A stretch of DNA of 40,003 bases from a virus: positions 1 to 40,003 of the IMG/VR virus record IMGVR_UViG_3300027872_000014, one strand, 5' to 3'. Of this stretch, positions 1 to 40,003 are shown one piece after another (the first letter of the stretch is position 1; each line of letters begins with the position of its first letter). Under the pieces are notes generated by a model that searched no databases, was not told where the DNA came from, and saw nothing but the letters and a program-made list of their open reading frames with translations. A program made the translations under genes and the position numbers.

Positions 1-273
1 CTTGACCTCTTCGCCGGAGGTCTTGACGAAGTAGGCGCTGAACTGGAAGATACCGCTGTAGGTCGACTCTTCGAACTGCGTGACTTCCAGACCCTGCCAC
101 ACGGCGCCCTCGGTGGCGGTTGCGGGCGTCGCGGTGCCGACGAGGCCGAAGCTGCCGACGAAGTCGTCCGCTGTGAGGCCCGCGATTGTGGCGTTGTCCA
201 CGAGGCGGTGCAGCTTGGAGGCTGTGGCGGTCTCGGTCGGCTGAAATGAGATGCCTCGAACGATGTCTGCCAT
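1..273 (-). CDS. Phage tail/fibre protein, N-terminal fragment (cut by window edge)
   Basis: Open frame from an ATG at 273 to the left edge; 91 codons are visible and the 3' part is missing. Its ATG overlaps the stop of the preceding gene (TAATG), so the two are probably translationally coupled. The first 40 residues (MADIVRGISFQ..., then LHRLVDNATIAGL) resemble the start of the neighbouring LamG protein (LLNSLVDGAIVDQI). This suggests a shared short attachment module at the N-termini of two virion proteins. Position at the end of the visible late operon fits a tail or fibre component. No enzymatic motif is visible in the fragment. It is too short for the ORF listing because it is truncated, but it is a clear coding frame. 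Confidence 0.7.
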   Translation of the reverse strand, partial: MADIVRGISFQPTETATASKLHRLVDNATIAGLTADDFVGSFGLVGTATPATATEGAVWQGLEVTQFEESTYSGIFQFSAYFVKTSGEEVK

Positions 274-1682
274 TACCCGACGATGTCCTGTTGGATGCCG
301 CCGTGGCCCCAGAGCAGGAAGGCGCGGGGCAGTACGGCGTTGTCAGAGACCTCACGTAGGGAGCACCCCACGATCTGTGCGTTTACGTTGCCGCTGCCGC
401 CGAGTAGTCCAGTCTCCCCGTTGCCGGTGTTGTAGAGCATGTGACGCTCCCAGGGGTTGGGGGCCGCGCGGCCTGTCCACATTGTGACATGATCGATGCT
501 CATGTCGGAGCCCCAGCCCAGGGCGGCGTTGCGTCCCACCTCGAGGGGAGCTACGCCCGCAAAGGCACCGGTGGTGTGGGCTATGGTGTTGGGCGTGCCG
601 TTGTCGACTACGATACCGATCTGTTGGGCGACGGAGTCGAACCAGCAAAGGATGTGGTGCCACTCCCCTACGTGGGCGGACACTGCCCCGAAGGCGTCGG
701 CATCAATATCGGTGGTTGCGGTGCCATTGCCGCTGACTCCGAACCGGTAGCGATCAGCCGTGGTGTTGTAGAAGAGGATCCATTCGACGTCGGAGGGGAC
801 AGCATGCTTGTTGATGATAACCCAGTGCTCGGCGCCGTTGCGGACGTCCAGGCGGGCCCAGCAGTCGAGCCAGAAACCTGCCGAGAGGCTGGGGAACTCG
901 ACGCTGTCAGCCTTGTGCAGGTCCTGGCCGAGGAGGCCGTCGAAGGAGACGGCATCGCCGCTGACGTGGCCAGTCACGGGGGGCGGGTTGCCGGTTGGGA
1001 TCAAGTGGAGCGAGCCGACGGTGTCGGTACGGGTGGCGGCCGTGGCTTCGCCCATGCCCCAGTGGTTCGCGAGGCCGCGCTCCCAGTAGTTGAAGTTGGC
1101 TACCTTGAACTTGGCAGGGTCGTCGGGGTCGACATAGAGCATGTCGCCGAGGGTGACCTGCGAGCCGAAGGTGTCGGCCTGGATCATGCCGTGCCAGGCA
1201 CAGCGGACCGGGTTGCTCGCTGTGGCGGACTCCATGGCGACGACGATCTCGGGAGTCATCTCCGTGCGGCCGGAGGCTACGTAGACGCGCGGCAGGGCGA
1301 GGCCGTCGTAGTGTGCCCAGGACCGGCCGTCGATCAGGGAGGCGGTGCCGTGGACGAAGAGGGGGGTGCCGAGGGAGACATTCTCGTCGGTCCAGTAGTA
1401 GCCGGTGCGCCGGGGGAAGGCGTGGAGCCAGTTGCAGAGCGAGGCGTTCGAGGGGCTGACGAAGGAGTATTGGAGGCCCTCGAGGCCGGCGGTGTTGTCG
1501 TACCAGATGCGTCCGTTGGAACAGCCGGGGTCGGTGTTCTGGTAGAAGTAGAACTGTGTGCCGGCGGCCAGGTCCCCGGGCACGATCTGGTCAACGATGG
1601 CGCCGTCCACGAGGCTGTTCAGCAGCGACGGGGTGAGCTTCTGGTTCTCAGCGAAGGTGGTAACCCGGCGGATTCTAGCCAT
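273..1682 (-). CDS. Virion protein with LamG/concanavalin A-like lectin domain
   Basis: 469 aa. Residues about 1-40 resemble the N-terminus of the next gene downstream. Residues about 246-440 read as a laminin-G/concanavalin A-like jelly roll: VSFDGLLG start, a WARLDV strand, GEWHHILCWFD (the typical W-H strand of LamG_3 folds), VVDNGTP, then PLEVGRNAALGWGSDMSIDHVTMW. In phage tail proteins this fold commonly binds carbohydrate or acts as a structural spacer. The ATG overlaps the upstream stop by 8 nt. It lies directly downstream of a propeller-like structural gene, so a receptor-binding or tail-decoration role is likely. The family role is established knowledge; the ligand cannot be read from the sequence. 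The middle part (residues 60-240) has no recognised domain. Confidence 0.7.
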   Translation of the reverse strand: MARIRRVTTFAENQKLTPSLLNSLVDGAIVDQIVPGDLAAGTQFYFYQNTDPGCSNGRIWYDNTAGLEGLQYSFVSPSNASLCNWLHAFPRRTGYYWTDENVSLGTPLFVHGTASLIDGRSWAHYDGLALPRVYVASGRTEMTPEIVVAMESATASNPVRCAWHGMIQADTFGSQVTLGDMLYVDPDDPAKFKVANFNYWERGLANHWGMGEATAATRTDTVGSLHLIPTGNPPPVTGHVSGDAVSFDGLLGQDLHKADSVEFPSLSAGFWLDCWARLDVRNGAEHWVIINKHAVPSDVEWILFYNTTADRYRFGVSGNGTATTDIDADAFGAVSAHVGEWHHILCWFDSVAQQIGIVVDNGTPNTIAHTTGAFAGVAPLEVGRNAALGWGSDMSIDHVTMWTGRAAPNPWERHMLYNTGNGETGLLGGSGNVNAQIVGCSLREVSDNAVLPRAFLLWGHGGIQQDIVG

Positions 1683-3366
1683 TTGACACGAAGCCTACGT
1701 TTTCTCCGGTAGCGAGGACGTCGGCCTCCAGGATCTGGAGGCGGGCAAAGGAGGTGCTGTCCTGGAAGCGGAACTGGAGCTTGTAGCCGGGACGGAGGGC
1801 GTGCAGACTGAAGCTCCGCTTGAGGATCCGGCCGGCGCCGAAGCCGAACGGTAGTGGGATCGGAAGCTCCGGGAAGGCGTCCGAGGGCTGGATGTTCAGA
1901 CTCCCGAGGATCGACCAGTCATCGTCGTCGTCGACTTTATACTGGATGGATAGGGAGGCGATGGTGTCTCCGGCCTGAACCTTCATAGTGATCCAGCGCC
2001 AGAGCTTGCGGGCGGTCATGCCTGTGTCGCCCTCGCCCTGCGGGAAGGTGAAGGCCCGCGTCTGCTCGTCCATGTCGATCGGCTGACGGAAAGCGGCGGC
2101 GTTCCCGCGCTCGGTTTCGTAGAGGTGGAAGCCGTTGGTGACGCCGGAGAAGCCGTCGGTGCCGCCAGTGGAGCCGAGGTAGAAAAGTTTGCGCTCGGAG
2201 CTGAGTTTGGCCCGGGCCCAGCCGTTCGTCTGCCAGTCGGTGAAGAAAAACTGGTCGCGCAGAGTGTTGTAGGCGACGACGAAGTTGGGACGCTCGGAAC
2301 CGTCAACGGGGACTGCGAAGTAGGCGACGTTGTTGAAGTGGGTGGCCAGGGAGCGGTCTGCAAACCGCCAGTTGATGCGGTCGATCTGTTGCTGGATGCG
2401 CTCGGAGAGCGGAGGGCCGGCGCCGCCCTGGGCGTCGGTTTGGGATCGCTGGAGGCTGCGGATCCCCTCGCGGGAGAGGAAGAGGATGTCGGCGCCGGAG
2501 AGGCCGGGGGCCCAGGTGAGGGCGCGGGTGCCGACACAGCCGGTCTGGGTGACGATCGGACGGAGGCGCGCCGTGGTGAAGTCCATGGCGTTGGACGTGG
2601 CGGGGTAGAAGCCGTCGGTCTGCCAGAAGATCTCGAGCAGGTGGACAGAGCGCTCCTTGAAGCAGAGGATGGCGGGCCGCTCGCCGCGGAGCGGGATGAG
2701 CGCGGTGCCTTCGTCGGCGTCCTCGCCGCCGATCTGGATCGACTGGCCGTTGGTGAAGTTGCGGCCGTCGAAGACGTTGGACCAGACGAGGAAGTCCTTG
2801 CCGTGCAGAGTGTGCGAGGAGTTGAAGCCCCAGAGCCGGGACTGGTACCAGGCCAGGGCCCGGGGGCGGACGTCGGTGATCAGGGTCGCGCCCCAGGAGT
2901 TATCGAGAGCTACGAGGTGCGCGTTCGGGAGGCTCGCGTTGTCCGAGACCCCGACGGCGCTGGCCAGGAAGAGTGTGGGCGCGCCAGTGGCGCCCCGGCC
3001 CTGGACCGCGTGGTAGTCGGTGTTATAGAGGCTGACACCAGACGCGCGCCGCACCCAGGCATTCTCGAGAATCCCGTCGGTGGACCACATCTCTGAACCG
3101 AACACCCCGACGATGTGTTCGAATGAGGGCGATTCGAATTCGATCAGCCCGTTGGGCGGATTCAACTGCCCGCCGGGAGCGCCGCGGGAACGGACCCCGA
3201 GCAACTTGCGGCGGCGGCCGGCTGCGCTGGCTTCGATGTTCAGAAGGGTGACGGCGGCGTTGGCCGGGATGAGGTGTTCCTCTCCAACGTCGACAGAACC
3301 TCCGCTGATGTCGGAGGCCTTCTGAATGAGGTACTGACTATCTGGTGCGTCTTGTGCGAAGGGCAC
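1675..3366 (-). CDS. Head-tail/tail structural protein, beta-propeller-like
   Basis: 563 aa, GTG start at 3366 preceded by GGGAG at 7-nt spacing. No catalytic motif. The region from about residue 180 to 400 has repeated short beta segments with recurring phrases (WYQSRLWGF, LVWSNVFDGRNF, PAILCFKERSVHLLEI, NVAYFAVPVDG, FVVAYNTLRDQFFFTDW). These resemble the propeller-type plug/neck proteins of short-tailed phages such as P22 gp10. The C-terminal 150 residues look like an added beta domain (WRWITMKVQAGDTIASLSIQY). It follows the adaptor gene, with a methyltransferase gene between them, which is the usual place for a tail-completion protein. The gp10-like assignment rests on pattern and context only; a generic tail protein is the alternative. 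Confidence 0.55.
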   Translation of the reverse strand: MPFAQDAPDSQYLIQKASDISGGSVDVGEEHLIPANAAVTLLNIEASAAGRRRKLLGVRSRGAPGGQLNPPNGLIEFESPSFEHIVGVFGSEMWSTDGILENAWVRRASGVSLYNTDYHAVQGRGATGAPTLFLASAVGVSDNASLPNAHLVALDNSWGATLITDVRPRALAWYQSRLWGFNSSHTLHGKDFLVWSNVFDGRNFTNGQSIQIGGEDADEGTALIPLRGERPAILCFKERSVHLLEIFWQTDGFYPATSNAMDFTTARLRPIVTQTGCVGTRALTWAPGLSGADILFLSREGIRSLQRSQTDAQGGAGPPLSERIQQQIDRINWRFADRSLATHFNNVAYFAVPVDGSERPNFVVAYNTLRDQFFFTDWQTNGWARAKLSSERKLFYLGSTGGTDGFSGVTNGFHLYETERGNAAAFRQPIDMDEQTRAFTFPQGEGDTGMTARKLWRWITMKVQAGDTIASLSIQYKVDDDDDWSILGSLNIQPSDAFPELPIPLPFGFGAGRILKRSFSLHALRPGYKLQFRFQDSTSFARLQILEADVLATGENVGFVSNG

Positions 3367-3377
3367 GCGGATTCTCC

Positions 3378-4025
3378 CTAGCGGCGGGTTCCGTATAGAA
3401 TCGAATCGCAGCGACTGACTTCCCAGTCAGCGCTGTTGAGTGCGTGCTCCGCGACCTTGCCTACGCCGGGGTATGTTTCCCCAATGGCATCATGGAAGGC
3501 GATGACCCCCCCGCTGGGAACTCTCGGGGACCAGAGATCCCAGTCCTTTTGGACGTAGGACCCTTCGTGGCACCCATCGATGAAGAGCAGCCGGATGGGG
3601 TAGTTGTGTCGCTGCTCATAGAGGGCGACAGCCTCCGCTGAAACTGCAACAATGGGTACGATGTCGTTCCAGAGATCAGCCTCCGCGACATTTGCCATGA
3701 ACTTGTCGTAGGTGTCGTCGACCTGAGTGATAGCCCAGACATCGTAGATGCCGTCTATCATTTTCATGGCGTCCGACTTGCAGAAGGGGTCTACGGCGTA
3801 GACCCTGCCTCGTCCGGCGTGCTTGCTGCCGGAGGCGAGAGCGATGGTGGACTTGCCTTGCCAGCTTCCGATCTCTACGATGACGCCTCCCAGCGTGTTG
3901 TGGGCGAGATTGTAAAGTAGGTCGCGCTCCGGGTCGGTTAGCCACCCGTGGATTCTGCTGCACTTGCGTCGAGTAGAGTCCCGGTCGAATCGGCCACTGG
4001 GCACGGCGTCAGTTAGGGCTACCAT
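3378..4025 (-). CDS. Class I SAM-dependent methyltransferase (Methyltransf_24-like)
   Basis: 215 aa. Motif I is at residues 51-57 (EIGSWQG, the SAM-binding glycine loop) and an acidic motif II follows at about 78-80 (VDP). Residues 148-153 are FIDGCH and 177-179 FHD, the pattern of Methyltransf_24 / cephalosporin-hydroxylase-like enzymes, which often act on sugars or small molecules. Start ATG at 4025 has GGAG six nt upstream and overlaps the adaptor stop by 7 nt. It is inserted between two structural genes, where no methyltransferase is needed for assembly. With the glycosyltransferases, GNAT, epimerase and aminotransferase elsewhere in the window, a sugar O-methylation role is plausible. 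DNA methylation is unlikely because no DPPY-type or PC catalytic motif is present. Confidence 0.75.
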   Translation of the reverse strand: MVALTDAVPSGRFDRDSTRRKCSRIHGWLTDPERDLLYNLAHNTLGGVIVEIGSWQGKSTIALASGSKHAGRGRVYAVDPFCKSDAMKMIDGIYDVWAITQVDDTYDKFMANVAEADLWNDIVPIVAVSAEAVALYEQRHNYPIRLLFIDGCHEGSYVQKDWDLWSPRVPSGGVIAFHDAIGETYPGVGKVAEHALNSADWEVSRCDSILYGTRR

Positions 4026-4984
4026 CCGCCTCTCCAGTTGTCGTCGTCTACTACACCTCCCAACGGGAGGAAGGGCTCGATCTCATTGTGGGATTCGCCG
4101 AAGTTGGCTTCCTTATTGGAGCGGGTCGCTGCGACCCCCGTGGCCTTCTGTTCGTAGACCTGGGCCTTTGTGAATTGCTCCTTCTCGCGCTGGTAGATGG
4201 CGATCGATTGGTTGATCACGAAGTCGTCGTCGACCGCAGGTGGGGGGGCTTGGGCCTCGGTGACGAGGCGGGCGACGCGGTGCCGGAAGCGCACGCGGAG
4301 CGAGACCGCAGTGTTGGGAACGCGCATGAACTGGATCCGGCGGAAGCGGGCGTCGAGCTCGGCCGCGGGGATCACACTGATCCAGGCGTCGGCCGCGCCG
4401 GCATCGAAAAAGCGGTAGTCGCCCGCCGTGTTGGTCTCCCGGCCGACCGAGGTGATCCGGGTAAAGAGGGTGCTCAAGGTGACTGGGGTCTGGCCGTTGG
4501 CGGAGGCTTCGACAGTCTGCTGGGACCAGTCGAGGGGCGTGCCCGAGGCCCCGGAGTTGGCAGCGAGACCAGTGACGAAGACGACAGAGGTATCGGATTC
4601 GTTGGCCGAGCGGAAGTGAACGAAACCGACTGGGTCGTTGAGGACAGCGACGTCTCCCAGGGGCTCGTACATTACGGGCCGGCCGGCGGTGTTCTGGCTG
4701 AAGGTGCGGGCCGCCTGGCGGCCGAACTCCCCGTCGCGGTCGATGTGCGCGTGGTTGGTGAGGTCGTGGAGGTCGAGGATGTCCTCGACGTAACCGGGGA
4801 AAGTCAGGAAGCGCTGGCCGCCCGGAGCGACGTGGGTGAACTCGTCCTCGAGCCCCGGCCAGGGGTAGCGTCGGGCGAACTCGCGCACCGCCTCGTTGAC
4901 GAAGTCTCGCCACTCGGTGCGGAAGAACGGGTCGTTGAAGCCGGTCCTGCGTTCGCAGGCATCAATCAGGGCTCCGAGATTCAT
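4019..4984 (-). CDS. Putative head-tail adaptor/connector protein
   Basis: 321 aa from the ATG at 4984, which has GAGG nine nt upstream; a TTG at 5002 would add six residues but overlaps the previous stop. The N-terminal helical stretch (LIDACERRTGFNDPFF, then FVNEAVREFARRYPWP) is typical of phage neck adaptors, which have a small helical domain that binds the portal ring. The middle is beta-rich. The C-terminus returns to helix (INQSIAIYQREKEQFTKAQVYEQKA). Position between capsid and tail genes supports the role. The family name is inferred from pattern, not from a search. Confidence 0.55.
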   Translation of the reverse strand: MNLGALIDACERRTGFNDPFFRTEWRDFVNEAVREFARRYPWPGLEDEFTHVAPGGQRFLTFPGYVEDILDLHDLTNHAHIDRDGEFGRQAARTFSQNTAGRPVMYEPLGDVAVLNDPVGFVHFRSANESDTSVVFVTGLAANSGASGTPLDWSQQTVEASANGQTPVTLSTLFTRITSVGRETNTAGDYRFFDAGAADAWISVIPAAELDARFRRIQFMRVPNTAVSLRVRFRHRVARLVTEAQAPPPAVDDDFVINQSIAIYQREKEQFTKAQVYEQKATGVAATRSNKEANFGESHNEIEPFLPLGGVVDDDNWRGGW

Positions 4985-4998
4985 TTGGAAATACCTCG

Positions 4999-7488
4999 TC
5001 AAAGAGAAGCTGTTTTTCGAAGGGTGCTAGGCTGCTCAAAGCGTTCCATCCAATCTCGGGCCAGGGTTTTCACGTCGAAGGTCTTGCGGGCCCACGCAGA
5101 CATATCGTCGCGGTATGTGTCTAAATCGTGTCCGCGGTCGAATACCTTATGGAGTGCTCCGACAAACTCGTCGGGGGTTTTGACAAGGTGTCCGAACTGT
5201 ACGGTCTCCATGAGTGCGCCGGTGGGTGAGCAGATGGGGATAGCCCCGGCGATCTGCGCCTCCATGGCAGACATGCAGGAGATCTCCGGGAAGCCAGTGG
5301 GGTAGAGCCAGACCCCCGCTGTGGATAGCTCGTGCGCCATGAGCTCGTGCGAGACGCGGCCGTGGGCCACGACGGAATCCATCTTGTCCATGAGCTGGTA
5401 GCACTGTTCCTCGTAGTCGAACATGTGCCGCTCGGCCCCCTCATCCCAGAAGTGCTGGTAGCTGGATGCGAGCGCGCGGGTACGGTAGAGGGGGGTAAAG
5501 CCGTAGAAGACATGGAGGGTGGCCTTGGGGTAGGACTTCTGGATGCGGCGCCAGATGCGCAGCGTGCCGAGGAGGCCGCGGTCGGCGCTGGAGCAGAAGA
5601 CGACCTTCTGCAGGTCGCGCGGCTCGTCCTTCTTGAGCTCGAAGTCGGTTAGGTCGATCCCGTTACGGGAGATGATTACCTTCTCGTCGCTGGAAGGGAA
5701 GGTGTCCAGCAGGGGGCCGGCGTGGAAGCCGCTCTTGAAGAAGTAGCCGTCGACCTGGTTGCGGCGGGCCGCAGTGAAGGCGCGGGGGTCCTGGACGTCG
5801 TGGAGATCGACGTAGATCTTGCGCGCCTCGATGTTGCCGTCGAGGATGCCGTGGTGGCGCCAGATGATAACGATGTCGCGCGGGAGCTTCGGGTTGAAGG
5901 CACCGAACGGCTTCCAGATCACGCCGTTCGAGTCGGTCTTGTAGGCGTTCTCGGACTTGGGCTTGCCGTAGACGTCGACCTTGTAGCCAGCCTTGGCCCA
6001 CTCGCGCGTGAGCTGGATCACCATCTTCTCGCTGCCGCCGAGGCCGTCGGCGTCGGAGGTGTAGTCCCAGGGCTCGACTGTGGGGCCGCAGAGATAGGTG
6101 ATATGCTTCTCGGCCTGGGGTGCGGAGGACTCGAGCTGGAACTCCTCGTAGTGCTGGCGGAGCTCGGGCTTCAGGGCCTGGATGATATCCATGGCTCCGG
6201 CGGGCGAGTGCGCGTGTTGGATCGTTGTGACGATCCGGTTCTTGAGCTCGGTGTTGTTGGCCAGTGCGTTCGTTTCTTTGACGAGCTCTTGAGCGGCAAA
6301 GAAGTTGGGCCGCTGCTGTGCCGTTTGCTGCGCAACCTCCATGGCGCTTTGCCAGTCACCGAGCTCGCGGAGCGAGAGGCACTCGAAGATGGCGGGATAG
6401 AAAGAGTAGGCGTTGGGGTCAACCGCAGTGAGTATGTCGGGCTTCGGGAAGTTGCGCCCGAACTCGGTCCAGGTGACGGCTTCGCGGTGGGATCCGAGGT
6501 CGTGGTAGGCGCGGGCGATGCCGAAGTAGGAGCGGGGCTCGGCCGGGAAGATCTTGTGAGCCTGGAAGAACCAGTCGAGGGCGCGCCAAGGGCGGCCCCG
6601 GATCAGGTAAATCATGCCCAGGTTGAGGGAGGCTGTGAACCGGTCGTCCCGGGAACCGCTCTTCTTGAGTAAGCGGCCGTACCACTGGGCGGCCTCGCCG
6701 AAGTCCTCGAGCCCGCGGCAGGCGTTGCCAAGGTAGAAAAGCCAGCGGGGGTCCTGCCATTCGCCCTTTTCCTTGGCCTCTTCGAGGGCGCGCCGGAGAA
6801 TGACGTAGTTGCGTACGTCGGAGAATCGAGAGCCGGTATGGTTCTTGTGGACGATGCGGCCGTCCTGGGGGTCGAAGCGGTGGACCCCCTCTACGACGCC
6901 GTTTAGGGGGACCATGCTCTCGTGGCAGACGCCCTTCCAGACGTACTGGTTGCGACGCAGAATCCGTTCGCGCCATAGTATCGTGGTGCAGCTACCGTCG
7001 TTCTCGTCGAACGCATAGTCATACTGCATGAAGATCGCCGTGTTCTTTGGATCAGAAAAGAACTCGGCGCACTTCTCCCGCAGGTCGGGCGCCCCCTCCA
7101 GGATGTCGTCAGAGTCAATCCAGAAGACAATGTTGTTGAACGCGGCCTCTGTGGCAATTGTGCGGGCCTTTGCGAAGTCCGATAGAAAGCCGCCGCTGAA
7201 TTTCGGCCAGGCAACACACCTGTCGTAGTAGTCGGGCCGGTACTTCTTGACGAGGTCGAGCATATTGTTCGACGTCAAGTCGGGCCGGTTCAACACATGG
7301 GCCCCGTGGTTCAGTGCAACTCGGGCCGTGTCGTCCGTTGAACCCGTGTCGACTACGACGATCTCGTCGCCCCACTTCTTCCTGATAAACGGCTTCAGGC
7401 TTTTGAGGCAGGCCCCAAGCTCGCTTTTGCAGTTTTTGACGATAAGGGCGACGGTGATCCCTTCGGGGACTTTGGTGTCTTCTGACAC
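4999..7488 (-). CDS. Two-headed glycosyltransferase: GT2 domain, TPR linker, GT4-like domain
   Basis: 829 aa, GTG start at 7488 preceded by AGAAAGAA. Residues 1-230 form a GT-A glycosyltransferase family 2 domain: VALIVKN, DTGSTDD at 47-53 for nucleotide binding, and DSDD at 125-128 as the metal-binding DXD. Residues about 245-350 contain TPR-like helices (WLFYLGNACRGLEDFGEAA, LNLGMIYLIRGRPWRALDWF). Residues about 460-815 are GT-B, family 4-like: GGSEKMVIQLTREWAKAGY, ISRNGIDL, VVFCSSADRGL and the donor-site segment FPEISCMSAMEAQIAGAIPI. One polypeptide could therefore add two sugars in sequence. It sits between the capsid and adaptor genes, so it would be made late with virion proteins. Targets may be virion proteins or host glycan; the sequence does not say which. 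Confidence 0.85.
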   Translation of the reverse strand: MSEDTKVPEGITVALIVKNCKSELGACLKSLKPFIRKKWGDEIVVVDTGSTDDTARVALNHGAHVLNRPDLTSNNMLDLVKKYRPDYYDRCVAWPKFSGGFLSDFAKARTIATEAAFNNIVFWIDSDDILEGAPDLREKCAEFFSDPKNTAIFMQYDYAFDENDGSCTTILWRERILRRNQYVWKGVCHESMVPLNGVVEGVHRFDPQDGRIVHKNHTGSRFSDVRNYVILRRALEEAKEKGEWQDPRWLFYLGNACRGLEDFGEAAQWYGRLLKKSGSRDDRFTASLNLGMIYLIRGRPWRALDWFFQAHKIFPAEPRSYFGIARAYHDLGSHREAVTWTEFGRNFPKPDILTAVDPNAYSFYPAIFECLSLRELGDWQSAMEVAQQTAQQRPNFFAAQELVKETNALANNTELKNRIVTTIQHAHSPAGAMDIIQALKPELRQHYEEFQLESSAPQAEKHITYLCGPTVEPWDYTSDADGLGGSEKMVIQLTREWAKAGYKVDVYGKPKSENAYKTDSNGVIWKPFGAFNPKLPRDIVIIWRHHGILDGNIEARKIYVDLHDVQDPRAFTAARRNQVDGYFFKSGFHAGPLLDTFPSSDEKVIISRNGIDLTDFELKKDEPRDLQKVVFCSSADRGLLGTLRIWRRIQKSYPKATLHVFYGFTPLYRTRALASSYQHFWDEGAERHMFDYEEQCYQLMDKMDSVVAHGRVSHELMAHELSTAGVWLYPTGFPEISCMSAMEAQIAGAIPICSPTGALMETVQFGHLVKTPDEFVGALHKVFDRGHDLDTYRDDMSAWARKTFDVKTLARDWMERFEQPSTLRKTASL

Positions 7489-7871
7489 GATTCTTTCTGC
7501 TCCGCTGCCATGCGCTTCTGTGCTGTTGCAACCGCATCATACATTGCGGATTGCTTCCGTTTGGTCTCGCAGTCCTTCCACACGCGCATGAGGGTGTAGT
7601 AGTTCTCGCGGTTTGAAAAGAAGTCTTCTATGCCAAGCCGCTTGCGGGCCTGCCACTTGATGAACGTGTAGAGCTTGGCCGGGATGTACATGCGGTTGAG
7701 GAAGTAACCGTCCTTGGACATGCCGGAAGGGTTGATGAGGGCCTTGCTTTCCTTGGCAACGTGGCGGACGAAGTCTCGGTATTCCTTCGGACAATGTAGA
7801 CGGAAGGCGTCAGCGATTGACAAAAGGAACGACTCGAGGGCTTGGCCCTTCATCAGAATCTGGATCGCCAC
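7395..7871 (-). CDS. Hypothetical protein, helical, with Lys/Ser/Pro-rich tail
   Basis: 158 aa, GTG start at 7871 with GAGGG five nt upstream, two nt after the previous stop. Residues 1-125 look like a compact helical protein (FLLSIADAFRLHCPKEYRDFVRHVAKE, LYTFIKWQARKRLG). The last about 32 residues (KTPKSPKGSPSPL...) overlap the first 94 nt of the glycosyltransferase gene in another frame and look low-complexity. This overrun may have arisen by loss of an earlier stop. No family recognised. Its place between the capsid and glycosyltransferase genes suggests a late role. Confidence 0.65.
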   Translation of the reverse strand: MAIQILMKGQALESFLLSIADAFRLHCPKEYRDFVRHVAKESKALINPSGMSKDGYFLNRMYIPAKLYTFIKWQARKRLGIEDFFSNRENYYTLMRVWKDCETKRKQSAMYDAVATAQKRMAAEQKESCQKTPKSPKGSPSPLSSKTAKASLGPASKA

Positions 7872-7873
7872 GT

Positions 7874-8107
7874 TTACCCTCTGGGTGGAGAATAGTGGAA
7901 AGCTTGGACGTTGAACCCGAGCTTGGCGAACACGTCCGCAAGGGTCGCGACGTTAGCCGTGAACATGACGTCGCCCGACTCACCGTTGATCAGCGTGATG
8001 ACTGATTCGGTAGCGGTCGAAGCCTGTCCTTCGGCGTTCACCACGATCTCGATCTTGCGGTACTGACCGAAAGGCCAAGGCTCGATTTGGTTGGTGACGC
8101 TAGCCAA
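7874..8107 (-). CDS. Small protein downstream of the capsid gene
   Basis: 77 aa with a TTG start at 8107. The start is chosen by a strong AGGAGA five nt upstream; no ATG lies in a suitable place. The leader CAACAGGAGATTC is shared with the capsid gene. Composition is beta-rich (KIEIVVNAEG, ESVITLINGESGDVMFTANVATLADVFAKLGF), with no Cys or membrane segment. Being just downstream of the capsid gene and past an intervening terminator, it could be a decoration protein or head-tail component, but no family is recognised. Confidence 0.65.
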   Translation of the reverse strand: MASVTNQIEPWPFGQYRKIEIVVNAEGQASTATESVITLINGESGDVMFTANVATLADVFAKLGFNVQAFHYSPPRG

Positions 8108-8129
8108 TGGAATCTCCTGTTGAAGAAGA

Positions 8130-8157
8130 CCCCCGAGCCTGTGGAGGGCCCGGGGGG
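8130..8157 (-). terminator. Rho-independent terminator after the capsid gene
   Basis: Reading leftward, CCCCCGGGCC and GGCTCGGGGG form a 10-bp stem with one G-T pair around a 7-nt loop, followed by TCTTCTT. The T-tract is imperfect, so read-through to the next genes is likely. A partial terminator just after the capsid gene would raise capsid transcripts relative to downstream genes. Confidence 0.7.
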
Positions 8158-8175
8158 TTAAGGGCGAAGTGAGCC

Positions 8176-9102
8176 TTACGGCAGGTTCGCGACGGCGTTA
8201 GTGACGATCACTCCCGCGGCCTCGTGTCGTGCGATGAGCGTGAGCTCGCCGACGATGAAGCTACGGTCGCGGTCCCCGTCGAGGCCGAGGCGCTCGGTTC
8301 TGAAGGACCGGAGCGAGCCGATCTTCCAGAAGCTGGGATCCAGCACCGCGAACGAGTTGCCGGACAGCGTGTTGCTGGCGGACTCGAGCTGGTACCGGCT
8401 CTTGAAGAGACCCAGGAGGCCCTGTTCGGACTCGTAAACCTCGATGATGTCCACCTGCTTCTTGTCGTTCGCCGAGAGGAACCGTTGCGTGTTGGTGGTG
8501 TACCCGTTTAGGGTACGCTTCAACCGCATGTTGAGGTAGGCCTCGCGGAGATTGACAGGAGTGGAGAACGACTGGACGAGGTAGTCGTTGAACTGGCGTT
8601 CGGTGAGAGTGGTCCCTGAACTATCGGTGTTATAGGTCGTGGCGATGTTCAGGACACCGGCCATGTTCGGAGCGACATCGGTGTTACCGGTGACGGCCGA
8701 ACCACGGTGAAGGGCAAGCTCGACGTCGTTCTTGATCTCCTTCGTGCGCTTGATCTCCTGGTAGCTCATCTGCGAGCTGAGACCGGCATGGCGGACAGCC
8801 TGTTGCCGGCGGGAGACCCAGAAGTGCTTCTGGAAGTTCTGAACGATCGACGCCGTGCGGGTGGGAACCCCGAGAGCCTGATCGGTCGCGGCTGCACCTT
8901 CGAGGAAGGCATTCGCTGCGGCAGCCGTGAGCGTGTCAGTCTGGTACTCGACGTATCCCGCATTCACACCGACCTGCCCGAGGTTGTTCATCAGGGGCGT
9001 GTCGGTGGGCGAGATATTCTCGATGAAATCGAGTAGATCCTCTCGAATACTCCCACCTACCGGCGCGGTTGCCGGAAATTCATCATAGGTGAGAAGAGGC
9101 AA
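8176..9102 (-). CDS. Major capsid protein, DUF5309/SU10 type (HK97 fold)
   Basis: 308 aa. The N-terminus (IREDLLDFIENISPTDTPLM) with the following NAGYVEYQTDTL and FQKHFWVSRRQQAVRHAG matches the SU10-type major capsid family (DUF5309), an HK97-fold shell protein. Length fits the family. Start is TTG at 9102, with AGGAGA seven nt upstream and no ATG nearby. A scaffold-like gene lies immediately upstream and a terminator immediately downstream, the normal arrangement for a capsid gene. No delta-domain or protease precursor region is evident, in keeping with a separate scaffold. Confidence 0.88.
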   Translation of the reverse strand: MPLLTYDEFPATAPVGGSIREDLLDFIENISPTDTPLMNNLGQVGVNAGYVEYQTDTLTAAAANAFLEGAAATDQALGVPTRTASIVQNFQKHFWVSRRQQAVRHAGLSSQMSYQEIKRTKEIKNDVELALHRGSAVTGNTDVAPNMAGVLNIATTYNTDSSGTTLTERQFNDYLVQSFSTPVNLREAYLNMRLKRTLNGYTTNTQRFLSANDKKQVDIIEVYESEQGLLGLFKSRYQLESASNTLSGNSFAVLDPSFWKIGSLRSFRTERLGLDGDRDRSFIVGELTLIARHEAAGVIVTNAVANLP

Positions 9103-9129
9103 GGTAGAATCTCCTGTTGTGGGGAGTCG

Positions 9130-10158
9130 TTAGACGACCTGGCCGGGCATTGCTTGCAGGGCGAGGATCTGCTTCTGGAGCTCACGTGCTCTCACAAAAT
9201 CCATATCGTCCTGAGAAGCCTTTGCCCTATCCAGGGCGGCTTGGTACTGTTGGACAAGGCCTTGGGCGTTGGGGGTACCCTGGGGTACCGTGGCGCCTGG
9301 GCCAGACAGGGCTTGCTTGCGCGCATCTGTCGACAAGCCGGACTCGACAGTCTGAGGAAGGATTCCGCCGTCCGTGAGTCCACGTGCCATGAGGGCGGCT
9401 TTCATCGGGCCTCGGGGGTCCGCGCGAAGGTGCGGGTCCGATTCCAAAATCTGTTCCGCGGCTTGGCGTAGCGTGGGATTCCCATAGACATCAGGAAATT
9501 CCAACTCAGCCGAGGCCCGAGACGCGATCTGCGCTTGCTGCGTTTGAAACGCTGCGGAGAGTGCCTGCGTCTGTTGGCTGAACAGGTTTTGAACCTCGCT
9601 CCGCGAAATCAAATCGCCTGCGGAAGCGGGCTCAGCCTGGCCAACCGGGCCATACGGTTCTGCAGCTTGATACTGCGGGGTGTAGTTCTGTGCGGGAGCA
9701 GTGGTAGCGGGGCGCTGTAGACCGGCGACCTGCGTCTGCAGCTCGGAGATCTGGCGCTCGTACTCACCGTTGCGCTCTTCGGCAGCCATGCGTTGGCCGA
9801 AGAGGCGGTTGATTCTCTTCTGGACGCGCTCGGAGTCGCCCGCTACAACCGGGGCCTCCGTGGAGCCAGCGGGGAGTGCGGGGGTGGTGACGCCGACGCC
9901 CGGGACCATCTGGGGTTGGGCGACCGGCATGGGGATGGGTGCGGGCGAGACGCCGGGCAGAGACGTCTGTACGGTCGGGCCCGGGGCAGCCGTGGTGGCG
10001 CCAGCGGGGGCGATGTCCTGGCCGGCCTGGAGTCGGGCGGCCTGCTCGGGCGTGATCAGCTTCTTCATGGGATCACGCTCCCTCTTCAGGATGGGCGCGT
10101 CGTCGAGTACCAGGAATTGGCGCTCGTTTCTCAGTTCGGGGCTTTCGAATTCGGGCAT
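9130..10158 (-). CDS. Scaffolding-like protein
   Basis: 342 aa, Ala/Gln/Pro-rich. ATG at 10158 has CGGAGA five nt upstream; an internal ATG at 10068 (MKKLITPEQAARLQ) is a weaker alternative. Residues about 35-95 are a disordered Pro/Ala region. Residues about 120-140 form a coiled coil (RNGEYERQISELQTQVAGLQ) and the C-terminus is helical (VQQYQAALDRAKASQDDMDFVRARELQKQ). This composition, its length and its place directly before the capsid gene are those of assembly scaffolds that are removed from the prohead. Scaffolds diverge fast, so the call rests on context. Confidence 0.7.
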   Translation of the reverse strand: MPEFESPELRNERQFLVLDDAPILKRERDPMKKLITPEQAARLQAGQDIAPAGATTAAPGPTVQTSLPGVSPAPIPMPVAQPQMVPGVGVTTPALPAGSTEAPVVAGDSERVQKRINRLFGQRMAAEERNGEYERQISELQTQVAGLQRPATTAPAQNYTPQYQAAEPYGPVGQAEPASAGDLISRSEVQNLFSQQTQALSAAFQTQQAQIASRASAELEFPDVYGNPTLRQAAEQILESDPHLRADPRGPMKAALMARGLTDGGILPQTVESGLSTDARKQALSGPGATVPQGTPNAQGLVQQYQAALDRAKASQDDMDFVRARELQKQILALQAMPGQVV

Positions 10159-10303
10159 TGAGTTCTCCGGAATTGTACTCGGTGAGCCCGCACCTTAGGC
10201 AGGTGCGAACGTGGGACAAGGTGGGCCGCGTGAGCAGCACAAAGTAATGGCCGCGGATCCGGCAGAAGGTTCGTTTAATAAACGATGTCCTCCGGATCTG
10301 CAT
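10073..10303 (-). CDS. Small zinc-ribbon protein (DUF1660-like pattern)
   Basis: About 68-76 aa, start uncertain. The frame contains FCRIRGHYF, then RTCLRCGLTEYN: a Cys/GH...CxxCG zinc ribbon that recurs in small phage proteins of the DUF1660 type. Possible starts are ATG at 10303, inside the previous gene, or a non-standard ATT at 10279 nine nt after a strong GGAGG. The C-terminal part (Arg/Pro-rich) overlaps the scaffold gene by 86 nt in another frame. The conserved Cys spacing makes the core credible; both ends are uncertain. Confidence 0.5.
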   Translation of the reverse strand: MQIRRTSFIKRTFCRIRGHYFVLLTRPTLSHVRTCLRCGLTEYNSGELNARIRKPRTEKRAPIPGTRRRAHPEEGA

Positions 10304-10607
10304 CACCCGAGTCATCGGAGAGCTCATTTTCGTACTCTGCCTTCGCTGGGTCAAACTCTAAGGCCGCCGAGATCATATTGGAGATATCCACGACGGTCTT
10401 GAGCTGGCCAGAGCAAAAGGCGCGGGCCTCAGAACTGGCGCTGACGTCAAGAATGCGCTCCGTCAACTGTATGCGGCAATTGCTCAGGCACATCTCGAGG
10501 GCCTGGTGGGGCCGTGTGTCCTTGAACTCCTTCCACACGTTAGACAGAAGAAGGTCTGCTTCCTTGGGATCGGAGATCCCTTGTAGCTGCTTCGCAAGAT
10601 CGTTCAT
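10275..10607 (-). CDS. Hypothetical protein with acidic C-terminus
   Basis: 110 aa. Helical body (LAKQLQGISDPKEADLLLSNVWKEF; LKTVVDISNMISAALEF) with a strongly acidic tail (ELSDDSGDADPEDIVY). Lies between the portal-side acidic gene and the scaffold. No family recognised. The acidic tail is shared in style with the next gene upstream, which may hint at a common partner, but nothing more can be said. Confidence 0.6.
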   Translation of the reverse strand: MNDLAKQLQGISDPKEADLLLSNVWKEFKDTRPHQALEMCLSNCRIQLTERILDVSASSEARAFCSGQLKTVVDISNMISAALEFDPAKAEYENELSDDSGDADPEDIVY

Positions 10608-10621
10608 GTTGCTCCGTGTCC

Positions 10622-10996
10622 TTAGTAGTCGTAGTCTTCGTCGTCTTCGTCGTCGTACTCGTCGTCTTCCACGTCGTCAGGAAGCGGTAAGTGAATGCCG
10701 ATGGTTTTGAGAGCATCCCGGTATTTCTTCGGGATAGAAGCCGCTACTGCTTGCGCCTGGAGGCCTTTCGTGTATTGCTCTGCTGCCTCAAGCCGCTTCT
10801 CGAAGTAGTAGCAGGTACGCTGCTCATTAAAAGGAAGCTTGTAATACGGTACCCCGAGAAGTTCGGGCGGTGAGTCCGAACACGTAGTGCCCGGGTGGGG
10901 GCCCACCCATAGTGGGCGGAGGTCGCCCTTTGCTGCTGTTGCACCTTTACTATAGTTCTCTGCGGCTTCGGGGATCAGGCCAAACCATCGTGACAC
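10622..10996 (-). CDS. Hypothetical protein with Asp/Glu/Tyr-rich tail
   Basis: 124 aa. Central segment PPELLGVPYYKLPFNEQRTCYYFEKRLEAAEQYTKGLQ, then a very acidic tail of Asp, Glu and Tyr in the last 19 residues. It follows the portal gene by 62 nt. The tail is written in simple GAC/GAA/GAT repeats (10,622-10,675), so it could vary in length between relatives. No family recognised; a virion-associated role is inferred from position. Confidence 0.6.
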   Translation of the reverse strand: MSRWFGLIPEAAENYSKGATAAKGDLRPLWVGPHPGTTCSDSPPELLGVPYYKLPFNEQRTCYYFEKRLEAAEQYTKGLQAQAVAASIPKKYRDALKTIGIHLPLPDDVEDDEYDDEDDEDYDY

Positions 10997-11058
10997 GTTA
11001 CTGCTCCTTGAAACTATGGGGACGGACGGCCCGTCTGGGCCGCGTTCAGTTTTCGAGG

Positions 11059-13107
11059 TTATCCGAGGCGTTGCGTGTTCCGCGGAATGAATTCCGCCTC
11101 CTGACGCTTGGCCTGCTCCTCAGGGACGGAGTTGATACCGCCGGTGAGGGCGGCCTGGACTTCGGGGTTGTTCGTGAGCTCCTGAGCGGCTTGGCGGAGG
11201 GTCACCTGCTCCTGGGCTTTGCTGGGGTCGTTGAGGATTCGCTTGGCCCAGCGGTAGGTGAGGAGGTTGAGGTGCCACCGACGGAGCTCGAATGGGTTCA
11301 CGAGGCCGGACTCGTCGTTGAGGTAGAGCTGCAGGGCCTCGCGGGCGTGCGACAGCTCCAGGGCGCGGTTCGTGTTGGCGATGGTGCCGGTCGGGATCAG
11401 GTTGAACCCCTTAGCGATGTCGGCTTTCTTGATCAGCTTGCCGATGGGAAGGGCGTTCTCGGGGCCGAGCACCTTGACGAAGACCTCCTCCGGTCCGAGA
11501 TCGAGCCAGAGCATCCAGATCATCTCGTGGACTTCGCGCATGGTCAGCTGGAAGAGGATGGCGTCGAGGTTGGAGGTAGAGGCAGCCGTCTGCTGGGCGG
11601 CCTGGACCTCGGTGGCAGTACGGGCGCCGCCGGCCGCGCCAGAGAGCGTCGGGTCGATAGTGCCGATGTACTGCTCGCCGATGTTGCGGAGGAGGTTCTC
11701 CTCATTGACCTGCTCGGGCCATGGGCCCCGGTCGTGGACCAGCGGGTCGAGGCGCGAGCCCGAGGGCAGCTGCATGACAGTGCCCGGGATGACCCGAAAA
11801 TTTCGAGCGCGGAAGCCGGCGAGGACCTGAGTCTGGTAGCTCGGCGCATTTCGCAGGGTCATTCCGTCAATGCGGGCGTTGTGCTGGGCATTGATCTCGC
11901 GCTGTAGACCTTCGAGCATCTGCGAGATACCGCGGGGGCTGTGCCACCGGCGGTTGGTCTTCTCAAAGTCGAACTTGGCGAGGGGCCACCGGTGAAATGG
12001 CATGAGGTAGGGCTTCGACCCAAGGCGTTTCAGGCTGGTTGGGTGGACCCAGGTCTCGACGCGGTCGGCGAGGCCGTCCTTGTCGAAGTCGTGCCAGTGG
12101 TAGATCTGCCAGACGAGGACGTTGTCGACGTTCTCGATGCCCCAGATTCGTTCGCGGTCGTTCTGCAGCGTGGTCTCTTGCTCCATGCTACCTTGACCGC
12201 TGGTGCCCGTGCCGGTGGTGCCGGCGTTGCGGACATCTTCTTGGCGCCCGATGTCTTCACGAATCTTGGCGGCCGAACCCTTCTCGAAGAAACCGTCACG
12301 CTCGAGGGTCTCGAGCTGTCGGACAGTCATGATGTGCTGGATAATCACCCACTCGGCGTCGGCGATGTCCGTGCAGCGGATCGGCATGATCACCTGCATC
12401 GGGTCGCGTTCCCAGAGGGAGGGCCGGTCGCGGACGACCTTCTTGAAGGCGAGCTTGACCCACTCGGCTCCGGCCTGGATGGCGGCTACCGCGCGTTGCA
12501 GGCGGTTCTGGACGCGCGAATCTGTGATCTTGATGTCGTACTGCTGAACGAGCGTCTGGGCGATAGCCTCCGGATCCTGCGGAAGGCCCTGCGGGAAGAG
12601 GCTGGCGACCGAAACAGTCCGGCACTCGAGCTCGGTGCGGAAGTCCCAGCCGACCTGAGCGAAGCAGTAGCCCCGGTGCTCCATGCAATCGACTGCATAG
12701 GCCATGGGCTCGATCGCGTTCATGTGGATCTTGAAGAGCCAGTTGTAGACCTCTTCGGCTTGGCGCTCGGCCTCGATGGCCTCGGTCGTCTCTCCCTGGA
12801 ACTCGACGATGGGGTCTGGCTCCACGAGGAGGCGCATGAGGAGGGGCTTGTGCTTCCGGATCGTGGCATCGATGAAGGGGATGCCGAGGTTGGAGGCGCC
12901 CTTCCAGGGGAACTCCTTGATCTTCGGCCGGATTGCGAACCGAAGCTTCGTCAGCGCCTTCTGCCGCTCGACCCAGCCGGCTCGATCGGCGTCAGCGCGG
13001 AGCCCGTCTTGGACCAGCTTCGTGATGACCGCCTGCTCGGCGTCGGGCGAGCCGAAATCTATTCCGCCGGTGACGGCGAGGGCGAGGGGGTTGGATCGGT
13101 CAGGCAT
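11059..13107 (-). CDS. Portal protein
   Basis: 682 aa, a usual size for portals of short-tailed phages. Residues about 60-80 carry the portal hallmark EFPWKGASNLGIPFIDATIRKHKPLL, followed by a helical wing (AEEVYNWLFKIHMNAIEPMAYAVDCMEHRGYCFAQVGWD). The central part includes KLIKKADIAKGFNLIPTGT and the C-terminal third is helical and Gln-rich (EQVTLRQAAQELTNNPEVQAALTGG), typical of crown/barrel regions. The portal ring is the DNA entry vertex to which TerL docks. It lies between the terminase and scaffold/capsid genes. Confidence 0.85.
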   Translation of the reverse strand: MPDRSNPLALAVTGGIDFGSPDAEQAVITKLVQDGLRADADRAGWVERQKALTKLRFAIRPKIKEFPWKGASNLGIPFIDATIRKHKPLLMRLLVEPDPIVEFQGETTEAIEAERQAEEVYNWLFKIHMNAIEPMAYAVDCMEHRGYCFAQVGWDFRTELECRTVSVASLFPQGLPQDPEAIAQTLVQQYDIKITDSRVQNRLQRAVAAIQAGAEWVKLAFKKVVRDRPSLWERDPMQVIMPIRCTDIADAEWVIIQHIMTVRQLETLERDGFFEKGSAAKIREDIGRQEDVRNAGTTGTGTSGQGSMEQETTLQNDRERIWGIENVDNVLVWQIYHWHDFDKDGLADRVETWVHPTSLKRLGSKPYLMPFHRWPLAKFDFEKTNRRWHSPRGISQMLEGLQREINAQHNARIDGMTLRNAPSYQTQVLAGFRARNFRVIPGTVMQLPSGSRLDPLVHDRGPWPEQVNEENLLRNIGEQYIGTIDPTLSGAAGGARTATEVQAAQQTAASTSNLDAILFQLTMREVHEMIWMLWLDLGPEEVFVKVLGPENALPIGKLIKKADIAKGFNLIPTGTIANTNRALELSHAREALQLYLNDESGLVNPFELRRWHLNLLTYRWAKRILNDPSKAQEQVTLRQAAQELTNNPEVQAALTGGINSVPEEQAKRQEAEFIPRNTQRLG

Positions 13108-13211
13108 TCTGTGTCTTCAGGTTCAGGGCCAGCAAAGATGGCGTCCCATTCCTCTTGCGGCATGTCGTGTAAGCCGACTGCCACCGAAAAGCTCTTATTC
13201 AGGTATTTCAT
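13059..13211 (-). CDS. Possible small acidic protein between glycosyltransferase and portal
   Basis: 50 aa frame starting ATG at 13211 with GGAG eight nt upstream. It begins 17 nt before the glycosyltransferase stop and ends 49 nt inside the portal gene. Residues include HDMPQEEWDAIFAGPEPEDTE and a Pro/Ser tail. It fills an otherwise empty 87-nt gap. The ribosome site and compact overlap support it; the short length and low-complexity tail leave real doubt. Confidence 0.4.
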   Translation of the reverse strand: MKYLNKSFSVAVGLHDMPQEEWDAIFAGPEPEDTECLTDPTPSPSPSPAE

Positions 13212-13956
13212 GCCTGGCACTCCAGAGGTCGATCCAGTCTTCAGAGAGGTCGAGACTCCTGAGGTCTGGGGGTTCGACCAAGCTGGAGACCCAGGCGTCG
13301 TGTGGATCGCGGCCGGCCCTGAGGTAGGCGTTGTAGAGGCGGACGCGCTCGGGCTCGTCGTAGGAGCCGTAGTCCAGTAGGGGGGTGGTAAGATCGCCCA
13401 CGCGGCGGGTCATGATGGCTTCGTCGTGGAGTGGCATCGGGACCTGCAGCGAGCGGTCGAGGGGCCACCGGGCGCCAGGCTGGTGGCGCCAGATAACGGG
13501 GCCGTAGTGCTTGCGGTTCTCGTTGTACTGCCGGGGGTCGTCCCAGAGGAAGAGCGACTTGGCGTACCAGAGGTCAACCGTCGTGCTGGTCAGGGCCTCT
13601 GGGAGCTCCTTGTCGATCATGGGCGGCGCGAACCAGGCGTCGTCGTCGGCGACATACACCCAGTCGGGATCGCAGTGCTCGAGTCGCTTCAGGTTGTAGT
13701 TGTTGGATTCCATGAAGCGGTAGCCGCGGGCGCTGACGATCGGGAAGGGGCAGTAGGCCAGGCCGTAAAGGCGGTCCCGATACTTCTTGAGCACCCCCTC
13801 GACGAGGAAGTGCGGTCGGTCGACGAGGACCTGGATCTTCACCTCGAGGCCGGGCAGTTCGTTGTAGCGCAGGAGTTCTTGGAGCGCGATGTCCAGCTGC
13901 TCGTGGCGGTGGTGCGCCCGGAGCAGCACGCCGAGCTTAATACACATCGCTTCCAA
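13195..13956 (-). CDS. GT-A fold glycosyltransferase-like protein
   Basis: 253 aa. It opens with a nucleotide-binding type strand (IKLGVLLRAHHRHEQLDIALQELL) and reaches DDD at residues 104-106 (WVYVADDDAWF), the metal-binding DXD motif of GT-A glycosyltransferases. The C-terminal part carries MPLHDEAIMTRRV, a possible acceptor-side acidic residue. It overlaps the end of the acetyltransferase gene by 20 nt, indicating co-translation of two sugar- or protein-modifying enzymes beside the portal gene. The overall family is likely; donor and acceptor are unknown. Confidence 0.7.
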   Translation of the reverse strand: MEAMCIKLGVLLRAHHRHEQLDIALQELLRYNELPGLEVKIQVLVDRPHFLVEGVLKKYRDRLYGLAYCPFPIVSARGYRFMESNNYNLKRLEHCDPDWVYVADDDAWFAPPMIDKELPEALTSTTVDLWYAKSLFLWDDPRQYNENRKHYGPVIWRHQPGARWPLDRSLQVPMPLHDEAIMTRRVGDLTTPLLDYGSYDEPERVRLYNAYLRAGRDPHDAWVSSLVEPPDLRSLDLSEDWIDLWSARHEIPE

Positions 13957-14533
13957 ACTTGTGCGGGTTGTCTACAACGGAACCTTCGCCGGGCCAGAGT
14001 GCTTCGTCGGGGGCGAGTTCGGACTTGAGACGAGTTGTGTCGAAGCGGGAGCTGTACAGGCGGTGCAATGTGCGCTGATAGTCTTCGGCCTCGTCGGGGG
14101 GGCACTCTTCAAAGTTAGCGTCTAAGAAAAACCGGTGAACGTCGCTGTTGACAGTTGTAGACCAGGACCAGAGGGTTGAATATGACCGTATAGCACACCA
14201 CTTCGCCGCTTCATGCATCAGGGCGCGGGCAATGCCTAACCCCCGCCAGGTCGGGTCGACGGCTAACCAGTGTCCTTGAGGCTTCCCCTCTTCAACCTTG
14301 AGAGAGAGGTGCCCGTGGATGCGGCCAGTGGTATACGCCCGGGCGATCCAGGTCGCCGAAATGTGTGGGTTCGAGAAGATCTCCTTTAGACAGTCGGGCG
14401 TCCAGCCGCGTTCGGGGTAGACCCTACGGAAGAGTTCTACGAGCCCTTCCGGCTTTGCGAGGATTCCGAGGTAAATCTTCCAGTTCGACTTCAGGATGTC
14501 CGCCGGCTTCGCCTTGTACAGGGCTTTCGACAT
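13937..14533 (-). CDS. GNAT-family N-acetyltransferase
   Basis: 198 aa. The acetyl-CoA binding loop is visible at residues 97-102 (RGLGIA, fitting Q/R-x-x-G-x-G/A) within LAVDPTWRGLGIARALMHEAAKW. The later strand/helix TLWSWSTTVNSDVHRFFLDANFEE is also GNAT-like. GNAT enzymes acetylate amines on proteins, sugars or antibiotics. It lies directly before a glycosyltransferase gene, so acetylation of an amino sugar is one plausible job, especially given the DegT aminotransferase elsewhere in the window. No strong ribosome site is visible; its start lies inside the preceding gene and it may rely on coupling. Confidence 0.78.
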   Translation of the reverse strand: MSKALYKAKPADILKSNWKIYLGILAKPEGLVELFRRVYPERGWTPDCLKEIFSNPHISATWIARAYTTGRIHGHLSLKVEEGKPQGHWLAVDPTWRGLGIARALMHEAAKWCAIRSYSTLWSWSTTVNSDVHRFFLDANFEECPPDEAEDYQRTLHRLYSSRFDTTRLKSELAPDEALWPGEGSVVDNPHKFGSDVY

Positions 14534-14813
14534 ATTCTGCTAATCCGTCCGGGGTGTGGATGAGATCTTCTACGGGACAGTTGAGCACGGAGAACACCGT
14601 GGAGCACTTGAGACAAGTGCAGTCGGTCCACCGCGGGTAGCGGTTGACGCTCATGATGTTCTCGTCGTTGTTCTCGCAGCTTGGGCAGACAGCGTGCTCG
14701 AACTTTGACTTCTTGGTTTGGAAGACGTGGTAGCGCGGCGCGGTCGGTAGCCCCGGCGGCGGCGTCGGGCTGTCGTCGGACTCCTTGAACTCGCTGTAGG
14801 TTACGAGGGGCAT
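14424..14813 (-). CDS. Zinc-ribbon protein
   Basis: 129 aa. A zinc ribbon is clear: CPSC followed after about 20 residues by CLKC, in HAVCPSCENNDENIM and DCTCLKCSTVF. The N-terminus (MPLVTYSEF) is oddly similar to that of the capsid protein (MPLLTYDEF), probably chance. The last about 36 residues overlap the GNAT gene in another frame and look like an overrun rather than folded sequence. No known family; small zinc ribbons are common in phages, with no defined function. Confidence 0.6.
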   Translation of the reverse strand: MPLVTYSEFKESDDSPTPPPGLPTAPRYHVFQTKKSKFEHAVCPSCENNDENIMSVNRYPRWTDCTCLKCSTVFSVLNCPVEDLIHTPDGLAEYVESPVQGEAGGHPEVELEDLPRNPRKAGRARRTLP

Positions 14814-14816
14814 CGG

Positions 14817-14993
14817 TTATTTGCCGTCCGTTGTGGTGGGGGTTAGTACCGGAGGAAGAGGCTGCGGACACAATGGTTGTGGAGTGTGGGGGAGAATCCG
14901 CGCCTTTGGCGGGCAGTATGGACACTGAAATCGAAACGGAGCATGGCAGCGATTGCACCCCGGGCAGGTCCAGCCCGGATTGATATTTATCAT
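14817..14993 (-). CDS. Small zinc-ribbon protein
   Basis: 58 aa from ATG at 14993, with AAGGGG upstream. WTCPGCNRCHAPFRFQCPYCPP gives two Cys pairs suited to zinc binding, followed by a Pro-rich tail. A longer open frame upstream to 15191 exists but is Ser/Thr low-complexity and overlaps two better supported mini-genes, so it was not used. Part of a run of four very short genes between TerL and the GNAT gene. Confidence 0.65.
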   Translation of the reverse strand: MININPGWTCPGCNRCHAPFRFQCPYCPPKARILPHTPQPLCPQPLPPVLTPTTTDGK

Positions 14994-14994
14994 G

Positions 14995-15063
14995 CTACCC
15001 CTTCTTTTTCTTGGGCTTCTTGCGCTTGGGGCGCTTGCGCTCGCCCGGCAGGTGCTTGGGCAT
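14995..15063 (-). CDS. 22-residue highly basic mini-protein
   Basis: ATG at 15063 is preceded by an excellent ribosome site (GAGGAG, six nt spacing) that lies across the previous stop. The frame encodes 22 residues, of which 13 are Lys or Arg, beginning MPKHLPGERKRP, and stops at 14995, one base before the next ATG. Tight spacing on both sides and the strong ribosome site argue for translation. Such a peptide could bind nucleic acid or polyanions such as the acidic tails of nearby proteins. No family is recognised. Confidence 0.6.
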   Translation of the reverse strand: MPKHLPGERKRPKRKKPKKKKG

Positions 15064-15066
15064 GAA

Positions 15067-15246
15067 CTACTCCTCGAAAGTGTCCGCGATTTGACTGAAC
15101 TTGTCCCCGTAGTAGTAATGAGTGGTACCGTTAGGAACCACAGACAAGTCGTCGAAGTCGAAATGTACGCCATGCTTTTTACACAGCGCACGCAGATCTT
15201 TCATGAATTGTGGGCGAGTGAAGTCGCGCGACTTAGGGTCCGCCAT
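15067..15246 (-). CDS. Small hypothetical protein
   Basis: 59 aa, ATG at 15246, beginning 14 nt before the end of the lipoprotein gene. Sequence features: basic helix (FMKDLRALCKKHGVHFDFDDL), then PNGTTHYYYGDKFSQIADTFEE. Codon use is natural and the stop lies four nt before the next gene's ATG, with that gene's ribosome site embedded in its last codons (GAGGAGTAG). It is too short for common ORF cut-offs. No family recognised. Confidence 0.6.
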   Translation of the reverse strand: MADPKSRDFTRPQFMKDLRALCKKHGVHFDFDDLSVVPNGTTHYYYGDKFSQIADTFEE

Positions 15247-15583
15247 TGAGGACCTTCTTGGCCTTGTTCACTGTCACCGCGCCGACAACGCCGCCGACCT
15301 TGCGGACGACCTTGCCGCCGCCGAGGATCACGGCGAGGCCGGTGACGAGCTCGAGCCAGGCGACGGGGTTGAAGGGATTGGAGAAGAGCGTCAGCCCGGA
15401 CGCGACGTCCCCCGCAGGAGTCTTGGAGCTGTTCAGTGGCGGCTGGATGCCGGGAATGTTGGGGTCAACGTCGATCTGGCTATATGGTGTAGCGGCCCGG
15501 CCGAGGGCGCCCTGAGTGGCAGCGCAGCCGCTAAAATTCGCCGTACCCGTGAAGGCCAGGCATAGAACTAAAACTCGAATCAT
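15233..15583 (-). CDS. Predicted lipoprotein with hydrophobic C-terminal half
   Basis: 116 aa. The N-terminus MIRVLVLCLAFTGTANFSGC looks like a signal peptide ending in a lipobox (FSGC, Cys at residue 20), which would anchor the mature protein to the outer leaflet or outer membrane. A second hydrophobic stretch lies at about residues 72-105 (WLELVTGLAVILGGG ... VVGAVTV). Phage lipoproteins include outer spanins and superinfection-exclusion proteins. The length is in range for an o-spanin, but no paired inner spanin or endolysin is recognised nearby. The start lies 53 nt inside TerL. Lipoprotein call is from sequence; function is open. Confidence 0.6.
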   Translation of the reverse strand: MIRVLVLCLAFTGTANFSGCAATQGALGRAATPYSQIDVDPNIPGIQPPLNSSKTPAGDVASGLTLFSNPFNPVAWLELVTGLAVILGGGKVVRKVGGVVGAVTVNKAKKVLNGGP

Positions 15584-17105
15584 CGACGGAGGCTCCGAGG
15601 GTGGTTGAAAGAAAACTGTCTGAGAGAGAGTGCTCGAGCATGGCGCTGACGGCGGCGTAGCGCACGAGGTCAGCGAAGTCTTTGTAGGTCGGGTCGCGCT
15701 TCGACTCGTCGGGGAAGTCGTCGTCGCCGCCTTTGTTGGCGGCGGTGTAGTAGAGCATCGAGTTGATGAGGTTCTGGCAGTTCGATGTGAAGTACATGCG
15801 CGGCCGGTTGGTGTCGCAGACGGGCCGGCTCTGGTCGCGGCCGAGGAGGGCGCGGACTCGAGTCTCGCCGTACTCGAGGTTGTCGTTCAGCTTCGTGACG
15901 CAGTGGAGGCCGTACTGGGCCATGATGTCGCGAGTCGCAGGAATGGGCACGCCACGCACAACGTCGGATCGGGGACCATAGTTGGGATCCATGAGACGAA
16001 TGTCCGACACTCGCGTGTCCTCGATCTTGCGGATCAGCTCGACATAGGCCTGGGGCGTGCGCGTGTCGCGGCGCAGGAGGGTGAAGTCCTGCTCGGGCCA
16101 CTCGCGGAACCAGATGATGTCGCCGCGGGGCGTGATCGTGAACCAGGCCATCGCCCATGGCTTTACAGTGTGAGGGTCAATTGCGAGCCCAACGTACCAG
16201 TCCGGGTCCGGACGAATCGGTTCGATGACATTGTGGTCCTCTTCGAACTGTGGGTAGATCCGGTCGACCAGGTGGATGAAGCGGCCGTAGAGGCGGGCCT
16301 CCTTCTCCACGTCGGAGATGGTCGGGTCCTTGGCGAAGTCGTCGATCGCTTCCTTGGAGAGGAAGTAGTTATCGAAGATCGAGATGTTGAAAACAGAGAT
16401 GAAGTCCTGGTCGGCGCGCCGGTAGAGCTCGGTGAACATCCAGGCACTGTTGCGGCCCAAGGGCGTGAACGAGAAGCAGATGGGGGCGAACTGGTCGACC
16501 GCGCCGCGGCGGATCCCGGTGTAGACGCGCTTGGAGATCGGCTCGTCGACGAAGTAGGCCGAGTGGGCAGTGGCCTCAAAGCTGAGGCCCTTCTGCTCGG
16601 CGCTGGCGTAGATGATCTTGGAGCCGTTCTCGAGGACCACCTCGGATGGGATCCCGGAGTGGCCCCAGTAGACTTTTTTGATCAGCGGGCCGAGCATGGA
16701 AACCACCTTCGGGTGGATGGCCTCGGCGATGCCGCGCTTGGCCGGCAGTCCGGTGACGATCAGGATGGTGTTCGGCACCTGGATCCGGACGCCCGCGCCG
16801 TTGAAACAGAGGGCGCGCGGCGGGAGGTCGTCAGGACGGATCCACCGGGGTGTCGGGAGGTCGTGGCCCATCTCACGAATCACCCAGGGACGGAAGCCCA
16901 GGGCGAAGGAGCAGGCCTCCGCGACGACGTGTTCGGTCTTACCACTGCGGTTGCCGCCCGCGTTCATGCGGATCCGGGACTTGGATTCATGGAAACAGAC
17001 GAGCTTCTTGTTGGGCTCGAAGAAGTAGATGGGGAGCTCACGCTTGCGGCGCTGAAGCTCCAGGAGCCCGGCGGCCTCGAGCTCGAGGTCTGCTCGGTCG
17101 CTCAT
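15531..17105 (-). CDS. terL: Terminase large subunit (DNA packaging ATPase-nuclease)
   Basis: 524 aa. Walker A at residues 50-57 (GGNRSGKT) and Walker B near 184-189 (YFVDEP) give the packaging motor ATPase. The C-terminal half has RNase H-type nuclease signatures (VGLAIDPHTVKPWAMAWF and later IRLMDPNYG with conserved Asp residues). The ATG overlaps the stop of the preceding 93-residue gene (ATGA), so TerL is translationally coupled to it. The portal lies downstream in the same operon. All required parts seem intact; length is typical. Confidence 0.92.
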   Translation of the reverse strand: MSDRADLELEAAGLLELQRRKRELPIYFFEPNKKLVCFHESKSRIRMNAGGNRSGKTEHVVAEACSFALGFRPWVIREMGHDLPTPRWIRPDDLPPRALCFNGAGVRIQVPNTILIVTGLPAKRGIAEAIHPKVVSMLGPLIKKVYWGHSGIPSEVVLENGSKIIYASAEQKGLSFEATAHSAYFVDEPISKRVYTGIRRGAVDQFAPICFSFTPLGRNSAWMFTELYRRADQDFISVFNISIFDNYFLSKEAIDDFAKDPTISDVEKEARLYGRFIHLVDRIYPQFEEDHNVIEPIRPDPDWYVGLAIDPHTVKPWAMAWFTITPRGDIIWFREWPEQDFTLLRRDTRTPQAYVELIRKIEDTRVSDIRLMDPNYGPRSDVVRGVPIPATRDIMAQYGLHCVTKLNDNLEYGETRVRALLGRDQSRPVCDTNRPRMYFTSNCQNLINSMLYYTAANKGGDDDFPDESKRDPTYKDFADLVRYAAVSAMLEHSLSDSFLSTTLGASVDDSSFSSMPGLHGYGEF

Positions 17106-17383
17106 CTATTCCGAGGGTCGGTCCCCGCCTCCAGGGCTTCTAACTTCTGGTGTAGGGTCTGCAAGTCCTCCATCGACCGGAGCTCGTGTATGCTCAGGTC
17201 CAGCGATATGACTGAGTCCTGCTGGATCCACAGTGGGAACGTCAGCATCTGCCGTTTCTTGTCCACCGCTCCCCCGTACTGTCGTACGATCCACTGGAAG
17301 TACGTCGCTGGCGTCACGTCGTTCATCCTGGCCCAGGATTCTTGTGCGCTGTTGCTTGACCCATTTTCCGAGCTCTGCATCAC
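17102..17383 (-). CDS. Small protein overlapping TerS and coupled to TerL
   Basis: Up to 93 aa in the +1 frame relative to TerS; possible starts are GTG 17383, ATG 17380 or ATG 17326. From residue 20 the sequence looks real (TYFQWIVRQYGG, MLTFPLWIQQDS, LHQKLEALEAG) and its third codon positions are mostly G or C. The TerS frame over the same bases is a Gly/Pro/Asp-rich tail. It ends at TGA 17102, overlapping the TerL ATG. No family is recognised. It may be a packaging accessory protein, or the true C-terminal part of TerS reached by frameshifting. Confidence 0.6.
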   Translation of the reverse strand: MMQSSENGSSNSAQESWARMNDVTPATYFQWIVRQYGGAVDKKRQMLTFPLWIQQDSVISLDLSIHELRSMEDLQTLHQKLEALEAGTDPRNR

Positions 17384-17855
17384 TCATCTCAGAGACGAAG
17401 CTGTTGTTCTGAATATTCTGCCCGTGCTCGAGGACCCGCTGTTTCTTGAACTCCGGGTCGAACCGCTCCATGAAGAGTCGGAGGACGGCAGTGTCACCCT
17501 TGCCAGTCGCACGGAGCGCGAGGTGGAGGAGTCGGGCGTGGACGGCGCCGAGGGCGGCACCCGCGATGTTGGAGCCGTGGGAGACGATCCAGTGGATGGC
17601 CGCTGGGTCCTGCATCGCCCGGTAGAGGGTCGAGCGGGAGATGCCGGCCTCTTCGGCCAGGCCCTCGAAGTCGGGGGCGGAGCGTGTGAAGAAGGCGCCC
17701 GCCAGAGCACGCACCGCGCGGGTGGGCTCGTATTCCCGGATCGCCTGGGGTGAGGCGGTCTGTGCCAGGGCTACGAGATGGGCGGTGAAGTGCTCTTCGG
17801 GTTCATCGACAGGCGCGGGGAGGTCCGACATGTTGCAGTTGCTTGGCGGTATCAC
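17106..17855 (-). CDS. terS: Terminase small subunit
   Basis: 249 aa. GTG at 17855 has GGAGG nine nt upstream; an ATG at 17831 lacks a ribosome site. A helix-turn-helix is visible at about residues 63-85 (FEGLAEEAGISRSTLYRAMQDPA), matching the DNA-binding part of TerS. The central helices (GAALGAVHARLLHLALRATGKGDTAVLRLFMERF) would form the oligomer ring, and SEMSDAELGKWVKQQR is a usual TerS closing segment. After about residue 170 the protein becomes low-complexity while the +1 frame becomes protein-like, so the C-terminal 80 residues may be an overprinted tail. Directly upstream of TerL. Confidence 0.75.
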   Translation of the reverse strand: MIPPSNCNMSDLPAPVDEPEEHFTAHLVALAQTASPQAIREYEPTRAVRALAGAFFTRSAPDFEGLAEEAGISRSTLYRAMQDPAAIHWIVSHGSNIAGAALGAVHARLLHLALRATGKGDTAVLRLFMERFDPEFKKQRVLEHGQNIQNNSFVSEMSDAELGKWVKQQRTRILGQDERRDASDVLPVDRTTVRGSGGQETADADVPTVDPAGLSHIAGPEHTRAPVDGGLADPTPEVRSPGGGDRPSE

Positions 17856-18288
17856 GGAGCAGATCCTCCGGAACGTAGTCCTCCTTGAGCGGGATGGCGA
17901 GGAGGATCATGGCGACGAGATCCTTGAAATCTGGACACTCGATGTCCGATTTTCCACTTGACAGCAGGTATCGGATCTCACCGCGGTTGCTGTGGATGCA
18001 GGCCCAGAAGTGTTCGTTGGGCTGGCCGGCCTTGGCCTCGCGCATGCCGCGCTGGAGGTCCGAGGGCTGGTTGGTCGACTTGCACTGGATAGCGACCTTG
18101 AGGCGGACCCACCGCTTCGAGTGGAGGAACGGTATGTAGAGGAAGACGGCGATGTCTGACCCTACGCCGTAGCCGGCGGTTTCGTCGGTCCGTTCCGCGT
18201 GGAACCCTACCTTGCGGAGCTTTTTGACGATCGAGCGCTCGAACCGGATACCCCGCTCCCGGGCGGCGCGGCGGGTGTTGGTGGGCAT
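17803..18288 (-). CDS. PD-(D/E)XK nuclease, Holliday-junction-resolvase-like
   Basis: 161 aa. Pattern for the PD-(D/E)XK fold: E17 in GIRFERSIVKKLRKVGF, D45 in GYGVGSDIAVFL, and Q68-C69-K70 in VAIQCKSTNQ. This order (E, D, Q/E-x-K on a beta hairpin) matches Hjc-like and VRR-NUC-like enzymes that cut branched DNA. Resolving branched replicative DNA before packaging fits its place next to TerS; it overlaps TerS by 53 nt. No clear ribosome site precedes the ATG. The exact family needs a profile search. Confidence 0.7.
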   Translation of the reverse strand: MPTNTRRAARERGIRFERSIVKKLRKVGFHAERTDETAGYGVGSDIAVFLYIPFLHSKRWVRLKVAIQCKSTNQPSDLQRGMREAKAGQPNEHFWACIHSNRGEIRYLLSSGKSDIECPDFKDLVAMILLAIPLKEDYVPEDLLRDTAKQLQHVGPPRACR

Positions 18289-18351
18289 GAAAGTGGGTAG
18301 TCATGTAGGCTACCCAAACCGGCACGATCGGGCCGGGGAGTCGTAAATGTT

Positions 18352-18384
18352 GCAGTCCTGGGTCTTCCTCGCGGCCAGGACTGC
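18352..18384. other. Perfect 10-bp inverted repeat between nuclease gene and tRNA
   Basis: GCAGTCCTGG and CCAGGACTGC flank a 13-nt loop. No T-run follows on either strand, so it is not a standard terminator. Position 43 nt beyond the tRNA 3' end, on the transcript that continues into the nuclease gene, suits an RNA-processing or stability hairpin, or a protein-binding site. Confidence 0.5.
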
Positions 18385-18426
18385 TCCACCGCGCCCCGGC
18401 CTGCGGCGGCCTCGGGTACTACGATC

Positions 18427-18501
18427 TGGTGCCGGGGACGGGAGTCGAACCCGTGACCTCCAGGTTATGAGCCTGGCAAGCTACCTCTGCTCTACCCCGG
18501 T
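18427..18501 (-). tRNA. tRNA with CAU anticodon (tRNA-Met, or Ile2)
   Basis: Folds as a complete cloverleaf. Acceptor strands ACCGGGG and CCCCGGC pair except for an A1-C72 mismatch. The D arm is GAGC...GCTT with GG in the loop. Anticodon stem CCAGG/CCTGG encloses CTCATAA, anticodon CAT. The T arm is ACGGG-TTCGACT-CCCGT. The CCA end is encoded (18429-18427). The anticodon stem lacks the three G-C pairs of initiator tRNA, so an elongator Met or lysidine-modified Ile tRNA is likelier. It lies between an HNH gene and the nuclease gene. Confidence 0.92.
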
Positions 18502-18509
18502 TCCTGAGT

Positions 18510-18893
18510 CTACCACCCCGGGGTCTCCGTGTCAAGGGAATTCCCGAATCGCTGTAAATTGCGGCGGCGGCAGCGTTTGAGGAAAGCGGCCCAGGCAGGC
18601 CGGAGGGCCCAGAAGTAGGCGTCCTCCGGCAGGGTCAGCCGGCCGGCGTGGAGCTCCCGGTGGCAAATGGCGCAGAGGGTACGGGTCTTCTGGGCCTCGT
18701 AGGAGAGGGCGGCCCAGGACCGGGAGAGGGCGGCGGCAGCGACCGGGAAGTCCCGGGGGCCGACGTGGTGCTGGTCGAGGGCAGCGGGGCACTGTTTGTA
18801 CCCGCAGTGGATGCAGCCACACTCGAGTTTGAACTGCTCGAGTGTGGCGCGTTTGCGGGAGGACAGTTGGTCACACGGTTTGCGCTTGCGCAT
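18510..18893 (-). CDS. HNH endonuclease
   Basis: 127 aa. Zinc-bound HNH pattern: CGCIHCGY with two Cys, LDQHHVGP with the catalytic His pair, and LCAICHRELHAG with the second Cys pair and final His. Length and Arg-rich termini suit a free-standing HNH enzyme. It overlaps the PolA stop by 23 nt and ends just before the tRNA. Such enzymes near polymerase or terminase genes may be homing endonucleases or packaging helpers. Homing beside polA is plausible given the codon-use break inside that gene, but this is inference. Confidence 0.8.
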   Translation of the reverse strand: MRKRKPCDQLSSRKRATLEQFKLECGCIHCGYKQCPAALDQHHVGPRDFPVAAAALSRSWAALSYEAQKTRTLCAICHRELHAGRLTLPEDAYFWALRPAWAAFLKRCRRRNLQRFGNSLDTETPGW

Positions 18894-21024
18894 CGGCCAT
18901 CTTTCCCCAGCGGTCTTTCACCTCGAGGTCGACTGCGCACCGGATGTCGGGGCAGACCTGTTTCAGGGCATCTACCATACAGCGCTCCAGAATCATGGAT
19001 GCGAGCGTCACTGAACTCGGGCGGGCCTCGACGAGGACGCTGTCGTGGACGCAACAGACGGGGTTCCAGCTGGCGTCAGGGGTCCACTCGGACCAGAGGC
19101 GGAAGAGGGCGTCTTTGAGCGCGCTGGCGACGGCCGCCTGGAAGGGGTGGTTGTGGGCCTGGGTGTAGGAGGAGTTGCCGCGGACGCAGCCGGTGGGTGA
19201 GCGGCTCGGGCTCTTCCAGAGATCCCACTTCCGGTCGAAGCCCGGGGGTGTGGGGATGTCGAACTCGGGGGCCTCGTTTCGGGACCAGCGGAAGAGCCGC
19301 TTTAGCGCGGCCATTCCATGAATCGTGCCTTCTTCTTCGTCGCGCCACGCTCTGAGATGTCCGACAAGTGTTGCATACTCACACCCAAGATTCCTACTAG
19401 CAACGCGCAGTCGTCGAGTCGCGCTGCGTTCGTCCGAAAGGTACGCTCGAAGCGCCGGCTCAGCATCCAAAGCCAGACGACGCAAAGCGCGAGCATCGTC
19501 AAAATTGAGATCCACGCCCCACCTGCGTGCGTAATCCGTGAACTTGCGAGCGCCGAGGCCACCAGGAAGGCCAAAAGAGACAGCCTTCGCAGTCTGACGC
19601 AGCTGTTTGCGTTCTGCCGGGCTTGCGTCGCCCCACTCAGCAGCGAACATTTTACGCGCTGTGGCGACGTGTGCGTCTTCTGATCCATTGAGTGCGTCCT
19701 CCAGATTGCTGCCGCCGTACATGAGGTGCCACGTCTGGGCCAGGGCGACGAGTTCGGCCGAGACGTAGTCCGCTTCGATGAGTTTGTAGCCCTTCTGGGG
19801 CATGAAGAGGCCCCGGATGCCGTCATTGCGCTTCGGAATGTTCTGAATGTTGGGCTTCGAGGCCGACATGCGCGTCGTCCGGGCGCCGATGTTCATGTAG
19901 CGGGGGAAATGGACCTCGGAGCAGGCGTAGACGTGCAGATAGGTGTTGAGGAGCTTGCGCACACGCGCGAAACGGAGCCAGACGCTCAGTTTGTCGCACA
20001 TGGCGACCGCTTTCTTCGGGCAGGCGAGGAGGGGGCCGCTCGCGCGGGGGAGGAGGCCGGCCCAGTCGTCGTGCTTGAGCGAAATGCGACCCGTGTCGGT
20101 GCGCTCGGGGACGATGTCCTGTTCTTTGGCCCACGCCTCGAGCTTGGACATGAGGGTCTTGTGCGACAGCTTGAACTTGCCGGTCTTCGGACCGCAGCTG
20201 CCGAACTTGAACTGAATGAGGGCGCCCTTGAGGCGTTCGGCTTCGTCTTGGTAAGCGTCCCGCGTGGTGCGGGCGAGTTCGGTGTCGACCCGAAGGGGGA
20301 ATTGTTGGAGCCAAGCCAGTCCAAGGGCGCCCTTGACTTGTGAGATCTCATCGAGGAGCCCGAACTTCTTCTTGGCGTCGGGCAACGCGGGGTAGCGGCA
20401 CTCCTCGGGCTCGGCGTACTGTTCGTACTTGGCGCGCATCTTCTTGTAGACCTTCGCGGTCGCGATGGCGTCTTGCGCGGCGTACTCGAGGAAGCGCTCG
20501 GGGACGGCCGTGTCGTTGAGGAACTGGCCGAACTCGAGGCGGATGGCCTCGTCCTTGTTGAGCTTCATGCCAACGTAGCGCTTGGCGAAGTCGTCGAGGC
20601 GGAGCCCGGAGAAGAGGTTCTCCTTCGTGACGCCCGAGCCCCGGGCCAGTCGGCCGACGAGCTCGAGGAGGAAGGTGTCGTGTACCTGGCCGGCGTTGAC
20701 GGCTGCAATGAAGAGCGGCTTGAGCGGAGGGCACGCGCGGCAGAAGACCGGGATGTCGAACGCACAGTTATGAAAAACGAGATGGTCTCTCGTATTCAAG
20801 AGAAGGTGCTCAATTTCGCCGAGAAGCTCTTCTCGGTGGTACACCTTGCAAAACCCGCCGCCGCAGATTGAGCCCAGAACCAGCTCGTGACCCCCGAAGG
20901 GTTCGATCGAGGTCTTGGCTTTCCAGCCGGTCTTCTGGATCCGGAAGCGCGAGGTCTCGCAGTCGATGGCCCAGTGGTGGGGCTCGGTCTCAACCTTCTG
21001 TACGAACAGCCATGGTGGTTTCAT
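18871..21024 (-). CDS. polA: Family A DNA polymerase with 3'-5' exonuclease
   Basis: 717 aa, the size of T7-like polymerases without a 5' nuclease. Exo I is D21-x-E23 (AIDCET), Exo II HNCAFDIPVF, Exo III YAAQDAIAT. Polymerase motif A is EADYVSAELVAL near residue 421, and motif B is KAVSFGLPGGLG near 480. Motif C is CVHDS with D661 and S662. Two residues differ from the E. coli Pol I pattern: the motif B Tyr is Gly, and the Glu after the motif C Asp is Ser. Bases about 19,316-19,690 (fingers, including motif B) have far more A/T-ending codons than flanking parts, suggesting recombination. HNH gene follows. Confidence 0.93.
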   Translation of the reverse strand: MKPPWLFVQKVETEPHHWAIDCETSRFRIQKTGWKAKTSIEPFGGHELVLGSICGGGFCKVYHREELLGEIEHLLLNTRDHLVFHNCAFDIPVFCRACPPLKPLFIAAVNAGQVHDTFLLELVGRLARGSGVTKENLFSGLRLDDFAKRYVGMKLNKDEAIRLEFGQFLNDTAVPERFLEYAAQDAIATAKVYKKMRAKYEQYAEPEECRYPALPDAKKKFGLLDEISQVKGALGLAWLQQFPLRVDTELARTTRDAYQDEAERLKGALIQFKFGSCGPKTGKFKLSHKTLMSKLEAWAKEQDIVPERTDTGRISLKHDDWAGLLPRASGPLLACPKKAVAMCDKLSVWLRFARVRKLLNTYLHVYACSEVHFPRYMNIGARTTRMSASKPNIQNIPKRNDGIRGLFMPQKGYKLIEADYVSAELVALAQTWHLMYGGSNLEDALNGSEDAHVATARKMFAAEWGDASPAERKQLRQTAKAVSFGLPGGLGARKFTDYARRWGVDLNFDDARALRRLALDAEPALRAYLSDERSATRRLRVASRNLGCEYATLVGHLRAWRDEEEGTIHGMAALKRLFRWSRNEAPEFDIPTPPGFDRKWDLWKSPSRSPTGCVRGNSSYTQAHNHPFQAAVASALKDALFRLWSEWTPDASWNPVCCVHDSVLVEARPSSVTLASMILERCMVDALKQVCPDIRCAVDLEVKDRWGKMADAQAQTV

Positions 21025-21243
21025 TGTATTATACTACACTTTAGGGCTGACTTGTTCTATCTTGTACAGCAGGCAGTGCAGCTTTTGTTAGGGAATATGC
21101 AACCTCAATCGCTTCTTCTGGTGTAAGGTGAACACATGCGGTATCTAAATGCAAACGTACAACGCCGTGCTGCCCGTTCTCAATATTTATTCCCAACTTC
21201 AAAAACTCTGCGGCGAACATCCTTAGTTGTTTCATTGTATTAT
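21018..21243. repeat. 15-bp direct repeat at two gene starts
   Basis: GTTTCATTGTATTAT occurs at 21,018-21,032 and 21,229-21,243. On the minus strand this reads ATAATACAATGAAAC and covers the ATG of polA and the ATG of the 64-residue gene upstream. Only the second copy has an AGGA ribosome site before it. The copies probably reflect duplication of a start region, or a shared translational control element. Confidence 0.7.
21041..21235 (-). CDS. Small hypothetical protein upstream of polA
   Basis: 64 aa from ATG at 21235, with AGGA seven nt upstream and starting five nt after the previous stop. Sequence FAAEFLKLGINIENGQHGVVRLHLDTACVHLTPEEAIEVAYSLTKAALPA suggests a small alpha/beta protein. A longer frame upstream exists but is Ala/Ser-rich and overlaps a Cys-rich gene, so it was rejected. 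A/T content is higher than in surrounding genes. No family recognised. Confidence 0.65.
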   Translation of the reverse strand: MKQLRMFAAEFLKLGINIENGQHGVVRLHLDTACVHLTPEEAIEVAYSLTKAALPAVQDRTSQP

Positions 21244-21551
21244 CCTGAATGTGCAATGTAATAAAACTTGCACTGAACGCATTGTGCGGCTGACTCGTAG
21301 AAGCCGGTGCTGAGGACTTCGAAAGCGACCCCGCTGCAATTGCGGCAGCAGAGGCGATCGAATTTGGAGTCTGAGTCGTAGCGCTCCTCAAGGTTGCAGT
21401 CAGACCAGCAGGCATTGACGCGACGGACCCTGTCAGCGCTTTCGTTTGGCACGCCATCCAACAGGCGATAGCCTTGATCGTGCTTGATCTTGTGCTTGTC
21501 GTACTCAGCTTTGACCGCGCGGTCCCTGTCTATCATGCTCGGCTCCCGCAC
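21240..21551 (-). CDS. Cys-rich small protein, probable zinc binding
   Basis: 103 aa (ATG 21551; ATG 21536 is an alternative). C-terminal half has CWSDC, then LCCRNCSGVAFEVLSTGFYESAAQCVQCKFYY, i.e. Cys pairs suited to a zinc ribbon. The N-terminus is charged (RDRAVKAEYDKHKIKHDQGYRLLDG). Followed by the 64-residue gene after three bases. One of several zinc-ribbon mini-proteins in this early-type cluster. No known function. Confidence 0.65.
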   Translation of the reverse strand: MREPSMIDRDRAVKAEYDKHKIKHDQGYRLLDGVPNESADRVRRVNACWSDCNLEERYDSDSKFDRLCCRNCSGVAFEVLSTGFYESAAQCVQCKFYYIAHSG

Positions 21552-21964
21552 CAGTGTGCGTGGGTGCAGTGGCGGACGGAGGCGGCGCCGCAGTCACAGG
21601 GGATCGGACCGCGCTCGGTCTTAGTGCGGAGGCGGCCCTGTGTGCGCTCCGCGACCTCTGCCGGGTTACACGCACAGATCTCTTCCAGGTGCTTGCAGAT
21701 AGAGCACTTGTCGAACTTGAGGAGAAGGCTGTTCCCACAGCCGGGGCAGAGGTGTCGAGGGCGCGGGTCTTGAGGTACAAGGAACGTCTCCACGAGGGCC
21801 TCGCCCGCGTCGACCGCGCGCCGGTGCTCGTCGATGATTTTCTGCGACCTCATGGCAAATTGAAACGCATCTACACTCTCCTGGTCAGTCTTAGCTGAGT
21901 AATAGGCTGCCCTTCCACAGCCCCCGGGGAACCACGGAGCCATATGGCACATGGACTTTTTCAT
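21533..21964 (-). CDS. Multi-zinc-ribbon protein
   Basis: 143 aa from ATG at 21964, with GGAGGG just upstream and overlapping the previous stop as ATGA. Cys clusters: MCHMAPWFPGGC near the N-terminus, LCPGCGNSLLLKFDKCSIC and CACNP in the middle, and CDCGAASVRHC at the end. An upstream Arg-rich extension of the frame was rejected as a shadow of the preceding gene. Multiple ribbons suggest nucleic-acid or protein binding. No family recognised. Confidence 0.65.
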   Translation of the reverse strand: MKKSMCHMAPWFPGGCGRAAYYSAKTDQESVDAFQFAMRSQKIIDEHRRAVDAGEALVETFLVPQDPRPRHLCPGCGNSLLLKFDKCSICKHLEEICACNPAEVAERTQGRLRTKTERGPIPCDCGAASVRHCTHAHWCGSRA

Positions 21965-22272
21965 GATCCCTCCGGTTCGTCGATGCGGACGCCGCCGCCG
22001 TAGACCTTGGTGTTGACGACGTCGTAGCCCATGGGCGAGATGACGAGGCGCCAGTCCTTGTTGCACACCCATTCAAGCGGGATGTTCTTTATCAGCTTAA
22101 CAGTTGCGCGCCGGTACGCAACATCCGGTGGTTCGCCCTTCTCCATCACATAGTCCATTGAGCCGCCGTCGCCTTCGCGGAGGTCGTCGCCGTCGTCCCA
22201 GTCTAAGACCCAGAAGAGTCGTCCTTCTCGCGGGTGCGCGGCGTATTTCTCAGGCATCTCTTGTTGTACCAT
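21961..22272 (-). CDS. Hypothetical protein
   Basis: 103 aa. Sequence has LFWVLDWDDGDDLREGDGG, then AYRRATVKLIKNIPLEWVCNKDWRLVISPMGYDVVNTKVYGGGV, which looks like a small folded beta-rich domain. The stop overlaps the next gene's ATG (ATGA). The start lies within the preceding basic gene by 70 nt. No family recognised. Confidence 0.6.
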   Translation of the reverse strand: MVQQEMPEKYAAHPREGRLFWVLDWDDGDDLREGDGGSMDYVMEKGEPPDVAYRRATVKLIKNIPLEWVCNKDWRLVISPMGYDVVNTKVYGGGVRIDEPEGS

Positions 22273-22487
22273 TTCTTCAGTGTCTCCAACAGGTTGGATG
22301 GGGTTGTACCGCGGTAGCGGCGGCGCGCTTTGTCCCAGTAGTCGATCGCGCGCGACGGTGCCATGCGGCCGTAAATGACGAGGTTGCGGAGCTTGCGCAG
22401 CACGAGGCGGCCCGACGTCCAGTAGCGCTTGCGCGCGGGACGGGGGTCGGGACGCTTGCCCCTCTTACTGTGGCTGAGCTTAGGCAT
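22203..22487 (-). CDS. Small very basic protein
   Basis: 94 aa, strongly Lys/Arg-rich (MPKLSHSKRGKRPDPRPARKRYW, LRKLRNLVIYGRM, WDKARRRYRG, LKKWYNKRCLRN). A nucleic-acid-binding role is likely from composition alone. The last about 23 residues overlap the next gene. It starts eight nt before the end of the membrane-protein gene. No family recognised. Confidence 0.6.
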   Translation of the reverse strand: MPKLSHSKRGKRPDPRPARKRYWTSGRLVLRKLRNLVIYGRMAPSRAIDYWDKARRRYRGTTPSNLLETLKKWYNKRCLRNTPRTREKDDSSGS

Positions 22488-22698
22488 TGCGCACCTTCTT
22501 CTCGAAATGGGGATCGAGGCCGCGCACGTTATCGTTCCGGATCATGATTTGCAGCTTGATGATCTCGGCGTCGAGTGTGGCGCGGTGGCGGTCGTCGCCG
22601 TGCTCGGCAAGTATTTCTGTCACGCGCACTGCGCCGAAGCAGAGGAGGGCCGTGACGGCGATCGCGGAAAAGAACTGGATCAGTGCGACTCGGATCAT
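22480..22698 (-). CDS. Small single-pass membrane protein
   Basis: 72 aa. One transmembrane segment at about residues 6-27 (LIQFFSAIAVTALLCFGAVRV), followed by a charged helix (LDAEIIKLQIMIRNDN). N-terminal anchor plus short coiled coil resembles inner spanins or small inner-membrane phage proteins, but it lies among replication genes with no lysis gene nearby. The ATG overlaps the ATPase stop (4 nt). Confidence 0.6.
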   Translation of the reverse strand: MIRVALIQFFSAIAVTALLCFGAVRVTEILAEHGDDRHRATLDAEIIKLQIMIRNDNVRGLDPHFEKKVRNA

Positions 22699-24140
22699 TG
22701 TGTCTTCCTGAAAATGTATTCCGCCGGCTCCTTCCGCGTGGACGGGCGGGCCAGCTTCAGTTCCAGTTGGAGCTCGGGCGAGACATACAGTGACGTCCCT
22801 ACCTCCCGGGCAATGTACTTCGCGAGTTTGATGCGCTTGCCGTGCTCACCGCGGCCCGTGCCGATGTAGTCGCTGAGACCGGGGAAGCGTTCGTAGTCTC
22901 CGCGGATGCCCTTGTAGAGGGACTCCGCGGTGAAGGGGTCGTTCTGGTTGTCGGCGCCGTAAGAGAAGAGGTCTTGCACGCGGTCGTCGAGCTCTTGCGC
23001 CTGCTGCAGCGCGAGCTGCCCGAACTTGGGGCAGATGCGCGGCACGCAGAAGTCCAGCCAGTGCCGGAACCGGAAGAGCGGCTCGATCGCCTGCTTGATC
23101 TGGTCGACGGGCTGCATGGCGAGGCCGAGGAGCTCGCCGTAAGCCTCGGCGCGGAGGGCGAAGGCCTCTTCGACGCAGAAGGGGCGCATGGGTTGGGGGA
23201 TCTCGCGGTAGAGGTTGACCATGAGGGAGCGGGTCGCGAGGTCGGGGTCGAGTTTGGCGTCGTTCGCCGTCAGGGAGAAGAGGACGCCCTGCTGGGCGAC
23301 CGAGCGGGACTGGCCGAGGATGCGGACGCGCTTGGACCAGCCGTCGGTCAGGAGCCGCGCGAGCCGCTCGTTCTTGAAGGTGCCGCCGCCCTGGACGACG
23401 ACGTTGTCGAGGGCAATGAAGCGGCCGTTCTCAATGAAGCGGGCTGAGACCTGCTTCTCAAGCTCTCCGCCGCGGTATTGCACCGCGCTTTGGAGCTCTC
23501 CGGTTAGGATGATGCCGGAGGCCTGGACGAGACTCGATTTACCGACGCCGCGGTCGTTCCCTGTGACCGTGAGCATCGGCACCGCCAGGCGCTTGTCGAG
23601 AACGACCGCTGAGAGGAGCCAGGCCATGACGTTGGCCCGGTAACCCTCGTTCTGGAAGGGCACTCCGGAAAAGACCTGCTCGAGCGCGGTTGTGGACGTC
23701 CGAGCTTTGATAACAGGCGCCTCCGGGGCACAGAAGAGATAGACCTTGGCCGTGGGATCGTAGCCAGGCGTCTCAACGAGGACATAGGAACCCCCGGCCC
23801 ACACCACTACCGGCTCGCGGACCACGTTCTCGACGAGAGGCAGGCGCAGCTTGGCCTCGGATCCGAAGAGGGTCATGGTGTGGGGATACTGGAGCATGGC
23901 AGGGAGGGCCTGGCCATCCTCCGTTGGCCTGACAACATCAACGAGGCTCGGGATCGTCCCGAAGAAGTCGGTGACGTTCATGATCCTGCGCGGACCAGCC
24001 GATTGATCAATGAAGAGGAGAAACCCATCCGACGTGCGGAAGAACCGCCCGCTATCTGCAGCGTGCTGGTAGAACTCTTGGCACCAGTGGTGGATCGACT
24101 CCTGCCCGTGGAATGTCGAGTAGAACTGCGGCCTTGGCAT
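22695..24140 (-). CDS. Helicase-like P-loop ATPase (SF3/D5-like), replication protein
   Basis: 481 aa. Walker A lies near residues 195-206 (TGNDRGVGKSSL), Walker B near 243-250 (RFIALDNV), and a sensor-type Asn in FSLTAND near 285. This layout matches superfamily 3 / D5-type helicases that load at phage and plasmid origins, often fused to or paired with primase. The N-terminal 170 residues (IHHWCQEFYQHAADSGRFFRTSDGFLLFID) may be a divergent primase-like or specificity domain. First leftward gene from the divergent non-coding region, followed six genes later by PolA, so it is the best candidate for the replicative helicase. No separate primase is recognised. Confidence 0.7.
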   Translation of the reverse strand: MPRPQFYSTFHGQESIHHWCQEFYQHAADSGRFFRTSDGFLLFIDQSAGPRRIMNVTDFFGTIPSLVDVVRPTEDGQALPAMLQYPHTMTLFGSEAKLRLPLVENVVREPVVVWAGGSYVLVETPGYDPTAKVYLFCAPEAPVIKARTSTTALEQVFSGVPFQNEGYRANVMAWLLSAVVLDKRLAVPMLTVTGNDRGVGKSSLVQASGIILTGELQSAVQYRGGELEKQVSARFIENGRFIALDNVVVQGGGTFKNERLARLLTDGWSKRVRILGQSRSVAQQGVLFSLTANDAKLDPDLATRSLMVNLYREIPQPMRPFCVEEAFALRAEAYGELLGLAMQPVDQIKQAIEPLFRFRHWLDFCVPRICPKFGQLALQQAQELDDRVQDLFSYGADNQNDPFTAESLYKGIRGDYERFPGLSDYIGTGRGEHGKRIKLAKYIAREVGTSLYVSPELQLELKLARPSTRKEPAEYIFRKTQ

Positions 24141-24505
24141 ATTGGTTCCCTAAGAAAAACTGACCGAGATCCCATTGTAACAGCTGGCCCGGCGGGGTTC
24201 CATGGAAAACCCCGGGGGAGTCCCGGCGCCGGGGCGGGTAGTGCAAAAGGCACTCCCCCGGACGTAACCCGCGCGCCCGCGCGCCGTTCCGCCGATCCCC
24301 GGGGGAGTGGGGAGTGGGGACCTGCCCGTGCCTATTACCGAAAACCCCTTATTCTTTTACATATAGTACCTTAAGGACACAGTGCTTATTTATCCTGTAT
24401 CTCTCTAACTCTATTCCTCTTCTTCTCTTCTGTCGGGGGGAGTAGTTGCGGGCACGCCCCGGCAAACCCCCCTCTCAAATGTGTCAGCAGCATCGCGGGG
24501 GGAAA

Positions 24506-24547
24506 CGTAAGTCCTGCTGCGCGTTTGACTTACGGAAAAGGCTTTTC
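24506..24547. promoter_or_regulatory. Two adjacent palindromes, possible operator
   Basis: CGTAAGTC (24,506-24,513) and GACTTACG (24,527-24,534) form a perfect 8-bp inverted repeat with a 13-nt spacer. It is followed directly by GAAAAG-G-CTTTTC (24,535-24,547), a perfect 6-bp palindrome. Neither has a T-run after it. Two back-to-back symmetric sites in a divergent control region suggest repressor or initiator binding. Confidence 0.45.
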
Positions 24548-24878
24548 GAGCTCCCATGCGAGGGCGCCTTCAATATATAGGAGGGGAGAGCGGCCCGGGG
24601 GGCCGGGGTCGTCCTGGAGGGTGGTCAAGGCCCCTTTCCTGGCGCAAGGCCGACCCCTCGAGCGGCGCGAGCGTCGCAAGTGCAGACAAGGCAACGGCTC
24701 ACTGCACCTATGTACAGGTGCGGCGCTCGGGATTCAAAATTTCACGGGGTATCACGACCTCACGGCCAGCATACGCTATGTAGTAGCACAATTCCCGCAC
24801 TTATCCCGTAGGCTACATATCACACTGTAATACACACTGCGCAATACAGTTATATTTCCCCCCGAGACAATATCGAGG

Positions 24879-24927
24879 GCCGGCTTGCACCATTGCCGAT
24901 CCTGTGGTATGTTCAGGTGCGGCCGGC
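24879..24927 (+). promoter_or_regulatory. Rightward promoter inside an imperfect inverted repeat
   Basis: TTGCAC (24,885-24,890), 17-nt spacer, then TATGTT (24,908-24,913) with TGG directly before it (an extended -10). The ATG of the first rightward gene lies about 55 nt downstream of the expected start point. Arms GCCGGCTTGCACC (24,879-24,891) and GGTGCGGCCGGC (24,916-24,927) are near-perfect reverse complements that bracket the -35 and -10, as an operator pair would. The -35 is poor, consistent with dependence on the extended -10 or an activator. Confidence 0.5.
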
Positions 24928-24975
24928 GCACGGGGCACCGAGGCGCGCGACAACAATAACCCGGAGGAAAGAATC

Positions 24976-25071
24976 ATGAAAGCGATACTTGTTATCGTGC
25001 TCGAAGCCCTCACGTTTACCGCAGCCGCAATGGTCCTCTACATTGCTTTAGTAAAAAGGTTTATCTCTTGA
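24976..25071 (+). CDS. 31-residue membrane mini-protein
   Basis: ATG at 24976 with GGAGG eight nt upstream. Nearly the whole peptide is one hydrophobic helix (ILVIVLEALTFTAAAMVLYIAL) flanked by Lys/Arg at both ends. Its stop overlaps the TTG start of the next gene. As the first gene of the rightward operon behind a strong ribosome site, it is probably expressed early. Small phage membrane peptides can alter host membrane processes, but no family is recognised. Confidence 0.65.
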   Translation: MKAILVIVLEALTFTAAAMVLYIALVKRFIS

Positions 25072-25262
25072 AAAAACACAAGTCGATAACCCACAAGGTG
25101 CACATTGTGATAGCACAAGCCGACGGAACCGTGATCGCTAACGGGAGTACGTGGTCCTTGGGGTCGGTTGAACTGGCCCTTGCGTGTGAATCACCCGCTT
25201 GTGGTTGCATTTGTTGTCAAGTTGCCCGGGCTGCCCGGCCTTACCCGGAGGATCGAAAGTGA
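25068..25262 (+). CDS. Small Cys-containing protein
   Basis: 64 aa with TTG start at 25068, AAGG eight nt upstream, overlapping the previous stop. N-terminal beta-like part (HKVHIVIAQADGTVIANGSTWSLGSVE), then CESPACGCICC, a tight cluster of five Cys that may bind metal. The stop overlaps the GTG of the next gene (GTGA). No family recognised. Confidence 0.55.
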   Translation: MKKHKSITHKVHIVIAQADGTVIANGSTWSLGSVELALACESPACGCICCQVARAARPYPEDRK

Positions 25263-26047
25263 AATACAGAACGTTCCTCGCGCGCATTCCTGATACCACG
25301 TTGCGGAAAAAGGTCCGCGCTTGGGTCGACCGCTGGGTAGCCAAGCCGGCTACTCTCCTCGGTGAGACGTTCAAAAGCGCCAAGACTGAAGCGACGGGTG
25401 ACGCCGACGTTGTCAGGGTGCTGAACTTAGCACCCGCTGACGAAAGCCATGCCGTCAATCTTTGCCCATGGGCAAGTGAAGCTTGTCGCGTCGAGTGTTT
25501 GCGGACCAGTGGGCACAATGTCCTGCCGCAAGCGAAAGTCTCCCGGATCGGCAAAACCGCGGTTTTCATGTGCTTTCGGACCAAGTTCCTCGCGCGGCTC
25601 CGGCAGGATTTGCGCAGCCTACAACGAAGGGCGGAAGGCGGTTTGACGGTCGCGGTCCGCCTCAACAATCTTTCCGACGTCGTCTGGGAAAAGGTCGTCC
25701 CAGGATTGTTCGAAGAGTACCCCGGGATTCAATTCTTCGACTATACCAAGTCGATCGATCGGACCATGTCCTATCTTGCTGGTGAGCTGGCCCCCAACTA
25801 CCACTTGACGTTTAGCGTCGACGAAAGGGATCAAACCGAAGAATACGCTGACATGGTCCTCAGCGACGACGGGGTTGCCGCCGTCGTCTTTGCCGGCGAT
25901 ACACTTCCCGAGACGTGGAACGGCTACCCCGTAGTCGACGGCGATCTCTCGGACGCAACATGGGCCCAAGCTCCCGGGACCGTGCGCGGCCTTAGAGCCA
26001 AGGGAGCCGCGAAGGAAAGTACCTCAGGCTTTGCAAGAACCGTTTAA
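25259..26047 (+). CDS. gp88-like phage protein with Cys cluster (function unknown)
   Basis: 262 aa from GTG at 25259, chosen for GGAGG seven nt upstream and overlap with the previous stop; an ATG at 25199 has no ribosome site. It matches a widespread phage/plasmid family related to mycobacteriophage gp88: LNLAPADESHAVNLCPWAS, then CRVECLRTSGH (C69, C76, C80), a further Cys at 105, AVRLNNLSDVVWEKV, FFDYTKSIDRT, YHLTFSVDE, and the closing DGDLSD...GTVRGLRAKG and GFAR. Three closely spaced Cys plus a conserved TIM-barrel-like order of motifs suggest an iron-sulfur or metal enzyme. No biochemical role is established. Placed early in the rightward operon, before the clamp gene. Confidence 0.75.
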   Translation: MKYRTFLARIPDTTLRKKVRAWVDRWVAKPATLLGETFKSAKTEATGDADVVRVLNLAPADESHAVNLCPWASEACRVECLRTSGHNVLPQAKVSRIGKTAVFMCFRTKFLARLRQDLRSLQRRAEGGLTVAVRLNNLSDVVWEKVVPGLFEEYPGIQFFDYTKSIDRTMSYLAGELAPNYHLTFSVDERDQTEEYADMVLSDDGVAAVVFAGDTLPETWNGYPVVDGDLSDATWAQAPGTVRGLRAKGAAKESTSGFARTV

Positions 26048-26049
26048 CC
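26036..26049 (+). repeat. 14-bp direct repeat, copy 1
   Basis: AGAACCGTTTAACC covers the last codons and stop of the gp88-like gene. The same 14 bases recur at 26,863-26,876. Both copies lie 29-48 nt before an ATG. Confidence 0.6.
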
Positions 26050-26077
26050 TTCTACCCCGCAACCACGGAGAAACGAC

Positions 26078-26779
26078 ATGCTCATACCACCAAGCGTACT
26101 GAAGGGGCTTTCACATGCTGCTAGCGACGAGCTCAGCAGGCAAGCCTGGACAAGGGGTCGAGCACTGATTCCCAGGACAGGGTCTCAGTTAGTGGGTGTC
26201 CACTTGGAACGGACAACTGTTACTGGTCTGCCAGGACCAGCAAGTGCAGCTGCAACCGACGGCAAGATACTGGCCATGGCCAGCTGGGACGAGCCGAACT
26301 GGAAGGAATACCCGGTGGACGGGATCGGATTCGACCCCAAACCGTTCGAAGGGTTCTCGGTAACAATCGACACGAAGGATTGTCGGGAACTTGCCAAGCT
26401 TCCCACGAAGAACGTGGTGAAGCCGATTCTCGGGAACGTAGCCATCGACGAGCAGAACAACGGCCTGGGCGAAACCACGGCCATGGCTACCGACTTGGAC
26501 ACGACGCGAGAGTACAAGTTCAAGCCGATAGAAGGGACGTTTCCCGACTACCGGATGGTCCTACCAAAGGACAGCCCACAAGCCACGATCAAACTTGACA
26601 TCCGACAGCTTGAAAGAGCTGTGAAGATCTTCAAGGATACGTTCGGAATCAGGAAGAACGACAGCATAGCTGAGTCGGGGGTAGAGCTGGAGATATTCTC
26701 TCCAGACAAGCCAGCCAAGATGACCATGGCTAAAAACGGACTGGACGTGACAGTCCTCGCCATGCCGTTAGTGAAGTAA
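26078..26779 (+). CDS. DnaN-like sliding clamp, short form
   Basis: 233 aa, ATG with GGAG upstream. Bacterial beta-clamp signatures are present: ATDGK at residues 59-63 (the ATDGHRLA site of domain 2), IEGTFPDYRMVLPK at 151-164 (the G-x-FPDYRRVLP site at the end of domain 2), and a C-terminal LAMPLV like the VMPMRL ending of DnaN. The order corresponds to domains 2-3 of the usual 366-residue three-domain clamp, with little room for domain 1. A two-domain clamp would need three copies to close a six-domain ring, as in PCNA and T4 gp45. It would tether PolA. It ends just before a strong terminator. Confidence 0.75.
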   Translation: MLIPPSVLKGLSHAASDELSRQAWTRGRALIPRTGSQLVGVHLERTTVTGLPGPASAAATDGKILAMASWDEPNWKEYPVDGIGFDPKPFEGFSVTIDTKDCRELAKLPTKNVVKPILGNVAIDEQNNGLGETTAMATDLDTTREYKFKPIEGTFPDYRMVLPKDSPQATIKLDIRQLERAVKIFKDTFGIRKNDSIAESGVELEIFSPDKPAKMTMAKNGLDVTVLAMPLVK

Positions 26780-26790
26780 CCCGCAACCCG

Positions 26791-26825
26791 GGAAGGGGAG
26801 AGACTGCCACGGTTTCTCCCCTTCC
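26791..26825 (+). terminator. Terminator after the clamp gene
   Basis: GGAAGGGGAGA and TCTCCCCTTCC form a perfect 11-bp stem with a 13-nt loop, followed by a very short T stretch. Strong hairpin, weak T-tract. Confidence 0.6.
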
Positions 26826-26862
26826 TTGGCGATTGACGGCGGCGCCCTTGTCGACGCGCCAT

Positions 26863-26876
26863 AGAACCGTTTAACC
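26863..26876 (+). repeat. 14-bp direct repeat, copy 2
   Basis: Second copy of AGAACCGTTTAACC, 20 nt before the ATG of the 49-residue gene and after the clamp terminator. The position suits a regulatory or transcript 5'-end signal, but no -10/-35 is visible around it. Confidence 0.55.
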
Positions 26877-26896
26877 CTTTACAGAAAGGCTTTAGT

Positions 26897-27046
26897 ATGA
26901 CAGTACTACTAACCGGAAACCCTGTAGACGGATTGATTTTCTACGGCCCCTTTGAAAGTGCTGAACACGCCGCTGATTGGGCGGAAGGTAATTGTAAGAA
27001 TGAAGAATGGTGGACTGCTGATTTAGTTTCGGTTACAGAAAGGTAA
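26897..27046 (+). CDS. 49-residue hypothetical protein
   Basis: ATG at 26897 with AAAGG seven nt upstream; ends four nt before the next ATG, with an AAAGG in its last codons serving that gene. Sequence GLIFYGPFESAEHAADWAE resembles the short phage proteins that fold as a small alpha/beta unit (FxGPFxSxExAxxWAE). Lower GC than neighbours. No function known. Confidence 0.65.
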   Translation: MTVLLTGNPVDGLIFYGPFESAEHAADWAEGNCKNEEWWTADLVSVTER

Positions 27047-27050
27047 AACC

Positions 27051-27347
27051 ATGGCGACAATCGAGAGCACGTACAAGGGCCACCCTACCTTGAATTGCGA
27101 CGGAGTCGTGACGCTGGGCCTCCGCAAGTTGGGGGCGATTCTCGACAATATCGACGCGGTCAAGGCTTTCGTCGAGAAACACAGGGCAGCCCGCGCGGCC
27201 CTTGCGGCCGATCGGGCCGCAACACACCAGAAGCGTGAACAGGCTCGAGCCGCGCACGACGCTCGAGTTCGGGCGCGCGAGTTTGACACTCTGGAAGAAG
27301 AGCGCGCGGGCTTAGGAACCCAGCTTCGTCGCGGTGGGACAAGATAG
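27051..27347 (+). CDS. Hypothetical protein with charged coiled coil
   Basis: 98 aa. The N-terminal part (YKGHPTLNCDGVVTLGLRKLGAILDNIDAVKAFVEKH) looks like a small fold with a long helix. The rest is Ala/Arg/Glu-rich helix (AARAALAADRAATHQKREQARAAHDARVRARE). No family recognised. It is followed by a membrane-protein gene after 22 nt. Confidence 0.6.
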   Translation: MATIESTYKGHPTLNCDGVVTLGLRKLGAILDNIDAVKAFVEKHRAARAALAADRAATHQKREQARAAHDARVRAREFDTLEEERAGLGTQLRRGGTR

Positions 27348-27369
27348 ATAGCACAATGTGGAGGACACC

Positions 27370-27615
27370 ATGAGCATAGGCCGGAGCTTGACCCGCGCCA
27401 GGGCCCGTTGGGCCCGGGCCCGGGGAGTCGCGGTGTGGCGGCTGCAAATTCGATACTGGTGCCCACTCCAGGAACGCTTAGCGCGTGCATGGGCCCGAGT
27501 GGCTCCTGTGCTGGTTTGGATCTGGCATATTGTAGTTTGGGCGCTATTCCTGTTGTGGTTCGGCATGGGCTCTATGGACCTTGGAAGCTGGGACGCATTT
27601 GGACAGGGGATTTAA
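27370..27615 (+). CDS. Small basic membrane protein
   Basis: 81 aa from ATG at 27370 (GGAGG five nt upstream); a start at 27358 would lack that site. Arg-rich first 45 residues (SLTRARARWARARGVAVWRLQIRYW), then one hydrophobic Trp-rich segment (VLVWIWHIVVWALFLLWFGMG). Basic head with a C-terminal anchor suggests a cytoplasmic domain tethered to the membrane. A pinholin-like role is possible but unsupported by context, as no lysis genes are near. Confidence 0.55.
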   Translation: MSIGRSLTRARARWARARGVAVWRLQIRYWCPLQERLARAWARVAPVLVWIWHIVVWALFLLWFGMGSMDLGSWDAFGQGI

Positions 27616-27633
27616 CCGGGCCGCTGTAAGAGC

Positions 27634-27671
27634 TTGACAAGCCCGGGATTGTCGGGAATACTTACTTGACT
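27634..27671 (+). promoter_or_regulatory. Sigma70-type promoter for the DUF932 gene pair
   Basis: TTGACA (27,634-27,639) matches the -35 consensus fully. A 17-nt spacer leads to AATACT (27,657-27,662), 4 of 6 for the -10. A second TTGACT at 27,666-27,671 is followed 17 nt later by the poor TAAGAG. The spacer contains CCCG-GGATTGT-CGGG, a small inverted repeat that could be an operator. First gene start at 27,745. Confidence 0.6.
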
Positions 27672-27744
27672 CGGGTCGGCCGCGGAGGTAAGAGTGGCCG
27701 GTGAGTCACCGCCTGAGGTTTCTGCAACCCCAATGGAGGAGCGT

Positions 27745-27942
27745 ATGACGAAGTTTACGAAAATCGTTCGTCGCGAGGTCACCCTGCTCTCTCGCGACGC
27801 GGAATTGCCGACGGTTACCTGGGTTCTGGAGTTCGGCCCCCAGGGGCTACGTGTGCGGCGGAAGGGCTCGAGCGTGAGTGCATACAAGCCCTGGCACGCG
27901 ATTGTCGGGAGTGTCATTGTCACCGGTACGGTTAGTCATTAG
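27745..27942 (+). CDS. Small hypothetical protein
   Basis: 65 aa from ATG at 27745, preceded by GGAGG at 5-nt spacing; upstream in-frame starts lack this. Sequence FTKIVRREVTLLSRDAELPTVTWVLEFGPQGLRVRRKG suggests a short beta-rich protein. It shares the promoter with, and lies 11 nt before, the DUF932-like gene. No family recognised. Confidence 0.6.
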   Translation: MTKFTKIVRREVTLLSRDAELPTVTWVLEFGPQGLRVRRKGSSVSAYKPWHAIVGSVIVTGTVSH

Positions 27943-27953
27943 GAGGAACGGAG

Positions 27954-28736
27954 ATGCTTACCATTCCCAAGTGTGATCGGGATTCTATGGTCATTGTTAA
28001 GTCGGTTGCGGACCTTGAGGCTGTGCCTGTGACTCCCCGCGGAGCCCGCTCGGGCCGCTGGCAGGGCGTGAGGCATGCGGACTTTGTACGGGCGGCAGCG
28101 TCGGCCGTGCGCTCTCTGGGCTGGGAGATCGACAAGACGCACGCAATGCTGACGCGCAAGGGCGCGGGCCTTGTGGGCTCATTCGATATCTCGCCAGTAG
28201 ACGGGAGGGCACCCACAGCGGGCCGGTTTCCCGAGCACCTGCTCCGGACTATGCGCCCGTCTATTGGGTTTCGCCATGCGAACGACTCCGTCCATGCGTT
28301 GAACGTGTACTTCGGGGCCGTTGTGAAGGTCTGCTCAAACGGTTTGGTCTCGTCCTGCACGACGCAGGGGCAGCGTCGGAAGCACACGAGCGGGCTGGAC
28401 CTTTCCAGCTGGGTCCGTGACGCAGTCGGAGCCGCGTTTCGCCAAGGCGAGACTCTGGACGTCGACGTCGAGGCCATGCACCAGGCGCCGCTGGGAGTAG
28501 GCCCCTTGAATAACGCCCTCTGTGGTCTGGCTCGCATGGGCCTCATGCCCTGGTCTTTGGTCGGCAAGGTCGACCGCGAGTTTGCCAAACCGCGGCACCT
28601 GGACTTCGCCGACAAAAACGTCTGGTCCTGGTACAATTGCGTGACCGAGATCGCCAAGGAACAGGCGCCGGACGCGCAGTTCAAGACGCTCGACAGTGCC
28701 TGGGGGCTCGCCCGGGCGCTTGCGCAGCTCAATTAG
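27954..28736 (+). CDS. DUF932-like phage/plasmid protein
   Basis: 260 aa, ATG with GGAGG upstream. Middle and C-terminal motifs match the DUF932 family (also seen as TIGR03299-like): IGFRHANDSVHALNVYFGAVVKVCSNGLV, RRKHTSG, and the closing NVWSWYNCVTEIAKEQAP...SAWGLARALA. The family is common in phages, plasmids and conjugative elements close to replication genes. Some members are proposed to work with DNA metabolism, without a settled activity. Flanked by its own promoter upstream and a strong terminator downstream, so this pair forms a separate transcription unit. Confidence 0.75.
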   Translation: MLTIPKCDRDSMVIVKSVADLEAVPVTPRGARSGRWQGVRHADFVRAAASAVRSLGWEIDKTHAMLTRKGAGLVGSFDISPVDGRAPTAGRFPEHLLRTMRPSIGFRHANDSVHALNVYFGAVVKVCSNGLVSSCTTQGQRRKHTSGLDLSSWVRDAVGAAFRQGETLDVDVEAMHQAPLGVGPLNNALCGLARMGLMPWSLVGKVDREFAKPRHLDFADKNVWSWYNCVTEIAKEQAPDAQFKTLDSAWGLARALAQLN

Positions 28737-28747
28737 AGTCGGACCAT

Positions 28748-28780
28748 GGGCCGGTCGCATAGTAGCGGCCGGCCCTTTTT
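28748..28780 (+). terminator. Strong Rho-independent terminator
   Basis: GGGCCGGTCGC and GCGGCCGGCCC pair over 11 bp (one T-G pair) around a 6-nt loop, followed by TTTTT. Ends the DUF932 unit. Confidence 0.88.
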
Positions 28781-28820
28781 ACTGCCTGCACAGAGAACCT
28801 GTATTTCACCGGAGAACACC

Positions 28821-29009
28821 ATGACTGACAACGAAATCCGAGACACCGCTGTTGAGTACGTCGCGCGCCACGAGCACGACAACTGCCAGATTTTCACCGA
28901 CCCCGATTGCCGTATCAAATCTTGGAACTTAGGCGACTGGACTACTGTTCAGGTTTGGGTCGCAATGAGACGACCAATTGCGCCTCCTAACATAAAAAGA
29001 ACACCGTGA
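28821..29009 (+). CDS. Small hypothetical protein
   Basis: 62 aa from ATG at 28821 with GGAG upstream; the open frame extends back to 28746 but that part lies over the terminator. Sequence IRDTAVEYVARHEHDNCQIF, then KSWNLGDWTTVQVWVAMRR. Bracketed by terminators on both sides, so it must have its own promoter or depend on read-through. No family recognised. Confidence 0.55.
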   Translation: MTDNEIRDTAVEYVARHEHDNCQIFTDPDCRIKSWNLGDWTTVQVWVAMRRPIAPPNIKRTP

Positions 29010-29033
29010 GACTCTAAACCTCCTCCGAGACAC

Positions 29034-29074
29034 GGCCCGGGCGGGACCATACTGCCGCTCGGGCCTGTCTTTTT
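29034..29074 (+). terminator. Terminator, first copy of tandem pair
   Basis: GGCCCGGGCGG and CCGCTCGGGCC pair over 11 bp (one G-T) around a 10-nt loop, followed by TGTCTTTTT. Lies in a 57-bp unit that is exactly repeated next to it. Confidence 0.85.
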
Positions 29075-29090
29075 GGGGTTGCGCAGCACC

Positions 29091-29131
29091 GGCCCGGGCG
29101 GGACCATACTGCCGCTCGGGCCTGTCTTTTT
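29091..29131 (+). terminator. Terminator, second copy of tandem pair
   Basis: Same hairpin and T-run as the copy 57 bp upstream. Two in series would insulate the downstream sugar genes from upstream transcription. Confidence 0.85.
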
Positions 29132-29194
29132 GGGGTTGCGCAGCACCGGTGGGGGCGGTACCATAGGGCTTTGGCTCAACAGGAGACAAGGCGC

Positions 29195-30058
29195 ATGAGA
29201 ATTGTTGTGACGGGGAGCGCGGGATATATCGGCTCGGACTTCGTGACGCACCTGCGGGACCAATACAGAGCGCGGTTTCAGGTGCTCGAGATCGACCTGG
29301 CCAGCAATGGGGAGGACGTTTCGAGTGTAGAGACTCGGAACAAGATAGAGGATTTCAAGCCGCAGATTATCTTCAACTTTGCTGGGATCTCCGGGGAGAA
29401 GGCCTGCCGGGAGCGGCCCCATGAAGCTTTCCTCACGGACTGCTTAGCGCCGTGGCGTCTGGCAGGACTGGGAGTTCCGCTGCTGGTGCAAGCCTCGACA
29501 CTGTCGATCCTCGACAAGGGGGACAGCCGGTACGCACGGTACAAGGGGAGTGCCGAGGTACACCTCGAGACAGCCGGGGTGCCCGTGTTATGCTTACGGT
29601 TTGGGACACTGCTCGGCTCGAGTGCAGCTGGTCCGGAGCACATGCGCTGGGACCTGCCGGTACACAAAATGGTGCTCGACGCGGTTACCCAAGGAGTGAT
29701 CACAATCCCGCGCGAGCCGCTCATGCGGCCGTGGCTGCTACTGGGCCACCTGCGGCGGGTGCTGGTGGGGGTAGCTCTGGATGCTGAGCGGAGTATCGTT
29801 CCGGCCGGGTTTACTCTGCAGCCGTTGGTGTCGTTTAACGCAAGCCTGGAACAAGTAGCTCGGCGCGTGGCGCGGCGTGTCCAATTAAAGACCGGGAAGC
29901 CGGTGACAATAGACTATGCGGTGGGGCACAAAGACCTCCGGAGCTACGCGTCGCCCGCGGTGTGCGGGACGACGCCGGGGCACTGTTCGCAGTGCGAACT
30001 CGAGTCAGTGGTCGAGGACTGTATCACATTGTATCGAACGGGCACTCTGGCAGACTGA
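29195..30058 (+). CDS. NAD-dependent epimerase/dehydratase (extended SDR), nucleotide-sugar type
   Basis: 287 aa from ATG at 29195 (AGGAG nine nt upstream); an in-frame start at 29171 lacks a ribosome site. NAD-binding GSAGYIG is at residues 7-13 (G7, G10, G13), followed by IIFNFAGISG, QAST, and the catalytic pair Y113-x-x-x-K117 in YARYKGSAEVHLE. This fits nucleotide-sugar epimerases, dehydratases or reductases. The C-terminus carries an unusual Cys group (AVCGTTPGHCSQCELE), a possible metal site not usual in this family. It is followed after 10 nt by a DegT-type aminotransferase, as in amino-sugar operons. Substrate cannot be read from sequence. Confidence 0.82.
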   Translation: MRIVVTGSAGYIGSDFVTHLRDQYRARFQVLEIDLASNGEDVSSVETRNKIEDFKPQIIFNFAGISGEKACRERPHEAFLTDCLAPWRLAGLGVPLLVQASTLSILDKGDSRYARYKGSAEVHLETAGVPVLCLRFGTLLGSSAAGPEHMRWDLPVHKMVLDAVTQGVITIPREPLMRPWLLLGHLRRVLVGVALDAERSIVPAGFTLQPLVSFNASLEQVARRVARRVQLKTGKPVTIDYAVGHKDLRSYASPAVCGTTPGHCSQCELESVVEDCITLYRTGTLAD

Positions 30059-30068
30059 AGAGGCTGAC

Positions 30069-31118
30069 ATGATACCACTGTTCAAGCCGCCCGTGCTCAC
30101 GGGCAAGTACATGAAGGAAGTGCTGAACTCGAGGCACCTGGTGACAGGGCCCATGGTCGAGAGACTGCGCGACGCGGTAGCGAAGGAGTTCCACTGGGAG
30201 CCGGAGCAGGTGGTGCTCGGGAACACTGCGACGCATTGCTTCGAGGCGCTGCTGATTCACTTGGGCTATCCTGAGGCCAAACTCTATCCGAGGGCTACGT
30301 GGCCTCTGATCCGGGTGAGGGTAGAAGGGGGGCCCAGCTGCGCTCCTACGACTGTATTGCTGACGGATATCGGGGGCGACACTGCATACGTACGCGATTT
30401 TCCAAACCGTAAAGTGGTGTTAGACTGCTCGCACAGCTGGGCCCCCCTTCTACCCTCACCCGGATCAGGGCCCAGCTGCGCTCCTACGACTGTATTGCTG
30501 ACGGATATCGGGGGCGACACTGCATACGTACGCGATTTTCCAAACCGTAAAGTGGTGTTAGACTGCTCGCACAGCTGGGAACCTTCAAAGGTCGCCGACT
30601 ACTCATTTGCGAGCTTCTCGCCGATCAAGTTGGTGTGTGGCCCTCAAGGTGGCGCCATGTTCTGCAAGAGTTCGGGCGCCGCTACAGAGCTGCAGACGAT
30701 TCTGAATTATGGGTTCGAGAGCGGGCCGCAGGGCGGGCGCGACTGGACCGCATGGGACGTGCGCGGGATCCGCGGCGGTATGAGCGACGTGCATGCTGCG
30801 CTGAACCTCGAGGCGCTCGGGCTGTTGGCCTGGGCACGACAGGGATATAGAGAAATAACACAGGCCGTAGCTGCCGATCTCTATGGTCGCCGCGGGGTCC
30901 GGAGTGATCAGATCCGGCGCGGCAAATACCTACTGCAGCTCAAGGTGCGATCGGTGCCGCGGGCGTTGAAGCAGCTGCGCGAGCTTGGGGTGCAGGGCGG
31001 CTGGCACTTTCCGCCAGCTAAGCTGTTGACCGTGCCGGCGTGGCCTGGTATGGTGGGACACGAAGTGTGTAAGGTCGGCCGCGCGGCGGCCAAGGTACTA
31101 CGAAGGGAATGGTCGTGA
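30069..31118 (+). CDS. DegT/DnrJ/EryC1 aminotransferase with internal duplication, possibly inactive
   Basis: 349 aa from ATG at 30069 (GAGG five nt upstream). It starts IPLFKPPVLTGKY and has VVLGNTATHCFEALL, as in DegT sugar aminotransferases. The PLP-ring Asp is in VVLDCSHSW and the Schiff-base Lys is K187 in SFSPIKLVCGPQGG. Residues 88-124 are repeated exactly at 134-170, so the PLP Asp appears twice (D119, D165), with a 9-residue insert between. Without the 46 extra residues the protein would be about 303 aa and read smoothly into EPSKVADYSFASFSPIK. The frame is kept, but the fold is probably damaged. Coupled downstream of the epimerase; both would make an amino-sugar nucleotide. Confidence 0.78.
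   Translation: MIPLFKPPVLTGKYMKEVLNSRHLVTGPMVERLRDAVAKEFHWEPEQVVLGNTATHCFEALLIHLGYPEAKLYPRATWPLIRVRVEGGPSCAPTTVLLTDIGGDTAYVRDFPNRKVVLDCSHSWAPLLPSPGSGPSCAPTTVLLTDIGGDTAYVRDFPNRKVVLDCSHSWEPSKVADYSFASFSPIKLVCGPQGGAMFCKSSGAATELQTILNYGFESGPQGGRDWTAWDVRGIRGGMSDVHAALNLEALGLLAWARQGYREITQAVAADLYGRRGVRSDQIRRGKYLLQLKVRSVPRALKQLRELGVQGGWHFPPAKLLTVPAWPGMVGHEVCKVGRAAAKVLRREWS
30307..30579 (+). repeat. Template-switch type rearrangement: direct repeat with inverted spacer
   Basis: 112 bp at 30,330-30,441 recur exactly at 30,468-30,579 (offset 138 bp). The 26-bp spacer 30,442-30,467 is the exact reverse complement of 30,307-30,332. Seen as an inverted repeat, arms 30,307-30,340 and 30,434-30,467 are perfect over 34 bp around a 93-nt loop. 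The underlying gene had an 8-bp inverted repeat (CCCAGCTG/CAGCTGGG) at the switch points. Confidence 0.95.
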
Positions 31119-32026
31119 GCAAGATTGATTTTCTCCGAGACAAGTTCAGCTTTTCGAAGCTGCAGCTCTTCTCGAAGTGCCCCCGGCGGGCATTCTACCG
31201 GTACGTGGCCCGCATGAAAGAGGACGTGAGCGAGCCGCTGCTCATGGGGCGCGGCACGCATGCCGGGCAGGAGTACGACAACCTCGAGCGGATCGAGGGG
31301 CGTCGTCCGCAGCAGGCCGAGGTGCTCGACGTGGCGACGGAGGCTTACGAGGGCGACGGCGGAGAAGCTGTCGACTCGTTCCGCGAGCAACACGAGACCC
31401 ACTTGAAGAAGTTCTGGGAGAGCGGGGAGCGCGACAAGATTCATCCGATCAAGGGCACGGTCGAGGCCGCGTTCCTGATCGAGGCGGCGGTGACTCACGA
31501 CCCGGAGAACGAGCCGGAGAAGAAGCCCGTGCTCCTCGAGGGGTTTGTTGACGTGGTGTCGAAGAGCGAGCCGGGGCTCCGGACCGTGGTTGACTACAAG
31601 ACCGTAGGTCGGCCCATGAGCCAGCGCGACGCGGAAAGCAGCAACCAGCTCGAGCTCTACCGGCTCGGCGGCAAGGCGAAGCTCGGCAAGTTCGTCTCGT
31701 TCGTGAAGGGTGGGAAGCAGAAGCCGACGACGAAGGTTACGCAGCCCTGCGCGACGACGAAAGCGCGGCTGCAGCGGCTGCTCACGTTCCTGTCGGATAC
31801 GATCAACGCGTTCCGGCGGTGCCTGCGGACCGGGGACTTTCCGAAGTGCGCGCCGGAGTGCTTCTGGTGCTCGCGCACGGCGTGTGGGTTCTACGACCAA
31901 TGCTACCCAGAGAAGGACAAGACGCTGCCGCGGTTTATTTCGATCGGGAAGATCAGTCCGCCGGGGACTGTGCCCGCGCCGGAGTGGAGGAAGCGAAAGG
32001 ACAAGAAAAAGGAGGCCAAGCCATGA
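31115..32026 (+). CDS. RecB-like PD-(D/E)XK nuclease with Cys cluster (Cas4/AddB style)
   Basis: 303 aa from GTG at 31115, which has GGGA six nt upstream and overlaps the previous stop (GTGA); an ATG at 31109 is too close to the ribosome site. Motifs: FSFSKLQLFSKCPRRAFYRYV, GRGTHAGQEYD (His of motif I), VLLEGFVDVV with catalytic Asp, VVDYKT with Asp-x-Lys, and SNQLELYRLGG (QxxxY). An N-terminal Cys in CPRR and a C-terminal group CAPECFWCSRTACGFYDQC could hold a 4Fe-4S cluster, as in Cas4 and AddB. Expected to degrade or trim DNA ends in recombination or replication. Long Lys-rich tail. Confidence 0.85.
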   Translation: MSKIDFLRDKFSFSKLQLFSKCPRRAFYRYVARMKEDVSEPLLMGRGTHAGQEYDNLERIEGRRPQQAEVLDVATEAYEGDGGEAVDSFREQHETHLKKFWESGERDKIHPIKGTVEAAFLIEAAVTHDPENEPEKKPVLLEGFVDVVSKSEPGLRTVVDYKTVGRPMSQRDAESSNQLELYRLGGKAKLGKFVSFVKGGKQKPTTKVTQPCATTKARLQRLLTFLSDTINAFRRCLRTGDFPKCAPECFWCSRTACGFYDQCYPEKDKTLPRFISIGKISPPGTVPAPEWRKRKDKKKEAKP

Positions 32027-32238
32027 TCAGTCTGGAGCTCTTCGATAGTTTTTCAAGCAAAGATTTTGATAACGGCGCGGTGTATGACGATCTCCGTGAC
32101 GTGATTAAGCAGCGCGATGCGTTGCTGGAGGCGGCGAAACTGGTCAAGAAAGACTTTCTACGCCCAGACAGAAGGATAAGTCTTTATACGTGGAGTCGGC
32201 TCACCGCAACCATCGCCCTGTGTAAGGAGGAGAAATGA
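32023..32238 (+). CDS. Small hypothetical protein
   Basis: 71 aa from ATG at 32023, with AGGAGG seven nt upstream and an ATGA overlap with the nuclease stop. Acidic N-terminus, then helices (LRDVIKQRDALLEAAKLVKKDFLRP; LTATIALCKEEK). Its own stop overlaps the next ATG (ATGA). No family recognised. Confidence 0.65.
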   Translation: MISLELFDSFSSKDFDNGAVYDDLRDVIKQRDALLEAAKLVKKDFLRPDRRISLYTWSRLTATIALCKEEK

Positions 32239-32804
32239 AAGACTTGTTCAAGATCGGTGACAAGGTGTGGGTGGCGGCGCTGGATAGTGGCGCCAAGAAC
32301 GAGAAGTGTGAGGACTGCGACGGTACAGGCGCGTGGCAGTTGAAGACGGCCCTCCTGGAGACCAGCGTGACTTGCTTGGTGTGTAGCCGCTGGGACGGAC
32401 AGCTGGGCCCCGGGTACACACAGGTCTTCGACGCTTTCGTCTCCGTGTATTCGGATATCGTTGGGCAGGTCGACACGCGAGAGGCGGAGGGCGTCCGCGA
32501 GGTGAGGTACATGCTTGAGGGCTCGGGCGTTGGGAGCGGGCGGGTGTTCAACGAGAAGAAGGTGTTCAGTACCAGGGAAGAGGCAGAAGCCGCGTCAGTT
32601 CAGTTGCTGGAGGAGAAGCAGGCCGAGGACACGAAATACGCCTGCGAGCTGCGGGAGCGGCGACTCAAGGAGCAGCTGCGGATCGACCCGAGAACCCGGC
32701 TGCAGCGGATCCAGGATCACCTGGACAGCGACACGCTCTCCGACGGTGTCAAGCTGGCGGTCATTCGGAAGGTAGTGAAGGGTCGTGCTGCCCGAGGCCT
32801 GTAG
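32235..32804 (+). CDS. Zinc-finger protein with DnaJ-type CxxCxGxG half-site
   Basis: 189 aa. Starts LFKIGDKVWVAAL, then CEDCDGTGAW and, after 20 residues, VTCLVCSRWDG, giving one zinc site like half of a DnaJ zinc finger. The C-terminal 80 residues are charged helix (TREEAEAASVQLLEEKQAEDT; RERRLKEQLRIDP). Proteins with this pattern are common in phages, of unknown function. Tightly coupled to its neighbours. Confidence 0.65.
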   Translation: MKDLFKIGDKVWVAALDSGAKNEKCEDCDGTGAWQLKTALLETSVTCLVCSRWDGQLGPGYTQVFDAFVSVYSDIVGQVDTREAEGVREVRYMLEGSGVGSGRVFNEKKVFSTREEAEAASVQLLEEKQAEDTKYACELRERRLKEQLRIDPRTRLQRIQDHLDSDTLSDGVKLAVIRKVVKGRAARGL

Positions 32805-32805
32805 A

Positions 32806-32988
32806 GTGGATTATGCCAAGACTCTAAAGGAGCGGATTGCACAGTTGATTGAAATCGCCGAGAGGGACAAGTTTTTGAAGGCTGTGCGACTTGAGATTGT
32901 CAGTGTAAATGGAGACTGGTGCTGGACTGAAAGTTGGGACCTAAAGGAAGCGCCTCGAGAGGTGAGCGATGCAAAGGTTTCGGATTAG
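32806..32988 (+). CDS. Small hypothetical protein
   Basis: 60 aa from GTG at 32806 (GAGG eight nt upstream), starting two nt after the previous stop. A longer start at 32785 would overlap the previous gene. Sequence AKTLKERIAQLIEIAERDKFLKAVRLEIVSVNGDWCWTESWDL suggests a helix followed by beta strands. No family recognised. Confidence 0.55.
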   Translation: MDYAKTLKERIAQLIEIAERDKFLKAVRLEIVSVNGDWCWTESWDLKEAPREVSDAKVSD

Positions 32989-33115
32989 GCCGGGGATTTA
33001 CCTGGTGTGTACAACTCGCACAGCGAGGAAGCTGTCGGGGGAGCTAGGCCTGTTTCTGCGGGCCATGCCCCCCAGCAAGAGGACTGCAACCAAGAAAGGA
33101 AAGCAGCCACTATGA
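32969..33115 (+). CDS. 48-residue basic protein
   Basis: ATG at 32969 with GAGG six nt upstream, starting 20 nt inside the previous gene and ending in an ATGA overlap with the next. Sequence begins MQRFRIRPGIYLVCTTRTARK and ends in a Lys/Arg-rich tail. The ribosome site and the exact coupling to the next ATG support it. No family recognised. Confidence 0.55.
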   Translation: MQRFRIRPGIYLVCTTRTARKLSGELGLFLRAMPPSKRTATKKGKQPL

Positions 33116-33456
33116 AGACTGGAAAATTTCTGTCTCCTTACATTCGCTCCGAGAGCGTGAAGAAGGGGGGCGCGTTCGCCCTGACGGTGACCTCGGTCGA
33201 GGCCGAGTCGGTCGGCAACGGCGAGGACTCCGAGGAGAAGCTGGTGTTGTACGGGAAGGAGGTCGATCAGGGCCTCGTCCTGAACAAGACGGCTCTTCGT
33301 ACGCTCGAGGAGATCACGGGGTCCGACGACACCGATGACTGGGTCGGCGCCAAGATCGAGGTGTACTTCGATCCGGACGTTCTGTTCTCTGGGAAGCGTG
33401 TGGGCGGGCTCCGTGTGCGCGCCGTGGCGAAGAAGAAGGGCACCAAAAAGAAATAA
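33112..33456 (+). CDS. Phage replication-module protein, possible OB-fold DNA-binding
   Basis: 114 aa from ATG at 33112. It contains EEKLVLYGKEVDQGLVLNKT, ALRTLEEITGSDDTDDWVGAKIEVYF and GKRVGGLRVRAVAKKKG, a pattern that recurs in small phage and prophage proteins near recombination genes. The strand-rich core with a basic C-terminus would suit nucleic-acid binding, but the activity is not established. An upstream frame extension to 33007 was rejected because it lies over the 48-residue gene. Followed by a strong terminator. Confidence 0.7.
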   Translation: MKTGKFLSPYIRSESVKKGGAFALTVTSVEAESVGNGEDSEEKLVLYGKEVDQGLVLNKTALRTLEEITGSDDTDDWVGAKIEVYFDPDVLFSGKRVGGLRVRAVAKKKGTKKK

Positions 33457-33477
33457 CTCCTTACCTCCTGTTGTGGG

Positions 33478-33509
33478 GAGCCGGCCTGCTCGCGGGGCCG
33501 GCTCTTTTT
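33478..33509 (+). terminator. Rho-independent terminator
   Basis: GAGCCGGCC and GGCCGGCTC pair perfectly over 9 bp around a 9-nt loop, followed by TTTTT. Separates the nuclease operon from the MazZ-like/integrase pair. Confidence 0.88.
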
Positions 33510-33520
33510 CAAGGTGACTC

Positions 33521-33898
33521 ATGGACAAGGCAGAAGTACACGACGCGGTCAAACACGACAAAGGGAAGCTGCGGCTCGACCTGGTTCCGTGTGAACTCAC
33601 TGTGGCAGTGGCCACAGTGATGGCATACGGGGCGGAGAAGTATGACGAGCACAACTGGCGGAAGGGTTTAGTCTGGAGCCGGGTATATGCCGCGGCGCAG
33701 CGCCACCTGACGGCGTGGTGGGCTGGCGACGAGACCGACAACGAGAGCGGGATCAACCACGTCGCGCATGCGGCGTGCTGCCTCGCGTTTTTGTTGAACT
33801 ACATGGAGCAGCACCCGGAGCTCGACGACAGGTACCGGGCACAAAAAAAGCCCGCCGCCTCCGAGGAGACGGCGAGCAGGACGGAGCAGCCAAAGTGA
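33521..33898 (+). CDS. DUF5664 / dATP-dGTP diphosphohydrolase (MazZ-like)
   Basis: 125 aa. Family pattern: DKGKLRLDLVP, YGAEKYDEHNWRKGL at residues 36-50, RVYAAAQRHLTAWWAGDETDNESGINH, and HAACCLAFLLNYMEQHPELDDRY, an all-helical MazG-like arrangement with E, D and H metal ligands. This is the domain of the N-terminal dATP/dGTP diphosphohydrolase family (DUF5664), which includes MazZ of 2-aminoadenine (Z) genome phages. The expected reaction is removal of pyrophosphate from dNTPs, shaping the phage nucleotide pool. No purZ or datZ is seen in the window. The stop overlaps the integrase GTG (GTGA). Last about 20 residues are disordered. Confidence 0.72.
   Translation: MDKAEVHDAVKHDKGKLRLDLVPCELTVAVATVMAYGAEKYDEHNWRKGLVWSRVYAAAQRHLTAWWAGDETDNESGINHVAHAACCLAFLLNYMEQHPELDDRYRAQKKPAASEETASRTEQPK
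33843..33874 (-). terminator. Possible leftward terminator inside the MazZ-like gene
   Basis: On the minus strand CGCCGTCTCC and GGAGGCGGCG form a near-perfect hairpin (tight loop), followed by GGC and then seven T. It would stop leftward transcripts from 35,060-35,723, which have no terminator before running antisense into these genes. The bases also encode the Lys/Pro/Ala/Ser tail of the MazZ-like protein, so chance is possible. Confidence 0.45.
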
Positions 33899-34734
33899 AT
33901 GCACAAACGGCGGTGAACAAGTGGAAGTGGCTGAAGACTCAACAGCTTCAGTCCGAGAAGAGCCAGTCGCACCTGCTTTGCATGGTGACGCGCTGGCTGC
34001 GGTTCTTTCTGACCTCGCCCCTCGGCAAGGTGGCCGCGGCGGAGGTCAAGGCGTATGAGGACCAGCTTGAGGAGGGCGGTATGTCGAATGCTGCGCTCAA
34101 CCGCGAGCGCCTGTTCGTCCGGCAGTTCTTCCGGTGGGCTCGGGAGCACGGGTGGATCGACCACGACCCGTCGGCCGGCTGGGGGTATCGCAACGAGAAG
34201 GTCGAGCGGGAGTACGCGCCTCTGTCGCGCGATGCCGAAGGGTTACTGCTGTACGCGGCTCCGACGTGGCTGGAGCACTACATTGTCTTCTCGATCTGCA
34301 CTGGGTTGCGTCAAGGTACAATTCGTCAGCTCACGTGGCGCCACGTGAAGCCGATGCCGGGCGGGGAGTGGTTCCTCGAGGTGCCGGCGCGGCTCATGAA
34401 GGCCCGGCGCCCGCTGCGCATGCCTTTGTCTGGGGCAGCCTGCGGGGCCTTGGCCTGTGGGCATCCGGGTAGCACGCAACCACTGGTAAAGCTGCCCAGC
34501 GAGCCGACGAAGATCTATCGCGAGTTCAAGAAGGCGGTGGCCAAGGCGGGGATCAACCCGGCGACCACGCCGCACGACCTGCGCCGTACATGGGTCCAGC
34601 GCATGAACGAGGCTGGAGCGACGCTGCAGCAGACCATGGCGCTGGGCGGGTGGAGCTCGCCGGGCACGCTGCTGAAGCACTACTTCACGCCGGTGCAGGA
34701 CGACGTCGCGCGCGCCTTGCTGGAGAAGATCTAA
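33895..34734 (+). CDS. int: Tyrosine recombinase/integrase
   Basis: 279 aa from GTG at 33895, eight nt after GGAG and overlapping the previous stop. N-terminal SAM-like DNA-binding domain (residues 1-80: LRFFLTSPLGKVAAAEVKAYEDQL, RLFVRQFFRWAREHGWID). Catalytic residues: R139 in CTGLRQGTIRQL, H227-x-x-R230 in PHDLRRTW, GGW in place of the usual GH, and the Tyr nucleophile Y263 in LKHYFTP. Implies integration or resolution, so a temperate lifestyle or prophage is possible. No repressor, excisionase or clear attP is seen in the window. Replacement of His by Trp in the second-last catalytic position is known in this family. Confidence 0.85.
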   Translation: MNAQTAVNKWKWLKTQQLQSEKSQSHLLCMVTRWLRFFLTSPLGKVAAAEVKAYEDQLEEGGMSNAALNRERLFVRQFFRWAREHGWIDHDPSAGWGYRNEKVEREYAPLSRDAEGLLLYAAPTWLEHYIVFSICTGLRQGTIRQLTWRHVKPMPGGEWFLEVPARLMKARRPLRMPLSGAACGALACGHPGSTQPLVKLPSEPTKIYREFKKAVAKAGINPATTPHDLRRTWVQRMNEAGATLQQTMALGGWSSPGTLLKHYFTPVQDDVARALLEKI

Positions 34735-35063
34735 TGGATGCCGACGTCACGCATTTGCTCAAGCAGATCGAGTGGGCGCATGACAAGCTGGTGAAGCTCG
34801 AGCTGGTGCTGGCTACGTCAGAGAAGAAGCCACTGGACTTAGGCCTCGAGGAAGACGAAGCGCTCGTGCGGGCGCTCACCGACGATCTCGAGTTCGCTCG
34901 TTCCAACATCCGCGCTATTGGGTCCTCGCTGGCCCCCACCAACCCACTGCTGAGGCGGTTTTACGCTGCACCTGAGATTCACGAGGAGTCACGGGTGAAG
35001 CCGACTCGGCGGACGGGAAGGTGCCCAGCGTGGCTGTTGCGGTGTTTCGACTGGTGCTTCTAA
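34734..35063 (+). CDS. Hypothetical helical protein downstream of integrase
   Basis: 109 aa; ATG overlaps the integrase stop (TAATG). Helical (VTHLLKQIEWAHDKLVKLELVLATSE; EALVRALTDDLEFARSNIRAIGSSL). C-terminus is basic with three Cys (GRCPAWLLRCFDWCF). It ends tail-to-tail with the ClpP-like gene, the two stops overlapping by 4 nt and no terminator between. Not obviously an excisionase: no winged-helix pattern is seen. Confidence 0.6.
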   Translation: MDADVTHLLKQIEWAHDKLVKLELVLATSEKKPLDLGLEEDEALVRALTDDLEFARSNIRAIGSSLAPTNPLLRRFYAAPEIHEESRVKPTRRTGRCPAWLLRCFDWCF

Positions 35064-35578
35064 ACGACCTCGTCGATTAGGCGGAGCTCGAGAGCCTTCT
35101 TGACTCCGAACCACTGCTCCTCCTTGAGGAAGTCGCGCCACCAGGTCGCGGTGAAGCCGGTGCGCTCCTCGAGGAGGAGCGTCCAGTGTTCGTTGATATC
35201 CTTGAGTGCGCGGGCAACCCGATAGCCGGTGCCAGGACTCAGGTCTTCCACTAAGCGCACGGGATGGGTATAGAACCGGGCACTGGGTACGGCGGTGCGT
35301 AGTCCGTCGCCGCCGGCTTGGAGCAGGTGGACCGCGGCCGAGGCGGCGGTGCCAACGACGCGCACCTCGAGGTTAGGCAGCTTCTTCCGGAGCTCGTGGA
35401 TCAGGCCCAGGGTTAGCTCCACCTCCCCTCCTTCGCTGTCGAGAAGGAGGCACTGGTGCTCCGCCGGCTTTGCTTTCACCAGGGCCTTGAACAGGCCCGT
35501 CGCAGTCTGCGGGTTGAGTGGTCCGAAGAGACTCCAGACGTCGTTCTTCAAAACGGAGAATCCAGCCACGAAGTTCAC
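35060..35578 (-). CDS. ClpP-like serine protease
   Basis: 172 aa from GTG at 35578; the open frame runs on to 35701, but that part is a shadow of a better gene. ClpP/crotonase fold features: LLLDSEGGEVELTLGLIHEL, then VVGTAASAAVHLLQAGG with the nucleophile Ser (residue 80 from this start), and RFYTHP with the catalytic His (105). Phages use such proteases for prohead maturation or as ClpP homologues. It lies about 26 kb away from the capsid gene on this map, which is unusual for a prohead protease. A role in lysogeny or regulation remains possible. Confidence 0.7.
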   Translation of the reverse strand: MNFVAGFSVLKNDVWSLFGPLNPQTATGLFKALVKAKPAEHQCLLLDSEGGEVELTLGLIHELRKKLPNLEVRVVGTAASAAVHLLQAGGDGLRTAVPSARFYTHPVRLVEDLSPGTGYRVARALKDINEHWTLLLEERTGFTATWWRDFLKEEQWFGVKKALELRLIDEVV

Positions 35579-35723
35579 CCAGCTTTCTACCGAAGTAGGT
35601 TTGGTTGTTGTGAATCTTTTCCACGGTTGACTCGAGGGAGTCGAGCCGGGACGTAAGTTTTTGAACGCAGCGGCCTGCCACGAAGACAGTGGCGGCGGCA
35701 TAGATTAGAAGGTTCCAGTCCAT
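35373..35723 (-). CDS. Membrane-anchored coiled-coil protein overlapping the ClpP-like gene
   Basis: 116 aa; only about the first 70 residues look real. N-terminal membrane segment MDWNLLIYAAATVFVAGRC, then a coiled coil (VQKLTSRLDSLESTVEKIHNNQTYFGRKLGELRG). The rest (Gly/Pro/Arg-rich) overlaps the ClpP-like gene in another frame. Anchor plus coiled coil resembles inner spanin or small holin-associated proteins, but evidence is thin. Its ATG shares CATG with the oppositely directed gene at 35722. No good ribosome site. Confidence 0.5.
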   Translation of the reverse strand: MDWNLLIYAAATVFVAGRCVQKLTSRLDSLESTVEKIHNNQTYFGRKLGELRGWILRFEERRLESLRTTQPADCDGPVQGPGESKAGGAPVPPSRQRRRGGGANPGPDPRAPEEAA

Positions 35724-36099
35724 GGGAGTATCTCTGTCGGATCCTGATTACGACGGGTCCAATGGCACATGCCACAAGTGTGGGCGGCCCGGGGGCGTCT
35801 GGGACGGCAAGCTGACCTGGTGCCAGGCGTGCTGGGCGGTGCCCTACGGCTTGGGAGTCACCATGTCTGCGGGCCCGGTTCCGATGGGGTTCCCGAGCTC
35901 GACAGCGTCGTCACTCGTCGACCCGGCGGCCCGTACGATCGCCGCGGGTCTGGGGAAGGCGGTGGAGAAGCTCGATGGTATCCGTCGGCCGGACGTCGAT
36001 CGGGATCGGTTCCCGGACGGCTGCCCGATCTGTAGCCGGGCGGCGTGGCTGGGCCCGGTCAGGTGGCACTGCTCGAATCCGGATTGTGCGAACGCTTAG
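35722..36099 (+). CDS. Double zinc-ribbon protein
   Basis: 125 aa, ATG at 35722 with AGAAGG nine nt upstream. Two Cys sets: CHKCGRPGGVWDGKLTWCQAC and CPICSRAAWLGPVRWHCSNPDC, each a clear zinc ribbon, joined by a Ser/Pro/Ala linker. It is the only rightward gene in a leftward neighbourhood. Its start abuts that of the membrane gene, and its stop overlaps the giant gene's stop. No function known. It may be transcribed by read-through from the integrase unit. Confidence 0.65.
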   Translation: MGVSLSDPDYDGSNGTCHKCGRPGGVWDGKLTWCQACWAVPYGLGVTMSAGPVPMGFPSSTASSLVDPAARTIAAGLGKAVEKLDGIRRPDVDRDRFPDGCPICSRAAWLGPVRWHCSNPDCANA

Positions 36100-39000
36100 C
36101 GGAAGGCCTTGTCGACCGCGTTCTGGATGGCGATCGAGTGCCAGGTCGCAACCCGCTGCTTGACGTCGTCTGGCACCTCCTCGACGCCCCGGAGCTCGGA
36201 GCGCAGGGTGGAGAGGTCTTTGATCTGGTTGGGGGTCATGCGGTTCCGGACGATCTTCTTGACGATGTCACCCTGGAACCACTTGTCGATCTCGGGGTCG
36301 ATGTCGGTGTGGGCGGAGCGCCACATGGTCCAGAGCTGGATCATGTGGTCGACGCGGAGGCTGTTGACGCGGAGCCGGGTGGTGCCCTTGTCGCCGTCCC
36401 GGAGGAGCTGGCGGAAGCGGGTGGCGTCGGGGGCGCCGTCGACCTTGGTGCCGTCGGGGAGCACGACCTGGGGCAGGTGCTTGTCGACCCACTCCTGGGT
36501 GACGTCCCGGGCGACCTTGCGGTCGATGGTGCCGTCGCCTCGGCCGCCGGCCCGGGCGCGCATGGTGCTGAGGAGATCGTTGAAGGCTTCGTTGCCGACG
36601 AAGGAGACGTCCCGGCCTTGGGCGGTCATGAACTCGGATAGAGAGATGGTGAGGGCGTCTTGGCTGGTGGACGCGGTGCGAATGTTGGCGAAGATGCTCT
36701 TGAGGAGGTCGCCGGTGTTGCGGCCCTTGAGGGTGCGAGGGTCGATGTCCGACTCGGGTGTGAACGGGAGCGTCCGCCAGAAGGTGTCAAAGTCTCGGCC
36801 GCCGGGCGCCTGGGGTGGGAGTGCGAACTGGCGGAAGACGTAGCCAGCGAAGTCGGTGATGTCGCGGAGCGGGTCGCCGTTCTCGTCCTTGCCGGAGTAG
36901 GCTGCTCCGATGAACTGCGAGAGCAGGCCTCCGGCGGCGAAGCGGTTGGCGATGGCGACGCTCGAGTTGACTGCAAACTTGGTGACGTTGCCCGAGCCCT
37001 TGGTGATGTTGTCTACGACGCCTCGGACGTTGGGGTTCTGGTTGTCAAAGATGTCGATGTAGGCGTGGCCGACGTCCACGAACTCTACGCCAGTACCTGC
37101 TTCCGAGTCTTGCCAGGGGAGCACGATGCCCTTGGCCATGGTGTCGAGCCACGGGATCAGGCCCGGCTTGTAGCCGCGCTTGCGCCCATTGAGTGCGGTG
37201 TACTCGCTGACGGACTTGCCGTGCGCTGAGAGAATGGCAGAGTTGTAGGCCGTGAGCGATAGCATGTCGGACGTGAGCTGGAGCGCGTTGTGCTGAAGCG
37301 AGTTGCCGAGGATGCGGAGCTGGTCGGAGGCGAAGCCCGCGAAGAGGGCGCCTTCGGCCGCGGCCAGGTTCTTCTTGGTGCCTTTCGAGACGCGGTGCAG
37401 GTGCTGGAAGAACATGCTGATCCGGTCCAGGCCGGCGCCCATGGAGAGGCCTTCGACCTCGACGAGGTACTTGAGGGTGGCATACTTGCTCGGGATGTCG
37501 AGCGAGCTCCAGGTGTAGCTGTTCCAGATCTTGCCGGCGGTCTCGCCCCCCGGCTTGGACAGCTCGTCCAGGACCCTGGTGCCGAGGCCGGTGGCGGTCT
37601 GCTTCCAGTCCTTCATGAAGCCCTTCCAGCTGTCGCGGCCCAGGCGCTCGGCCTCCTGTTGGAGGACGATCACCTGTTCGGCCCACTGCTGGGTCCGGAC
37701 GCGGTCGCCGTCCTTGACGGCAGCTTCGAACTGGCCGCGGGCGTCGTCGATCCGGCGGCCCACTGCGTCCATGCTGGTCCAGTGCTTGTCGACTACGCCC
37801 TCCAGAGTCTTAGTGAACTGGCTGCCTTGGAAGATTCTGATGTTGTCGTTCTGGACTAGTGCCTTCCAGTAGGGATCTTTGAGCCGGGCAGCCGGGTTGC
37901 GGAAGGTGCGGAATGCCTCGCGCGTGCCGCGCATAAACTCGCGGGCTCCTGCGAAGGACAGCGTCTCGAGCCCAGCCTGTCGTGCGTAGAAGAGGACGTT
38001 GCCCATCATTCCGTTGCGGAGGGCCCGGGCGTTGAGTGCAACCTTGGTGGCGGAGAAGAGGGAGGCTCCGATAGTGAGACCGCTACGAACGGAGGACAGT
38101 ACGCCGCCCGCTAGGTTGCTGGCAAACTGCTCTGCCTTGTTGCGGGGCAGGTTGCCGAAGAGCGTGTCTTTGGTGGCGGCCTGCGTGACGGCGTCAGTCA
38201 GGTCGGTGACCCACTTGAGCTGGTCGGAAAAGTTGTTGAGAGTCTTGAAGACCCGGGCGTTGACGTACTTCCCCCGGAGGGCGGGAATGAACTCGGAGTC
38301 GACGCGGATAAACTTCTCGCCGTCGAGCTCGATCACTCCCTTCTTCGGTGGGGTTCCGGTCTCGGCTGTGATCTGGTCGACTGTCCTGGCCAGCCGGGAC
38401 TTCGAGATGGACAGGGCGATGCGCTGGTTGTGGGCGGCGGCGACCAGGCTCTCGGTCATCTTGAGGCCGGAGATGGCGGGGTCGGGGACGAGGCCGGCGA
38501 GCAGCTTGTCGTCGAAGCGTACGGGCGGGTTGACAGCGGCGGCGGGCCGGGTGCCGTGGACCTGGTCGGGAGGCAGGTCGTCGAGGAACTGGCCGGCGTC
38601 TTCAGGCGTGGCGAAGCCCTTCTTCATGGCGACCTTGCCGTCGGGCCGGCGCCACTGGACCCAGAAGGACTCGGCCTTGGCGCCGAAGCCGGCGACCTCG
38701 GGGCGGGCGAATTTGAGGGACTTGGGGTCGATGCGGAGGGGGGCGAACCGCTTCGGGATGAAGTCGGTGAACTGGCCTTCGAGTGAGCTGAGGCGCGCCG
38801 CCTGGTCGGAGCTGAAGTAGACGCCGTGGTAGTAGGCCGAGCCGGACATTTGCTGGAGGAGCTCGGCGTCGATGGCGCCCGTCTTGTAGAGGTCCTCGAG
38901 CAGCTCGAGGCGGTGGGTGATCAGAAGGTTGCCGATCTTGTCGTTGACCGCGGTGCCGTCGCGAAGCGCGCTGAAGAGGGCGACACGTTCGGTGGGCTTG

Positions 39001-40003
39001 AGCTCTTTCTCCATGAGGTCGTTGAGGAGCTTGGCCTCGTACTGGTAGAACTGGCGCATGCCGTTGGCGGAGTCGATTGACTCGCGGAGCATGGCGGAGG
39101 AGATCTCGGGCGGCAGGGTGTTGGCCTCGATGCCGGACATGAGGAGCTCGTTGTTGTCGAGGGCGCGCCGCTCGATGGAAGTGTCCTTGAGCGCCTCGCG
39201 CCAGGCCTCGAGCGCAGTGAGCTCGGTGGGGCTGGCCTGGTCTACAATGGAGACATACTTCTGGTTGAGGTCGAGCACCTCGCGCGCGGGGTCGTCGAGG
39301 TACTGCTCGATGTTCTTGCGGAAGGCAGCGGGCAGGTCTTTGGTGGCGATCTTCGCGCCGGTCTTGCTGATCTCGTTGATGCCGTCCCGGAACTGATCGA
39401 TCTGGCGTCGGAAGGCGTTGAGGCCGTCGATGCCAGCGGAAGCCCGGTCCACCTGTTCGATGGTGGGCCGTAGGTTATCGATGACGTTCTTGCGGGGCAC
39501 GAGGGGACCCGAGGTGGGGCGGTGGCGGTTGAGGTAGGCCAGCTCGGCTGTGGAGAGGTCGATCACGTCGCTGCCCCGGAAGGCCAGGTCGAGCTTGGCG
39601 CGGATTGAGTCCTGGGCCCGGAGCCCGGCGGGCGACGGGGCGGGCTGGACAGGGACTCGGATGGGGCTGTTGGATTCCTGGATGAAACGGTGCAGCTGGT
39701 CCTGGAAGAGGGTGCGGATCTCTCGTCGTGCGGCGATCGCGCCGACTGGGGAGACGCCGGCTTTGATAGCCTCGTTGGTGAGGCGGGCCTCGGTTGCTAT
39801 GAGGTCGTCGACCTGTCGGACCAGTTCGGGCCCGCCGATTGCCTGGATAGCCCGGCGGTTGGGCGTACCCTTCTTTGAGAAGAGCATGTCGTTGAGCTTG
39901 GCGCCAGTGTGGTCCGCGAGGGCGTCGGCTGCCTTCTGGAACAGGGGCGTGCCCGCGGCCGGGTTGGGCCTGTGGAGGGTGCCTCCTCTGAAGTCGAGCT
40001 CGG
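36096..40003 (-). CDS. Giant virion-type/polyvalent protein (5' end beyond window)
   Basis: At least 1301 codons. An ATG at 39887 gives 1263 aa, but the frame stays open to the window edge (…DFRGGTLHRPNPAAG..., ADALADHTGAKLND), so the true start is outside. Mostly alpha-helical, low in Cys. The segment SNLAGGVLSSVRSGLTIGASLF is hydrophobic and could insert into membrane; LLSQFIGAAYSG is similar. The phrase LFSKKGTPN is a linker type often seen after enzymatic domains in polyvalent phage proteins. Size, helicity and late orientation fit an ejected internal virion protein that helps DNA cross the cell envelope. No lysozyme motif is seen in the visible part. Confidence 0.65.
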   Translation of the reverse strand, partial: ELDFRGGTLHRPNPAAGTPLFQKAADALADHTGAKLNDMLFSKKGTPNRRAIQAIGGPELVRQVDDLIATEARLTNEAIKAGVSPVGAIAARREIRTLFQDQLHRFIQESNSPIRVPVQPAPSPAGLRAQDSIRAKLDLAFRGSDVIDLSTAELAYLNRHRPTSGPLVPRKNVIDNLRPTIEQVDRASAGIDGLNAFRRQIDQFRDGINEISKTGAKIATKDLPAAFRKNIEQYLDDPAREVLDLNQKYVSIVDQASPTELTALEAWREALKDTSIERRALDNNELLMSGIEANTLPPEISSAMLRESIDSANGMRQFYQYEAKLLNDLMEKELKPTERVALFSALRDGTAVNDKIGNLLITHRLELLEDLYKTGAIDAELLQQMSGSAYYHGVYFSSDQAARLSSLEGQFTDFIPKRFAPLRIDPKSLKFARPEVAGFGAKAESFWVQWRRPDGKVAMKKGFATPEDAGQFLDDLPPDQVHGTRPAAAVNPPVRFDDKLLAGLVPDPAISGLKMTESLVAAAHNQRIALSISKSRLARTVDQITAETGTPPKKGVIELDGEKFIRVDSEFIPALRGKYVNARVFKTLNNFSDQLKWVTDLTDAVTQAATKDTLFGNLPRNKAEQFASNLAGGVLSSVRSGLTIGASLFSATKVALNARALRNGMMGNVLFYARQAGLETLSFAGAREFMRGTREAFRTFRNPAARLKDPYWKALVQNDNIRIFQGSQFTKTLEGVVDKHWTSMDAVGRRIDDARGQFEAAVKDGDRVRTQQWAEQVIVLQQEAERLGRDSWKGFMKDWKQTATGLGTRVLDELSKPGGETAGKIWNSYTWSSLDIPSKYATLKYLVEVEGLSMGAGLDRISMFFQHLHRVSKGTKKNLAAAEGALFAGFASDQLRILGNSLQHNALQLTSDMLSLTAYNSAILSAHGKSVSEYTALNGRKRGYKPGLIPWLDTMAKGIVLPWQDSEAGTGVEFVDVGHAYIDIFDNQNPNVRGVVDNITKGSGNVTKFAVNSSVAIANRFAAGGLLSQFIGAAYSGKDENGDPLRDITDFAGYVFRQFALPPQAPGGRDFDTFWRTLPFTPESDIDPRTLKGRNTGDLLKSIFANIRTASTSQDALTISLSEFMTAQGRDVSFVGNEAFNDLLSTMRARAGGRGDGTIDRKVARDVTQEWVDKHLPQVVLPDGTKVDGAPDATRFRQLLRDGDKGTTRLRVNSLRVDHMIQLWTMWRSAHTDIDPEIDKWFQGDIVKKIVRNRMTPNQIKDLSTLRSELRGVEEVPDDVKQRVATWHSIAIQNAVDKAFR

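Follow-up and report, generated by a model that had tools for sequence, protein, structure and literature searches.

How does a gene come to contain an exact second copy of one of its own segments, joined to the first by a short stretch of its own opposite strand, and did such a structure originate during phage replication or during preparation of the DNA? The question is raised by a divergent DegT/DnrJ/EryC1-family aminotransferase-like gene (30069..31118, plus strand), which is 349 aa long as read and 303 aa long without a 138-nt insert. It lies on an uncultured phage contig that also carries genes for a family A-like DNA polymerase (phrog_17), a terminase, a portal and a capsid; the window, meaning the whole stretch of DNA that was analysed, comprises 40,003 bases and is the complete IMG/VR virus record. 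Upstream of the gene, an NAD-dependent epimerase/dehydratase-like gene (29171..30058, plus strand; PF01370, E=6e-7; phrog_540, E=1e-10) resembles nucleotide-sugar epimerases, while a PD-(D/E)XK nuclease gene (31109..32026, plus strand; PF12705, E=3e-19) follows downstream and overlaps its stop.

Anatomy of the insert and of the protein that carries it

Segment B, the first copy of a 112-nt direct repeat (30330..30441, plus strand), recurs on the same strand at 30468..30579 with all 112 nucleotides identical and a spacing of 138, exactly as the original prediction had described. The 26-nt spacer A' that separates the two copies (30442..30467, minus strand; CCCCCCTTCTACCCTCACCCGGATCA) matches 30307-30332 exactly in reverse complement. 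The exactness of this inversion had been predicted as well, but its source does not lie wholly before the first copy, since it comprises 23 nt in front of that copy and 3 nt inside it, within a run of G. The segment order is A-B-A'-B with exact copies, a layout that is a miniature tandem inversion duplication, and the insert is explained to the last base if B was copied twice and 30307-30332 once in reverse complement. The junction sequences of the inserted form are CACAGCTGGG/CCCCCC and GGATCA/GGGCCC, the slash marking the junction.

The longest exact inverted match measures 35 nt and decomposes into 8 nt of homology at the first switch point, the 26 nt of the spacer and 1 nt at the second. 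Its left arm (30306..30340) holds the source of A', and its right arm (30434..30468) was made by the event, the two forming a stem with a 93-nt loop. Within the left arm stands the 8-mer CCCAGCTG (30333..30340, plus strand), one arm of a pre-existing 8-bp inverted repeat. Its partner, CAGCTGGG, occurs at 30434 and again at 30572, the latter occurrence (30572..30579, plus strand) being in its original context, with AACC next. The RNA fold of 30290-30600 is strong (z=-7.5), which results from the event and does not speak for a function.

The encoded protein matches the PF01041 profile of DegT/DnrJ/EryC1/StrS aminotransferases with 37.6 bits against a cut-off of 19.8 (E=2e-9), a partial match that joins residues 174-323, in the C-terminal half, to profile positions 161-317 of 360; without the insert, the score over the same profile stretch is slightly better, at 38.3 bits. 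Candidate Asp and Lys motifs of the family can be recognised in the phage protein, which is compact once the insert is removed and very divergent, a BLAST-level homologue not having been found. A putative PLP-binding Lys187 lies in SFSPIK, which a weak alignment pairs with SFHAIK of the arnB-type PDB chain 8sng, and the putative PLP-contacting Asp119 and Asp165 both lie in LDCSHS, assigned by motif and weak alignment. Asp119 belongs to the first copy (VVLDCSHSW) and is the extra one, while Asp165, in the second copy, retains the normal spacing to Lys187. A single-sequence structure model (pLDDT 33) was too poor for checking the Asp/Lys site.

At the level of the reading frame, the insert amounts to 46 codons in frame, as had been claimed, and is free of stops. 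It adds a novel nine-residue linker, APLLPSPGS (residues 125-133), encoded by the inverted segment, together with the second copy ending in VVLDCSHSW, and joining the flanks in silico without the 138 nt keeps the reading frame and leaves its openness unchanged. The proposed duplication of a PLP-Asp-like segment in a DegT-family gene, placed ahead of the putative Lys187, is supported by a profile score above the cut-off, at low sequence similarity.

Two template switches as the probable source of the insert

The A-B-A'-B arrangement is best explained by two template switches. A polymerase would copy through B up to CAGCTGGG, ending at 30441, and its 3' end would then pair with CCCAGCTG at 30333-30340, about 94 bases back, either by self-priming in a hairpin or by switching to the opposite strand. 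Extension by 26 nt in opposite polarity would carry it to base 30307, after which the 3' end would jump back to 30330 with almost no homology and B would be copied again. A mirror-image course from the other side would be equally possible, and the order and direction of the steps are those we infer for the event. The ancestral allele would presumably have held a single copy.

In this contig, 8-nt inverted homology occurred at 9 of 400,000 random pairs of sites (~2e-5), and 0.5% of sites had any 8-nt inverted partner within 200 nt. Because eight complementary bases exactly at the junction are unexpected by chance, we regard the first switch as guided by the 8-bp inverted repeat. DNA folding of segment B revealed no stability above that of shuffled sequences (z about 0), so that the 8-bp arms are the sole evidence of guidance. 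The second switch has 1 nt of exact homology and an imperfect match at about 5 of 7 positions (TGGGCCC against TGGCCTC). Accordingly, the prediction that the switch points would fall on an 8-bp inverted repeat stands for the first switch and fails for the second, while the template-switch origin itself is borne out by a two-switch event that accounts for each base, with homology at its first step.

We searched for relatives of the DegT-like protein, with or without the insert, in viral_contigs and genome_contigs and found none, near-identical records being possibly absent from these collections. Searches of phages and plasmids likewise yielded no DegT-like relative, an exact search with the 26-mer returned no match in the collections searched, and the neighbouring nuclease, polymerase and capsid proteins used as queries led to no close phage relative. 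The epimerase query retrieved only a fragment match of 31%, lacking an adjoining DegT gene.

Several readings other than a recent two-switch event were weighed against these features. An old internal duplication, kept within the fold and later homogenised, would fit the common frame of the copies, but there is not one difference in 112 nt, silent sites included, the inverted spacer is exact over 26 nt too, the PF01041 match improves slightly when the insert is removed, and a two-copy homologue was not found in the searched collections; we consider this reading scarcely credible. The absence of differences is consistent with the original view that the event is very recent, although homogenisation of the repeats or an in-vitro origin would look identical. 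The original prediction had also entertained a phase-variation-like switch, and a regulated or recurrent coming and going of the 138-nt unit could draw on the 112-nt direct repeats flanking the hairpin, deletion between which would in principle bring back the short form exactly, as well as on a second exact and recent duplication 1.2 kb upstream. However, both states share one frame and would provide no on/off switch, neither a recombinase site nor an invertible segment could be identified, a second state was not found, and exact copies suit one recent event, which leaves phase variation very improbable and that claim unsupported.

An assembly error, the last possibility raised originally, has to be split. 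A pure mis-join by the assembler, with no underlying molecule, draws some plausibility from the contig being a metagenome assembly (IMG/VR), and yet we hold it to be very doubtful, as the junctions share 8 and 1 nt, far below the k-mers of assemblers. Since overlaps of this size are too short for a k-mer assembler to bridge, a physical molecule with these junctions probably existed. In its wider sense, as a chimera of library preparation or amplification, the claim survives as a tentative alternative, considered below.

Phage replication or preparation in vitro

Whether it took place in the phage or in the test tube, the event is a known kind of copying accident. We judge a natural origin slightly more likely than an amplification or library origin and put at about 0.5 the probability of a natural event during phage replication, that is, of a recent mutation in the sampled phage, perhaps carried by a minority; we likewise lean towards the enzyme with the insert being impaired. 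Against a natural origin, a hairpin flanked by 112-bp direct repeats is expected to lack stability in vivo, 46 additional residues in front of the active-site Lys would probably damage the enzyme, and no relative or second assembly in the searched collections displays either the empty or the inserted site. In favour of it, the insert sits within the contig, flanked on either side by correctly reading gene sequence, and it is in frame and open, a modest factor given that 26% of simulated events of the same type were so without selection.

Control sequence bears on the same point. In 241 other IMG/VR loci (2.14 Mb), there was no interior perfect local inverted repeat of at least 26 nt, and the two foldbacks of at least 26 nt that did occur both lie at contig base 1, where single-switch library artefacts should fall, which again favours a natural origin for the interior insert. 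One of them, in IMGVR_UViG_3300028590_000142 (L114), is a 26-nt foldback (L114:1-124) around tRNA-like sequence, primed from the acceptor stem and with 72 nt between its arms, and is probably a library artefact at the contig end. The other, in IMGVR_UViG_3300047393_000118 (L082), is a foldback of 35 nt, bases L082:1-58 forming a perfect 58-nt palindrome that is probably a foldback at the contig end as well. A single A-B-A'-B pattern was present in the controls, a far smaller one (L048:4654-4740) with 20-nt repeats, located in a run of iterated GCAGAATCTGCACCCC units in both orientations, and within the 40-kb window the only other exact repeat of at least 18 nt is a 57-bp tandem at 29033. The phage case is thus unusual in size but of a kind already known.

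The polymerase of the phage provides a further argument. T7 gp5 polymerase is a family A enzyme. Short inverted repeats are sites at which the wild-type T7 replisome, with its strongly 3'-exonucleolytic polymerase, changes templates (PMC9484634), and a natural origin is favoured by the fact that this phage encodes a family A-like polymerase of its own.

The same two-switch molecule could have been made in vitro, as a whole-genome amplification chimera or, during library preparation, by a hairpin fragment priming its own fill-in, and then been expanded by the assembler, a reading that we consider a possible though somewhat less probable source. Chimeras of multiple displacement amplification (MDA) are inverted in 85% of cases and for the most part local, their priming taking place where short stretches are complementary, with 2-21 nt of homology in most phi29/MDA inverted chimeras and 0-1 nt in the others (PMC1855051), and sonicated libraries yield chimeric reads at inverted repeats (PMC10908179). 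Additionally, the control foldbacks that open L114 and L082 indicate that such molecules do reach IMG/VR contigs, and the end of A' coincides with the position expected from a fragment end at 30307. Because the path re-enters the assembled segment B, even a scarce molecule might be written out as a loop by an assembler using k <112. On the other hand, a single foldback would merely terminate a contig, whereas the molecule seen here needs a second, nearly homology-free switch, and its in-frame, open outcome would arise by chance about one time in four.

Should the natural reading hold, the locus would be an unusually clean phage record of a double template switch, with all junctions readable and the protein frame intact, and would illustrate that one slip in copying is enough to double a segment of the active site in a single step. 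A wider proposition, which we regard as unlikely, is that the allele persists stably in the phage population and that phage polymerases regularly make micro-scale tandem inversion duplications at 8-bp inverted repeats, through which accessory enzymes of phages would gain in-frame internal duplications that have so far gone uncounted. If the insert is an artefact, it would warn that such loops occur inside virus contigs and mimic coding sequence, and a simple A-B-A'-B scan could flag them.

Relation to known rearrangements and the surrounding sequence

Tandem inversion duplications of Salmonella, DUP-TRP/INV-DUP rearrangements and the inverted triplications of yeast and human share with the phage locus the forward-inverted-forward order and a first junction at a short inverted repeat that was already present. 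Known examples of these rearrangements measure kilobases or longer and are often selected as amplifications, whereas the phage case inverts 26 nt (35 with the homology) and duplicates 112 nt. Origin-dependent inverted-repeat amplification (ODIRA) requires an included origin (PMC4689423), and none has been demonstrated within the phage duplication.

Quasipalindrome template-switch mutations, described in E. coli and T4 and captured by the four-point model of Loytynoja and Goldman, share a local switch in opposite polarity, guided by an inverted repeat and followed by a return. Mechanistically, the phage event would be of this quasipalindrome kind. The usual outcome of such mutations is a corrected palindrome arm or an inverted spacer only a few bases long, whereas the phage molecule returns to a point upstream of where it departed, which results in the 112-nt direct duplication. 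In yeast genes, protein changes through template switching involve mostly one or two residues (PMC8604942). Chimeras of phi29/MDA and of the T7 replisome, as well as library hairpin artefacts, follow the same chemistry, in which a short inverted repeat allows a 3' end to prime (PMC1855051, PMC9484634, PMC10908179), but they mostly make one switch and end as a foldback, in contrast to the two switches of the phage molecule.

The sequence around the aminotransferase-like gene holds further elements. The 57-bp unit is present as two identical, exact tandem copies (29033-29149), a second recent duplication 1.2 kb upstream of the A-B-A'-B site, and a degenerate, partial third copy stands ahead of the epimerase gene (region 29033-29165). 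Each unit contains a G+C hairpin (CGGCCCGGGCGG...CCGCTCGGGCC) followed by TCTTTTT, a terminator-like element. A strong intrinsic-terminator-like hairpin of 11 pairs with a TTTTT tail lies at 28748-28780, 3' of the ORF 27954-28736, and a tRNA-Met (CAT) gene occupies 18427-18501 on the minus strand.
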